Source: Caprimulgus europaeus
Lineage: Eukaryota > Chordata > Aves > Caprimulgiformes > Caprimulgidae
Assembly: GCA_907165065.1 (NCBI GenBank)
Contig: OU015540.1
Location: 3,828,001-3,892,000 of the forward strand
DNA length: 64,000 nt
Direction: 5' to 3'
The position numbers and the translations under genes were made by a program. Shown one piece after another: positions 1 through 64,000 of the stretch. Below the pieces are notes generated by a model. That model searched no databases. It was not told the DNA's origin and saw only the letters and a list, made by a program, of their open reading frames with translations. Each line of letters begins with the position of its first letter. The stretch's first letter is position 1.

Positions 1-823
1 TGCCAGGTCCTGCTGGGATGGGGACGCAGGGCACGATGCGGTGACATGGAGGGGACAGTGCAGGGACAGGAGAGCAGGGGCTGGTGCTGGGTTTGTTGTG
101 TTGCTCCACATGGTGGTTGCGATAACCGCTCATGGCTGGCTGCCACCTCTTCCCCGGGAAACCTGCTGATGGAGGAGAGGTTGCAGTATCAGATGTCCTC
201 TTAAGACATCCCAAAACTTTCCTGGAGGCTCTGGCAGCCGGTAACAGGAGCTGCCCTTGCTGCTGCCCACCTGACCTTCTCCCAGAGGTATTATTAGCCC
301 ACCAAGAGCCGCCAGCCCGAGCCACAAGCTTTTCTCCTGCAAGCCCTTCCTGGCTGTAGACCAGGGAGAGGAGCTGTGCACCATCCTCCCTATTTCCCCA
401 GGGAGAAGCACCATGCTGAAGGCTTTGAGTCACTCTCCAAAGCCTGCTCTCCAATACCTGGAAGATGTCTGTGCCCAGCAGAGAGACCACCCTGTCCTGC
501 CTCTTCTCAGCCCTCTCTGTACTGTCCCGTGGAAGTGGCTGCCACACAGCTCACCCTCTCCCAAGCCATCATCCCTCTCCCAAGGCCTCACTCTAGCAGC
601 CTCTAAGGTGACATAAACTGATGGTTCTATTCCCATCTCCAGCCTCTCCAAGTGACAAAAGCATCATCTATCAAGCTCTTGACTGACATCGTTCCTGATG
701 AATAATTAACACCCTCTTGGCCCCTGGATTTCAAACCAGGACATGTATGGGTCTGAAAAAGTCTAAGTCATGTTATTTATTGCTATGATCCTGTGGTGCA
801 CAGCCAGGTCCTGTGGGTCACAG
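1..823. other. Gene-free stretch at left edge
   Basis: Both strands carry only short open frames with no recognisable protein similarity and no convincing splice-site pairs. I see no repeat family before the CR1 fragment that starts near 824. Confidence 0.5.
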
Positions 824-938
824 AGTCATAAAATCACAGACTGGTTTGGGTTGGAAGGGACCTTAAAGCCCATCCAGTGCCAACCCCCCTGCCAGCAGCA
901 GGGACACCTTCCACTAGACCAGGTCAGCTCAGCATTAA
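824..938 (-). mobile_element. CR1 LINE 3'-end fragment (antisense)
   Basis: The reverse complement matches the conserved 3' end of avian CR1 retrotransposons: the 'ggtctagtggaaggtgtccc' block, then 'ggtcccttccaaccc' and a 'tgattttatga'-like tail. Only about 115 bp remain, as expected from the 5' truncation typical of CR1 insertions. The tail has diverged from ATTCTATGA, so this is not among the youngest copies here. Confidence 0.85.
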
Positions 939-3900
939 ATGTCTGCAGAATTTCATCCAGAAGAGCAGTCTGGGAATCTTCCCCATGGGAAGCCTGACAG
1001 GTGATATCCACAATTGTACTTTTGTGTGTGTGTTTGTGTCCTTTCTGCAGACAGCAATGTCAAGGTTATGCTGACTCTGCAGAAGAGGACAGTACTTTGC
1101 AGCTGCATCCCTTCCACTGGATGTTTCCAGTCGTATGGATGAACACAGGAGATCTTTGATCTCAACATCCCAGCTATCCAAACACTGTGAGCCAGGGAAA
1201 CACAGCTGGGAGGCACTGGCAGGGTCAGTCCCTTGGAGCTGTGTTAGACACAAAGCAGCTGTTACCAGAGGGGTCTATAGATTTCCATAGGCCACAAGCC
1301 ATAAAGCATCCCCTGAAGGTCCAGTGTTAGAGATTGAGACATTGCAGTGGTCCTTGGGCTTCCCCAGCTCTGCCACAGTCCTGTGTGTGTCACCTTGGTC
1401 ACCTCCCTTAATACCCATGACTCGGTTTCATCAGAAACTGGTTTCCAGGTCCTAACCCCAAAGCACAGTCACTAGTTTTGATTCTCCAGACCACCCTGCA
1501 AAGCGATAAGCCAGGTCAAGTGGGAACACCAGCGGTCCCCATGCTGTGAGAGAGCATCTCCTCTCCCACCAGCCGGTCACCAGAGCGGGCTCAGCCAGGA
1601 AAAAAGGATTCAGTAACAAGAGTGCAGCCACCACGTCCGCTGAGCCCTGCTCCATCATCCCTCCCTGCTCAGGACTCCATGGCCACGTGCACACATGGCA
1701 GCAGGACGGGTGATGCCAAGCGCTCCTTGGGCACCGTCACCTGATCTCCGCATCCTGCTCCAAACCAGGACAAAAATAAACCCAGGAGCGCTGCAGCCGA
1801 GTGGCTCTGGCAAGGCAGGCCTGGCCTGAGCCACTGTTCCAGTGACTGATGGAGGAGAAGCACAGATATTCTCCTCATGCTTCTCCAGTCTCCTGCTGCA
1901 AAGAAACCGTGGATCAGTGACCAGGAGCGGGTGGAGGCATTTGCTGCCCCATAACCCGCAGCTGAGAGGAACACAAGGTGGTTTTTCCCCCACCATGTGA
2001 ATTTTCTGGTTGACAGAAGGTTCATTCCTTGTGGGCAAGGCTAAAGTTTCCATGGGGAATGTTGGGTTTTTTTTCCTTGGAAGTTTTTATTTAAGTAGAA
2101 GGGCAAAAACCCCCTCACCCTGTACCCTGAAAATGCAAAGCCTGAGGCTCCAGCTCTCCCTGTTCTGACAGGACACATCACCCCTGCTGTGCACCAGCCT
2201 TTTGCTACCCAAAATTGGCATCACCTTGCAGCTCATGGTGTTTCCAAGCACAGAAAGAAATACCCCTGGAAGGGCATACTGAGACCTGTCAAACTCATTT
2301 CAGTCATGACCTCAGTTGGTTACAAGGGTATAAAGCCAATGCAGTAGCTGTGGCTTGGCAGGAGCAGAACTAGAGTTGTGTGGTGAGTGAGGGGACACCA
2401 CAGAGTCCCCATTGCAACAAGGGCCATCAACTTGAGGGCTTCTTCAGCCCTCAACCAAGACACACACAACACAAGCCAGCCCTGCAGTGGGGATTCACCG
2501 TTCCCCTGGTACATGCTGGGCTTTGACATTCCCTTAAGGGGTTGCAAAGTTGCTCTCACATCCCTGATTTCTCCTGTGATGCAGAAATACTCTGCCCCAG
2601 AGGATCTCCACCTGCAGCCACCCCAGCACAGAGCCTGGATGAGCTCAGGACATGCCCCAATCCCAAACAAAAAGCCAAGCTTTGCTGCAGGAGCCTCCCA
2701 CCAGCAGAACTGAGATGTGAGCATCAGCTGCACCTCTGGGTGCTCCAGGTGGCCAAGTGGCTTCCAGGGCCCCTGCCCTGAGCTGGAGACATCAATGTCC
2801 TACTACACATGCACTCTCTTTCCAAACAGCTCCATGTGCTTGCAGCCTGGCACAGCAATAAAACAAGACAAAAAGCCAGATCTGAGTGATTTTTTTTGAG
2901 AGAGAAGGCTGCAGCAATATGGTCCTGGAGAAAGCAGGAGCACAACCCCTTGGCTTCCCTTCCCAGTCACTACCCTGACTTTCCAGTGTGCCCCAAGCTC
3001 CCAGCATCTCGGCTTTGCAAGGAGCCGATCTCCTGGTGTTCGCTGGGCCACAGCCCCATCCTCATCACGTGAATTCAAGTGCATCCACCAAAGAGCCTCC
3101 TGCTTCTCCCAGCAACATGCTGAGAGAATCAGAAGGCACCAGGGTAAGCAGCTCTCCTTGTCCCAGCGTGGTCCTGGGACAAAAACCCTGCCTGTCCCCA
3201 TCGTGCTGCCTTCTTGTCCCTCTCCCCCAGGCCTGACTTCACTCACCTCACCCCCTACCCAGGCCATACCTGCTTCTTCTGCTGAAGGCATGATGACTTC
3301 ACTGTCTATTTTTATCCAGCCCACTGGTAAGAGCAGAGTCGACACTGGCTTTTGTGGGAAAAAAAAATAAATAAAAAAGGCATTTTTCTTATTGTGTGGG
3401 AAAAGATCCATGGGTTGGGTTTTCTTTTTCTTCCCCCTTAACTTGGAGATCTCCCAAAGCAAACAAGTGTGGTTAACTGGAAAATAGGATGATTCACCAG
3501 TCCCCTGGGCAGATGGTACCCGGGGCCTCTATTCTACAGCTCCTGGCAAAGGAAAATGCCCCCTGGAAAACTTAAAATAAATAAATGATCCTGTAGCCAT
3601 CACGGGACCTGGTTTTCAAAGGCAGTAGGTCTTCAGTGCAGGACCTCCTGAATGTGCTCAGACCACTTGGCTCATTCCATCATGGTGTTGTGCACCAGAG
3701 GGGGACTTTGGGGGGTGCAGGAGGTTTCCAAATGTTGCAGCCTTGGATGGATGTGAGAAGCTGAGCAGTGCACCAGGTTACATCCCCGAGCGAAGGGATG
3801 GAGCAGCCTCGAGCCATCCCAGGAGCTGGAGTAAAGCTGTTGCTGTGTGATGAGATGTCTCCTCCTCCATGGAGCATCTGCCATGTGATACCTTTGCTCT

Positions 3901-6197
3901 GAGGTTGTGAAAAGATGGTGACACAGGGAAAAGTTAGGCAAAACATCCCTGTGGATGAACAAACAGTGGGGCCAGAGCAACAAAGCAACCTTTATCTTCC
4001 CTGCAGCCTCTGACCATTGTACCAGGGGAGACCATTCCCTTCATGGTGTGACTCAAATCCCATCTGCATCGTGCAGGAATTAGTTGTCCTTCCCAGAGAT
4101 GGGGAAGGACTGGTTTTAACTGCCCCCAACTCCTCCTCCTGTGGGCAATGGGACCAATTAAGCTTATTCATCCTTATTACATTCTCCTTATACATACCCA
4201 AATTCTGGCCTCACCAGCAGCAGGGCTGGCACTGCAAGGTGGCCTCATCTCAGGGACATCCTGAGCCAAACTAAGGGCTCTTGAGGGATGTGGGGGCTTC
4301 ACAGCCCCTGAAGAACATCCCACAGGGGAAGTGCTGCCCATCAGCAGTGTCCTTTCAAGGCAGGAGCTGTGACAGTGACGATTGTGCTGGAAAAGACTGG
4401 GGTGAAAACAGGAGCTGAGCTGGTCTTGGGGTGACCCAGGAGTGAACCGGTCCCTGTTGAGATGCCAGTTCCTGGACATCAGGAGCAGGGTTGTGTTCAG
4501 GGTCTGCCCTTCCCTGCCTGGGACATTGTGACAGCAGAGGAGCCCAAAGCACAGGCTGAGAGCCCAAATTCCCAGCACTTTCAAATTCCCCCTTTGGAAG
4601 CTTTTTGGCTGCTGGAGGGCTGGGTTATTTCTGGCTGTGCTCAGCAGGAGGGTTCTTGTCTCGCTTCATAGCAAGGCAGGGATGAACAAAGAGCTCAGCT
4701 CTCTGTCCTGGCAGCACCAACATGAGCTCTGTGCCCTCTCCTGGCTCTCCAGGCCAGGGATGAGCTCCCCAGAGTGAGGATCAGCTCATGAACCGCTCAC
4801 TGAGTGAGACAGAAACACACGAGTTCCTTCCTCCCTCTCACCTTTAAATCAGACCTTTTCACCCCAAAGAGACCAACTTCTCACAACAGGTCCCATCCTG
4901 CTCCCTGGACTTGCTCCTTGGAGGCAGATCAGAGACCTTTGGGTTGCAGAAATACTTCAGCTCCTAAGAGGGCTCTTGAGACAGAAAGAACAAGGTTTCT
5001 CAAGCAAACCAGGAATGCTAAGCCTCCAAATAAGTGACAGTCAATTGTGGTGTCACCTCATTGCCCACACTGCCACAGCTGCTTCGGGCATTTTTATCAG
5101 CTTTGCCCTCCTCCTGTTGCTTTAGGATTTTATTCAGATGCACCCACTCACCCCCCTCACACCTTGGGGTGGGCAGCACCCTGTGCCTTGGTACCCACTC
5201 CTCCACCTCTGCCCACATATGAGGCTGTGACAGCTGCCAGGTCACCTCTGGAGAGGGATTAAGAGGAGGAATCCCATTTTTTATGCCAAATATCTCAAAT
5301 AAATGGTGCTGTTATAGGTTTAGGAAGACAATACAGCCAGCACGCAGGAGTTTTGGCTCAGCAGTGATGTGGGCACCCTGGGGTAGGAGGTGTTTGGGTC
5401 TGGGAGGGTACAGGATGGTTTTAGGGCTACAATTGCTCCTCTGAATTGCCCCCCCTGCTCCCAGTGAGGGAACTGCTGGCTCTGCAGAAGGCTCTGATAT
5501 TGCACAGAGATGTTCAACAGAGCCAGGCTTGTCCTGGAAGGGTTAAACCCACCCAGTCCACCCACCAAACCCGTCCCATTCCCCTCCCCAGTGCCCAGTG
5601 GTGTGGTGTCCAGCTGCAGCAGCAGGAAGGGGGTTGTACCCCTTGCTCTGCACCACCCACCCAGCTGCTCTGCCTGCTCCTCCTGGCAGCTGAACAAGCA
5701 CCCAGCGCCGGGGACTCGTGTGCTTCGTGGTCCCAGAGCAGCGAGGGAAGCGGGGGCGAGAGATGCTGCAGTGACCTTAGCCCTGGCACCTGGAGCGGGG
5801 CAGATGGCTGGGACGAGGTGGGTGGTCTCTGGTCCAAACCACACTGCTGGAAAGGGCAGAGATGTCCACTCAGAGTGTCCCTGTGCGGGGAACTGGTAGA
5901 AGAGCAAACATCCCAGGGCTGGGATTTGGGACTGCCAGGATTCACTCTGGCCACAAACATCTTCTGGCCTGGCTGCAGCTCAGAGCACAGTGGTCTGGCA
6001 CCCAGGACCCTAAACTGCCCCACAACTCACCCCAAACTCAGCCCCAGGGACTCCCTCCCTTGGATCCAGCCCTCAGCTGAGCCACAGCAATCTAGTGAAC
6101 ACCAGTTGAGGTCTTTCCAGAGGGCTCTTGACATCATACCCCAGCCAATGTGTGGTGGCAGTTCCCATGGACAGTGGGGACAGGGAGCCTCTGAGAT
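939..6197. other. Gene-free stretch
   Basis: No coding gene is recognised. Open frames up to 219 codons (minus strand, 2803-3462) and 258 codons (plus strand, 5446-6222) exist, but they overlap other long frames, have low-complexity Ser/Pro/Gln-rich or hydrophobic composition, and the second runs into a CR1. An A/T-rich run lies near 3359-3380. Nothing else stands out. Confidence 0.45.
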
Positions 6198-6308
6198 TAT
6201 GGCTTTGAGTAACCTGGTCTAGTGGAAGGTGTCCCTGCTGCTGGCAGGGGGGTTGGAACTGGATGAGCTTTAAGGTCCCTTCCAACCAAACCAGTCTGTG
6301 ATTCTATG
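6198..6308 (+). mobile_element. CR1 LINE 3'-end fragment
   Basis: Sense-oriented CR1 3' end. It runs from the 'ggctttgag..aacctggtct' block through 'ggaaggtgtccctgctgctg' and 'ggtcccttccaacc' to a terminal 'tgattctatgg'. About 110 bp are kept. Confidence 0.88.
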
Positions 6309-9300
6309 GCTGCTGGGGTGGGAAGGCTGTGTCTCCTGTGCAGAAAGGTGACTGCAGCATCAGGCAGCCCTGGGCACCTGCACGCTGCTGTGATCAGCCC
6401 ATGGGAGCTGCTTCTCTGACCCTTCCTCTCCCAGACCTTGCTCAGAGGGAAGGGGAATGGAGGGGAGGAGAGAACAGCCCATTTTAGCCCAAGCTCCCTG
6501 TACAGACACACCTGGAAGAGGTCATTGCTGCCACAGGCTTCCCACAGACAAGGACCTTCTCCCTGTAATAGCCCTACAAGTCTAAAACAGGGCACAGCAC
6601 CAAGCCCCAGGAGGTGCCAGGAGACATGGGCACTGTCCTCATGTCCCCACTCCACCACACCTCCTGCCTGTCCCACTGGCTGCCGCTCTCCACAGAAATT
6701 GGTTGGTTTTCCCCTGATAACAAACCCTTCCCAGTGCTGGGTCTAACTGGAACTCCCCTGCAGCGCTTCAGCCTCCCAGCATCAATCCATCTCCTGGATT
6801 TACTGCCACAAGAGCATCATGGAAAATAGTATTGATCCAGCAAGGTGGTGACTTGATTTGAGGGCTGTAATGAGGCGGTGATGTGACCTTATTACACAAA
6901 GGTAAGTAGAGCTGCTGGGTGCCCTGTGCCAGGGTGGGGACCTGGTTCTGCTGTTGCCCAATTCTTTTTGTGGGAAGGTGCCTCCAAGGACACATTGGTG
7001 TTAGGGAAATGCTGGATTTGTGGTGTCCAGAGCTGAGTCACCACCTCATGCCTCACAGCTGGAGTGTCCAGGCTCTTGATCATGCCCAAAGTCACAGAGG
7101 AGCTCAGATCCAACATGACCCTCGGTGAAGCAGCATCTCTCAGCATTGTTCTCTAGTGCTTCCCTCCATCTCCTGGCTTCTTCCTCCCCACCCACCTCTA
7201 GGAAGCCTCTTAGTGTTGAGTTAAACACAGAACAGCATGTCCTGGCTTCACAAGAGGGGTAGAAAAACCAGGGGAGAGCACCCATTAGGAGACTGCCAGC
7301 CTGCCACCAACTCACTTTACATCCCTATTGAAGCCCTTTAACTCGATTTCCCCATGGATGCATCACACTAACATGATCACCCTTAACTCAGATATATTTG
7401 CCCTCCCTTTCCACAAGCCATGCAGCTTCTCTCTCTGGACATCTATTTCAGGTCTCCAGGGCTTTTGGGACACAACCAGGACAGCCCTGGGGGTCCCCAG
7501 GACTAAAGCACTGCTATGGGATGGAGCCAAGAGCCCCAGCTGTGCTCAAAAGAAGCTGTGAGGGTGATGGGGTTCATCTGAGGTGCTCCTCAGTTGTGAG
7601 CAGCCAGGCAGCAGGCAGTGCAAGGAGGGGAGCTACAGCCTTTCCTGACCCACAGCCTGAGGAACATCTCCTCTGTGGCCCTTGGCAGCTCACTCTTACA
7701 CCAGCAGCTCAGTTCTACAAATCATCAGGGTGATGACTCCAATTCTGAGTCCTCTCCTGTTGACGACAATGGTTTTTCCAACCACCCTGACAACAAGCTT
7801 GCAGCATCAGCCTCTACCACGCTGAGTCCAACAGAGCCCTGATCTTTCCTGGACTCCTGAGACACCACCACCATCCTCTGCCCCATCCAGAAGCATTTCC
7901 TCTCCTCAGCTGGAAGCAGGTGCAGGCTCCTGATAACTCTCCTTTCTGTCCACAAAGGAAATGGGGCGTGAGAACAATCCTGTCCACGTGCAGGGTAACA
8001 GCTCTGCTCCCACCCATCTGAACTCAGGCTTGTAGATGACTCTTCCCTGCTCTCTGCCAGGCCTGGGAAAGTAAGACACCACAAATAGAAAACAAACGCT
8101 TAAATCTCTTTAAGCCAATGATCCCATCGATGTCTCAGCACAAACTAACAACAAGGATCTCCTCCTCCTCACAGCTGGTGGAGGCAGGACACAAGCACAC
8201 GTTGGTATGACTGTCCCTACCTCCAGGACTGTCACTGCCAGCTGAAAGAGGTCTCAGCACATGGCAAGCAGGTTATTTCTCTCACCAGTCCTGACAGGTG
8301 CTGGTGTCTCTGGGATATTGCAGGGCTATATTGTCCTAAGGGTTCTTGGTGTAACCAGCCTCAGCAGCATGTGAAGCTCTTAATGGTTTCAGGAGCAGCT
8401 GGCTGGATGCAACACCCTGAGGTTCATACACTCTTCCCAGCTGTGTATGAGCATCTTCCTGGCTTTCCTGCACCAGGAGATCTGGGCAGTGAATGTGGAT
8501 CCCCATGGAGAAGTATAGCATAGACCTGGCAGCCACATGTGGGAAAAAAAACCCAAACAAACCCCAAAAACCAAAAAACCCCAACAAAAAACCAGAAAAA
8601 CTCCTGGAAATTGAGAAAGAATCACAGAGTGAAGGGGAAGAGGACAAAAGCTCTCCACCTTCTAGTCCTTCAGGCAGGTATCACCTATAATGGACCCAGA
8701 TCTCCTACAAAACCTGGAGAACTTCATCCTTCCTCACATGTGTATGCAAGAAGAGTGGACCACCAAGGAGAGGGTCAGGGAAGGATCACCTCCTCCACTC
8801 TTTCCTCCCACCCATCACCAGCCGTGGCTGTCAAGGACAAGGAACAGGGTTAGTGGGCTTTCTCTCAAAGCAGGGGCTGGAGACACCATGTTCTCACTCA
8901 GTTAACCACCAAACCCAATCTTGTCTCTGCATATTCACCGAGCAGTCACTGCTTCAGAGAGAAGTTCCCCCCACCACCCTCCCCTCACCGCCTCCTGCGT
9001 GCAGAGACTCGTACGTCACCGCGTGTGGAGGAGAACCGGTGGGCTGGGGACCGAACTTTGGTCTGTGTGGGAAGCTCCCCGCACGCAGCAGCAAAGTTTA
9101 ATAAGGATGTTCAACAGGATCCAACAGTTTAAGAAACCCCAAGATCTCTCTCATGATGACTGGACACTTTAATGTGGCAATAACTCATGAATGGCATAGG
9201 AATGCCAAAGGAAAGCTGGGGAAAAGGATGTGGGAAGGGGAAAGAGAGACTAGAAGAGGACAAAGAGGCTGAGGAACTGCCGACCCCAGTCCTTTCTCAC

Positions 9301-10525
9301 TCTTTGACATGCAAATCACATTTCCCTTTCAAGGAGCAATGAAAAACCTCTACATCTTGGCAGGGCTTGGAGAGACCAGGCTAAGTCAGCTCCATGGTGT
9401 GACTGGCCCCTGCATCCAGCCTGGATTTGTACCCTACAGCATGTCACATACTCCTGCCTACAGCCCCAGCAACCCCCATTTTAAACCCAGTCAGCACTGG
9501 GATTTCTTTGCAACCATAGGAGTTGCAAATAGGTTGCTGGGAGAGAGAGATGCCAAGGGAGAAAGGTTAAACAGACATTGCACTCTGAGGGAGGAAAAAA
9601 AAGAAGAAAGATCCAATTCAGCTTTGCAGTTTCTAAAACAGGCTCATTAGATCCTGAGCACAAGCAGTTTTGGCAAGGAGAAACAAAAGACCCAGGAGGA
9701 GTGAGAGGAAGGATGAATGAAGAAAAGACAGGAAAGCTGCACACGTTTTCAGTCCCTGAAGTTCACTTGTCTCTCTTTTAATGCCCAAGCACTTTCCTTC
9801 ATGAGGCACCTTTGGGAAAGGTAGGAAATGGCTGGGTGGGAGATTTACTACTGCCGGTGTTCTCACTAGATCCTATTAAAGGAAAAGAATGGGAGCAAGG
9901 AGAAATTCCCAAGGCGAGAAAAAATCCATCATTAATTGACAGGCCCCTGGGGGGCTGAAGCGGAGATGTTGAGCTGAATTCAATTACAGACCTGGTCAGG
10001 ACCAGGCAGGAAGATGTGGCTTCTTTCACTGTGTCAATTAAAGAAGTGACTGGGAGCGATAGACTCCTCTGCACCGCCCCTGACCCATGAGTCCAAACGT
10101 GCTTCCATCCGGCATTGCCTGATGGCTCCGTGGCCCCCACTGGGAACATATGGGCTCAGGGACAGTGCAGGGATGCCAGAAGGCATCTTTACAGGCTGGG
10201 CACTTGACAAAACCAAGCCTTGTGCCCCCTGCAGAAATTGCTGTGCTCTGCAGGAAGGTGGCATCATTAACAGTAATTAATTTGCAGCCACTGTCATTTT
10301 CCTTTGTGTCACCTGAGCAGAACCAAGTGCAATACCTATGGGCATTACTGAGCTTAGCACAGCAGAGTGCCCACAGCTTACTCATGGGATTTGGGGACAT
10401 AGTTTCTTGGGTCTCTGTTTAGCATTTCCCTCAGGGAACTGGGGAATAGCTGGCCACACTCCCCCACAGCTCTGTGAAAAGGGACGAGGTGGGGAAATTT
10501 CCAATCTGGGGACTGAAAGCACAAC
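6309..10525. other. Gene-free stretch
   Basis: No recognisable gene. It contains a low-complexity A/C-rich run (8544-8600) and a small CpG-containing patch near 9000-9080 with a CRE-like TACGTCACC. A strong isolated donor-like AAAG/GTAAGT occurs at about 6900 and an acceptor-like tract at about 7450, but the sequence between and around them gives no recognisable protein. Confidence 0.4.
8544..8600 (+). repeat. A/C-rich low-complexity run
   Basis: About 57 bp made only of A and C in an AAAAACC/AAACCCC pattern, without a fixed unit. Similar A/C-rich runs recur at about 23758-23795 and 40498-40545. This is simple sequence, possibly a decayed retrotransposon tail. Confidence 0.7.
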
Positions 10526-10545
10526 ATCACATCACATCACATCAC
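10526..10545 (+). repeat. (ATCAC)4 microsatellite
   Basis: Four perfect copies of the pentamer ATCAC, flanked by partial copies. A short simple-sequence repeat in otherwise unique DNA. Confidence 0.9.
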
Positions 10546-11600
10546 ACACCTTCCTGGCTGATGGAAGCAGGTAGAGCTCTGCTCATCCCAGCTGGGTGCT
10601 GCCCTGCTTCTATCAGGAGCTGAAAGCTGGAGGGTATAAGAGCAAAAAGCCAGGGAATATCATATCCTTTCCCCTCCTCTGTCCTCCACCTTAAGCTAGG
10701 TTTGGGTATCCCCAACTTTCAATCTTCCATCACTTCCCCTGCAAGATCACCACACAGCTGAAGAGCTCCTAGACATGCAGAGCTGTCCTGGCTAATCCAC
10801 TTACCTTCTCTCTTCCTCCTGTGCCTTGATCTTGTCCCTGGGGCTCACCTTTAGCAGCAGGAGAACAGGCATCGATAGAAGATAACACACCAGCAGCAAT
10901 CCACACCTCAAACAACACAAAACCAAAGCGCATGGATGCATCCAGGAATGGGCTGAGACAATTTGCTTGGTGATATCTTAAATATGAAGCAGTGTACACA
11001 TGTCAGGGGAAATAAGAATGAGAAACTATGGAAAAGAGAGAAAGGCAGCAAGGAAATTCCAGGCTCAGACAGGAATTTGCTATTTTCTCCTCCTACCTGG
11101 GCTAACCTGCAAGTCCTCTCATCTTCAGTTAACTGCTCTCATCACAGGAGTAACAATACTGTGTTCCTACTGACACCATTTTACACTTTATAAAGGTTCT
11201 CTCTTTCTCCAGATTCCCCTTCAAGGGCTGAAAACATCCTTTCTTCTCCTAGTTCCTCCTATTTTCCTTCTCCTTTGAAAATATTTCTTTTATTGAAGAG
11301 TTTCCATTGCAACACATAACAGCTTATTTCTTACCATACTGGATCCATCACACCTGAGCAGGTGACAGGATACTATGGGCTGTTTCAAAGCCTTCCTGGC
11401 ATCCTCACACACTCCTTCCAACAAAAAGCAAGAAAACTGATGCTGGGAAGTTCCAATTCCCCTCTGCCAGCACAGCTCAGAGTACAGGACTCCTAGCAAT
11501 AAGAAGGATGGATAAAGGCTCATCCTCAGCTCTCTGTGGACTCGCTGAAACCAGGAGCACCATAAAGTCAGCAAGAACAAAGAAGCCCTATGTGAGCACT
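10546..11600. other. Gene-free stretch
   Basis: Unique sequence with only short frames and no repeat family. A donor-like GAAG/GTAAGT on the minus strand near 10800 has no supporting coding exon that I recognise. Confidence 0.4.
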
Positions 11601-11628
11601 TATATATATATATATATATATATATATA
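11601..11628. repeat. (TA)14 microsatellite
   Basis: Fourteen uninterrupted TA dinucleotides. Perfect purity suggests current length instability. The minus-strand open frame across it reads as alternating Tyr-Ile and is an artefact. Confidence 0.97.
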
Positions 11629-13408
11629 GCTCTTGAGTGCTCCTTTCTTGTTGGTGCTAAATGGCATTGCTAGCACCTGGGGAAGGAGATCCTCAAGAGA
11701 TGGGGCTAATGGATGGAATTATTCATGGCCAGTTAATGGATGACTGCTAATTGGTGGAAGAGGCTGAGCAGGGTGGTGTGTTGTTAGAAGAACTTCTCTG
11801 AGGCCTTGGGAGGGAGAAAGAAGCCAAGAACAAAGGATCTGTGCAGTGTCAGGCAGGGCCTGGAACGGGAGGAATTTCTATTTCTCGTGTTCTTGGCTTA
11901 TTCACAAAGATTCCCAAAACTCCCGTAAGGAAGGGATGAGCAGGATGAGCAATGCTTCATTCCCAGCCCCAGAGCACAGTCCCAGCAGCCAAGGAAAAGG
12001 GTTTTTACAGTCAACAAAACCCAGGAGTGTGTAGGAAAAGGAACTCAAAGTGCTGCCTCCAGCTCTACCCTTGTAGTCACCCAAGCCAGACCCTCAGTTT
12101 AGGGGAGGCTGATGGCACGGGGACCATAACTCGAGGTCTGTGAATTCTTCTGATCCCCACCACTGTTGAAGTGGAAAGGACAGACTGTGGTTGTAAGTCA
12201 GAGCTCTGGGAAAGAACAGGGAGGGAAAATGCCATGCCCCTTCTACCTGGAAGCTTTTGAGCTCATGCCTGAATCACTTCTCCATCCAATAGAGCATCTC
12301 CATGCTTCCAGACACTTCCAGCATCTCTCTCCTTCTTTCCCTGCCTTTCTCAGCTTCCTTGGAGCTCAGAGGGTATGGAGATGTCCTGGAGGTGAAAGAG
12401 AAGGTGGTCCTTGCTGAAGATGGTAAGAAATGCTCTCCTGCCTCAATCAACAGGCTCATTCCTGAGGAGAGGCTCCCGAGCCGAGCGGACACCACGTGCT
12501 TGGGAGAGCTGTCAGCAGGAATGAAAGGGAGAGAAGGAAGAGGCACGTGCTGTACCCGCTGGCGCTGATTAAACCCTGAGGCTTTGTTTGCTTGGTCTCT
12601 CCAACCCTCATAAAAGTCAAATGAGCTTTTTAGCTCAGAGCCTGTGGCGAAATGGAGCAGGGTGGGATAAGTGCATCAGCGTGGGCCCTCACTTCCTGCC
12701 TCTCCTCAACTGGGGGGTCCAAGGGAGCCATTTCAGTCCTTCAGTCTTACCCTGGTCTGGGCCTTCTCCTCCTCCAAGTTTCTCCCTCTAGGAGCAATTC
12801 AGTAGGGTCATACAAAACCCAGATGTCCCACAAGGTTGTGGGGAGTGTTGAACTTCTGAAGGACTCACCTTGAAGCTGAGCAGGGACTGAGGACTGACAG
12901 AGGAAGGCAGGCTCACTGACTCCTTCATCTCACCATTCCCTCCCTGCTGGGCAGGACCAAAGGGCTGCCCAAGATGAGGAGCATTTTGAAGCGATGAGGC
13001 AGAGAGCACAAACGCTCCCAAATCCATTCCTCCAGCCTGGGAATAATGATGGCAGCAGCTGAAGCAGCAATTTCCCCTGTCAGGAGGAAGGGAAAGAGTG
13101 AGGAGTGCTTAGCAGGGAGGTGTAAAGAGAAATCCTATTTTACAAGGGCCCAGCCAGTCCTGCTTGTACCAAGTGACAGATCTGATGGCAGCATTTAGTG
13201 ACAAAACACTAAAAGTGTCTGGTGGGTATAAAACAACAGCAGGGACTCAGCCATCTCTGCCCCAGCAGGTATTTGGATGCTGAGACACAGCTCCCAGGTA
13301 ACACTTTTTTATTTGAAAACTGCTCCTTTTATGATCATCTTTCCTCCCACTGCAGAAGGCAAAGAGAAAAGAGACGGGGAGAGTTGTTTGACAAGCTGAA
13401 AACTTTTA
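11629..13408. other. Mostly gene-free stretch with one candidate exon
   Basis: Unique sequence. The only coding-like signal is the candidate internal exon at 12354-12422, listed separately. No transposon family is recognised. Confidence 0.4.
12354..12422 (+). other. Candidate orphan internal exon (unassigned)
   Basis: A pyrimidine-rich tract ending in TTTCTCAG precedes 69 bases that end in GATG/GTAAGA, a good splice donor. In the phase 1-1 frame the segment is open and reads SLELRGYGDVLEVKEKVVLA followed by Glu-Asp; the other two frames contain stops. It is length-divisible by three and charged like a real exon. I do not recognise the peptide, and no neighbouring exon was found, so chance is quite possible. 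Confidence 0.2.
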
Positions 13409-13551
13409 TGGGGGAAAAAAAAATGAATAAGTGGGGGAAAAAAAAATGAATAAGTGGGGGAAAAAAATGAATAAGTGGGGGGAAAAAATGAATAAGTGGG
13501 GGAAAAAAAATGAATAAGTGGGGGAAAAAAATGAATAAGGGGGGGGGGGGA
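13409..13551 (+). repeat. G5-A(6-9)-TGAATAAGT minisatellite ending in G12
   Basis: Six copies of a 21-23 bp unit made of a G-run, an A-run and ATGAATAAGT. The ATGAATAA cores start at 13423, 13446, 13467, 13488, 13510 and 13531. Length differences lie in the A- and G-runs, as expected from replication slippage. The array ends in twelve consecutive G residues (13539-13550). Confidence 0.95.
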
Positions 13552-16506
13552 ATTAAAAGTACAAGTCACTTTGTAAAGAAGGAAAAACAAAGTCAAAAGG
13601 CTGAGGGCTGAGTCAGTGTGTTACAGAGTTCGTGAGGGAGACTCTGTCTTTTGGAAATCAGTAATCCAAAGGTCTCAGCGTGTGTGCAGAAAGTTATTGA
13701 CTGACTGCATTACATCCACTTATCCCCCATTAAGCAGCAGGCTTCAGTTTGATCCCAAACAGGGAGGAATTAGAGTAACTCTAACCCTGCCTTTCGAGAA
13801 AGGTTTCCATCTCCCAGGAACCCAAAGTGCTGCAGCAGCCCCCCGGGGAATGCAGGACTGACATGCAGACGCTTCTGGGGCGGAGGCTGGCAGTGGGACA
13901 GGCTGCTGTGACAGCGGGACAGGCTGCTGTGACAGCGGCGAGGGGAGGGAAACCCTCATACTGCTGTAAAAGCTGTAGGATCTCTGTTATGCAAGCAGAG
14001 TAGAAAAGGGTTGGCTTTCAAGGACAGGGAATATAATCAGCCTATCTCAGAACAAGTAGCAATTCCTCCCCTGCTAAGCTTTTCCCCCTGTTCATCTTCA
14101 AACAAATCATCTCTCCTCTCTGCTCTGCTGCCTTTGTCTCCACACACAAGAGCCAGACAGCTTGCAGAGCCTGGAAGGGACAAGTGGCCACAGGTCTCCA
14201 TGTACTCACACAAAATTGTCAGTGGTAGAGCTGACTTGGAAAGTTTTTGTTCCTTTCTACCCCCACTTCAGTTTTCCACCCCCTCAACTGTACTGATGCA
14301 ACTGCTTGTGGATCTGTGGGGAAACCAGACCACAGAAATGATAATTTTTTTTAAAGAATTCTTCTTTGTTTTGTTTTGTGGGGTTTTTTTTAAGACACAT
14401 TCACTTGCATCACTTCAGCAGAACAGGTTCCTTGCAGCCCCCAGTCTCAGAGCAGCACAAAGTTTGATGAAGAGGTGGGAAGAAGCTCCAAAGGGTGAGA
14501 AGAAAAGCAAAGGGGACATCAGGGTCCCTCCACCAGCTGCCAGTACCCTGAGGTGCTCTGCTATGGAGCCACCATGATGCAGTACCCTGGTGACCTCTGC
14601 CCAGCCAGCTCCATCCAGACGTCCCTGCAGCTGGCACGGGGGGACATCCACACTCTCTTGTTTCAAAGATGCTTTCCTCTGTGTCTCTGGCTTCACTGCC
14701 ATGCCCCAGCTGACTTCCAGTATGGCAAAGCCACTTTGTAATGGATGCCACTGGAACTGCTGCTTCTCATGGAGCTAAAGAAGAACCAGGCGGCTCTAAA
14801 GGAAGAGGAAACTGCAGCTCCCTCCATGGGAAACTGAGTCAACTGAAAATGCAGGGTTTCCAGGTCATCCCAGACCTCTAGAATTGAGGAACAGATGAAA
14901 TCAGAGCATTTAACCCCTGCTGTGACAGCAGCCATGGAGGTCCCAGCACCTGCATATGTCATGTCTTCACTGCCTTCTCTGACAATACAGCTGGGAGGCT
15001 TCAGTTCTGCTACAAGAAGCAGCAGTGGTCTTCAACGACACTGTCTGTGTCCTGCACCACTCTGTAAATCCTCCAGATGGGAGCTGGGGATGATTATGTT
15101 TGTTGTCTTGAAAATAGCTGGTGTCCCAATGCCAACTAGTCAAACAGGGAGCTGTCAAACTTCTCCAGACTATGCATCTGAGAGGCACCTTGTTTATGGG
15201 CTTGACACTGGGTATGACTTAACCAGCTTTGACAGGGGTGATCCTATTTATAGGAGGAACTCCTAATGCCTCTCGTTCAATGTCATGTTTGGGAAAAAGT
15301 GAAAAACAAAACAGAAATGACCCCTGAGTTTCTACATTCAATAATGGAAATTTCAGCTGCTAACCTGGCCAGGATGGACAGCACTGAACCAGTTTCTTCA
15401 AGGTCACCCAGAAGTTCACATCACAGTCTAACTTCCCTTCTTTGAATGTCCTTCCCATCTTGGCTTGGCACTCCTGATTCAATTCAAACCTGGACCCCTT
15501 GCATTTTGGAGCTTACCAGGAACTCAACCCCAGCTCAGGTCATTCCATCAGGATGGGCATGTGAGGAGCTGACAGAGAGGTGCTGCTCTCATAGATGACA
15601 CTCAGGAGCTGCACATATGGTTGTTGTTTGACCACAACACCCCTGAACACGACTCAAGCAGAAGAACATCCAACCAGCTACCTTTATTACACTCCATACA
15701 TACCAAAGACTTCAGCAGAGATCTGCAAATGAGTCTCTTTTTTTTTCCTGTGGGTTTTTCTAGCATCTCAAAGGATGGCTGGCCACCCAGCTGGCCACCA
15801 GCACTAGCCCTTTCAAAGGCCTACAGTCAACTCTTGCTTCACAGGGCAGTATCCAGAACCCACCAAAGGTGCACTGCTCTGTGATGAGCCGTGCCAGGAG
15901 ACAGCACACATGCAAGGCATCTTGAGCTCCAGGCGGCTAGGATGAGTCAGAGCCAGTCGCCTTTTTCCCTGCAGTGCAATTGTACCAGGCCCTGACAGCA
16001 TCAGCTGGCTTTTATCACTGCTCCACATCAGAGCTGTCAGTCCTGAAGACAATGGCAGGTGTGTGGAGGGGGAGGAATTGAGCATCTTTGTGCTTCGTTG
16101 GCTTCCCAGAATGATGCCAAAGTGGCAAGCAGAGTTTTTGATTAGCAGCCTGCTGCCGCAAGAGGATTAGCGAAGACGTCAGTGACTGTGGCAGCACTGA
16201 AATTAAAAAGCAATACTTCTTGAGCTTCCTCCGCTACTGTTTTGTGGGGAAGAGCTTGATTGATGGTGACGAGAGCTCTGGAGGGAACGTAGCCACTGGA
16301 AGGTTCATCTATACTCGTGGTCTCATGGATGGAGAGCACCTGTCTTCAGATCTACAGGCCCCAGTGGGGTCTGCAAAGGATTAAAGTCACCTCCTCATCT
16401 TCCTCTGCACGTAACATCTCAGACTCACACGTTGCTGTGGCAGGGATGATGAAAGAGAAGGAAAAGAGCCTTTAAGGGCACGGTCCAGGGACATATGGTG
16501 AAAAAT
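13552..16506. other. Gene-free stretch
   Basis: Unique DNA with no recognised gene or transposon, apart from a perfect 21-bp duplication at 13895-13936. The 188-codon plus-strand frame at 14011-14577 has no similarity that I recognise and contains a T-run-encoded Phe-rich segment, so I treat it as chance. Confidence 0.4.
13895..13936 (+). repeat. Perfect 21-bp tandem duplication
   Basis: The 21-bp unit beginning GGGACAGGCTGCTG and ending GTGACAGC occurs twice back to back with no mismatch. The identity suggests a recent duplication. Confidence 0.95.
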
Positions 16507-16912
16507 AGAATCACAGAATCCCAGAATGGTTTAGGTTGGAAAGGACCTTAAAGCTCATCCAGTTCCAACCCCACTGCCATCAGCAGGGACACCTTCCACT
16601 AGACCAGGTTGCTCAAAGCCTCACCCAACCTGGCCTTGAACACTTCCAGGGAGGAGCAGCCACAGCTTCTCTGGGCAACCTGGGCCAGTGTCTGACCACC
16701 CTCACAGGAAATAATTCTTCCTAATGTCTAATCTAAATCTACTCTCGTCCAGTTTATAACCATCACCCCTTGTTCCGTCACTCCCTGCCCTTGTCCAAAG
16801 TCCCTCCCCACCCTTCCTGGAGCCCTTCAGGTACTGGGAGGCCACTGGAAGGTCTCCCCGGAGCCTTCTCTTCTCCAGGCTGAACAGCCCCAACTCTCTC
16901 AGCCTGTCCTCA
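16507..16912 (-). mobile_element. CR1 LINE 3' segment (antisense), about 400 bp
   Basis: The longest CR1 remnant in the window. On the minus strand it runs from the 'gagagagttggggctgttcagcctgg' region, through the 'gaagaattatttcctgtgagg', 'ggctgctcctccctgg' and 'ggtctagtggaaggtg' blocks, to 'ggtcctttccaacc' and 'ggattctgtgattctat'. It covers the 3' end of the second ORF region and the whole 3' untranslated tail; no intact reverse transcriptase frame remains. Confidence 0.95.
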
Positions 16913-19900
16913 ATCAGAAAACCTCAAGTGAACGAAAAGATCAAATCTTGCCAGCTGGGCTCTCTGCCAAGGAGGGGGCTGTTTGTGCCTCCTTCAGGCA
17001 TATCACGGAGTCTCCTGTCCCCCAGGCTTGCTGGGAAGATCACCCACATGGATTCTTAAACCACCCCCCCTGTGCATTGTCCCGTTCCTCTCCCTCGCAC
17101 TCGGGGGCAGCTTCCCGCGAACGCCCACGGCGCGATTTGTTCTCTCCCTTCACATCCCTCCCAGAGGAGATGCTGAGGGAAAGGCTGACAGCAGCCAGGC
17201 AGCTGGTGGGCAATGCCCAGGGTCTATTGCCCCTCAGCTCTGCCTTGTTTCATTGCTTCTCAGCAGACTTCCACCTGCCTGTTGTCCTCATCATGCACTT
17301 AAACACTGAAGTCCCTCCAGTACAGAAAAATCAGCTTTTTATTCTATTTGTAAAGTGCTGAACACAAGGACTTTGATGCCATCTTCTAGGCATTATGTTT
17401 ATCCTCCTAAAACCAGAGGTAGGGAAAGTGCTGTTACGTTGATTATCTTCCAGATAGAGAGGTTATGGTCAAGGCAGGACAAGTGATTTGATAAAGGTAT
17501 CAGGCAATCTGTGAATGCTGTCAGGACAGGGTCCATTTCTCCAGGATCTCAAGCCAATACCTGAAGCACAAGTCCATCCTTCCCTTCAGAAAGGTCTTAG
17601 AACAAGTCTGCTTCCCTAAACTGCTGAGGCATTATGTAAAATAAATTGGCTTGGTCCATGCAGGGCCAGGTACAATGGGTTTCTAAATTAAACCTTTCTA
17701 AATGGAAATGATAAGACAGGTGTGAGAGAAGATACCTACAGGCTGGAAAGCTTCATCAGAAATGAAAGTTGCTGGATGGGCCAGACACAGTCATTTTAGC
17801 AAGAATCATGAGGTGTTGCTGCAAAACAGCAACAAAATGGCTGTTGTTTTAATAATCACACACAACCTGCTCTGCCCATGTTACACAAGTCCTCAGGCAC
17901 TGTGTCACTATGTTCCTGTGGGCTGCTGCAGTGACAGAAGTGGCCAACTGTCCAGGACCTGTTTGGTCCTAACCTTTGGCTTTCCACCCAGCTCCCACAG
18001 GTAAAATGCCTTGTGATGGCTGAGCAGCATTTCATCTCCACAGTATTCCTCTGGAGGTGACACATGGGAGAAAGAACACAGTCAGCACCAGGACAAAAGC
18101 TACAAAATAAGCAGAAAGAGAGGAAGTTTAAAAATTAATCATAGCTCAAAGTGCTGTCAAGTTTCACCCCCTCCCTCCCTATGCGGACACATAGCCATCA
18201 CCAAAGATTAGGACTGATGGACTGACCAGGTCAGGGCAGAGAAGATGTGGTAATAATGCAGTTTTCCAGTAATTGGCATAGAGTAAGAAGAATCATAGTG
18301 CCCAGAATTGTGTGCAATGAACAGGTACCATACATTCATCATGTGCTGTGCTGGGGCCAGGCTAGCTGAATGCAAGGTCTCAAGCACAGGACAGTCAGAA
18401 TATCACTTTGACCTGCTGTGAAAGGACCATGCAAAGCCCAATCTGACCAGCTTTCAGAGCAGGGCATTAGACTCTCCTAGAAAACAATTTACAGATCTCT
18501 TCCTCCACCCCTCCTCCTCTGCAGCTAGTTCCTGTTCCCTTGCTATGAAAAGTTTGGTTGTCTTCTCCTTTTTCTGGCTGAATCTTTCCACGGCAGTTAG
18601 CTGCCATGGTGATAGAAGTTACAGAAATTAGTAAGAAGAAGAGTCATAATTAACAATTGACTGACAGTCCCATCTGACCTGAGGCAGTAGCTAAAAGCTG
18701 CCTCCCACTTCAATCTGCTTGCCACAAAGCAGCCAGGAACACACAGATTTGATAGCCAAGGTGGTTTGGCTATTTGGCTACATTCCTACAGTGGCTGTCC
18801 TCAGCTGATTTGGTGCTCAAGAGCATCAGTGAGGATGTGTCACCATTGCCCTCTTCTGGATTGTCAACCAGGTCTGCTCCAAAGCTTGGGAGATGTCACC
18901 GTCTCGTGATGGCAGAACGTGGTGACTCCAAGGGGGCTGTTCCATGTAGGTGACCACTGGTACCTCGTGCAGGTGCTTTGCACTATTTCATTCAAAGACC
19001 TCCAAGTTCTTCTACATTTCTCCTTCCAGCATGGTGACTACACTGCAGTGCAGATTTACAGCAGATGGTGGATTCAAATGGATGGAGAAAGCAGACAAAC
19101 TTTACTGCTAAATATATGGCTAATTCAAGATCTATGTGAATGTGGATCACTGCTAGCTAAAAGGTTCAAAACCTCCTGGGAATAGAGTGATTTCAGGTTC
19201 AAATGAAAGGTTCAGCTGAGGAGCTCCTTGCCACAGGATGCTGAAGAGGCTAAAAACGTAGATGAACTTAAGGAGAGTCTGGAAAAGTTTGTGGAAGAGA
19301 AATCCACTGTGGGTTACTAATCACATAGGGCTTCTAACCATTTATATAAATCATATTTCCAAATGAAATACATATTTATGGCAGAAAAGTCTTCTTAGTC
19401 CTTCCTAGGCACTCTCTTTCGGGCTATATATAAGACACGATACTGAATCAGCCCTCTGCTGACCCAGTACAAGAACACTTCTGTTGCCATGAATATGGAA
19501 AAGCACACATATCTAATCAGGGGTCAGGTCCTCAGCTTCTGCCTCAAGGTTTTATCCAGCTTCAGGCAGGCAGGGACTCAGTAACTGCTTAGGGACACAC
19601 TTGGGGCCTGGCCCACCATCAAGCTCTTGAGATCTGGTGGTTTTTGTAATGCCCAAAATCATGCAGAAACTGCACTGGTTTATATGGGGAAGAAAATTAG
19701 CCAGATTCAAAGAAGCACATGGACTGAGCGAGGCCATTTTTCACACTCAGCTGGAAAGTATTTCTCCACTTGTCTTTGCTGGAGTACGTGTGACACGGTA
19801 ACACAGAGCACCAAACCTAAGTGACACTGGAAATTATGGGGCTGTTGTCAGCATCCAAGGGCTGAAAATAGGCAGAAAATAGGAAACTGGTGAGGAGTTC

Positions 19901-22331
19901 CAGCAGCTTGAAACAGCTCCATAATGGACTTTAGAGTCAAGAGCAGGTTGAAGACAAGTTGTTAATTCCTCCTTGCACAACCCAGCCTTTCTCTCAGCTC
20001 TGCCTGTGTTCCCTATTGTTTGAATAATGTATTTCCCAAAGGGAAAAAAATGGGAGTGGGCATCTCGTGTTCCAGCCAGCATGGGGGAAAGGAAAGATGG
20101 GGGAATGGTGAGCCCCTGACAGCAGGGGAGAAGTAGAGAGAATGATGGGTGAGAGAGGCAGGGGATGCATGGGGTGTGTGGCACATGAAAGGAGAATGGT
20201 GGATCCTGGAGGAATGGGGACTAGTGAGGACAGAGTAAGAGGGCACATAGATACCTGAGCCAAGGATATAGGGGAAAGGATGGCACACAGACCTCTTGCT
20301 CCAAGGGATAGATCAGAGGGATGTAGGGTGTCTCTGATATTGACCTTGCAGACTGGAACTATCCTGAAAAGTAGGTGTGGAAAGCAAAGTACCCCTGGTC
20401 CAATGCAGTCAGTCCCAGCATGAAACCCAAAGTGGGACAGAAGGGGCAAAGCCACAGCTGGAGTAGATCAATGTCATCTCCAATGGGACTCTGCCAAATG
20501 AAGACCCAGACACTGTACTGCGAGGTCTAGAGAGAAGCTGTGAGATGGAGCTGCTCTCTGTCATTTTGCAAGGGTGATAAATGGGATACAGTACAAGTAG
20601 CACACAACACACATAAAAGTTCCTCTTTAGGATCTGGATGATAGAGTGCCTGGCAGATAGATTAGGGACTAAAAGTCAGGATTCCTGACCCCTGTTTAAA
20701 CTTTGGCACTTGAAAATTTACGATGGACAAAAGACACACTCTGTTCCAGTTCCCTGCTTTCCAGCAACAGCCGTTGCCTGCCCTAGCAAAACAGCATTCT
20801 CCTTTCATGTTTGGGGAGCTCCTGGAGAGCAGAAACTGTGCAAGTGCAAAGCATTATCTCTTCAGCATCTTGCAAGAGCATACCAGCAACATTTAACCTC
20901 CCCTCAAATCCAGTGGCAGGTCACAGCGATTGGCGGGTCTCGCATGTGTGTGACTGTGAGTCACTCAGTATTACTGATCTTCCTATTAATCTATTGTTGT
21001 AAATGACTTGGAGCTGCCTACAGACAATCCTTCAGAATATGGAACAATGGAGAACCTGCACATCTGAAGAAAACCTCCTCTGCATGGCAACTTATTGCCA
21101 TCGTAACCAGCATAAACAAGAGCAATTAAGACAATTTCAGAGCATCACCTCCTCCCTCCGGGGTCTTAATGAGAGCACGCTCAGAAGGGGGCTGGAGCAG
21201 ATGCAAGCAAGGGCTGGGAGTTAACTTGTGTGGGAAAAGAAGGGTAGGAGAGTTTCAGATTCAGAGGATTGCTTCCTCTCCATCCCATAGTGTAATGCAA
21301 AGGGCAAGCTGGGGGAGAGATTCAATCGATCCTGTGGTAGATAGAGAAGGCTCGGAGAAGCAGAGCTTTGATGCTGCTTAAGCCTCACACCAGGTGTCAG
21401 GGCCCTGCAGAAGTTTTTGCTGACATACCCAGGAAACTAGGAGTAGCTAGGATGGGTGAGGGCCATGGGCAGCACTCAGAAGTATAACAGGGTATTTCTT
21501 GGTAGAAACACAGTTGGATTAGATAGGTGGCCTTTTAGAATCAAGGTATTAAGGAAGAAACTCTTCTAAAGATGGTGATTATCTGTCCCAGGAAATAAAG
21601 ACAAGCCTCAACATGGTGCTGTTGGATTAGTATATAGGTTGTTTGCACATGCTCCTTAAAGCTTTGCTATATGCTAGTGATCTACGAGCATTCAGATGAC
21701 TGAAAAGCTGTTTGTGGGTGGCTATGCAGTGAGGAGAGAAGAAAATTGGGAAGCTCTTCTATGAGGAAACTGCCAGGAGATGACAGCTTACGTATTAGAG
21801 GGACTGACCTGTATAAATACTCCAGGGAAGGAAGAGAGACAGCTCCTATCAGCTTGGCGATTACACCTCTTCTTTTGGCAATCTGGCTCCTTGCAATGGA
21901 GAAGAAATGGAGTGAGCTACAGAGCAGAGCTTTTGTTAAGGTTTTCATATGATCTTATACTGCATGAACTATATGATTTTCAATTAACTCTTCCCAGATT
22001 TAAGGCAGAAGTCAGAAACTAGGTTCCTGCATTGTCACAGTGTATAAATAGCCCTGATGGAAGCATAACGGGAGCTCAGTTAGATTTTACCCAGTACAGC
22101 AAATGATGTATCACGGTCTCAAATATTTTCATTAAAAAGCCATAGGATTTTATCCAGCCACTCTTGCAACAAGCTCACCAGCTCCTATTAATGTGCATGT
22201 AACGACAGCTACCCATGCTTCAGGTGGATGACAAAACAAACCCTAGAGCCAAAATGGTTCTTTCCATTCTCTGCAGAGACTATCTTTTCCTTTTAACTTG
22301 AAATTTGCTATCACAGATTTGATTGTCTGCT

Positions 22332-22346
22332 AAAAAAAAAAAAAAA
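22332..22346 (+). repeat. A15 mononucleotide run
   Basis: Fifteen consecutive A residues with no retrotransposon body upstream, so a simple repeat rather than an insertion tail. Confidence 0.9.
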
Positions 22347-23757
22347 GTAGAAAAGTGGCACATTAACTTGCAGAGAGAAGAGAGGAGCTAAATCTGAGAC
22401 CTCTTATCTGAATCTTCTCGATGCCTAAGTGCTGGATAATTGGAATTGCTGTATGAGCCATAAACGCTGTTTTGCTCAGATGTTGCTAACCTCATACAGT
22501 CTTCTCCTTTCTGCTTTTCTGTCACAGCAGGACCCTGGTTCTAGGATCTCAGAAGACACATGACATCTGACCTTCAATAGAGAGAGATCCTACAGAAACT
22601 TCCTATAAAGCAGTAGGAGATAAGTGCTTTGAAAAATGAGAAACCCACTCTCTCTGGAGTCAGAAGCTGTTCAGAAGTAAAGCATCACTCAGCCAAGCCA
22701 CATGGACCAAATTTTCCTTGGCTAAGACTTTTGACAACCATAGTTCAAACCCTTCCAGCCAAAGGACTTCCTATCATCAGGCAGGGCTTTAGGAGGGAGG
22801 TCTGAAATAGTCATATTGTTGTTAATAGCAGTTCAGGGGCTATCTGCTGTGGTCCTCCTTGACTTGTGCATCAGTTTGGATGAGTGTGCAGAGCTGGAGG
22901 CCATCTCCAGCTTTTGCACATATGCAAAAACATATGAGTGCATAAAGAGGAATAACCATTAGCAGCTGCTGATATTCAAGCCAAGACAGCTTTCCCCATG
23001 GATATCTTGTTTAGGCACTGCCTGGAGGGGAACTAGTGAGGACTCAGCAATTCTGAACATCAGCTGACATATTTAGGAACCTCATGTCAAATGCCTTCTT
23101 AAAAAAATAGCAAAAAGGCCATTTGACAGAGAAAAAAATGGGGAGATGTGAACAGCTGAATCTGTTCTCTACTACTGACTCACCAAGGGACATGGAGCGA
23201 GTCACTTTATTTCTCCATGATTCAAATAGTCCCTGGTAAAACGAGGACAACAGAAAAGCAGGTAGAACGTTTTCTGTAGCGCCCTGGTTTGTACCTGCCA
23301 GTGTGTGTCTGGGTGGGATGGGCTGCACAGGAGTTTTCAGTTCAGAAGAACGGCCCATAGAGAGACATCAGTGTTTGTTAACTCACCCTCAATAATGTTC
23401 TGACATCTGGAAGGGCAGAGCAGAATCATTATTGTTAGGATGATGACCACTGTTTCCCTTATTAAGAGGAAATTAAAAATAGGAAGTGGTTATAATTATC
23501 ATTTTGGACACCATTCCAGCAGCACCATTCTCAACACGCTGTCGGGATTATAATGTAATAGCAAAGTGAATGTCATCCTACAATTCCTTTATGCACTGCA
23601 GTACAAGTGTGAGCCAACACCATCCCTGCTATCTCCTTCCCTGACATCCAGCCCTGCATTTCCCAATATGGCTATCTCCCTCTTTCTGAGGGCCATTGTA
23701 CATTAACAAAGGCAGCCAAGTGGTATTGTAAGCATCCAAATGATGGAAGGGACACAG

Positions 23758-23795
23758 AAAAAAAAATCAAAACAAACCCAAACAAACCACAACCA
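23758..23795 (+). repeat. A/C-rich low-complexity run
   Basis: An A-run followed by CAAA/CAAAC-type units. Same style as the runs at 8544-8600 and 40498-40545. Confidence 0.6.
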
Positions 23796-24651
23796 GGATC
23801 TTTAGAGATGAAAACAATCATCTTGCACCATTCCAGAGGGGAAGAGAAGAATTTCCCAGATAAAGATTTATCACCGTCCCCATCACCTGCTCCAAAGCGA
23901 AGTGCTGTTGCGGTTCCAAGTTCACCAGTTTTGCTCACTGCTCCACACAACGGAGAGAGAACTCGCCTTTGGAAACTGCTAACTGTCCTGCATGGAAAAC
24001 CAAATGAAAGCACTTTGTTTGGGAAAGGCTTGAGCTGGGATTCATAATAAGCCTTCGTCAACGTGACAGACCTTGTTATTGACTTGGAGCCAAATCTTGA
24101 GGTCCTTGCCTGAAGGATCAGAAGGATTTGACCCCAGGACTGTTATTAGCCTTGACATCACCAGCTCCTGACATGGGATAGTTTTCCAGTGAACTTGCTT
24201 GAGAATGTTTAGAAATGTCAAGTGGCCGAGCCACGAGGACACAAGAACGAGAAGGTGTCAAATTCGCCCAATTGAACGGGAGAGTTTCAGTCCTCCCCCT
24301 CGCTCTCGTTGGCGATGGCAGCGCTGCTGACAACGTATGTCAGGGTTACACTGCGCTATCAGAGCTCCCCTCAGCCCAGGCATCCTCTGTCAGCACAGCC
24401 CATGTGTGAGATCCCTGCTAAGCGAGGGCAATGGGATCCCTACGTAGGCTTGGAGACCCGCAAGAGCAGGTTTTCAGCACTAATGGTGTTGTGGATGGAG
24501 CTCGCACCAAACCTGTGTAAACAGAAGATGGACACTGTGTAAGCTGGACAGAAGCCTACAAGTTCTGGTTGTGGTGTGGTAGCATTTTGCCAAAAGAAAC
24601 TTGGTATCATGTCACACTAACTGACAGCTTTGAGGGTGGGGAAGGAGAAGG

Positions 24652-24683
24652 ATTGGTGCCTACAGACAGCTGTAGGCACCAAT
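24652..24683. repeat. Perfect 14-bp inverted repeat with 4-nt loop
   Basis: The left arm ATTGGTGCCTACAG is followed by the loop ACAG and the exact reverse complement CTGTAGGCACCAAT. Flanking bases pair poorly, so the stem does not extend to the length of a microRNA precursor. No gene is recognised nearby. Confidence 0.97.
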
Positions 24684-27600
24684 GCATTGCGCTTGAGGTG
24701 CAGCAGTTCCCATACGTTTATTTTTACTTCACGGTGGCAAGACTTCTGTGACTGAACTCTAGCAGAGGAAAGGCTGTGGGTTTGTTGAAACCTCTGGCCA
24801 AACTCTTTCTCCATGTTGGGAACAGCTACCACACTCTATCTCATACTTGCAGAACAACTCAGCTTACCACGGTTTAAACCAAACTTCTCAACAATCTTTT
24901 CCATTCTCTATTGTCCTCACTGTGTCCAGCGCTGCCAAATTTCCTTAGGTACCTCCACAGCCTAAATTATACAGTAAATCTTACTCCTGTGCTCATGGAC
25001 TCAAGCCACCACTCTGGTTGTTGACATTAGTCAAGGTCTAACAAGATCTACCATCCATGCTTCCAAAAAATTTATGCCATCAAGATGCCATTATCCAGTG
25101 GTACTCATATTGTTTCATGCAGCTAAAATCCGTTCCACTAATAAAAATGATAATGGGTCAGAATCCATATCGATCACATATCCGCCCATCCATCTCGCCA
25201 TCTCTCCACCATTTCCATAATCCTTGAGCACCACTTGTTAGTGTGCTGCAGGAACTCATCCAAAATGCTTTAAGATCCCTAAATTAATCATGGAAGACTC
25301 ACCTTCCTTTCCACCAGGAAAAACAAAAGCTTGAAATTCAAGGGGAGGGCTGAAATCTACTCGGCTGATTGGCTGGAGGATGCCTTCTCGCCCACACGTC
25401 CTGCTCAGTAACATTTCCAAATATTTTTGAGCAAGCTGAAAACAATTGTGTTGGAGGGGCAGAGAGGGCCTGCTAATACCCTATCGGTTTCACATTCTTA
25501 GGAGAGTTCCCAGCCCACCGATCTGCCGTCCTATATCAGGCAATGAGCCTTCAGCTGGAAACTTTACCCTGGCTCTACCTATTGTCCAATGTTTTCCTTC
25601 CTGCCAGATGATTGGAATCACACCAGTTGTTAATTTTACACCTGCTGTTTGTGAATATCCCTGGGTGACCTTTCCGACAACAGCCAGCCCGGGGGATTTC
25701 TTGGTGGAGAGATGCGCATACATGCATGCGGGAGCAGATAGAAAGGGAACAGGAAAGGGCCTCCTGATGAATGATGAGGGATTAAAATAGCTCCTGCTGG
25801 GGCCATGGTGGGATATTGGACAGCAGGAATGATGAAGCGGATGTTTAAAACGGAGTAAAGTGTCGATCTAAGCACAGTGGGCAAAACAGTGTTACCAGAT
25901 CCCTTCCTCTTTCCAGCTCTCTCCTTGTGCTCAGCTGGCTGAGCAACACCACCCCCAGAGCTTCTGACAGAAGAAGAGTGTCCTGAGATCCTGAAACCAA
26001 GGTCTGGAAAGTCAAAAAACTTTTTCATTTGGGAATCTGAAAGGAATATCTGCCCTATGGCCCCATTCATCTCTCCCTTACCTTGGTGTAACTGACCTTA
26101 ATGCCATCTCTGGAAGGTATTAATCACCCCAAGAGGGATGTGTCAGTACAGCACGAACAGGAAAAGCCATTGGCTTCGCAGTCCTGAATTCTAGCTGGTC
26201 TGAGGAAGTCACAGGTGCTCAGATATCACTGTGACCAGCTTTAATACTCAGATTAGGTTAAACAGATCTAGCCCACATTAGAACTGCTGCATTAAGTGCA
26301 CTCTGGTTATTAAAAATGATTTATGGGGCCAGAGATGGATCAGAGGAGAAACTGTCCATGGGCTGGAGCCAGCTCACCTCACCATTTCCTATGGCAAGCT
26401 GGTACTTGGCTGTAGAAAGTGGAGCCAGTACACACGTAAGAGCAGGAGATGGCACATTTCCCTCTGAGGGAATGTGGAACATTGGATAAATATCTCAACA
26501 CAGTGGTGGAAGTCTGCTGAGCCGTAGCAGATGTTCGGGGACAGGCAAGCCTGACCCTTGCGGAGGAGAAATCGCTGATGTGGATATCAACACGATTCTG
26601 TGTGTACGCTGCTCATCCACAGGCCTCCATCCTTCCTGGCACAGCAGTGATCAGTCTGCCAAGCAATCCCTCTCCCAGCAGTCTCAATATGCCCTTTCAC
26701 CAGAGAATGTCTCTGGCTCAAGAACTGGTTCTCTTCAGAGATGATGGGACAAATCTTGCTGTTTGCAAAGCTCCTCTGCCCTCTAACGTGGCCAAGCACA
26801 ACTCAAATGGAAAAAAAGCCTTCTCAGATCTGAACCCCAGGTCCAAAGCAAGCTGGAAGAGTCTGGGCCAGCAGCCCCCAACTCTTGTAACTTGTCACTG
26901 TAACAGGACAAGGGGACCCCACAGTGTTCTAGGTGCCATCTTGCAAGTAAGGTTCTCACTGCATGTAAGTTAACGATCAGCTCCACCGTATCTTGTGCAA
27001 AATGGGAACTCTGAGAGTTGGCCACTTCCCAAATTGAAGAACAACATTCTGACAACCTAAACTCCCACTAAAGTTTTAACCCCAGAAGACATTGCTCACA
27101 TCTTCTTCTGACCAAGTGTGGAAGACAGGAGCGTTTCTGCAGAGCGCCAGTCTCCAAGCGCCAGGTGAATAATCTCAATGGCCATGTGACACGCCTCTCG
27201 GAAGAAAGGATGTCCCTGACTAATTGCTTTGCTATGGTGCTCTTGTAATTCCTTCTTCTGAGACTTTCAGGCCAGCAAGCCGCCACTTTCTAAACACTCT
27301 TGGCCAGAAACTCACTCAAACTCATGGCCAGCTGCAAACAGTGGGATGCACCAAGGGCAGCATTGGAAGGGGTCTCTGTGTCACGTATCTCCAAACCCCT
27401 GGAAACCAGGGGAACAATAGTTGTTATCCCAAAAAAATGATCCCTCAGCTGAGTGAAACGCACCTTTGAAGATCCGAGATGGCAGATGAGCTTCTCTCTG
27501 CAGCCCCACAGATACACTAACAGTCATCTGCATCTCTGGATTCAGTCCTGTCTTGGCCAACTCAGTTTAGAGAAGGTTTTGTTTTTCTTGGGCTGTTTTT

Positions 27601-30600
27601 GTTTACAGCTGCTTGACCGAGGCAGAGAGTTCACCAGCAGCTGAATGCAACCCAGGCTCTCCCAAGTGTAAGTTCTCCAGCGAAACATCTGGTTACAAGG
27701 CAAGGTCAAACGGGCTTGAAATGGGAGAGGGCCACAGAGCTTCTCCACAGCGATGCAGCCAGCTGGGAAAAGAACAGGCTTTTCTGGGTATGTTTGAGCA
27801 TTTGGCTGGGAAAGGGAAAAAGAAAAAGAGAGAAAGAAACAGATACTGCAAAAAATCCAGGGATCAAGAGGCTGGTTCTTTTATTGGTTAAAAATCCAGA
27901 CCACCCTAGTTGCCACATGAGTTGCTGAGTCTTATTTAGCAGGAGTTCTAGTTGTTCCCAAATAGACAGAAGGTCTCTTCAAGTCCCTCATTTACACATA
28001 TTTACCAGTGTATATATGTTATAATTTCTCTAGTCCCTGCAATTCTGGAACTACCTCAGATACACATCTCAGGCAGAAGACCTTCTTCCCACTCTCTTCT
28101 TTCTATTACTTACCTCTCACAATTTTACTAGAGCTGAAAGGATAAAGATAGACCTGACCTGCAGCACACTGCAAACCTTGAGCTCCTAAGTTCCTTAGGA
28201 CAAGGACCACCCATTGCTCTGGGTTTATCCAGCACCTAGCACCACTGGTGTCCCAGCTGATGTTGACAGTATTAACAACATTGTTCATGAATGGCATGAG
28301 AGAACCAAAGAAATAATTCATGAAGCCTAAAGAATGAAGCTTTCCATGAAATCCCAGGGAATGTTAGCAGCAATCTAACATTTAGGATTTCCTTGTTTTT
28401 TAAAAAAGCCTTATTCCTCAAAAAAAGAATCAGGAAAACCCTCATGTGAACCAAATGACCAACCAAGCACACAGAACACCTATCAAGAGAGAAAGCTCAT
28501 CATGGAGACACAGTGGGAACTGTTTGGTGAACTGGGATTGATTCATGGACTACCAAAAAATAGCAGAAAAGAGTAAATTCACATTATGGCATTTCTACAG
28601 CATAAGTTGACCAGCCATAATAACACTAATCCTTAGTATATGTTTTTCAGAGAGAAACAAGTGAAGAATAATTGTCTGAGCATGGGACCAAGCACTATTT
28701 CTGAGCTTTGATGCTTCCTCCTTTAGGGACCTTCACTAAATCTCTCAACCTTTTTGTGCTTGAGCATCCTTCTCTAAAAGGATAAGGACAATAGCAGTCA
28801 CTCACCGACTTCACCGGGTAATGAATGATTCAGATAGCTCTCATCGACCTCTTCAAGTCCTACACACAATATCCGATGTGTCATGCAGCAGTTCGCATCA
28901 GCCAGAAAGCTATCATCTCCTAATGGGACTGAGTTTCAAGGGTGATGGACAGGGCAAAGCCTGTGGAAGGACTTGGCCTCTGAAACTTTTTCCTCTGGCA
29001 TCTCTGTCCAAGCTGGGACTGGTTTGCAGAAGGATCCACTTTCCTGTGGAGGGAAGTACAGAGAGGGGGGGGGACAGCTTGCGCTGAGTGTGTGACTGTC
29101 ATTGCACCGGGTCACGCAGGAATCTGGACGTCAGGGGCAGAAGCACCTTTTGGGGCACAGCACATCAGCTGCTGCCTTCATGCTCCAGAAATAAAGGACT
29201 CCAAATCCGAACCTGGAAGCCAACCAAAATGCCAGAAGATTGTCATGGTTTGTATGTGCATAATCTGACGCCTAATTTGCATGCATCGCTTGTGTATCTT
29301 AATCCCAGCTTTCCCGAGGATGCTGTCCCATCCCTGATCCCATCAGCAGATGGACTACATCTGCCCAAATGAAAGCCACAGTTTCACCCTACTCATTTTT
29401 TTCTGGCCAAACTGCTGGATGCAGCTGTTACTCAGGTCCTTGCTTTCTGTTGCCTTTGGTCTGAAGGAGGAGATTTTCTTTCACAAGCTCGTTACCGTTT
29501 CAGTCATCCTTCAGGCTGCTCGGACATGAGCAAGCTCTGATCTGGAGTCACTGTGCTCCAAGGAACACAATCAGCACTTCCTAGCACATAGTACTGGCGA
29601 GTTTTTCCCTGGCTGGGAGCACAGATCCTGTGCAAAATCATGCACAGACCAGCCAGTTACTCGTAACAGTCTATAAAGGGCACATCTGGACTGGGACTCC
29701 CCTCAGACATGTGTGGGAGTGCCAATGCAGACCATTGCTCACTTGAACACAACCCTCACCTTCAAAAACTTATTTGCAAAAAGCCAACCATGAGACTTTG
29801 CAATTTTCTGCACCTCTCATCCCATAGGTAGGATCCAATGAAAAGGGATGTTTGCTCTGATCATCTAGTGTCTGTAAATAGTATTGGAGGGGTGAAATGG
29901 AACCTGGTGCCATGCTTTACCCAGAAAGTCTGGTGGACAACCCAAGACACATATTCCATCCTCTAAACAACAAGAACACAGAGAATCACACTCTTATTCC
30001 TGAATAAGTGCCCCCCAAAACTGAGCCAGTGGCACCAGCAAAAAGTGTATTTGCAAGCCCACAGACTTGGATTTATGAGGAGAAACTGACTAGTCTAAGG
30101 GCAGGCAAACCCACTTCAGAGCACTAGGTGTGCACAGGTTGGAACCCACTGTAGAAACTGAGCGTGAAAAACAGCACAGTAAAATGTTGATTCACCTTCA
30201 TCCCTTTCTCTTCTGTCTTTTCTCTCTCACAATGCACAAGAGTCCCTCTAGAAAATGTCATCTCATGTCTTTCAGCTGTGATAAAACAACCTTCCAGCTA
30301 CCTCCCCCAAACCCACCCGTGAGTGCACTAAGAGCAGAGTTTTGTCATAAGGTCAAGGGTCAAATAGTTCCCCTCTCCCTCTATTTATTTACCTCCTCCA
30401 GGTGGATTCAGGTAATTCCCATCCTCTCCTGGGCAAAAGGGCTTCTTTGCTTGTTGAAGCTGTACCAAAGGAGCCAGCAAGGTTTGGCAAGGCTTCCTTG
30501 CTCTCTGCTGCCAGGAGGGACTGAACCACATTGACAGAAACTGTCTGGCACTTGGGCATTTTTATTCCTTTTCTGTTAAGCAGAAGCAATTTTGTTAAAT

Positions 30601-33600
30601 TAGTAAAACTGTTCCTTTTCTCTGGCACCCTTAACTTTTTGTTACTTCTATCCAGCTTGAAACATCCTTTCCTAGGTAATATTCACTCAGAAGCCAAACC
30701 TGCTGCCTCCATCCACCCAAGCAACAAAGACACTCCTGTGCTGTCCGATCTGGTGTCAGCTGGGGAGCAGCAATGAACCCACACACCCATCCCCACTTCT
30801 CTGCAAAGAGCTCCCACTGCCCACTGGTCCCAGGAGGTGATGTCCTCCAGCACTGCATCCCAGCTGGGAAAGGTCCCTGCCCCCCTCCCCATGGCTTTGT
30901 GGGTACACCTCCATTGTCTCCCCGTACCCATGGTCTAAGGGTGCTGACTGAAAGCATCTGCTGTGGCTGAGCAGCTGTCCAGGCACGTTGAATTCAAGCT
31001 CAGTCGCACTCCCATGGGCTAGGATCACCCTGTTGGATCACCAACCCTCACATTGCACTGGGAAAAATCCTAAACCAGGGAAACTGTCCTTAAAGCTTGT
31101 TCCCTCTCCAGTTATTCACAGCAGGGATAAGTAAGGCCTCGTCTATAATCACCTAAAAACATCACATGATTCATGCTCTCACAGCACAACAGCTGAGCAC
31201 GCTGCAGGATACACAGCAACATACATTGGTGATGCACCATTACACACTTCCCCATTGCAAGCCCCGTTGAAATGCTGCCATCAAATTATTTCAACTGATC
31301 AAAGTAGGAAAAAAATAGAATATTAAAGCCCCAGATAACAAATTAATAAGAATAAAAGCATGTAGGTGAGAATTAAGAAGGCATTAACATTCTGATGGCA
31401 TCTGCTGCCTAAATTAAACTACAGGGAAAAAAAAAATGAGTTCAGCTGACGCTCAGGATCAGGACAAATAGTTCTCAAATGGAAATTACAGTTTTGAAAA
31501 TTATGCACCAAAAAAGGATCCAATTGAGGACATTTCTGGTTTGTGAAGTTCTTTCTCCAGGTGGGGATCTCAGGCTTGACTGGAGGGCTGGCAACATGAT
31601 TGGCAAGATGCTGGAGCTGTCAATTCCTGCATCCCACTGCAGGACCAAACTGGCCCATAGCCCAGCGGGGCCAGTATCTTGTCACCTTGTCACCTCTCTG
31701 GTCCCTCTGGGGTTCTGTCCCCTTTTGGAATTGCACCATATGGATATGGTGTGTAAAATGTGTTTCATTCATGCAGACATCAACATGGAAAAGGAGGAGG
31801 AATTAGGCCTGGATTTTCAAAGGAGTTCAGTGTTAAATTATGTGGATAACTGCATCCGTAATTTACACGAGCAGTTACTGTGACAACTAATAGTGAACGT
31901 CATAAGCAGCCGGTTGAGCATGTAATGATTTGAGTTATATGCACCATCATGTCTCTTTGGCACACCAAATTAGGTGTGCATACACATTTTGCATGCCCCA
32001 AAGGACTTCTACCTCAGCAAAGAACCTTAATTTCACAGCACAAGCCTGATCTCAGCAGCCTAGCACAGCACAGACAGTTTTATGCAATGCAAAGAGCTGG
32101 CACAAGCTCCACAGCCCAGGTCAGAATGGATCCTCAGACAGCTAATTAATTTTTACTGCTCCTTTGTGAACTGTAAATTACCCTTCATTTCCTAGATTTC
32201 TGTCCCATTTTTTCGCCTGCCTTTCTCTAGTGAAGCAGTAAAAAGGGAAAAGTGCCAATAATGGGCTCTCGTTGTGATAAAAGCAGCCAGGACTCACTCA
32301 CACTTTGAACAATGCTCTGCTTATGACCAGAATACAAAGGCAATTGGGTTGCAAGAAACTGGCCACAGATAATGACTTTTCCTGGAGATGGGAGGATATG
32401 AGGAATGTTTTAAAAAGAAGAGGGGAGGGGGGAGTGTTTGTTTTTGCAAGACAAACACAACCAAGCTCGTCTCTTGCAGAGGGTTAAAACCAAGATAAAT
32501 AATCTTTGCTTAGAGACCAACTTCATCAGTATTGCCTGCACAAGAGCAGAGGGAAACTGCTTACACCGCTGAACCGCTAACAGCCTCACCTTCTCACTCA
32601 GACAGGAAAGAAGAGCCTCTCTCCGAGCAGAGTGACCTTCAGACCACACACACAGCAGCCCCTGAGCAAGCGGTGCCGGAGCAAGGATGGGCGGCTTTAT
32701 TGCAATGCTGCCGTGACTCTGGTTAAAGACTAAAGGTGCTGATTCTGCTGAATCCACATAGCATCACCCTCCCAAGGAACGACCTACTACTACATACAAA
32801 CCTGCCAAGACATGGATCTGGTGAAACTTTGGGATCCAGTGCATGTTCTTAGCCGATGCCACTGTTACCCAAACCTGTTTCTTTCAACCACACACCTATC
32901 AGAGGCAGAAGTAGCTGTGGGGAAGAGATCGGAACACATCTGAGATGAACTTTGCACAGGCTCTGCTGAAATTCAGGACAGCTTCAGCATGGTGAGAATC
33001 ACTTCACCCTTGTGTCAGGACACCAGGATTTGCATTACATCTGTGAGCAACAAAAAGGTATTACTGGAATTTTCATGTGGTTGCATCTCCCAAATGCTCC
33101 TTGAAAGGCCATGGCCGCAAGAACATACGGAAGATCTCTGGGTCCATGCTGTTGGGATGCTGCAGGAATGAGAACACAGCATTGCTAGGGTGCCTTTATG
33201 GGGCCTTCAGCATATTTATATTGCAAAACAACACATTCCTCAGCTCTGACAGAGCCTCTTTTTATCTCAGCTGCAGATTCCTGAGTCGAAATTGCCGCCA
33301 GATGACTGTGCACAGTGAGTTAACGGCCACAGAACCTGAGCTTCTCCTGCCTCAAGTCATTTACCCATCGCATCAATGACGTTATCGTGTTCAGCTCATA
33401 TTTACTACAGCTACAAACTGATTCAGAGAAACCTGGAGTACAGGATTAATCATTACTCTTGGGATGTTGAAAATGGATACCAGAACGGACTTCCAAATTA
33501 GGTATCTAAAAGTCCTGCATCTCCCAGGAGAGCTCCATTACATCTCCCTACTCTTTCTAATGGAATCTATAGCACATGAGCACGGCTTTGCCTCCCACAA

Positions 33601-36600
33601 GCCCTTGCTGCATAATTAGCCCCAGCTCAGATTGCTGCTTTCTGTTAATGGCTGGAGAACCACTTTCTTCAGGCTACTGAGATGTAAAGAGGAAATGTTT
33701 ATTGCAAAATGCAAGTCAACCACAGCTAGTGGGTCTGGGCCGTGGTGGAGGGATACAGAAATGGCTGCTGCTTTCTTTTTTTTTTCTTTTTTTCCCCTCA
33801 GAAATAGAACTCACTAAAAATAGCAGTTCCTCAGGAACAAGACTGCCTGAAAATAGCTGTTTCTCAGGAGCAGGGCTGGCTGCTTCTGAAAGAAGTAGCT
33901 ATTAATGTATAATTGTCCCTAAGGCTGGTTTCTGAGAAAATGCTGTATGTACAGAGGGCTGTAAAGAGATATGTTCACAGGCGGGAAACACAGGCACCCC
34001 GCGCTTGTCAGAGGACCTGTAAACTCCAGTAGCTCACGTAAGAGCATTTGCTTCACTCCTCTTAGGCACAGTCAGATCCAGCACTGCACTGGGAGGTATT
34101 TTCCTCTGAACTGGTAAAAGCAGTGCTTGGGGATGCTCTTATTATCTAGACCAGTAGATGACAAAGCCCTTAGCAGCTCTAACCAAGCCTACACTGGTTC
34201 TTCTCCCAGGACTGAGAAAGCCTTACAAGCTAGAGCCAGCTCTGAAACTCCAGCACTCTCTTTCCAAAGAAGATCCAAGAACTTTGTTGAATTGCAGGTT
34301 GTGCAATCTCCTTCCAATTTCCTTCTCTACTCAGCACTTAGAGTTTTCTCACACAGATGCTACAGGGCAATAAATCTTGTGAAGAATGGCCCTACGTTTC
34401 TCCCACTATGGCGTTGCCTTATAATGAGGAAAGACAAATTGCTTGTGAGATTGGTTGATTGCTTGGTTATTCCCTAAAATGTCTCACTCATCCCTCTCAT
34501 ATCACCATGGGTTCAACAGCTCATTTCTTGTATCTTCTTTTTCCTTCCCAGCACAGCCAGAAAATATCTGCACAGAGGCCATTCTCCTCCTCTTCTCTCC
34601 TTGAGGAAAACTCTAGCTGACCAAAAGAAACAGAGATCATAAAAGGTCCAGAAAAGGCAAATCTTGCAAAGCAGCAGCTTTAAGGAAATGGTAGCGCAGA
34701 TGAAGGACAGGGGGCTCTGACTGAGTGCTGTCACCATTTCAATCCCACACCACCAGTGCCAGAAACCATAGTAGCCTCTGCTGAGAGCATCCTTAGATCC
34801 CAAAGGCTGGTTTGGGAGGATTGGGCTGTGCCACCACTGTATGGAAATCTATAGATTGCTTCTTGCAGGCTCTGCTTTAAGTCATATCTCTCCCCTGTTC
34901 ACCAGTGATCTGATGCTTCAGCATTCCAACAACAGCAGAAGCTGCTTTCTGGAGGAGTGAGGCTGAAGTTCTAGCCCCTGAGTAGCCCAAGGCAGGTCTT
35001 TTAGCTCAAGAAATCACTCTCTGTTTTCCTGACCGAATTCCAGCAAAAGAAATTACATTCTGCTTGCAATTACAGCAGGCTGCAATTTTCATTACGGAAA
35101 CTACCTTGAGTTCTGTGGGTACAACAAAGACAGACATTCCCAGATTTCATTTTAACCTCGTTTGCTTAGGAGGGAGTACGAGAGAAGCTGCAGCCAGGCT
35201 GATTTCACATATTCACAGCTGTGGGAAACTCATAAAACACAAAATATATGGAGCCAGAACTCTGGTGCCTGACAGGGCCAGGCAAAATTAGAGCAGGTAT
35301 AGATACCCCTGCCACACAGCCGTGACATCCAACCACACTGGCAACTGATCTTCCCCTTCCCTCTTGCGAAGTGGTGTTGTTATATAATCTAAACTGCATA
35401 CATAAAGGGCAAGATCAATAATATACAGATATATACCTATGCTCCTTGCATCTTTATTATGTCAAAGTTTTGAAAAACGCCTTGGGACCCTCAAATCCAA
35501 TAGCCCATGAAAGACAGAGTGCTTGGCAACATTTCCGTGTGATAGCAGCAGGGTGAGGATTTTTTACAGCTCAGATCGGTTTGATTAAACAAGCATTTCG
35601 TTGCAGCCGTCATACAGCCCTCATTAAAAAATACTCTACATTTGTGTAGCATTTATCATCCAAGAATCTCATCATGTTTTACCAAATGTAATTAATTAAA
35701 CTTTACAACTCCCCTCGGAGAGGGATAAGGAAAATGGAGAGTCGCCTTAATCCATCACTGAGCTGCGGCAGACAGTGGGGTAGAGGAAAGCAGCTGTTCA
35801 ACAGCACGCAGCAGCACTAGGACAAGAGAAGATCTCCAGGCAAAGGCACCCAGGGAATGTACTACACACCTCGTGTTTGCCTGAATCATACACATCCACC
35901 AGGGGTTAAATGCCAATTCTTGCAGATAAGAAGGTGATTTGTCTCCCTCACCTCACACCCCAGCTCTGAGACACCTGGCTGTACAGTATTACAACTATTG
36001 AACCCCCAGCACTGTTAAAGACCAGGGGCAGCCACAACCCTGACCAGAACCAAGGGAGGCAGAAGATATAAAGCCACAGAGCCACAAATTGCTTCTCACA
36101 GTACTGGAATGCTGTGCAAGCTGGTGCTTAAAGTGGAAGGGAGGGTAAAGTCCCCTTAATCCCTCGCTTACTTCCCTCTCCCCTCCCCATCAGTAAATCC
36201 ACACCTGTTAAAGGTCACCCTGAAATGAAATACAGTTGAATACTTCCTGCTGCAGCTTGGCTCCCCTGTCCCAGTCCCCTGCAGTCCCTCCCAGTTCACA
36301 CTGCAGAGCAAGAGAGGGAAGGGGGGTGCCCATGTGCCCTGCTTGAATGTCAGAGTCGCATGGCTGAAATCCCACCCGACTCTTAGCTGATCTTTAGAGA
36401 GGAATCTCGTTCTCACCCTGGCTTTAAGCTCCTTTCTTGCCGAGCGTATAGGATAACATGGCCACTGGGCAAGCCCGATTAGACAGCTCTGTTCTGCCAC
36501 TTTCAGTACTTTGCAAAAAGCTAAAATTTGATCTGGTACAAGTTGGGGAGGGAGTGGAAAGCATCACTCATTTGTGAGTGAAGTATGACAACAAAAACAC

Positions 36601-39152
36601 AGAGATACGTGTGGGGAGAGAAGGATGCAAAGAAACACGCGTGCATCCATGCTGCACTGCAGAGAAGCACTGAGAAAAGGGAGAGCAGATGGAGGAGCAG
36701 GTATCTGACCAGGTCACTCACCAGCTCATCAAACACAGCCGTGAGTCCTGCAGTGGTGACTGCATCTATTGATTGGAGGCATGGTCTAAGTCTCTGGGTG
36801 TGCAAGTACCAAACTGGAAGGCCTGGGCTACGTATGTAGTGAGAGACAATTTGCTGGTGAGGGCTGAGCTGTGGCTCTCCCCCTGCAGCCCTACAAACCT
36901 CCCGATTCCTTTGTGTCTTCTAAGAAGATGCTTAGCTCACCCAAGGGTAAAAAAATAAGACACGAGGTCTAAATGCACTCCTAAGCACTTACTTCAGTCT
37001 GATGTCTTCTCACTATCACAGGTTAAGCGACTGCGGCCATCAGGAAGAAAGAGAACCCCTGGGATACAAGTCCTCCCAGAAGTCCTGAATGGGGGGATGC
37101 ACTGAGCTGAACTGGAGACTGGCTGTGGCCTGAGATCTGCAGGAAGCAACACAAATGGGTGACACAGGGCTGTGGAAGCGATAATGTCCCAAACCCATCA
37201 GTGCCTTTGGTCTGAATAAGACCCACGTCAGCTACTGAGCTTCTTCCAAGACAGAAGCCAGCAGAGGGAGAATGGCCACCGACTGCTTCAGCTGGGAAGA
37301 TCACATAGACAATTTCCACTCAAGGCTATGCACAGGCTGAGTATTTCCATCAGAGGTAAATGTGGGAAGCGAGGAAAGAGAGGAAAAGTACAAGAATTGT
37401 GCTGGAGGAACTGTCAGAGGATTCAAAGATGGTAACAAACTATTTTTTTTAAGCCTCTGTCACACTGATTATCTCCAAATCCTCCCCTAATAATATGAGG
37501 CCCATTTGTACAACTTCTGCTGGGCCACTCACACTTTGCCAAACAGACACGTTGGTAAAATGGGATTCATCACAAAGGTCTTCCCCCATGCTCATGAGTG
37601 CAGATCTGCTTGCACAGATGGAAGATGTGTCCAGTCCTGCCTTTCTGGATTGATACCCCTATGGCTTTCCCAGTAGGCACATGTCTTTCCTCTTTTTAGC
37701 ATGAAGAAACAGTTTTTCACTGGTCCCTGGTTTTATTTTCATGTTTGTCGATGGGAAGCAGGCAGTCTTAGATAAAAGCTGTGGCTGCAGCAGATTTACC
37801 TTAGTGAAAATACCTGCTTTGGCTTTGCAAGTGTTTTAATTAATGTAAATTATTTTACTCCACTTTACTACTGATAGCATGTAATTATCTCCCCACAGGT
37901 ATATATTTAGCTAACCAGCAGGCTGATCAAAGACCTACAAAATTAGGTAACTTCTGCAACTGACACTAGAAAGAAGCAAAGGCCAGCAAGATGGGATCAA
38001 AGGAGGAGGGAGGAATTCCCCCTCCCCAGTCCTAAACACAGGGCTCAAATTTCTCCACCTGAGAAGACAATCAGAACATTAACTGACACATTTTTATCAG
38101 AGGAGCATGAAGATGCACCGATACTCAAGCGCTGCGAAGGAGAAAAGGACTATGTACATGCTAAACTATTAACCACTGGTAAGCGATCTCCTTTGTAAAG
38201 TGTTTTGAGGTTAACTAAGGAAAATGGCTGTGTAATAACACAGAGCAAGCAATCCGCTTACAATCATAGGTTAATTCTCTCAACTGCTTTTGCTGGGTCA
38301 ATCCCTAGGTATTATTATCCATACAAGGCAATTCACCGTTTTCCTGAGGAAGTCTGGCCATGGAAGAGATTCCAAACTCCACACTCCTTTCTTATCTGGT
38401 TCAACTCAGGAGTCTAGTTTCCACTGCAAGCACAATTTTAGGTGAATGAGGTTGAGATCTACACTGAGCAGCTGCTCTGCTCTCACCACATTAAACTATT
38501 CATACAACTGAAAAATAACAGACTGGATCAAGCTACCTGGGATGACAACTTTTCTCCAAATTACTGACTGATAAAACATGCATCTCTCCATTCAGCTTCT
38601 GGAAGTACTGGTAGCCCACCATTTCTCTTTCTCCTTGATGGCCACTTAACCTGTGCTGGTGGGAAAACATCAGGATGAAATAAGTGTTTAGGAGGCAAGA
38701 AGCACCCTGTGCCAAACCACATGTTTCAGAACCGTATCTGTCCACTTGTGTAGGTTTGATCCTTTATTAAAAGCACTGAGTGCTTTGTCATCAGTTTCAG
38801 TGGGCGCAGGATCAGTTAGGTAAATCCTCGTCTCTTGACCTTCTTGAAGGCCACTCTGTGCTACTTTACACACCTATGGGCACTGTGGCTGCTTATTGCT
38901 GGAGTATGGCAACCTGCCAGGCCCAGGTGAGACCCTGAGTTTGCAAAGGGTGGCACACAGAAGAGAAAAAACGATCCCAGCCTTTAAGATCTTACAGTCG
39001 GAGGGAGGTTGTCTTACGCTTTTTACATCTCCTTTTCAGCAACTTTAATGAAGGGTGTTACTTAACTTTTCAGGCCACAACTGAATCTTTAGTCTGAAAA
39101 CAGCAATTTCATGTGTTATGGTTGCTACCGGAAAAAGGAAACCTCTGTCGTG
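24684..39152. other. Gene-free stretch, AT-rich in places
   Basis: About 14.5 kb with no recognised gene and, unusually, no transposon that I can identify. Open frames are short and overlapping. Homeodomain-like TAATTAATTAAA occurs at about 35690-35700 and a perfect octamer ATTTGCAT at 29275-29282. These suggest possible regulatory DNA but do not prove it. Confidence 0.45.
29275..29282 (+). promoter_or_regulatory. Octamer motif ATTTGCAT
   Basis: Exact match to the POU/Oct consensus, continuing as ATTTGCATGCAT, which also gives a second overlapping TGCAT half-site. An 8-bp match occurs often by chance, so its function is only a suggestion. Confidence 0.25.
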
Positions 39153-39186
39153 TCTATTGACGTCGTTGGCAAAATACGTCAATAGA
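39153..39186. repeat. Perfect 11-bp inverted repeat with paired CRE half-sites
   Basis: TCTATTGACGT and its exact reverse complement ACGTCAATAGA are separated by 12 bases. Each arm contains the CREB/ATF half-site TGACGT. The spacing could suit a stem-loop or a symmetric protein-binding site. Confidence 0.95.
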
Positions 39187-41673
39187 ATTTGAATTTGAAT
39201 TCTGCACTCCCCATTATTTCCATGCCATTACTTATAAACTTCACAGCATTTTCTAGAGGGGTCTTCAGTAAAATGAAAACCTCAGGGCAACACTCCATTA
39301 GGCTTTTCTTTTTATAGGTTGGGTTCAACTTTCTTGAAACTGGTACGTTTAACTGCGGTCTTTTATTTAGGGTAGCTGAAGGAGACATTAAATCTCTTTC
39401 TACCCACGATGCAAGATTGCTCAAGTACCTGAAGGCTCTGGGAGGACAGTTTCGAGTAGGATAGAAAAAGGAAAGGTTATGCATGGATGGACAATACAGT
39501 TCAGGTAGAGGAGGAGACAGAAAGACAGCATATTGAAACAGGCAGGGAACGGAAACTTCAAACAGCCTGAGCAATCATTGATATAAAATCTGGACTGAAC
39601 ACAAGAAACAGAGGGATTTGGGGTCACATTGCTGCCTGGAGCAGGGCTGGAGCTATAAGCAAGGAAACTGGCTCTCAACTGCAGGATTTCTTCTGTATTT
39701 AGGAAAGAAGAGTGCTGAGCATTCCTGTAAGCAAACAGAAATACATCAGAAATATCCTTCTTCATCACTCCTACTCTGGTCTGGATCAACCAACAAGATT
39801 CTGAATTTTGCCCAGCACCAGGGGGCAAAGGGAGGAAACGTGTGCTGCAAAACCTCCTGCACATCTGTACCATTTAACTCTTCCTGCTTGGTTCAGGATT
39901 AAGATGGCATCAAGACAACAGCACTATCCCTCTCTATCCCTCTCCTACTCTACCAGAGCAGGCACTTCAGGCCAAGGTTTAGGTCACTGCTGTCCCTAAT
40001 TGCATTGAAGATGTATCCTTGTTATGGATTTCCATATCCTTACTATGGACATCCTTCCATTGGACTTCCACAGGAATGGAAGTTCAATTTCCCCAGACCT
40101 TGCTACAAGCAGCTTGAGCAACTCTATGTGCTCCTCTGCTCTGCAGGGAACTCCTTAAAATGAGCCACTCACCACTGGCTTTTTTTTTTCCCTGTAGGTA
40201 AATTAATCTGCCTTGCAGGAGTAATCCTATTTAAAACAATAGGTTGCCTTGCAAGAATGAGGGAAGTAAGTTTGAAGCAGGCTTTTATGCAGGTCCTGTA
40301 AAAGGCCACATGGTAGTTCATCAGGGGACACTTCAGCAATAAAATGACAGTTACCGGTAAAGTTCAGTAATAAAATAAAGGATAATTTAATAAGGGGATT
40401 TTTAACCCATTTAACAGGGACTAAATTTGGAACCCTTTCTTCAAGTAATCAGGCACACTCTGCTTTCCTAATCCTACTTTCTGTTAATAAGTAACAGAAA
40501 AAAAACACCCCTCCCAAAAAAAACCAACAAACAAAAACCAGGCAGTAATCTATTCCTTCTGCTTTTATTTTTATGTTAGGGGAGAGCACTATTCAATGTA
40601 AATAATTCCAGTAAAACAGCTGGTGAAGTTAGACGTGTAGACCAGTCTCTGAGTAAGATGTGTCACAGAGTACTGTATCTCTTGAGACCACAGAGGTCCC
40701 ATGCCTCAACTCATTTAATACCAGGTGACAAACTCTACAGATTATAATGCAAGGATCCTGCAGCGGCAGGAGGAAGGCAGGTGGAATAAGACTCTGTGAC
40801 CTAAGAGAAGTAAAAGCTGCAGAGATTAGTGTTAATGTAGGAGCCCTGTGGGCCCCCTTCAGCATCCTTAATTTAGTCTCCATCACCTCTGATCTGTTCT
40901 AACACTCCTCTGGGGGATGGAGATTTAATATCGAGGAAATCTGGGGTCCAGGCTGACCTGCCAGAAGCAGCAGTGGATGGCTGCTCCCTGCTTTTACTGC
41001 TGTATCACTTTGCTTTCCACATTCAGCACAACGAACAACAAAACCCGACACTCTTTTATGAACCTGAATGATATGATTTAAAACCTCTAGAGGTCAGGCT
41101 CATGGAGAGCATCTTTCCAGCAGATGTCTTCTGCTAAGTGCGAGTGACACCTGCTGGAGTCCTCTTCCTTATAGCCCACCCTTGTGCCACCACGGCCAAC
41201 TCTGCAGGTGTTCTTGCCTGCCCAGGGTGGTCCTTCTGGGGGTCTGTGTGCACCAAATCCCCCAGGAAGACACTTGGGAACATGAAATAATTCTGGGTGG
41301 TTCTTTCTTGTGGCAGAAAGGCAAAAGTAGTCTTCATCTGCACATCCTCATAGGTTACCTCTTCCATCACTCTGGTTATGCAGGTTTATTTCTACTATAA
41401 ACTGAGGCCTTGCAGAGGAGCTGTAGTAAAACACAGTATATTTCCACAGGGAAAAATCCCGAGTGGGCACTGAAGTGGGACACCCCAATATATTATTCAA
41501 CTGTCACTTAATCCCTGTGAAAAATAGTCTAACATTCCTTCTCTTGTCTTGAAGCCACCTAAGAAGACTGCAGGAGAGGGCAGGTGACCCCTGGAAGATG
41601 TCTTAGAAGCACTCAATTCTTCCATTACAATATATGATAACAAATTTTAATGCATGTTGCAGTATATACTACC
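39187..41673. other. Gene-free stretch
   Basis: No recognised gene. An A/C-rich low-complexity run lies at about 40498-40545. Open frames of 131 and 150 codons on the minus strand (39179-39873) overlap each other and match no protein that I recognise. Confidence 0.4.
40498..40545 (+). repeat. A/C-rich low-complexity run
   Basis: A8, CACCCCTCCC and A8 blocks followed by CCAACAAACAAAAACC. Simple sequence without a fixed unit. Confidence 0.6.
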
Positions 41674-41757
41674 TGGTGGTGGGCTTGGCAGTGTGAGGTT
41701 TATGGATGAACTCGATGATCTTAAAGGTCTTTTGCAACCAAAACGATTCCATGATCG
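41674..41757 (+). mobile_element. Old CR1 LINE 3'-end fragment
   Basis: Sense-oriented remnant: 'gatgaactcgatgatcttaa' followed by 'aggtcttttgcaacc' and 'gattccatgat'. This is the GATGATCTTAAAGGTCTTTTCCAACC type of CR1 end, more diverged than the other sense copies. Confidence 0.75.
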
Positions 41758-42480
41758 GTGAATGCACATTTACAATGTAAAGAGTTGCAACTCCTCTAGA
41801 ACACCCTGGAAAAGGTTCATTTGTGGGACATCAGCAGCCTCCAAAAAACTGCTGCTGAACTCTCGTGACACTGCTGATGAAAATTGGTGAATTTTCCTCT
41901 CTCTACTGTTTTCTCACCATCTGCAGCGCTGGGCAAGCACTGGCACAGCACAGGCTGCAACGTACAGTGGGGATGGTCCTGAAGCATCAAAGGACACCAG
42001 CTGATACCAGAAACTTAAAACAATTCAGTGACCATAAAAGAACAGATCCCCACGTTGTGTATAAATAAGAAACACGAGCTCACATACCAGAGAGAAGAAA
42101 ATCTACTGGAGAACAAAGAGATCAAGGAAACAGGAGGCTTCTCTCGGCCAGATCAGGGCACCGTGCTTCAGCCGAGTTGCAAAGACAGGGTTAGTTATAA
42201 ACAACCTATGCATTAGATTTGCTAAAATAGGCAGGCATTGCATGAATATTAATACATTTAATGTATCTAATGAACATGCTTTTGTTTTTCGCTGTGCATG
42301 TTAGGAGGAAAACTCCCCTTTGCACCCAGAGCTGAAATAAATGAGTGTCGGCTTTCTAAACTATGATATGGTTTGGAGAGTTTTTTTGGTTACAATTTTC
42401 GGCAACACAGGCACGATTCATCCGGCATCACTGGACATCTCCTGAAAAGCCGCTGAGGAGACTTGCTGGAGCGGGACAGG
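41758..42480. other. AT-rich stretch before the gene cluster
   Basis: No gene is visible. Around 42240-42300 the sequence is strongly AT-rich with TGAATATTAAT and a 7-bp-arm palindrome (42252-42266, ATACATT-T-AATGTAT). The GC content rises sharply after about 42400, where the CpG-rich ATP5MF promoter begins. Confidence 0.45.
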
Positions 42481-42834
42481 GAAGGAGAACCCCTCAGGCT
42501 GCCCACAGCCCCCTCACAGGCCGCCATGCAGGCAGGGCCCCACACAGACACAGCAGCGCTTGTGGCGACTCAGGCAGCGTGTGCACACCCCGTTGGGGAA
42601 CCGATCACCCGCGGTGAAGACACGGGATGGGGACAAGGCGACAGTGGGCACAACACTCCACAGCGGGACCACCCCGAAGGGAAAGGTGGGATGTGACGGA
42701 AGGCTGAGACCTGCCCAACATGGCGCCAGCCCCGTCCCGCCCGCCGCCACATCCGGGTCCTCAGCGCCCGACCTTCCTCCCGCCATCCTTTGCGGCCCTT
42801 CCCGCCTTCCCCCGCGCGGCGCAGCAGCGGCAAG
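42481..42834 (+). promoter_or_regulatory. ATP5MF CpG-rich TATA-less promoter region
   Basis: A GC- and CpG-rich segment directly upstream of the ATP5MF start codon. It contains an ETS-like ACATCCGGGTC near 42748 and two YY1-type ATGGCG motifs: CAACATGGCGCC at 42716-42727 and AAGATGGCG at 42832-42840, the latter overlapping the initiator ATG. No TATA box is visible. This architecture is usual for nuclear genes of oxidative phosphorylation. The transcription start itself is not determined. Confidence 0.6.
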
Positions 42835-44054
42835 ATGGCGCAGCCGCCGGGTGAGTGGGGCGGCCCGACAAGGTGACCGCGGCTCCTTCCCTCCCTCCTT
42901 CCCTTCCCCTCTGACCGCGCCGTGTCTGTCTCTCTGTCCCGCAGTGCTCCTCAAGGATACGAAGCTGATGGACGTGAAGCTGGGTCAGCTGCCCACCTGG
43001 TTGGCCATGAGAGACTTCACCCCCGGCGGCATCCTGGGGGCTGTGCGAAGAGGTGAGGGGGGCTGAGGGGAAGCTGAGGGAACAGCTCCGCATCCCCTCG
43101 GCCGGCGAGGGCCGGAGGGCGTGCATCCCTTCTCCTGAGGGAGCTGGAAGCATCTCTGGCCGCGGATTTGGCTGTGGCAGGGGGGAACCGGCGGTACAGG
43201 GGCAGCTTCAGGGCGATTTTTGCTTTCCCCAAACAGGGTTGCCTGTAGCATCTTCTTCTCCAATCTGTAAATGTGTTTATCCCATAAGCTTTATCCACTT
43301 GAGGTTTGTTTTCAGTACTCCTTATTGTATAAAGAGAAAATATAATGACCTTAACTCCTGAACCTCTTTGCTGAAAATATGGAGGTTTCCCAGTATCACA
43401 GGTAAACAAACAAACAAAAAAAAAAGTGCAATTGATCCCTAAAGATGGTAAGAAAGGACACAGGGCCTTTATAGATCTACTTTGCAAAAACCAACTTTTT
43501 CTCCTGCACAGGTTATGACAGATACTACAATAAATACATCAATGTGAGGAAAGGGGGCCTTGGTGGTATCTCCATGGTGCTTGCTGGTTATGTTGTTGTC
43601 AGCTACATCTGGAGCTACAGTCACCTGAGTAAGTAAAAGCAGTGTGGCTGAGTCTGTGTAGTGCAGCTTGGAGGATTGCTTGGGGCAATAAAAACAATTA
43701 AGCTGCTGCTGCTGCTTGTAGAAATAAAAATTGTGCTTTGATTCATTTTATTTCAATTTGATTTCAGTTGCTGTTTGATCTGAGACTGTGGGCAAGCAAA
43801 CTTCTAGCCATAGAGAACCTGAATGCTTGTTTAAGTTATCAGATGGCCAGGATTTTCTTGGTGATGAAGAAACCTTAGGTCTTGTTGCCTGCCTGACCTG
43901 ACAGGACTTAGAAACTATACACTCAGATCTTTTTAGAGTGCTTTCTTTCCTGTAATTTCAAGTGTGGTGGTTTGTTTTCTTGTGACTTCAGCAAAATTTA
44001 ACTTGTTTTACTTTGAATGATCCAGAGCATGACCGCCACAGGAAGTACCACTGA
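42835..44054 (+). CDS. ATP5MF: ATP synthase membrane subunit f, mitochondrial
   Basis: Four coding exons: 42835-42850, 42945-43052, 43512-43628 and 44026-44054, all with GT-AG introns in phase 1. They join to 89 codons (the human protein has 94) with a TGA stop. The protein starts MAQPPVLLKDTKLMDVKLGQ and has the family's LGQLPTWLAMRDFTPGG and RGYDRYYNKYINVRKGG segments. One transmembrane helix lies at about residues 58-77 (LGGISMVLAGYVVVSYIWSY), followed by a basic tail ending HRKYH. Subunit f sits in the Fo membrane sector of complex V in the inner mitochondrial membrane, near subunit a, and supports the dimer interface. The ATG lies in a YY1-like AAGATGGCG context at the edge of a CpG island. 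Downstream, CPSF4 converges on it. I am very sure of the identity. Confidence 0.97.
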
Positions 44055-44157
44055 AGTGTGAAGGTACAGCTCGTGAAGAGACTCAGCTACTGGAACATTT
44101 ACCATGACAGAAGACATCAGAACTATTCATACCAAAATCTGTACTGTTATGACCAAT

Positions 44158-44163
44158 AATAAA
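44158..44163 (+). terminator. ATP5MF polyadenylation signal AATAAA
   Basis: Canonical AATAAA about 104 bases after the ATP5MF stop codon, giving a very short 3' UTR. Cleavage is expected 10-30 bases further on. Confidence 0.8.
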
Positions 44164-44184
44164 GTGCATACACTTTACACTTAC

Positions 44185-46552
44185 TGAGGTGACACTTTCA
44201 CTGGCTTGTTAATTGGACTGTGGGTGTGAGTTTGTCTTCTGAGAGCTTTACTCTTGAAGGAAAGTTCAGAGATGGTTGGGAAAGTGTCTGCTACTTGGGT
44301 TGCATTATAAACTGGGGAAACTATTACAACTGATTCCTATTTAACTGCTTTATAAAAGTAAAAAGCATTGAATTGCTTCTTAATGGCCTAAATGGCCACT
44401 AGGTACAGGCTGGACAACTAGCTGAAAGTTACTATTTTGATTTGGAAGAATATCTGAGCTTTAAGGGGGTTGATGTGGCCACGTGTTTCTGGTTCTCACT
44501 CAGGCTGTCACCTGGGGACTGGAGGTATTTGGGCAGTTTTCCATCATTACGGAGCACTGCCTGGGATAAGATTGGCTGAGCTTTAAGGAGGGCTGCAGCT
44601 CTCATTCTGTCACTGGGATGCAAACACTTCTTACCTCTGATAACCCATTTCTATCAAAACCCCACCTACTTTCATTGCTTGAAGAAGCTGGAAGGTTATT
44701 CTGAATGGGTATCAGCTTTAAAAGCCTTTAATATAAAGATCTACAAAGTTAAACTGAGGGCAAACTTTGCTTCTTGACTTAAATGCAGTGGTGAGAAGTT
44801 TTAACAGGAGCCACCTGTGCATCAGTGGGGTTGGCCCCAGCTGGTGACCTTCCTGGTACCCCACTGTCACAACCCCACTGTCACAACCCCACTGTCACAA
44901 CCCCACTGTCACAACCCCACTGTCACAACCCCACTGTCACAACGCTGCCTTTTCATGTTTGAAACAGCAGCTGAGCACCACAGGTAGGACCTGCTGTGTC
45001 CTTTTCTGAACAGGAGGGAGAATGAAAACCATTTGTTAAGGGATAAAAAGAATCTCTCAAGAGCTTCAGTAGTAAGAGGGCTTTCAGGTTTGGAAAACAT
45101 CTGTTCAGGTAGTGAAAACCATAAGCTTTTTCCTGCACTAGACAGGGAAGGCAGCCAGACACCAGAGTGCTTTAGTTCCCTCTGCAGGTGCCCAGTTACA
45201 CCCAGGTAACACAGCTCGCAGCTTGGCCGCTGTTCAGTCTCGGGGGGCACAGTGTGTTCTGAGAAGTGTCCCATGGTCTGTCATACCACAGTCACTTTGA
45301 CCTGAAAGTTCCATTCTGACTGACTCCAGCTATCCCCAGTGAAATAACTGCAGTCATTCAAACCAACACAGGCTCTGGTCACTCTCTTAATCTCCTCACA
45401 TTACTTTGTTCTTAAAAAAAAACACCCCAAAAAATAAATTCACAGCCAGCTTTTTCCATCATTACATTTCAATAAAAACAAAGTCTCAAGGCAGTCAGCA
45501 AATGAAAGATGGGTTAGAATCAATAAGGCTCATACTGTAGGTGCAATTTTCTCTTTTTTTTTTAATTCACATTTTATCATTGGCCCTTTTGAAATAGTCT
45601 TCTCACAAAATGAAGGGGTTTGGGCTTGGAAAAAAATTGCTTTTGGAAGAATGCTCTACCACTTTTAAAAGCAGTGTTCCATAAGAATACACAGCTCCAC
45701 TTCTCAGTCTTCTCTAGGCTGTGGAAATACCTGCTCAGTGTGAGCTGGATGATGGGGGGCTGAGACAAGGCTCTTTCCTCCTCCTCTTCGAGCCGTGCTC
45801 ATTTCCCTCCTTGCTTTTTGCAAATGGAAAACGAGCACAGACGGGGCTTTTCCTACATTGTTCCTCATTCTTTGGCTAATCACAGAGATGACAATTTTTT
45901 TTCTCCCCTTGATAGGTTCTCACCCAGAAGATTAATTTCTAACCTTCAGTATAGCAAGAAGCACAGAAACAAAGCAAGTGGACAAGAGTTTTACAGCCTG
46001 ATGTATGTGATTTGTGAAGTCAGCCACCAGGACAAGCTTACCGACTACAACAGGCTGGACGTGGGAATGAGACTTTGCTTTTTAATAGCTACAGGACAGC
46101 AGAATCCCTGCTTCCTCACTGAAGGGAAGGCATTTCAAGTATTAAAGTTTTCCCAGTCAGTCTTCCTGCTTCCACAGGGAGGGCTGAAACACTTGCAGGT
46201 TCTCCAAGGAGAAGTGGCAGAAGGAAAACACTTTAAAGAAACACTGGCGTGAAGATGCGTTTACGTAGAGCGCTGCGCCGGTGAGGGGTCTGTAATCTAT
46301 CTGCTTTTAGATCTACCTTTCAGGGCTCAATGAGGGTGGAGGCCAAAATCAGTTTTAAAAAGGTTAAAACACAAAAAAAAAATTAATAATTTTGGACAAT
46401 TACAAAAAATGTTGCTTAGCAGCAGCCAGCCTCTGACCAGTTCTTTCAGTAATGGCATTAAAAAACAACCTGATTAATAGTTCCAGACATAGTGCTAGGC
46501 AGAAACCTTGTCTCAGTGTTAACAGCTCCCTCCCACTCTTCATTCTGCTCTT
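44185..46552. other. Convergent intergenic region between ATP5MF and CPSF4
   Basis: Holds a 14-bp minisatellite (44859-44942) and, on the minus strand, the probable CPSF4 3' UTR. Possible minus-strand polyadenylation signals of the ATTAAA type are at 46086-46081 and 45566-45561; I see no AATAAA close to the stop. A 144-codon plus-strand frame (45818-46252) without family similarity lies antisense to this UTR. Confidence 0.45.
44859..44942 (+). repeat. 14-bp minisatellite, six perfect copies
   Basis: Six back-to-back identical copies of CCCCACTGTCACAA, without a mismatch. The purity implies recent expansion. It sits about 700 bp beyond the ATP5MF polyadenylation signal. Confidence 0.98.
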
Positions 46553-49500
46553 TCACTGTCCACTGAGAAAGGCCAGATGTCCTTTGGTGCATCTGTTGGC
46601 ATAGTGACCTTTTTCACCACACTAAAAGAGAAAGAGAGAGAGGAGTTATTACACAGTTACAGCTTTTTTTTCCTCTAGCTGCCTTTATTAAGGTAGCCAA
46701 CAACTGCTTCGACTTGGAAGCTCTTCTGCATAGGGAAGATGCAGCATTTAGGAGGTGAAGTGAAACATGGTCTCACAAGGGACATGATGTATGGGATATT
46801 TCCAGTCCTTGGAGCAAAAGCTGCTTCTGAGCTGGGAGCAACTTGATGCCACGTTATCGTAACACACTGCAGAGAACTCTCAGCACACCGCTACGAACAG
46901 CAAAGGGCTGTCACACCCAGGGAGAATGGCAATGCTTGAGGCTTCCAAGACAACACCTGATACAGGCTTACATCAGAGATACATGGGGAATACTCTCCTG
47001 ATCAGCTATCCTGAATTAGGCAGAGAAAAGTGCATCTGAACAAGAGATTCATGACTTTGCACCTTGAAGTTATTCAAGCCCAGAGAGAAATGTTGGTATC
47101 TGGTTCAAAGGCATTCTTCAGATATGTAATTTACTTACAGCTAAAATAATAAGCAGCTATTCAAGGTTTTCAGTGAAATGGATTGAACTACGTAATATCC
47201 CTGTCCCATCACAATAATTTTTACCCAAACAAGCACCTAAGGCACAGAAGCTGGCACCTACAACGATGGAACTGTCAAAGCTGATGGGACAGGAAGATTC
47301 TGTGCTGTTTTCTAGTAGCTAACTTTGGGGCTTTTGTGGAAACAAAGAGAAATGGAAACTCCACTGGGTCAAAGTTTTACCGGTGCTCCTCAATGAGCAA
47401 CCAAGGTGAACAGCTTGGTTTGACAGCAATGAGGTGCATTTACAGCTGAAATACTGAACAGTCTTGGCATATTCAATTTCAAGGGCCTTCCATGGTAACA
47501 GGAGAGAAAATCTTTCCACAGTCACCAAGAATAAGTGAATGAACTCATGAAACAAAACTAATATTAACTCCTGTTTTGAAATGTACAGTTTGGCAGTTTC
47601 CTTTAACTCTCATTGTGGTAGGGTTCCCTCTTTATTAGAGGAAGAGCAAAGTCTGTCCTACAGCAGCTTTAACTGTCACAGCAAGTCCATGAACTGGCAA
47701 ACCAGCAACCTAGAGGCCTCAGAACTCCATGCTAATTCCCACAGCTGCATCCACACACAAAATGTAACGTCTGATGAGCAGAGCGTGCACTTCATGAACC
47801 TGTTCACACTGAAAAAACCTCTCACAGGACAACACCCCTCATCAAAACAGCCCACCCCTCTGCCTGTGACAAGCACCCAGCAGCAAAGCAGTGTGATGTA
47901 GTCCAGGTGAGGTGCACTCTGTCCTTCCTTCCATCGACCACCCTCTGCTTTCCCTCCTCATCCCTCCCCTCTCAGTTACCTTGTAGCAGGTGACCTGCTC
48001 CAACGGCCGAGGTCCTCTGTTCCCAGTGTTGTTATTTTGAGACTGCATGACTCCAATGACTTGGGGTGTCCTCTGTTGGTTGGGAGAAGAGTTCTGACTC
48101 GTTAAGTGCACCAAGGATAATGATCTTTATGGTTGTTATGTTATTAAGAAGGGAAAAGAGCACCCCACATATTAAATGATCAATTTTCCTCCAAATCTGT
48201 GTGTGGGTGCTCTGCCAGCTGGAGCACCAGAGGGAAGAAATCAAGCACTAAGGCTGACAAAGTCCAACAATCCCACTTTTCTCTGGAAAGCAGATTTAGA
48301 GGGTAGGTTTAGGCTGCTAAATTCACTGCCATCACTGAGAGATGTCATGCAGATTACAGAAACTGGCAGATTGCTGCATAGGATGTGCTTCTGTGTAATA
48401 TGGGAGCGTTCTGTGACTTGATCTCCACATAAAGTAGGAGCAATTGTAGGGCTTTTAGCACTATAATGGCACCCAGGGTCACTCACTTCTCAGTTCTTGC
48501 ATAGCACTCTCCCTTTCCAGGCAGTGCCCCAAGCAACACAACTGCCACTGCTGGCCTGTGAGCTGGAGGACACTACTAAGGACTGAGAAGGTTAACCAAG
48601 GTGAGGGGAGAAAGAGAACAAAGCAAAACACCAGGGTCCCAGGACAAAGGCAACAGCAGTCTCTTGGGGTCAGATGGTGGACATTAGAGGGCTGGGATGA
48701 GGAGAGAAGGGACAATGCTTTGTGTTTTATTAGGATTGTCTCCAAGTTCTTAATTACAAAAGAATAGCACACCCTGTTGTAAAACAGGAAAGGTTTTCCC
48801 TTGTTAAGTGAGAATTTCTCCAAGACTTTCCAGCAAGCCCAGGTGTCCAGTTTTGACTGCTAGACAACACACCCTCTTTTGGGAAATGCTCTGAGGGTGG
48901 GTGTGCAGGGGAGGCAGGGGAATTGGGTACCTTTTGCTGTGTTTGTGTCGGTTGAGGCAGTGGTGGTTGCTCTGTGGTTCCCATTGGCAGTTCAAACCGA
49001 GGGCTGGTTTAGATGGAAACAAGAAAATTGATTCTCAAATCTTATGCCAACATTTTACCATCAGCTCAGTTAATTAACTCCAAAGAACAAAACATTCAGC
49101 CAATTAAATTCAGCTCACAGGTAACAGACCTCCCCCTCCCCACTTCTCTTTAAATTCTGAGGCTCAGCAATCCTGTATACACAAATGCCAATTCAGCAGG
49201 TAAGTATATCCCTCTAGAAAATGCCAATCCAGTAGGTAATAGATTCCTCTAGCTGTGAAGTCTTCTGGAATATAAACCCATGTGATCCCACCACACTGAT
49301 GGCATCAGAGTCCTATTGGCAACTCCCTGAAAAGGCCCTGCCCTGCATCCTCAAATTGGTACAACAAACTAAACATTGGCCAAGCCTCCAAAGCCATTGG
49401 GAAGCACTGGAGCACCCTCATTTGACATACACTGGATTGCAAGGGAAACACAGGGTGACAGGAGAGGCCTGGGAGCATACTCACTGCATGAATTTACAGG

Positions 49501-52500
49501 TGGGCCCTTCTGGACAGAATCCTACCAGGTAATTCACACAAATGACTCTTCGAGTGTGCCGGTGTCTGCAGAGGGGACCTGCAACACAAAGCTCCACAGG
49601 TCACGTTCCACGTGTGCCTACCCCAGCGCTCAGCAGCAGCAGGTGCACAAGCAGATCATGCAAAGGAAGAATAGCAACACCTACCCTTCATTTGCAGCCA
49701 CAGAGGCAGCAACTGCCCTTTTAATAAGGGCAGGGAGTGACAGAACAAGGGGAAATGGCTCTAAACTGGAAGAGGGCAGGTTTAGATTGGATCTTAGGAA
49801 GAAATTCTTTGGTGTGAGGGTGGTGAGACCCTGGCCCAGGTTGCCCAGAGAAGCTGTGGCTGCTCCTCCCTGGAAGTGTTCAAGGCCAGGCTGGATGAGG
49901 CTTTGAACAACCTGGTCTAGTGGAAGGTGTCCCTGCTGCTGGCAGGGGGGTTGGGACTGGATGAGCTTTAAGGTCCCTTCCAACCCAAACCAGTCTGGGA
50001 TGCTATAGCTGTGTGATGTACATACCATGTTTACAGAAGCCTCTGTCATACCAGGGACAGTCTTTGATCTTAGACTCCGGGTCAATGTGCAAGAAGGGAC
50101 ATTCTTTGTTACTGCATTCCCCTGCACCAAAGGGAAACACACTTCTTAGTCAATTGTGTCAAGTTTGAGATCAAATGACTCACAAAACATTACCTGGATC
50201 ATGGAGCTTCCACAAAGCTGTTACCAACACTGCTAAATTCAGGCACAACAGTCTCACTGCCTGCCTTAACCTAGGTGAAGAACACCAAGGACTCACCCCA
50301 GGTGAGTAAAGTTCTACCAGACTGGATTATTTATGTGTGCTTTTAAAAATAATGAGGAAACTAAATTTGAAAGAGCAGTCATGATAACAAAAACCAAACA
50401 CTGAGTGCACCAGAAGTGTGGAGAAACTACAAATTGCACACTAACCTCAATCCAAGGAAACCTACAAGACTGTAAGTTTCTGACAGCAAGTTGCCTCATT
50501 ATGTCCAGATCTCCAGAGCTGGAAAGCAAGTGCATAAAAGTTTTGCACCCCCATACCCTCTGCTGCTCATCAACTCCCCAAAATAAGAGTCATGCAAAGA
50601 CCAACTGCTCAACCTACTCATCTCATACCCAAAACAGAACATAAGGCATAAAAATCCAGTGAAAACTTGAACTTCCCCCCTCTTCCCCCAAGGGACAAGC
50701 TCTTGAGAGAGAAGACATCTACAATATGTCACATTTAGGGGGATAAGAAGGTGAAGGGCTAAACAGATCTGAAAAAAGCACAATCTAACCCTTTAATCAG
50801 ACACAAAATGTAATGCTCTGAAGATGGGTGAGAAGGATGTGCCAGGATCTTCTTCACCAGACTCCCATGCCAGGGAGGAACACTCAGCAGGAGCTACAAC
50901 GCCCCTTACCAAATTTGGAGTAGAAGTAACACTCAGGCATCTTGGTCATGTCGTACTCGTGCAGAAACTCGCACTGGTCTCCCTTTTTGCACAGTCCTCG
51001 CAGCCAGTGTTTGCAAACCACTGTCTTTTCCCCACTGATGTGTCGGAACGGGCACATGCCTCCTGGGGAAGGATGGGACAAGGAGAAGGGGGGGAAAAAA
51101 AAAGAACAATTAAAACCTGCAGCACAGAGGGCAACAGCATCACTTTGTTCCTCTCTGCAAAAGGGGTTTCAGAAGCATCACTTGTTCGTACTAATTTAGC
51201 CTTTAGAGGCAATAACCACTTGGGACAAGTCTTATGTTACTCTCTAACAAGCCAAACAACATAGTCTCCAGCTTTTAATCCTGGTAACCACAAAGCACAG
51301 CAGTTAATACAGGCAGATCCACAGCAAGGTCTGTGTGTGGTGAGTCCAAGCCTTCCTTAACCGGTACCTTTGCTTAATCACCTCCCAGCTTCTTCCAAAA
51401 ATACCATCATTGCACCTGCACTGCAGTTATTCCAACATCCTTCAGCTTTATCCTCTCTCCAGGTTATCTCCTCATCTTTACAAAAACCAAGAGTACTGTA
51501 GACAGTGCTAGAAAATCTCTTCTCCCCCCTCCCCCTCTGTGACTGTACTGGAAATTTCACTTGCCTTTGCCACAAGCCGCCTTTAAAAAAAATTCACAGA
51601 CAGCCGCCCCCGATTCTGTAAAAACAAAGAAACATAATTAATGTTAACAAAGTTTCATGGCAAGTTGTAAAGTATTTCCTTCCCCTAGGAAGAAAATCTG
51701 GTCTCAACTTCAAAAGCAAAGCAGCATTTTGGTTTGGGGAATTTACTAACCCACATAAGTTCCTTGTTCAATCTGGCCCTCACAAATATTTATATTCTTC
51801 TTGAGGGGACAGCAAGGGGAATTTGCAGAGGTTTGGTGGTGCTTGTTTTGCTTTTCAGATATTTAAGTTTTATTGCCTGGGTTTTCCTCTGCTGTTAAGT
51901 CACTCATGTCTGTCTACAGTCCTGGCAATAACAAGTCTTCTATTTTTTGACCAGAACAGCCTGAAACAACCATTAGTGTTGGTTACCCAACCATTACCCT
52001 TTGCTGATCCTGATCAACAAGAACCACAACATTCAAGGGAGTTAAAACACAAGTTTAAGAGCCTAGTCAGAAAATTTCAGTGAACTCTTGAGTTTCCTGA
52101 GACAACCTGTGTCAGATTATTACACTGGAAGGAAAGGTTGAGAGTCCAGGCCATGGGTGTAGCTAAAGATGAAGCTTCTCTACCATCAAAATACTTCATC
52201 TATCAAAAGGGAATGAAAAAAAAGCAATAAAGCACTCTGTAGCAAAGTGTTTATTCACAATAATGCCTCAACTTTTGTTTTCCAGCTTGGCCAGGTTTTA
52301 ACTACAATTTTCATTAAGTAGGAAAGAAAAACATCGGGATTGAGACACAAACCTGACAGGGAAAGCGGAACTTGGGTGGATTTAAGGATCAGACCTGAGC
52401 AAAGCGCTCAGACCCTCGGAAACCTCCCACCCTCCCTCGCACCCCTCTACCCCCCTCCCACCAGCCAAACCCGGGCCCCTCCCCGGCGGAAGCCCTGAAG

Positions 52501-52649
52501 GGACAGGGGAGGAGGGAACCGCGCGGCGCCCGCTGCCCACACGCACTGTCCATGCCGGGGAAAGGCAGCGGCTGCGCCCCCAGCTGCTGCTCCACAGCCA
52601 GCTCCAGGTCGAACTTGATGTGATCCACGCTGGCGATGAGCTCCTGCAT
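46553..52649 (-). CDS. CPSF4: Cleavage and polyadenylation specificity factor subunit 4 (CPSF30)
   Basis: Eight coding exons on the minus strand: 52649-52547, 51615-51565, 51062-50910, 50121-50026, 49578-49485, 49003-48931, 48072-47980 (or from 48093) and 46621-46553. The product is about 243 residues (250 with the upstream acceptor of exon 7). It starts [20 protein letters not shown]. Five CCCH zinc fingers follow, with first Cys and last His at about 41-59, 68-86, 96-114, 124-142 and 148-166, and a C-terminal CCHC knuckle ([14 protein letters not shown]) precedes the end [12 protein letters not shown]4 is the zinc-finger subunit of the nuclear mRNA 3'-end cleavage complex and contacts the AAUAAA signal. 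The ATG has a strong Kozak context (GCCACCATGC). Intron 2 uses a GC donor; the exon 7 start is uncertain (see findings). It shares a divergent promoter with PTCD1. Confidence 0.96.
49722..50008 (+). mobile_element. CR1 LINE insertion in CPSF4 intron 4
   Basis: A sense-oriented CR1 3' end on the plus strand, antisense to CPSF4. It runs from 'acagaacaaggggaaatggc' through 'aggaagaaattctttggtgt' and 'ggtctagtggaaggtgtccc' to 'ggtcccttccaacccaaacc' and a terminal 'gggatgctat'. It closely resembles the copy at 63352, suggesting the same young subfamily. It fills most of the 447-bp intron and ends about 17 bases from the exon 4 donor. Confidence 0.95.
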
Positions 52650-52903
52650 GGTGGCGGCTGGGGGGCGGCGGCAGCGGGACGGAAGGGGAGGTATGGTGGT
52701 GGTGGTGGCGGCGGCGGACGGCCGGGCTCGGGCTGACCCGGCCCGGCCGGCTCCGCTCCGCGCCGGCAGCGCCTTGAGGAGACCGGGGGTGGGTGGGGAG
52801 GCGGAGGCGGCAGATCCTTGCCGCCCCGCGCCACCCGCCCGCCCGCGGAATGCCGGGAGTCACCTCTCACCCCGCTGCCTAGCGGGCAGCGCGCGCGACT
52901 TCA

Positions 52904-53197
52904 CCAATCAGAACGTGCCGGTCAGGCTCCGCTCCCGCGCCTCCGCCAATCAGAGTGCTCCGGTCGGGCTCTTCTAGCTCGCCTCCGCCAATCAGAGTGC
53001 TCCGGTCGGGCTCTTCTAGCTCGCCTCCGCCAATCAGAGTGCTCCGGTCGGGCTCTTCTTGCTCGCCTCCGCCAATCAGAGCGCGTCGGCCGGGCGCTTC
53101 TCCCGCGCCTCCGCCAATCAGAGCGCGCCGATCTAGCTCCTCTCCTGCGCTTTCGCCAATCAGAGTGCGCTGTTTGGGCTCTGCTCCCGCCTGCGCA
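52904..53197 (+). repeat. Seven-unit 42-bp CCAAT-box (NF-Y) tandem array
   Basis: CCAATCAGA begins at 52904, 52946, 52988, 53030, 53072, 53114 and 53156, so every interval is exactly 42 bp. The core CCAATCAGA is identical in all seven units, and most units are preceded by GCCTCCG. Units 2 and 3 are identical and unit 4 differs by one base; units 1, 5, 6 and 7 vary between the cores. CCAAT followed by CAG is the optimal NF-Y site. All boxes have the same orientation. Forty-two bp is four helical turns, so bound factors would lie on one side of the DNA. Confidence 0.97.
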
Positions 53198-53203
53198 CGC
53201 GCA
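53192..53203. promoter_or_regulatory. NRF-1 binding site TGCGCACGCGCA
   Basis: A perfect match to the NRF-1 consensus (YGCGCAYGCGCR), 60 bp upstream of the PTCD1 ATG and overlapping the end of the last CCAAT unit. NRF-1 drives many nuclear genes for mitochondrial proteins, which fits PTCD1. Confidence 0.85.
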
Positions 53204-53262
53204 GTGGCTGAGGGGAGCGGAGCGGGCCCGGGCCCCGCTGTGGCGGTGGCCCCGGACGCACC

Positions 53263-56200
53263 ATGAGGGCCCTGCGGCTCCTCACCCCCCTGGGGCCGCT
53301 CGCCGCGCGGTGCCGGTGGGTCCCCTCCGCTCCTCCACTGCGGGGGCGGTGGGCAGACCCGCAGCAGCCCGGGAAGGCACCGTGCCTGTTCCGTTCCCCG
53401 GGCCCGCTGCCGGGCTGGAGGCCGTTCAGCTCCTCACAGGCATCCTGCAGCCTGGCCGGTAACGACCGGAGAGAGATCGATGGCGGCAGCGGCGCTGAAG
53501 CTGTTGGTGAGGAGGAGGAGGAGGATGATGAAGGCGTGGAGTTCGGGACGCTGTCGAATAAATTTTCTTCTCGCCAGTATTACCACAAAGCCACCTCGCG
53601 GCTTCAGAACCTAAAGCTTCAAGAAGAGGGGGAGGAGGAACCGCAAAGAAAACTGCGACGAGGTCCTAAGAACACCCCGTACTGGTACTTCCTGCAGTGC
53701 AAGGCCCTGATCAAAGAGGACAAGGTGTGTGCCCAGCCCTTCGCTGCTTTGCTTTTTAACGGTGCTGGATCATCGAGAGACAGCTCAGCCTTGTTGAAAT
53801 AGATACTCTGCTTCTGTTGGCAATACCTACCAACAGAAGGTGCTGGACAGATGATTCCACCTTCCTGTGTCTGTGTTCCCTCTGAAAATAGGAACTGAGT
53901 TAACTCTCCCTTTTTGAAGGTGTCCAGACAGTTATTTTTTTCCACAAATCCAGCTGTTCCTCAACCTGTCTCTGTTCAGTCACTCTGCCGTCCCTCTGGC
54001 AGTCTGGGCTTTGGTATTTGTCTGCCAACACTTCTCATCCCAAACCCCTGCAGCTCTGTCCCATCTGGATCATCCAACCATTGAGTATCTTTACAGAAAG
54101 AAGTAAAATAAGAATTTGTGAGGAATCCTGCGCTCTGTGGGATTTCCACCAGAACCTGCTCACAGCTGCCTATATTAAGATCCACTGTAATCGATTCTGT
54201 TGTTTCCTCACCATGGATTTTCCTCTTCCCCGTAGCTGGCGGAGGCTCTGGAGCTGTTTGAGGTGCAGATGCTGAAGGAAGAGCGTGTGCAGCCAGAAGA
54301 AAGCAATTACACTGTCCTGATCGGCGGCTGTGGCAGGGTTGGCTACGTGAAAAAGGCATTCAGGCTCTACAATGATGTAGGTTCACATCCTCCCCTCTCT
54401 CAACTCTTGATCAGGTTTGCTAAGCTAAAACTGTTTCCAGCATTTGGTCCCATTACTTTGTCTCCAGAATGCCTTTTGAGTTACTGTTTGCATCTTCTTA
54501 GCCTGAAATTCTTAAAACCAAGTTATGAAATTCTAGAAATCCTTCCTAAAAAGTCAGTTCTCATTCTTTTTCTTTTCCCTTAGATGAAAAAACGAGGCTT
54601 AACCCCCACTGAGGCCACTTACACCGCCCTGTTCAATGCCTGTGCCGAATCACCGTGGAAGGACTCCGGCCTGCAGAGTGCCCTCAAGTTACATCAGCAG
54701 CTCAAGAGCAAAAACGAAGAGCTGAACCTGATCACCTACCACGCACTGCTGAAGGTCTGCGCCCTGTGCTCCGATCTCAGGATGTGCTTTGATGTCCTGA
54801 AGGTAAAGATGTCACTTTTCTCGTATTAAGTGAAGTCTGCTCTGGTTAAAGCTCCTGGAAGTTGCCAAATTGCATAGAGGTTTTTATTTCATTTCCAGCA
54901 GTGATTACAGATCATGTGTTCCTATTTCATTGATCCTCAGTCTCATACAATGAAATCATCTTGGTCCATGCCAGACATTTTAAGTTGAAGTAGCTGCTTT
55001 CCAGTACCTGAAGGGAAAGCTGGGGAAGGACTTTTCACAAGGGCAGTTAATAACAGGACAAGGGGAAATGGCTTTAAGCTGAAAGAGGGGAGGTTTAGAT
55101 TAGATATTAGGAAGAAATTCTTCACTGTGAGGGTGGTGAGACACTGGCCCAGGTTGCCCAGAGAAGCTGTGGCTGCTCCTCCCTGGAAGTGTTCTCGGCC
55201 AGGTTGGATGAGGCTTTGAGCAACCTGGTCTAGTGGAAGGTGTCCCTGCTGCTGGCAGGGGGGTTGGAGCTAGATGATCTTTAAGGTCCCTTCCAGCCTA
55301 AACCATTCTATGATAAAAAGAGGCAGCAACAGCCTTAAACAGAAGTTGGCTTTAAAACTCTGGTCAGGTGTGTTTTGTGGGGCTCAGAGTTACTGTGTTT
55401 GTCTCCATCCCTCATTTAAAAGACTCAGATACTGATACCTCGTTCCTTTTAAAGCTCTTGCAGCAGCTCTTCTCAGAAGGGACAGTGTGGGAGTAGCTAA
55501 AAGGATTGCTGTTTCTGCCCTCAAATTCCCTGTAGCTCCCATCAGGGAGAAACCAGGATCTATACAGGTGTTTTGGGGCTCTTCTCCTCCTGAAGCCATT
55601 GTTCTGCTTGCAGCACTGGGAGTTCACACAGAATCACTAAGGTTGGAAAAGATCTCTCAGATCATCCAGTCCAACCATCACCTCATCACCACCATGGCCA
55701 CTAAACCCTATCCCCGAGTGCTGTGTCTACATGTTTCTTGAACAGCTCTAGGGATGGTGACTCCACCACCTTCCTGGGCAGCCTGTCCCAGTGTCTGACC
55801 TGTCCCAGTGTCTGACCTGTCCCAGTGTCTGACCTGTCCCAGTGTCTGACCTGTCCCAGTGTCTGTCTTTTGGAGAAGAAATTTTCACCTGTCCTCTGTT
55901 GCTGTGATGTCCCCAGAAGACAACAGTGGTATTTGAGCTTCACAGCCAGCAACAACAGATTGTGTGGGTAACTGGGAAGTTTAATGCTCTCTCTGGTCTT
56001 TTAGGAAATTGTGCACAAGGGCCATGTTCTTACAGCTGAGACCTTCAGCTTCCTTCTCATGAGCTGCATAAAGGACAGCGAGAACGGCTTCCGATACGCC
56101 CTGCAGGTTTGTCTTTATGTCCTACATGGGGAGGAAAAATGCTGCTGTGCTGTAACTCATCACCTGAACGCAGGGAAGGCAGTGGGCTGCTCAGAGCTGA

Positions 56201-58497
56201 TGAAACAGGAGGAGTTCAGCTTCTCCTAGGAGAAGTTCTGGAAACCAGACTTCCATCAGGATGTCTCATACATGGATAAACTGTCTGGATGATCTGGCAG
56301 GACTGTGGTACCTCGAGGTGGCTGTTCACTGTCCAGTGGCATCTCACCTTGTCATGCTGTAAACTCACTTGTTTTTCCTGCAAGTACAGATTTTAACAGT
56401 GAGCACAGTAGTTACACTTACACTGCTCAAAATGCTCCTGTTATTTAATATCCCCTGTGTCTGGTGTTCATCTTCCCCTCTTCAGGTTTGGAAACAAATG
56501 ACTACACTGGGAATAAAGGCCGACAGCCACACGTACAATCTGATGCTGCGTGCTGCCAGAGACTGTGGAATAGGTGACCCGGTCACAGCTGCTCAACTCC
56601 TGCTCAGACCCACCCACGAGAACCCCTCTTTGCTAAGGCTTGCACCTGGGAGGCTGAAGGAAAAGGTGAAAAGTCAGAGGAAGAAGGGATCAGAGAGTGC
56701 AGCTGCTGCCCAGTTGGATGTGGAAGCTCTGGAGAAGCAGTTATTTCAGGATGGTTTGGTGCAGCCTGAAACACTGCTCCAGGAACAAAATAAAACTGTG
56801 AACCAGGCTGAAACAAAGCCAGCTGCTCTCAACAGCCTCAGCATCGCTCACAGCAGGACTGGAACGTTGATGAGGAGAAGCCAGAAGGAGATGGAGCAGG
56901 AACAAGCACATCTGAGCCAGAAACCACATTTCTGCAACCTACCCAACTTGCTGGATTCCAGGATGCCTGACACAGCCATGGTTTCCTTGGGGACAGTGGC
57001 CACAGCATCCCACAGGCTGGCTTTGATGGGGGATGTGGAGGGCTTCTTGAATAAAATGAAAAAGGACAATGCAAAACCCAACATTAAAACATTTACGTTA
57101 CTGGCTGAACTGGTGGAACCCCAAAGCCCCTCCGAGTCCTCCTTGCTGGCACTCCTAGAGGAGCATAAAGTGCAAGTAGATGTGACCTTCTTCAACACTT
57201 TAATAAGGAAGAAAAGTAAACAGGGAGACCTGGAAGGAGCAAAGGTGAGAAAAACTGAGAACCAGCCCTGTCATCTCTTTGTCCCAGGCCTCCAGCGTTA
57301 TCTGAGACCCGTTTATCCCCAGCATAAACTGGGAATCTCGCACTGGTTTCCACAAACCAGCGCTCAGGTTCATTTCTGAGTAGTTCTGGATTCTGTTGGA
57401 GCTGCAGTGAGACTCTTTGGAAACTGATGGCAACACTTGTGTCTTGCAGAACGTGCTGCCAGCTCTGATGAAGAGGGGACTGTCACCCAACCTCCAGACA
57501 TTTTGTAACTTGGCCATTGCTTGCCACCAAGAGAAAGATGGACTGCAGTTACTCTCTGATTTGAAGGTAATCAACTCTGCTGCTTGCAGAGAAGCAAACA
57601 GAAGTGTTAGTGATTCTAAAAAGATCTGCTGAGGTTTCTGTGGTGAGTGCTGTTGTGTTCTCACTCCAAAACCACACTGCAGCTCTAGAGCAGACACCAG
57701 CTCAGGTGGTCTGTCCTATTCCTGTGCTGGGAGAGGTGAGGGCTCCCGGGGAAGGGGGGTGCTGGCACTGCAGAAACTGCTACACAGGCTCACAAAGAGC
57801 TACACAAAGAGCAAGAGCCTTACTCCCTGTGTAAGAAGCACCTGGGTACCTGTTACTTCTCCAAGTCCTGTGCTCATTGGCAGAGAAACAAGTTTAACTG
57901 CAGTGTTGGTTGTTTCCAGAGGTCTGGTGTAACTCCCAACAAGCACATCTACAGCACCCTCATCGCTGCGGCTGTGAGGCAGCTGGATTACAGGTACCTC
58001 ACAGAGATCCTGCGGGACATGAGGAGTAACCAGGTGCCTCCCAATGAAGTCATTATCCGCCAGCTGGAGTTTGCAGCACAGTACCCTCCAAAATTTGACA
58101 GGGTAAGTAGCAGTGACTGCTCAGAGCACAAAGGCAGCACAAAGGACACCAACAAGGGAGGAGAAAGATTTCTTTGGTTCTTTGGCCCAAGTCTTCTTTG
58201 AGTTTGATGGCGCTGACAGTTACTTGTTCTTTAGTAGCAGCTTATTGCTGTTGCATGCTGGCACTGAAGTGAGCTCTCTTCTCATAAAACCTTGTTGTGT
58301 TGGATTTATATTTGCAGTACAAGTCAAAGAACCCATACCTGGAGAAAATCGATGGTTTCCGTGGCTACTACCACCGGTGGTTAAAAGTGATGGCGGGAGA
58401 GGAGACCCCCCATCCCTGGGAGAAATACCGGACAGCCAAGCGGGCGGGCGGTGACGGTAAGGAAGAGGCTGCACAGGAGCAGCCAGCACAGAAGTAG
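53263..58497 (+). CDS. PTCD1: Pentatricopeptide repeat domain protein 1, mitochondrial
   Basis: Eight coding exons: 53263-53724, 54236-54376, 54584-54802, 56005-56106, 56486-57244, 57450-57566, 57920-58102 and 58318-58497. All seven introns are GT-AG and lie between codons (phase 0). The product is 720 residues (human about 700). An Arg-rich, acid-free N-terminus ([19 protein letters not shown]) fits a mitochondrial presequence, and a Glu/Asp run follows at about 83-92. PPR helical repeats cover about 140-345 (for example [46 protein letters not shown]). A variable spacer at about 350-470 is followed by more repeats to about 650. The family acts in the mitochondrial matrix on leucine tRNAs, 16S rRNA and ribosome assembly. 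Exon 5 (253 codons) is the largest. CR1 copies occupy intron 3. Confidence 0.96.
55012..55316 (+). mobile_element. CR1 LINE insertion in PTCD1 intron 3 (sense)
   Basis: A CR1 3' segment of about 305 bp from 'ggaaggacttttcacaaggg' through 'aggaagaaattcttcactgt' and 'ggtctagtggaaggtgtccc' to 'ggtcccttccagcc' and 'cattctatgat'. Same orientation as PTCD1 and well away from the exon boundaries. Confidence 0.95.
55630..55905 (-). mobile_element. CR1 LINE fragment in PTCD1 intron 3 (antisense), interrupted by a minisatellite
   Basis: The plus strand shows the antisense CR1 start 'aatcactaaggttggaaaag', then 'atcatccagtccaaccatca', 'ggtgactccaccacc' and 'gggcagcctgtcccagtgtc', resuming with 'ggagaagaaattttcacc'. 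This belongs to a different CR1 subfamily from the neighbouring sense copy. The 17-bp minisatellite at 55782-55866 interrupts it. Confidence 0.9.
55782..55866 (+). repeat. 17-bp minisatellite inside a CR1 fragment, five copies
   Basis: Five tandem copies of CCTGTCCCAGTGTCTGA; only the last base of the fifth copy differs. The single-copy form of this sequence is part of CR1, so the array arose by duplication after the element was inserted. Confidence 0.97.
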
Positions 58498-58618
58498 CTG
58501 TGAGCAGGACACCACAGTCCTGCACCTTCCTTGTGCTGGAAGAACTTGCTCCCTTGAACTGTCTTGTAGTAAAGCTGCTTTATATTTCCATGAACCCAAG
58601 TTCTTGTGGTAACTGCAT

Positions 58619-58624
58619 AATAAA
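58619..58624 (+). terminator. PTCD1 polyadenylation signal AATAAA
   Basis: Canonical AATAAA about 120 bases after the PTCD1 stop codon. The convergent BUD31 signal is only about 490 bp further on, on the other strand. Confidence 0.8.
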
Positions 58625-58649
58625 ATACTTTTGTTTTAAGCAGAAGCAA

Positions 58650-59105
58650 ATACATTCTCAGTTAATTTTCTTAAAACTGCAGAGGATGAGATAGATTGTC
58701 GTTTAACAAACCCTGTGCTGAACAAGGGAGAAGCAAATTCAGATTGAACAGTGGTTTAGGTCAGTGCTAGAGTTGTGTTTGTTCCCTGTAAATCTCTGCA
58801 GACTGCTGGCTTGCTTAAATCTACACACTAATTCCAGGTTACAGAGAGTTCCAGGGAAATTTAGCTTCCTTCTGTACAAGATCAGAGGAGTTTTGAGAAC
58901 TGGATTATTTCTTTTCCACACAGCTTTTTAAATTCAGTTAGTTGAGAAAGAAGGATAAGAGCTAGTTAAAAACAACCCACATTGAGAATACCTCACAGTA
59001 AACAGAGCAACCTTCAAACAAACCAACCAACCATAATACATCCAACAGGAGAAGAGGGGCACAGAAATGTTTTGCCAGAAGATTGAACCAATCTTACAGG
59101 AGGTC
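58650..59105. other. Convergent gap between PTCD1 and BUD31
   Basis: About 450 bp of unique, slightly AT-rich DNA between the two polyadenylation signals, with a short CAAA/CCAA-rich patch at about 59015-59032. No gene is seen. Confidence 0.6.
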
Positions 59106-59109
59106 AGAC

Positions 59110-59115
59110 TTTATT
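59110..59115 (-). terminator. BUD31 polyadenylation signal AATAAA (minus strand)
   Basis: TTTATT on the plus strand is AATAAA on the minus strand, about 190 bases after the BUD31 stop codon. Confidence 0.75.
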
Positions 59116-59305
59116 TTAAAATAAATGGCTACAGAAAACCTACTCCAGAAGAACCCCCATTGTATCTATGATCCAGGGGAGCATGGTGCTGGTTTAATTA
59201 CAGGAATATCCAATCACACAGAAGGTGGCTGTAACTGCACTGAACAGTTCGTTGTGTAGGATGATATCCCTCAGAGTTCAAAGAGTATTCTGATGGCTGA
59301 AGGCT

Positions 59306-60836
59306 TCACCCTGAACAGCCTCTGCATCCACAGTGAGTGCACTCAATGATTCTCCCCTGGAAAAGAAACACGAGGAGGGAATTGCAGCTGAGCTCTGGTG
59401 AGCAGACAGCCAGCAGGCTCAGGCCTCAAGGCAGAGAAGGGGGCAGTGTGGGAAGGGTTTTTACCATCTAGTTTGCCACTGTTGCCCATGTTTAAATGAT
59501 TTTAAACAACCAAATGCCCAAGCTAACAGTAACTTGAGAACTAGAGAGCAACTCTACCAACAAAGAAAATAAAACTAGAGATTACCCAAGAGACCAGCAC
59601 TGCTGCCTCTGCTCTGGGAGGAGTTGGAGCAGCTAGCAGAGGAACAAGCTGAACACCCTTACCACTTCCAGCTTGCTTTTGGGGACCCTGCAGATGCAGT
59701 TGGTGCCGAAGTTGGTGTCCCTTGTCTGGATGCAGCGCAGGCAGCAGAGGTTCTCGTAACCTTGCTTCTTCCACTTTGCAATCAGGTTCTTGTCAGCATA
59801 TCCTTCCTTGATGCAGTATTCATAGAGCTCTGCAGAGGAGCAGACACCATCACCAGTAGCTCTCAGGAAGCGTTAGAAGATTCACTCTCAGGAGTTACTA
59901 GCTGTAGTAACTAGCAGTTAAAGCCAGGCAGCTGCCAGCCTTCCCTCCATCTTCCCCCTCCCCAGAAACCAGAGCCTTCCCACCAACACCCCAGTTCAGC
60001 TATGCCTGTTACTCTGTTCTGTTCTCCCCTGCTCAGGGTCAAGCACTTTGTGTTCCTCACCTCTGCTGATAGCTTTTCTTTTGTAGAAGAGATCAAAGAT
60101 GTAACGTGTTTTCTGGTGATGAATTCGGAAGATAGGCCAAAGGGATTCCACTTTCCTCTTCCCTTCGTGAGGCTCAGTCTCAGCTGGGAGGGAACACAAA
60201 CACCAGGTGGTTTCAGCTGACCAACTTATTTCCTGAGTCACTTTGCAATAAATCATTCCAAGAACATTCATAACTTTAATAAATTACAGAGGTAAAGCTG
60301 AGTGTGATGGGAGAAGATTCAAACAAAAAGGACCTGACCTGGAACAGCTCCTTTGGGAAATGGAAATAGAAAAAGCAAGACAGTGGGGATGATGTGACCC
60401 ACAGTGGGGATGATGTGACCCACAGTGGGGTGGCAGGTGACTTCCTGGCTGCCCTGGCTCGTCAGACCAGAGCAACAGCACGGACAAGAACTGCCAGTCC
60501 CTGCACACACAGGAGTGAGCTTCAGCCAGGGCTTGGCTGTGGAGTGCCCCAAACTGGACACCAACCTCTGTGTGCTGTAACCTGGGCACACCCAGGGAAA
60601 AGCGACCAGTGCTGGCCCAGTCTGACTCCAGCATCACTGTGAGGCAGGGATATAGAACAGGTCAGTGTATTTGCAGGGGAAGCAGTAAAGATTAGCTTGT
60701 TTGAGGGACACATCCCTGCCAACACCCAGCTCTGCCTCTTACCTTCTCTCATCTTCTGATCCAGCTCATCCAGCGTTGGCTCAATCAGCTCCCAGCCATC
60801 CGGGGGAGGCTTTCTGCTCCTCTTCACTTTGGGCAT
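59306..60836 (-). CDS. BUD31: BUD31 spliceosomal protein (G10 homolog)
   Basis: Four coding exons on the minus strand: 60836-60743, 60183-60061, 59829-59663 and 59356-59306. They give 144 residues, exactly the human length. The protein starts [20 protein letters not shown], continues with [20 protein letters not shown] and a Cys-rich C-terminal half ([25 protein letters not shown]) that binds zinc. BUD31 is a component of the activated spliceosome in the nucleus. It is among the most conserved eukaryotic proteins, so the identity is secure. The ATG at 60836 is chosen because MPKVKRSRK is the universal start. A non-coding 5' exon probably ends at 61281 (donor GGTAG/GTGAGT) and joins an acceptor at 60922. 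Promoter DNA is shared with PDAP1. Confidence 0.97.
60381..60430 (+). repeat. 21-bp tandem repeat, about 2.4 copies, in BUD31 intron 1
   Basis: The unit starting CAGTGGGGATGATGTG begins at 60381, 60402 and 60423, with a perfect period of 21 and a partial third copy. It lies within the intron between the first two coding exons of BUD31. Confidence 0.92.
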
Positions 60837-61127
60837 CGCCTCAGAAAGGCGAAGGGGAAAGCTGAGGACACGAGGGTTTGCGTGCACTCGAATGTGCGGG
60901 TGCCTCAGGCTGCTGAGAACCTCTGGAGAAAAGGGAAACAGCGGTTAGTGCCGCTGCTCCTGAGATTTCGGGGCTCCTTCACCGTTTTCCGCTTCCATAA
61001 TAAAAAGGAGATTTATGGAGCTCGGGCAACAGTCACAGCCGGGCCCCGCGCGGCCGTGGGGTGAGCGCTGCTCCCGCCTCCCCACCACGAATCCCGTTTT
61101 TCCCTCAGCAAAGCGAGGCGAGAGCCA

Positions 61128-61141
61128 CCCCCCCCCCCCCC
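61128..61141 (+). repeat. C14 mononucleotide run
   Basis: Fourteen consecutive C residues inside the non-coding first intron of BUD31. It reads as a G-run in the BUD31 transcript and is likely to vary in length. Confidence 0.9.
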
Positions 61142-61281
61142 GCTCCGGCCTACCCTGAAACCGCCGGCTCCTACCGAACACCGGCCCCCGGGACTCCCCG
61201 GGGCTCGGGCCGGGGCGGTGGCCGGGGCTGAGGGGTGGTGGCCGGGGCAGGGAAGGCCCCGGGTCCGCGGTGCCACTCACC

Positions 61282-61690
61282 TACCGGGGCCGCTGCTTCC
61301 GCGCGCCGTCACCTGCGGGGCCTTTTGCACCCGCGCCGTGGCCCCGCCCCTCTGGGCTGCCCGCTTTAGTGCCTGAAGAAAAATTCCCCCGCCCTTCGCC
61401 ACCCCATCTCGGCCGGGGGAGGGCGAAGAGCGCGACCCGCCGGGAGGAACGCAACCCCGCTCTCCGCTGAAAGGGGATCCGGAGGGTGCTGCGCGGATGG
61501 CGGGACAGGCAGCGCTCTGGGCAGCCTCACGGTGGGGACCTGACTAGCCGTGGTGACTGGGCGGGCACCGAGGGCCGCGCGTCGCGCGCGGTGAGGGGAG
61601 AGGGGGGTGGGGCAACTTCCGGTTCCGGGTCACCGCTCGGGGCCGGGGGGGGGCCTCGCTGCAGCCGCCGCAGCCGCCATCGCCGCCGCG
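61282..61690. promoter_or_regulatory. BUD31/PDAP1 divergent CpG-island promoter
   Basis: A CpG-dense interval between the inferred BUD31 non-coding exon (minus strand) and the PDAP1 ATG (plus strand). It has an ETS/GABP-type site ACTTCCGG at 61615-61622 and a reverse YY1-type GCCGCCAT at 61673-61680, just before the PDAP1 ATG. No TATA box is seen. The same head-to-head arrangement exists in human. Confidence 0.75.
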
Positions 61691-61703
61691 ATGCCGAAAG
61701 GAG
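61691..61703 (+). CDS. PDAP1: PDGFA-associated protein 1, first coding exon (partial gene)
   Basis: ATGCCGAAAGGAG followed by a GT donor encodes MPKG plus one base of the next Gly codon, matching the PDAP1 start MPKGGRKGG and its known phase. The remaining exons are not found before the window end, so intron 1 is over 2.3 kb. The protein (PAP1/HASPP28) is a small, charged, casein-kinase-2-type phosphoprotein. The call rests on a short exon, but it is strongly supported by its position beside BUD31 in opposite orientation, as in other vertebrates, and by the CpG-rich 5' context. Confidence 0.8.
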
Positions 61704-63351
61704 GTGGGGACCGGGGCGGGGCGGGGGCTCGCACTGAGGCGAGCAGCGCGGGACGGACGGGGCTGAGGGGCTGCAGGCTGCCCAGGCCCCGGGAGGAGGG
61801 GAGGGGCGTGTGGGGAGGCCCCGGTGTGGAGGCCCGGAGGGGGCAGGGCTCGCCCCCCCATCTCAGTGGGGATGTGCTGAGGGGGCAGCGATCGTTCCCC
61901 ACCCTCGGGTCTGACGGGAGGTCTCTTCTCCCCCTCCCCGGCCTTGGGGAGCGTTGGGCGGGGGTCTCCTCCCCGGTTCTCGGCCGTGGAGGGTCTTGGG
62001 GGAGATCCCCGTCCCGCCCCCCCGGCTGGGGATGGCTTCGGGGCGGGGCAGGGTCTCGGTTTCTCCCCCGAACCCTCTCGTGGAGGGCTGCGGCGGGACC
62101 CTCGCTCTCTTTTACCCCCCCCAAAACCGGCAGATTCTCCCCATTCCTCTCGGAGCTGGGGGGTCCCATCCTGTGCCCCCACGAAGCGCTGAGCGATCGC
62201 AGCACCCCCGGGGGGTGTGCGGTGCCAGCCCCCGCCGTGGGACCAGGAGCGGGCTGGGCCCCATGTGCTCCCCAGCGCGTTGCGAGCTGCAGCCGGTTCC
62301 CCCGGGCAGGGCTTGGGGCACACGGACAACCGGGGCGGGGGGTTTACAGCTCCGGGGGGGGCACACCGGCGGCGTGTGCTGCCTCATGGGCCCTCCCATC
62401 CCGGGGGTTCAACAGTGGAGTCGTTCGGCGCTGGGCACGGCGGGGGGCCGGGCAGAGGGGCAGCGTGGGGTGGGTGCGGGGTCGGTGTTTGGTTCGGGGG
62501 CTCCCGATCTGGTTCCTTTCATGTGGCTCCAGCAGCTCCACATCGGGGTGCTCCAGAGCGGGCACCGACTTGCCTGTGTGATTCAGGAGCAGTAAGGAGG
62601 GACTGAGGCTGTCAGGGCTGAGCTGCAGCCACCCAGAACCTTCTCCAGATGCACCATCTGCATAATTGGCTCTTGAGTGAGCGTCGGTGGAACCCCAGTC
62701 AGAGGCATTAATATAAACCAGCCCTCAACAGTCAGCTTTAGAGTTTGCTCCAGTTCCTTTCATCAGCATTTCTCAAGCTTTTCCTCCCAAATCTCCTTCC
62801 CAATTTAGATTTTCTTTAAACACTTCATTTCGTGTCCATTTTTACTCTGTCAGTCGAGAGGGCTGAAGCCTCCACGTGGTGTTTGTGCAGGTGAAGAGCT
62901 GTGCTGGGTTCTAACCCATTTCAGTGCCTCAGAACTGAGGGTTTCCTGCTCTGGGTTTCATTGTACAGTTTTAAATGTTTGTTTCCAACTTTTTACTTCT
63001 TGGGAAAAGAGGGATCTTTGCCCACCCCCCCCCCAAGTCAGTGGAGTTATTGTGGGGTGGAATTTTGTACTCACTGTTTAATATAAAATGGAGATTTTTT
63101 TAAGCAGCCATTAATAAATATTTTTTTACAGGATTATATCTGATGATTTTGGTTTTGATTCAAAAAGAATAAGTGATTCCTTCCATATTCTTTCATTCTC
63201 TGATTTAAATTCCTGAATTTTTCTGTCTTGAAGACAAATGCATTTGAGAGTGTTCCTGCCTTGGGTGCAGGGGCTCTGCTGCAGGTGAAATCTGTGGGTG
63301 ATTGTGATTCCAAAGTGCTGCCCAGAGGAGGGTGAGAATCATTGTCCCCAT
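61704..63351 (+). other. PDAP1 intron 1, CpG- and G-rich then AT-rich
   Basis: The first 900 bases are extremely GC-rich with many G-runs, so long open frames appear on both strands (up to 324 and 261 codons). They reflect scarcity of stop codons, not coding. After about 62620 the composition becomes ordinary, with T-rich segments and a C10 run near 63025. No PDAP1 exon 2 is seen. Confidence 0.6.
61706..61727 (+). promoter_or_regulatory. G-quadruplex motif at PDAP1 splice donor
   Basis: Four G-runs of four to five residues with loops of ACC, C and C (GGGG-ACC-GGGG-C-GGGG-C-GGGGG) start two bases after the exon 1/intron 1 junction, on the sense strand. Short loops and long G-runs predict a stable quadruplex in DNA or nascent RNA. 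Confidence 0.75.
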
Positions 63352-63607
63352 TAATGGCTCTAAGCTGGAAGGGGGCAGGTTTAGATTGGATCTTAGGAAG
63401 AAATTCTTTGGTGTGAGGGTGGTGAGACCCTGGCCCAGGTTGCCCAGAGAAGCTGTGGCTGCTCCTCCCTGGAAGTGTTCTCGGCCAGGTTGGATGAGGC
63501 TTTGAGCAGCCTGGTCTAGTGGAAGGTGTCCCTGCCCATGGCAGGGGGGTTGGGACTGGATGAGCTTGAAGGTCCCTTCCAACCCCAACCAGTCTGGGAT
63601 TCTGTGA
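63352..63607 (+). mobile_element. CR1 LINE insertion in PDAP1 intron 1
   Basis: A sense CR1 3' end from 'aatggctctaagctgg' through 'ttaggaagaaattctttggt' and 'ggaaggtgtccctgcccatg' to 'ggtcccttccaaccccaacc' and a terminal 'gggattctgtgattg'. It shares long near-identical stretches with the copy at 49722, so both belong to a similar young subfamily. Confidence 0.95.
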
Positions 63608-64000
63608 TTGTACAGATGGGGAAACTGAGGCACAGTGAGTTGCAGTGTGGTTGGTCAGTGGCAGGTGTAGGACCCTCTGCCCCGTGGTTTGATCTCCCTG
63701 TGAGGAGCAGAGCAGAGCCCCATCCCTGCGCCAAGCTGAGCTCCCACAGTCCCTCCAGCTGCTGAGCTGGTGGCACCGCTGTCCCCCCTCAAAGGGCCTT
63801 TACTGCTCAGTGTGCAGGCTGGAAAATCTGAGATGGCCTAAAAAGAAGCAAATTGAAGAGTGAATCATTTAATGCAGGAGGATTTCTCTTGCTGTGCTCC
63901 CCCCACGCTGATTGCTGCTGTGTCTTTGCAGTGATAAAGCTTTTGTGTTCCTCATTTGGAGCCCAGCTGGAGCAGAAGCTGCCTGGTGCCAGTCCAGCTG
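63608..64000 (+). other. Remainder of PDAP1 intron 1 to window edge
   Basis: No exon is recognised. The sequence right after the CR1 (gatggggaaactgaggca) is unique. A pyrimidine tract ending TCTTTGCAG at about 63930 looks like an acceptor, but the sequence after it does not read as PDAP1 exon 2. Confidence 0.5.

Follow-up and report, generated by a model that had tools for sequence, protein, structure and literature searches.

Seven NF-Y-type CCAAT boxes in a 42-bp tandem repeat between CPSF4 and PTCD1, a probable NF-Y platform

The start codons of CPSF4 and PTCD1 point away from each other across 613 bp of DNA, and within this interval lies a tandem repeat in which an NF-Y-type CCAAT box recurs seven times. 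On the evidence of the sequence, the array is most likely an NF-Y platform upstream of PTCD1, beside a match to the NRF1 consensus, that would serve the divergent gene pair. As a whole explanation, we consider it likely that such a box was amplified in tandem and that its cores were kept through NF-Y binding.

Results

A single 42-bp unit in seven head-to-tail copies

The first-pass annotation had described seven CCAAT boxes at exact 42-bp steps, and every one of the claimed positions was reproduced. The motif CCAATCAGA occurs seven times on the plus strand with a step of exactly 42 bp (Table 1), and these seven are the only exact matches on either strand of the window (the whole 64-kb stretch of DNA that was analysed). 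Shuffled versions of the window contained 1.17 copies on average, with a maximum of 4 among 100 shuffles. Tandem Repeats Finder (TRF) reported one array at 52904-53190, with a period of 42, 6.8 copies, 84% matches and 0% indels; together with a separate repeat search, which gave the same spacing, this confirmed head-to-tail copies of a single unit. It is the whole 42-bp unit that is duplicated, the CCAAT box being one part of it, and the copy frames used here begin 14 bp ahead of each CCAAT.

An ungapped scan with the unit consensus found no eighth copy in the flanks or elsewhere in the window; the next best match reached 24/42 positions, compared with 32-40 for the seven copies. When the array was searched against the whole assembly, skipping very common words, it matched only itself, and an exact CCAATCAGA triple at 42-bp steps was unique to the array (5 overlapping matches). 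Long open reading frames (ORFs) run through the array, as its 42-bp period is divisible by 3 and the local GC content is high. No Rfam family was found in the window at gathering thresholds, and a bacterial promoter and terminator scan of the window, a type of scan not meaningful for this DNA, returned nothing.

Two other minisatellites in the window are perfect according to TRF (both 100% match), at 44858-44943 (14 bp × 6.1) and 55782-55865 (17 bp × 4.9), and are probably young and variable. The word AGGTCCCTTCCAACC, resembling the 3' end of CR1, occurs at window positions 849, 6273, 49971 and 63570, in keeping with avian CR1 elements; these words, the gene order and the assembly size of 1.18 Gb suggest that the genome is that of a bird.

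Table 1 Features of the array, its surroundings and the dispersed 41-bp family (window positions unless a contig is named)
Feature	Position	Strand	Basis
42-bp tandem repeat, seven copies	52890..53190	+	TRF, unit alignment, repeat family D1 spacing 42
CCAATCAGA box 1, most diverged copy	52904..52912	+	exact match, unit alignment
CCAATCAGA box 2	52946..52954	+	exact match, unit alignment
CCAATCAGA box 3, unit identical to copy 4	52988..52996	+	exact match, unit alignment
CCAATCAGA box 4	53030..53038	+	exact match, unit alignment
CCAATCAGA box 5	53072..53080	+	exact match, unit alignment
CCAATCAGA box 6	53114..53122	+	exact match, unit alignment
CCAATCAGA box 7, 107 bp ahead of PTCD1 ATG	53156..53164	+	exact match, unit alignment
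NRF1 consensus YGCGCAYGCGCR match, immediately 3' of array	53192..53203	+	pattern scan
CPSF4 first coding exon, ATG 52649-52647	52547..52649	-	ORF translation; splice end by eye
PTCD1 first coding exon, ATG 53263	53263..53724	+	ORF translation; splice end by eye
CpG island, limits approximate	52400..53600	.	200-bp bins, GC profile
Dispersed 41-bp family, places listed	C1:45250399, C3:71120830, C3:77128875, C5:235794, C9:38901795, C16:9090108, C20:11573148-11573688, C22:8806011		

The array lies in a divergent CpG-island promoter

The location between CPSF4 on the minus strand and PTCD1 on the plus strand, as originally annotated, is supported by ORF translations, a CPSF4 match in the PDB and downstream PPR exons. 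The ORF of a downstream CPSF4 exon (50884-51168) matched CPSF4 chains with an E value of 2e-41. The plus-strand gene to the right of the array we take to be PTCD1, a name supported by the gene order, with BUD31 (identified by Pfam) next downstream. Two of its downstream exon ORFs matched PPR families in Pfam; its first exon matched no Pfam family, and the best PDB match of that exon was no better than E 0.011.

The last box is 107 bp from the PTCD1 ATG and the first is 255 bp from the CPSF4 ATG, the boxes being direct repeats upstream of PTCD1. Their orientation and position suggest a stronger role for PTCD1 than for CPSF4. CpG observed/expected ratios over the array were 1.05 and 1.14 in two 200-bp bins. 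A pattern scan found a match to YGCGCAYGCGCR, which we take to be the NRF1 consensus, at the 3' edge of the array. Between 52550 and 53350 the scan returned four GGGCGG/CCGCCC words and no match to the TATA, CRE, ETS or YY1 consensus sequences.

The core is invariant while the spacers have drifted

NF-Y had been put forward as the binder of the boxes, and comparison of the copies upholds it as the likely one, since the CCAATCAGA core is identical in all seven copies and the spacers have drifted. Invariant columns made up 9/9 of the core and 10/33 of the spacer, and the hypergeometric probability that all nine core columns would fall among the 19/42 invariant columns was 0.0002. This probability was 0.0013 when columns touching a CpG were removed, and only 0.014 when CCAAT alone was taken as the core. 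Such a test is biased by ascertainment, the array having been chosen for its repeating core; the probability of any circular run of at least nine invariant columns in the 42-bp unit, which corrects for this in part, was 0.006. By parsimony (best of 945 trees, 17 tied), the 33 spacer columns underwent 31 changes and the nine core columns none. The boxes are, in this comparison between copies within one genome, better kept than their surroundings. Because the cores are invariant while the spacers have diverged, selection has probably maintained the CCAATCAGA boxes. The published NF-Y contact range beyond the core showed no significant constraint (13 changes in 16 columns, compared with 18 in 17 linker columns; p = 0.25).

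A competing explanation is that function resides solely in the box closest to the PTCD1 start and that the other six are passive by-products of minisatellite growth in GC-rich DNA, their cores intact through recency or gene conversion. Part of the expansion is indeed recent: copy 3 is the same as copy 4, and only 3/42 positions separate copy 2 from either. Further tandem arrays are also present in the window (10 TRF rows). However, the remaining pairs of copies differ at 6-14/42 positions, and copies 1, 5, 6 and 7, which are the more diverged ones, with spacer distances of 0.40-0.72 substitutions per site among them, look old on this measure and still retain all nine core bases. We consider it unlikely that six of the boxes are passive, and favour preservation of the cores through NF-Y binding.

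The 42-bp spacing follows from duplication

The fixed 42-bp phase had been offered as evidence in its own right, a reading that did not hold, since tandem duplication fixes the spacing by itself. The spacing is constant because the unit was duplicated in tandem and not because seven sites were placed independently. It is nevertheless compatible with NF-Y binding: as described in the available text of Haubrock et al. 2016 (PMC4982600), NF-Y bends DNA strongly and its adjacent sites must lie no less than 24 bp apart, and a 42-bp step satisfies this minimum for simultaneous binding and places the boxes on the same helix face.

We weighed the possibility that the exact spacing was itself selected, as a helix-phased cooperative NF-Y stack. 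The number 42 is 4 × 10.5, and CCAAT direct repeats in human c-Fos-bound promoters show distances that peak at 31 bp and then at about 41, 52 and 63 bp, which were read as placing the pairs on the same helix face (available text of PMC4982600). No indel accompanies the 31 inferred substitutions, but the chance of this falls from 0.21 to 0.02 as the assumed indel:substitution ratio rises from 1:20 to 1:8, and the absence of indels is weak evidence for selection on phase.

Across the genome, 16/26 CCAAT array periods fell within 2 bp of a multiple of 10.5 (binomial p = 0.02; V test p = 0.006). Among periods of 54 bp or less, 15/22 CCAAT arrays (V test p = 0.003) and 10/17 control arrays (p = 0.37) lay near such multiples. 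These counts are approximate, as arrays were grouped by eye among the matches listed. In the CCAAT list each locus counts once, as does the dispersed 41-bp family as a whole; the list omits irregular clusters, units shorter than 24 bp, the 62-bp second half of C12:4948k and the C33 paralogue of C26:877k; the control list comprises 17 regular loci, with irregular loci and units shorter than 24 bp omitted. The mean phase difference between CCAAT and shuffled-motif arrays was not significant (permutation p = 0.07, or 0.09 without this array). Moreover, a 9.5-bp period fitted the first 25 CCAAT arrays better than 10.5 bp did (Rayleigh 0.002 vs 0.029) because the periods form two clusters, near 32 and 41-42. 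The lean towards 10.5 is suggestive at most, and is weak evidence because the 9.5-bp period concentrates the array periods more strongly. With constant spacing obtained for free by duplication, selection on the 42-bp step appears improbable to us, and we retain the view that it was set by the duplicated unit.

CCAAT arrays are frequent in this genome

The array had also been presented as unusual for its seven units in fixed helical phase. This is not borne out by the genome: at least seven clustered CCAAT boxes, and up to 31, were present at 14/33 other loci inspected (15/34 including this array). The 34 loci come from the matches listed first and are not a random sample, with any CCAAT counted and gaps of up to 75 bp allowed; the loci with at least seven boxes divide into 14/29 in the first set and 1/5 in the second, this array included. 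The claim of rarity is weakened further by the published CCAAT pair peak at about 41 bp (PMC4982600) and the tandem repeats of about 41 bp in LTR12 (PMC11853044), as given in the available text of both. Among the 15 loci with at least seven boxes, fully uniform spacing was found only here and in the C20 member of the 41-bp family. CpG observed/expected over the array exceeded 0.6 at 3/15 loci, namely this one, C26:877k and C23:472k, with C15:153k at 0.59.

Searches of the assembly for three CCAATSRG motifs gave 154 + 183 matches at 24-54 bp apart, vs 35 + 36 for the reversed motif, and 109 + 94 matches at 42-72 bp apart, vs 28 + 30; these counts include overlapping matches inside single arrays. 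Grouped by eye, the CCAATSRG matches listed up to C23 formed about 37 loci; about 20 of these were tandem arrays, 8 belonged to the 41-bp family and about 9 were irregular clusters resembling promoters. The shuffled-core motif ACATCSRG gave 115 matches; as far as contig C23 these could be grouped by eye into about 19 loci. For the reversed-letter motif there were about 13 as far as C22, of which 7 belonged to one subtelomere-like satellite. Judged by the shuffled control, ordinary tandem arrays of CCAAT have about the same frequency as arrays of an arbitrary word, a similarity (by eye, among the matches listed) that speaks for six of the boxes being minisatellite by-products. Compared with the reversed motif, for which array loci were fewer, CCAAT arrays are commoner, leaving room for a modest enrichment. 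The existence of a CCAAT tandem array alone needs no special cause. Nor does an array by itself prove promoter function, because CCAAT arrays also occur in CpG-poor DNA, for example beside a MAP2K7 exon.

That array, at C33:1113980-1115082, contains 31 CCAAT boxes. Of these, 22 are CCAATCAGC; most steps measure 31-34 bp, and the spacers have diverged strongly. It is more striking than the array between CPSF4 and PTCD1. A 39-aa stretch beside it matches MAP2K7 (MKK7) chains in the PDB (E 1.8e-19), and the array is CpG-poor over most of its length. Its units were anchored on CCAAT, which is therefore necessarily invariant among them. No Pfam family was found for the longer ORF beside it or for two other ORFs near arrays. 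Other large clusters comprise 24 boxes mostly at 32 bp in CpG-poor DNA with diverged spacers (C26:1813430-1814179), 18 boxes on C15 and 15 on C7. On C28 (1654431-1655152), thirteen CCAATCAGT boxes stand mostly at 60 bp in units that also have a TATATAA-like stretch, which looks like a repeated mini-promoter. Twelve boxes 62-70 bp apart lie in CpG-rich DNA at C26:876779 (extracted piece 780-1490), and C33:274764 has a unit similar to theirs by eye. At C11:11406448 (extracted piece 949-1350), ten boxes, most of them at 42-bp steps and separated by diverged spacers, adjoin CpG-rich DNA; this independent array has a period close to that of the CPSF4-PTCD1 array.

The array is probably distinct from the dispersed 41-bp family

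The genome also contains a dispersed family of 41-bp repeats with one CCAATCAG/CCAATCGG box per unit and up to 14 boxes, the largest count being that of the C20 member. This candidate LTR family recalls the LTR12 enhancer: the U3 region of LTR12/ERV9 carries 5-17 tandem repeats of about 41 bp with NF-Y sites and a highly conserved CCAAT (available text of PMC11853044). The presence of a family with CCAATCAGAGTG every 41 bp would be in line with derivation of the CPSF4-PTCD1 array from a retroviral LTR enhancer of the same kind. Against this, the array has a single match in the genome, itself, in the search that skips very common words, and its units aligned with two members of the 41-bp family (not with LTR12 itself) no better than shuffled spacers did (p = 0.25, 0.51), revealing no relation beyond the core. 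We regard an LTR origin as very unlikely.

Discussion

Multi-CCAAT promoters, an NF-Y-driven bidirectional promoter and tandem NF-Y arrays of about 41 bp are already in print, as far as the available texts go. Mouse Sars2-Mrps12 reportedly has a bidirectional promoter driven by NF-Y, in work by Zanotto et al. in 2007. In the open-licence literature, we found by titles and abstract beginnings no publication on a CCAAT array at CPSF4-PTCD1, and the available text of a house finch paper contained nothing on CCAAT arrays. The combination of a host divergent promoter with an NF-Y platform made of a perfectly regular seven-copy repeat was likewise not found in print within that literature. The array is probably functional, and it represents a switch of a kind already known and not a new one.

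The closest parallels differ from it in instructive ways. Like the NF-Y- and c-Fos-bound promoters of Haubrock et al. 2016 (PMC4982600), the array has direct CCAAT repeats, and its 42 bp is near their peak at about 41 bp; unlike the dimers described in the available text, it has seven boxes that arose from one tandem-duplicated unit. LTR12 is a human endogenous retroviral LTR with GATA/MZF1 sites (available text of PMC11853044), whereas the array belongs to a host CpG-island promoter. The human P4HB promoter has six CCAAT elements within 378 nt, and mutating any one of them cuts activity by up to 50% (PMC3500226); a tandem-repeat origin and constant spacing, which characterize the present array, are not stated for P4HB in the available text.

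We propose that one NF-Y-type CCAAT box and its flanks in the CPSF4-PTCD1 promoter were tandemly duplicated to seven 42-bp units, after which the spacers would have drifted and the CCAATCAGA cores stayed, most likely through NF-Y binding. Seven NF-Y trimers could coat about 250 bp and, by analogy with other promoters, hold the intergenic stretch nucleosome-free. Such a platform would set the transcription start of PTCD1 and perhaps that of CPSF4, and NRF1 is its likely partner where the array ends on the 3' side. The 42-bp phase would suit side-by-side NF-Y binding, but its value came from the length of the duplicated unit. NF-Y in mouse ES cells maintains a nucleosome-free region upstream of start sites and suppresses ectopic initiation, and CCAAT motifs are more numerous in those promoters where loss of NF-Y moves the start (PMC6624317). 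The median distance of NF-Y sites upstream of the TSS in these cells is 94 bp (PMC6624317), compared with 107 bp between the last box and PTCD1 here, a distance measured to the ATG and not to the TSS. NF-Y motifs are also enriched 5.255-fold in human bidirectional promoters (PMC3121118).

A broader reading, which we hold to be doubtful, is that minisatellites containing a good NF-Y site give rise to long, roughly helix-phased NF-Y platforms in this genome, with units near 32, 42 and 62 bp, through duplication followed by core selection and spacer decay. If this were true, the array between CPSF4 and PTCD1 would rank as the most regular of the CpG-island promoter cases seen, and the one with 31 boxes next to the MAP2K7 exon as an extreme example.

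The array may be viewed as a natural experiment: a promoter common to two genes, one for mRNA 3'-end processing and one mitochondrial, came to hold seven evenly spaced copies of one activator site. It would allow the effects of NF-Y box dose and spacing to be tested on a real sequence. Overall, the array would illustrate how minisatellite growth can build a promoter platform.
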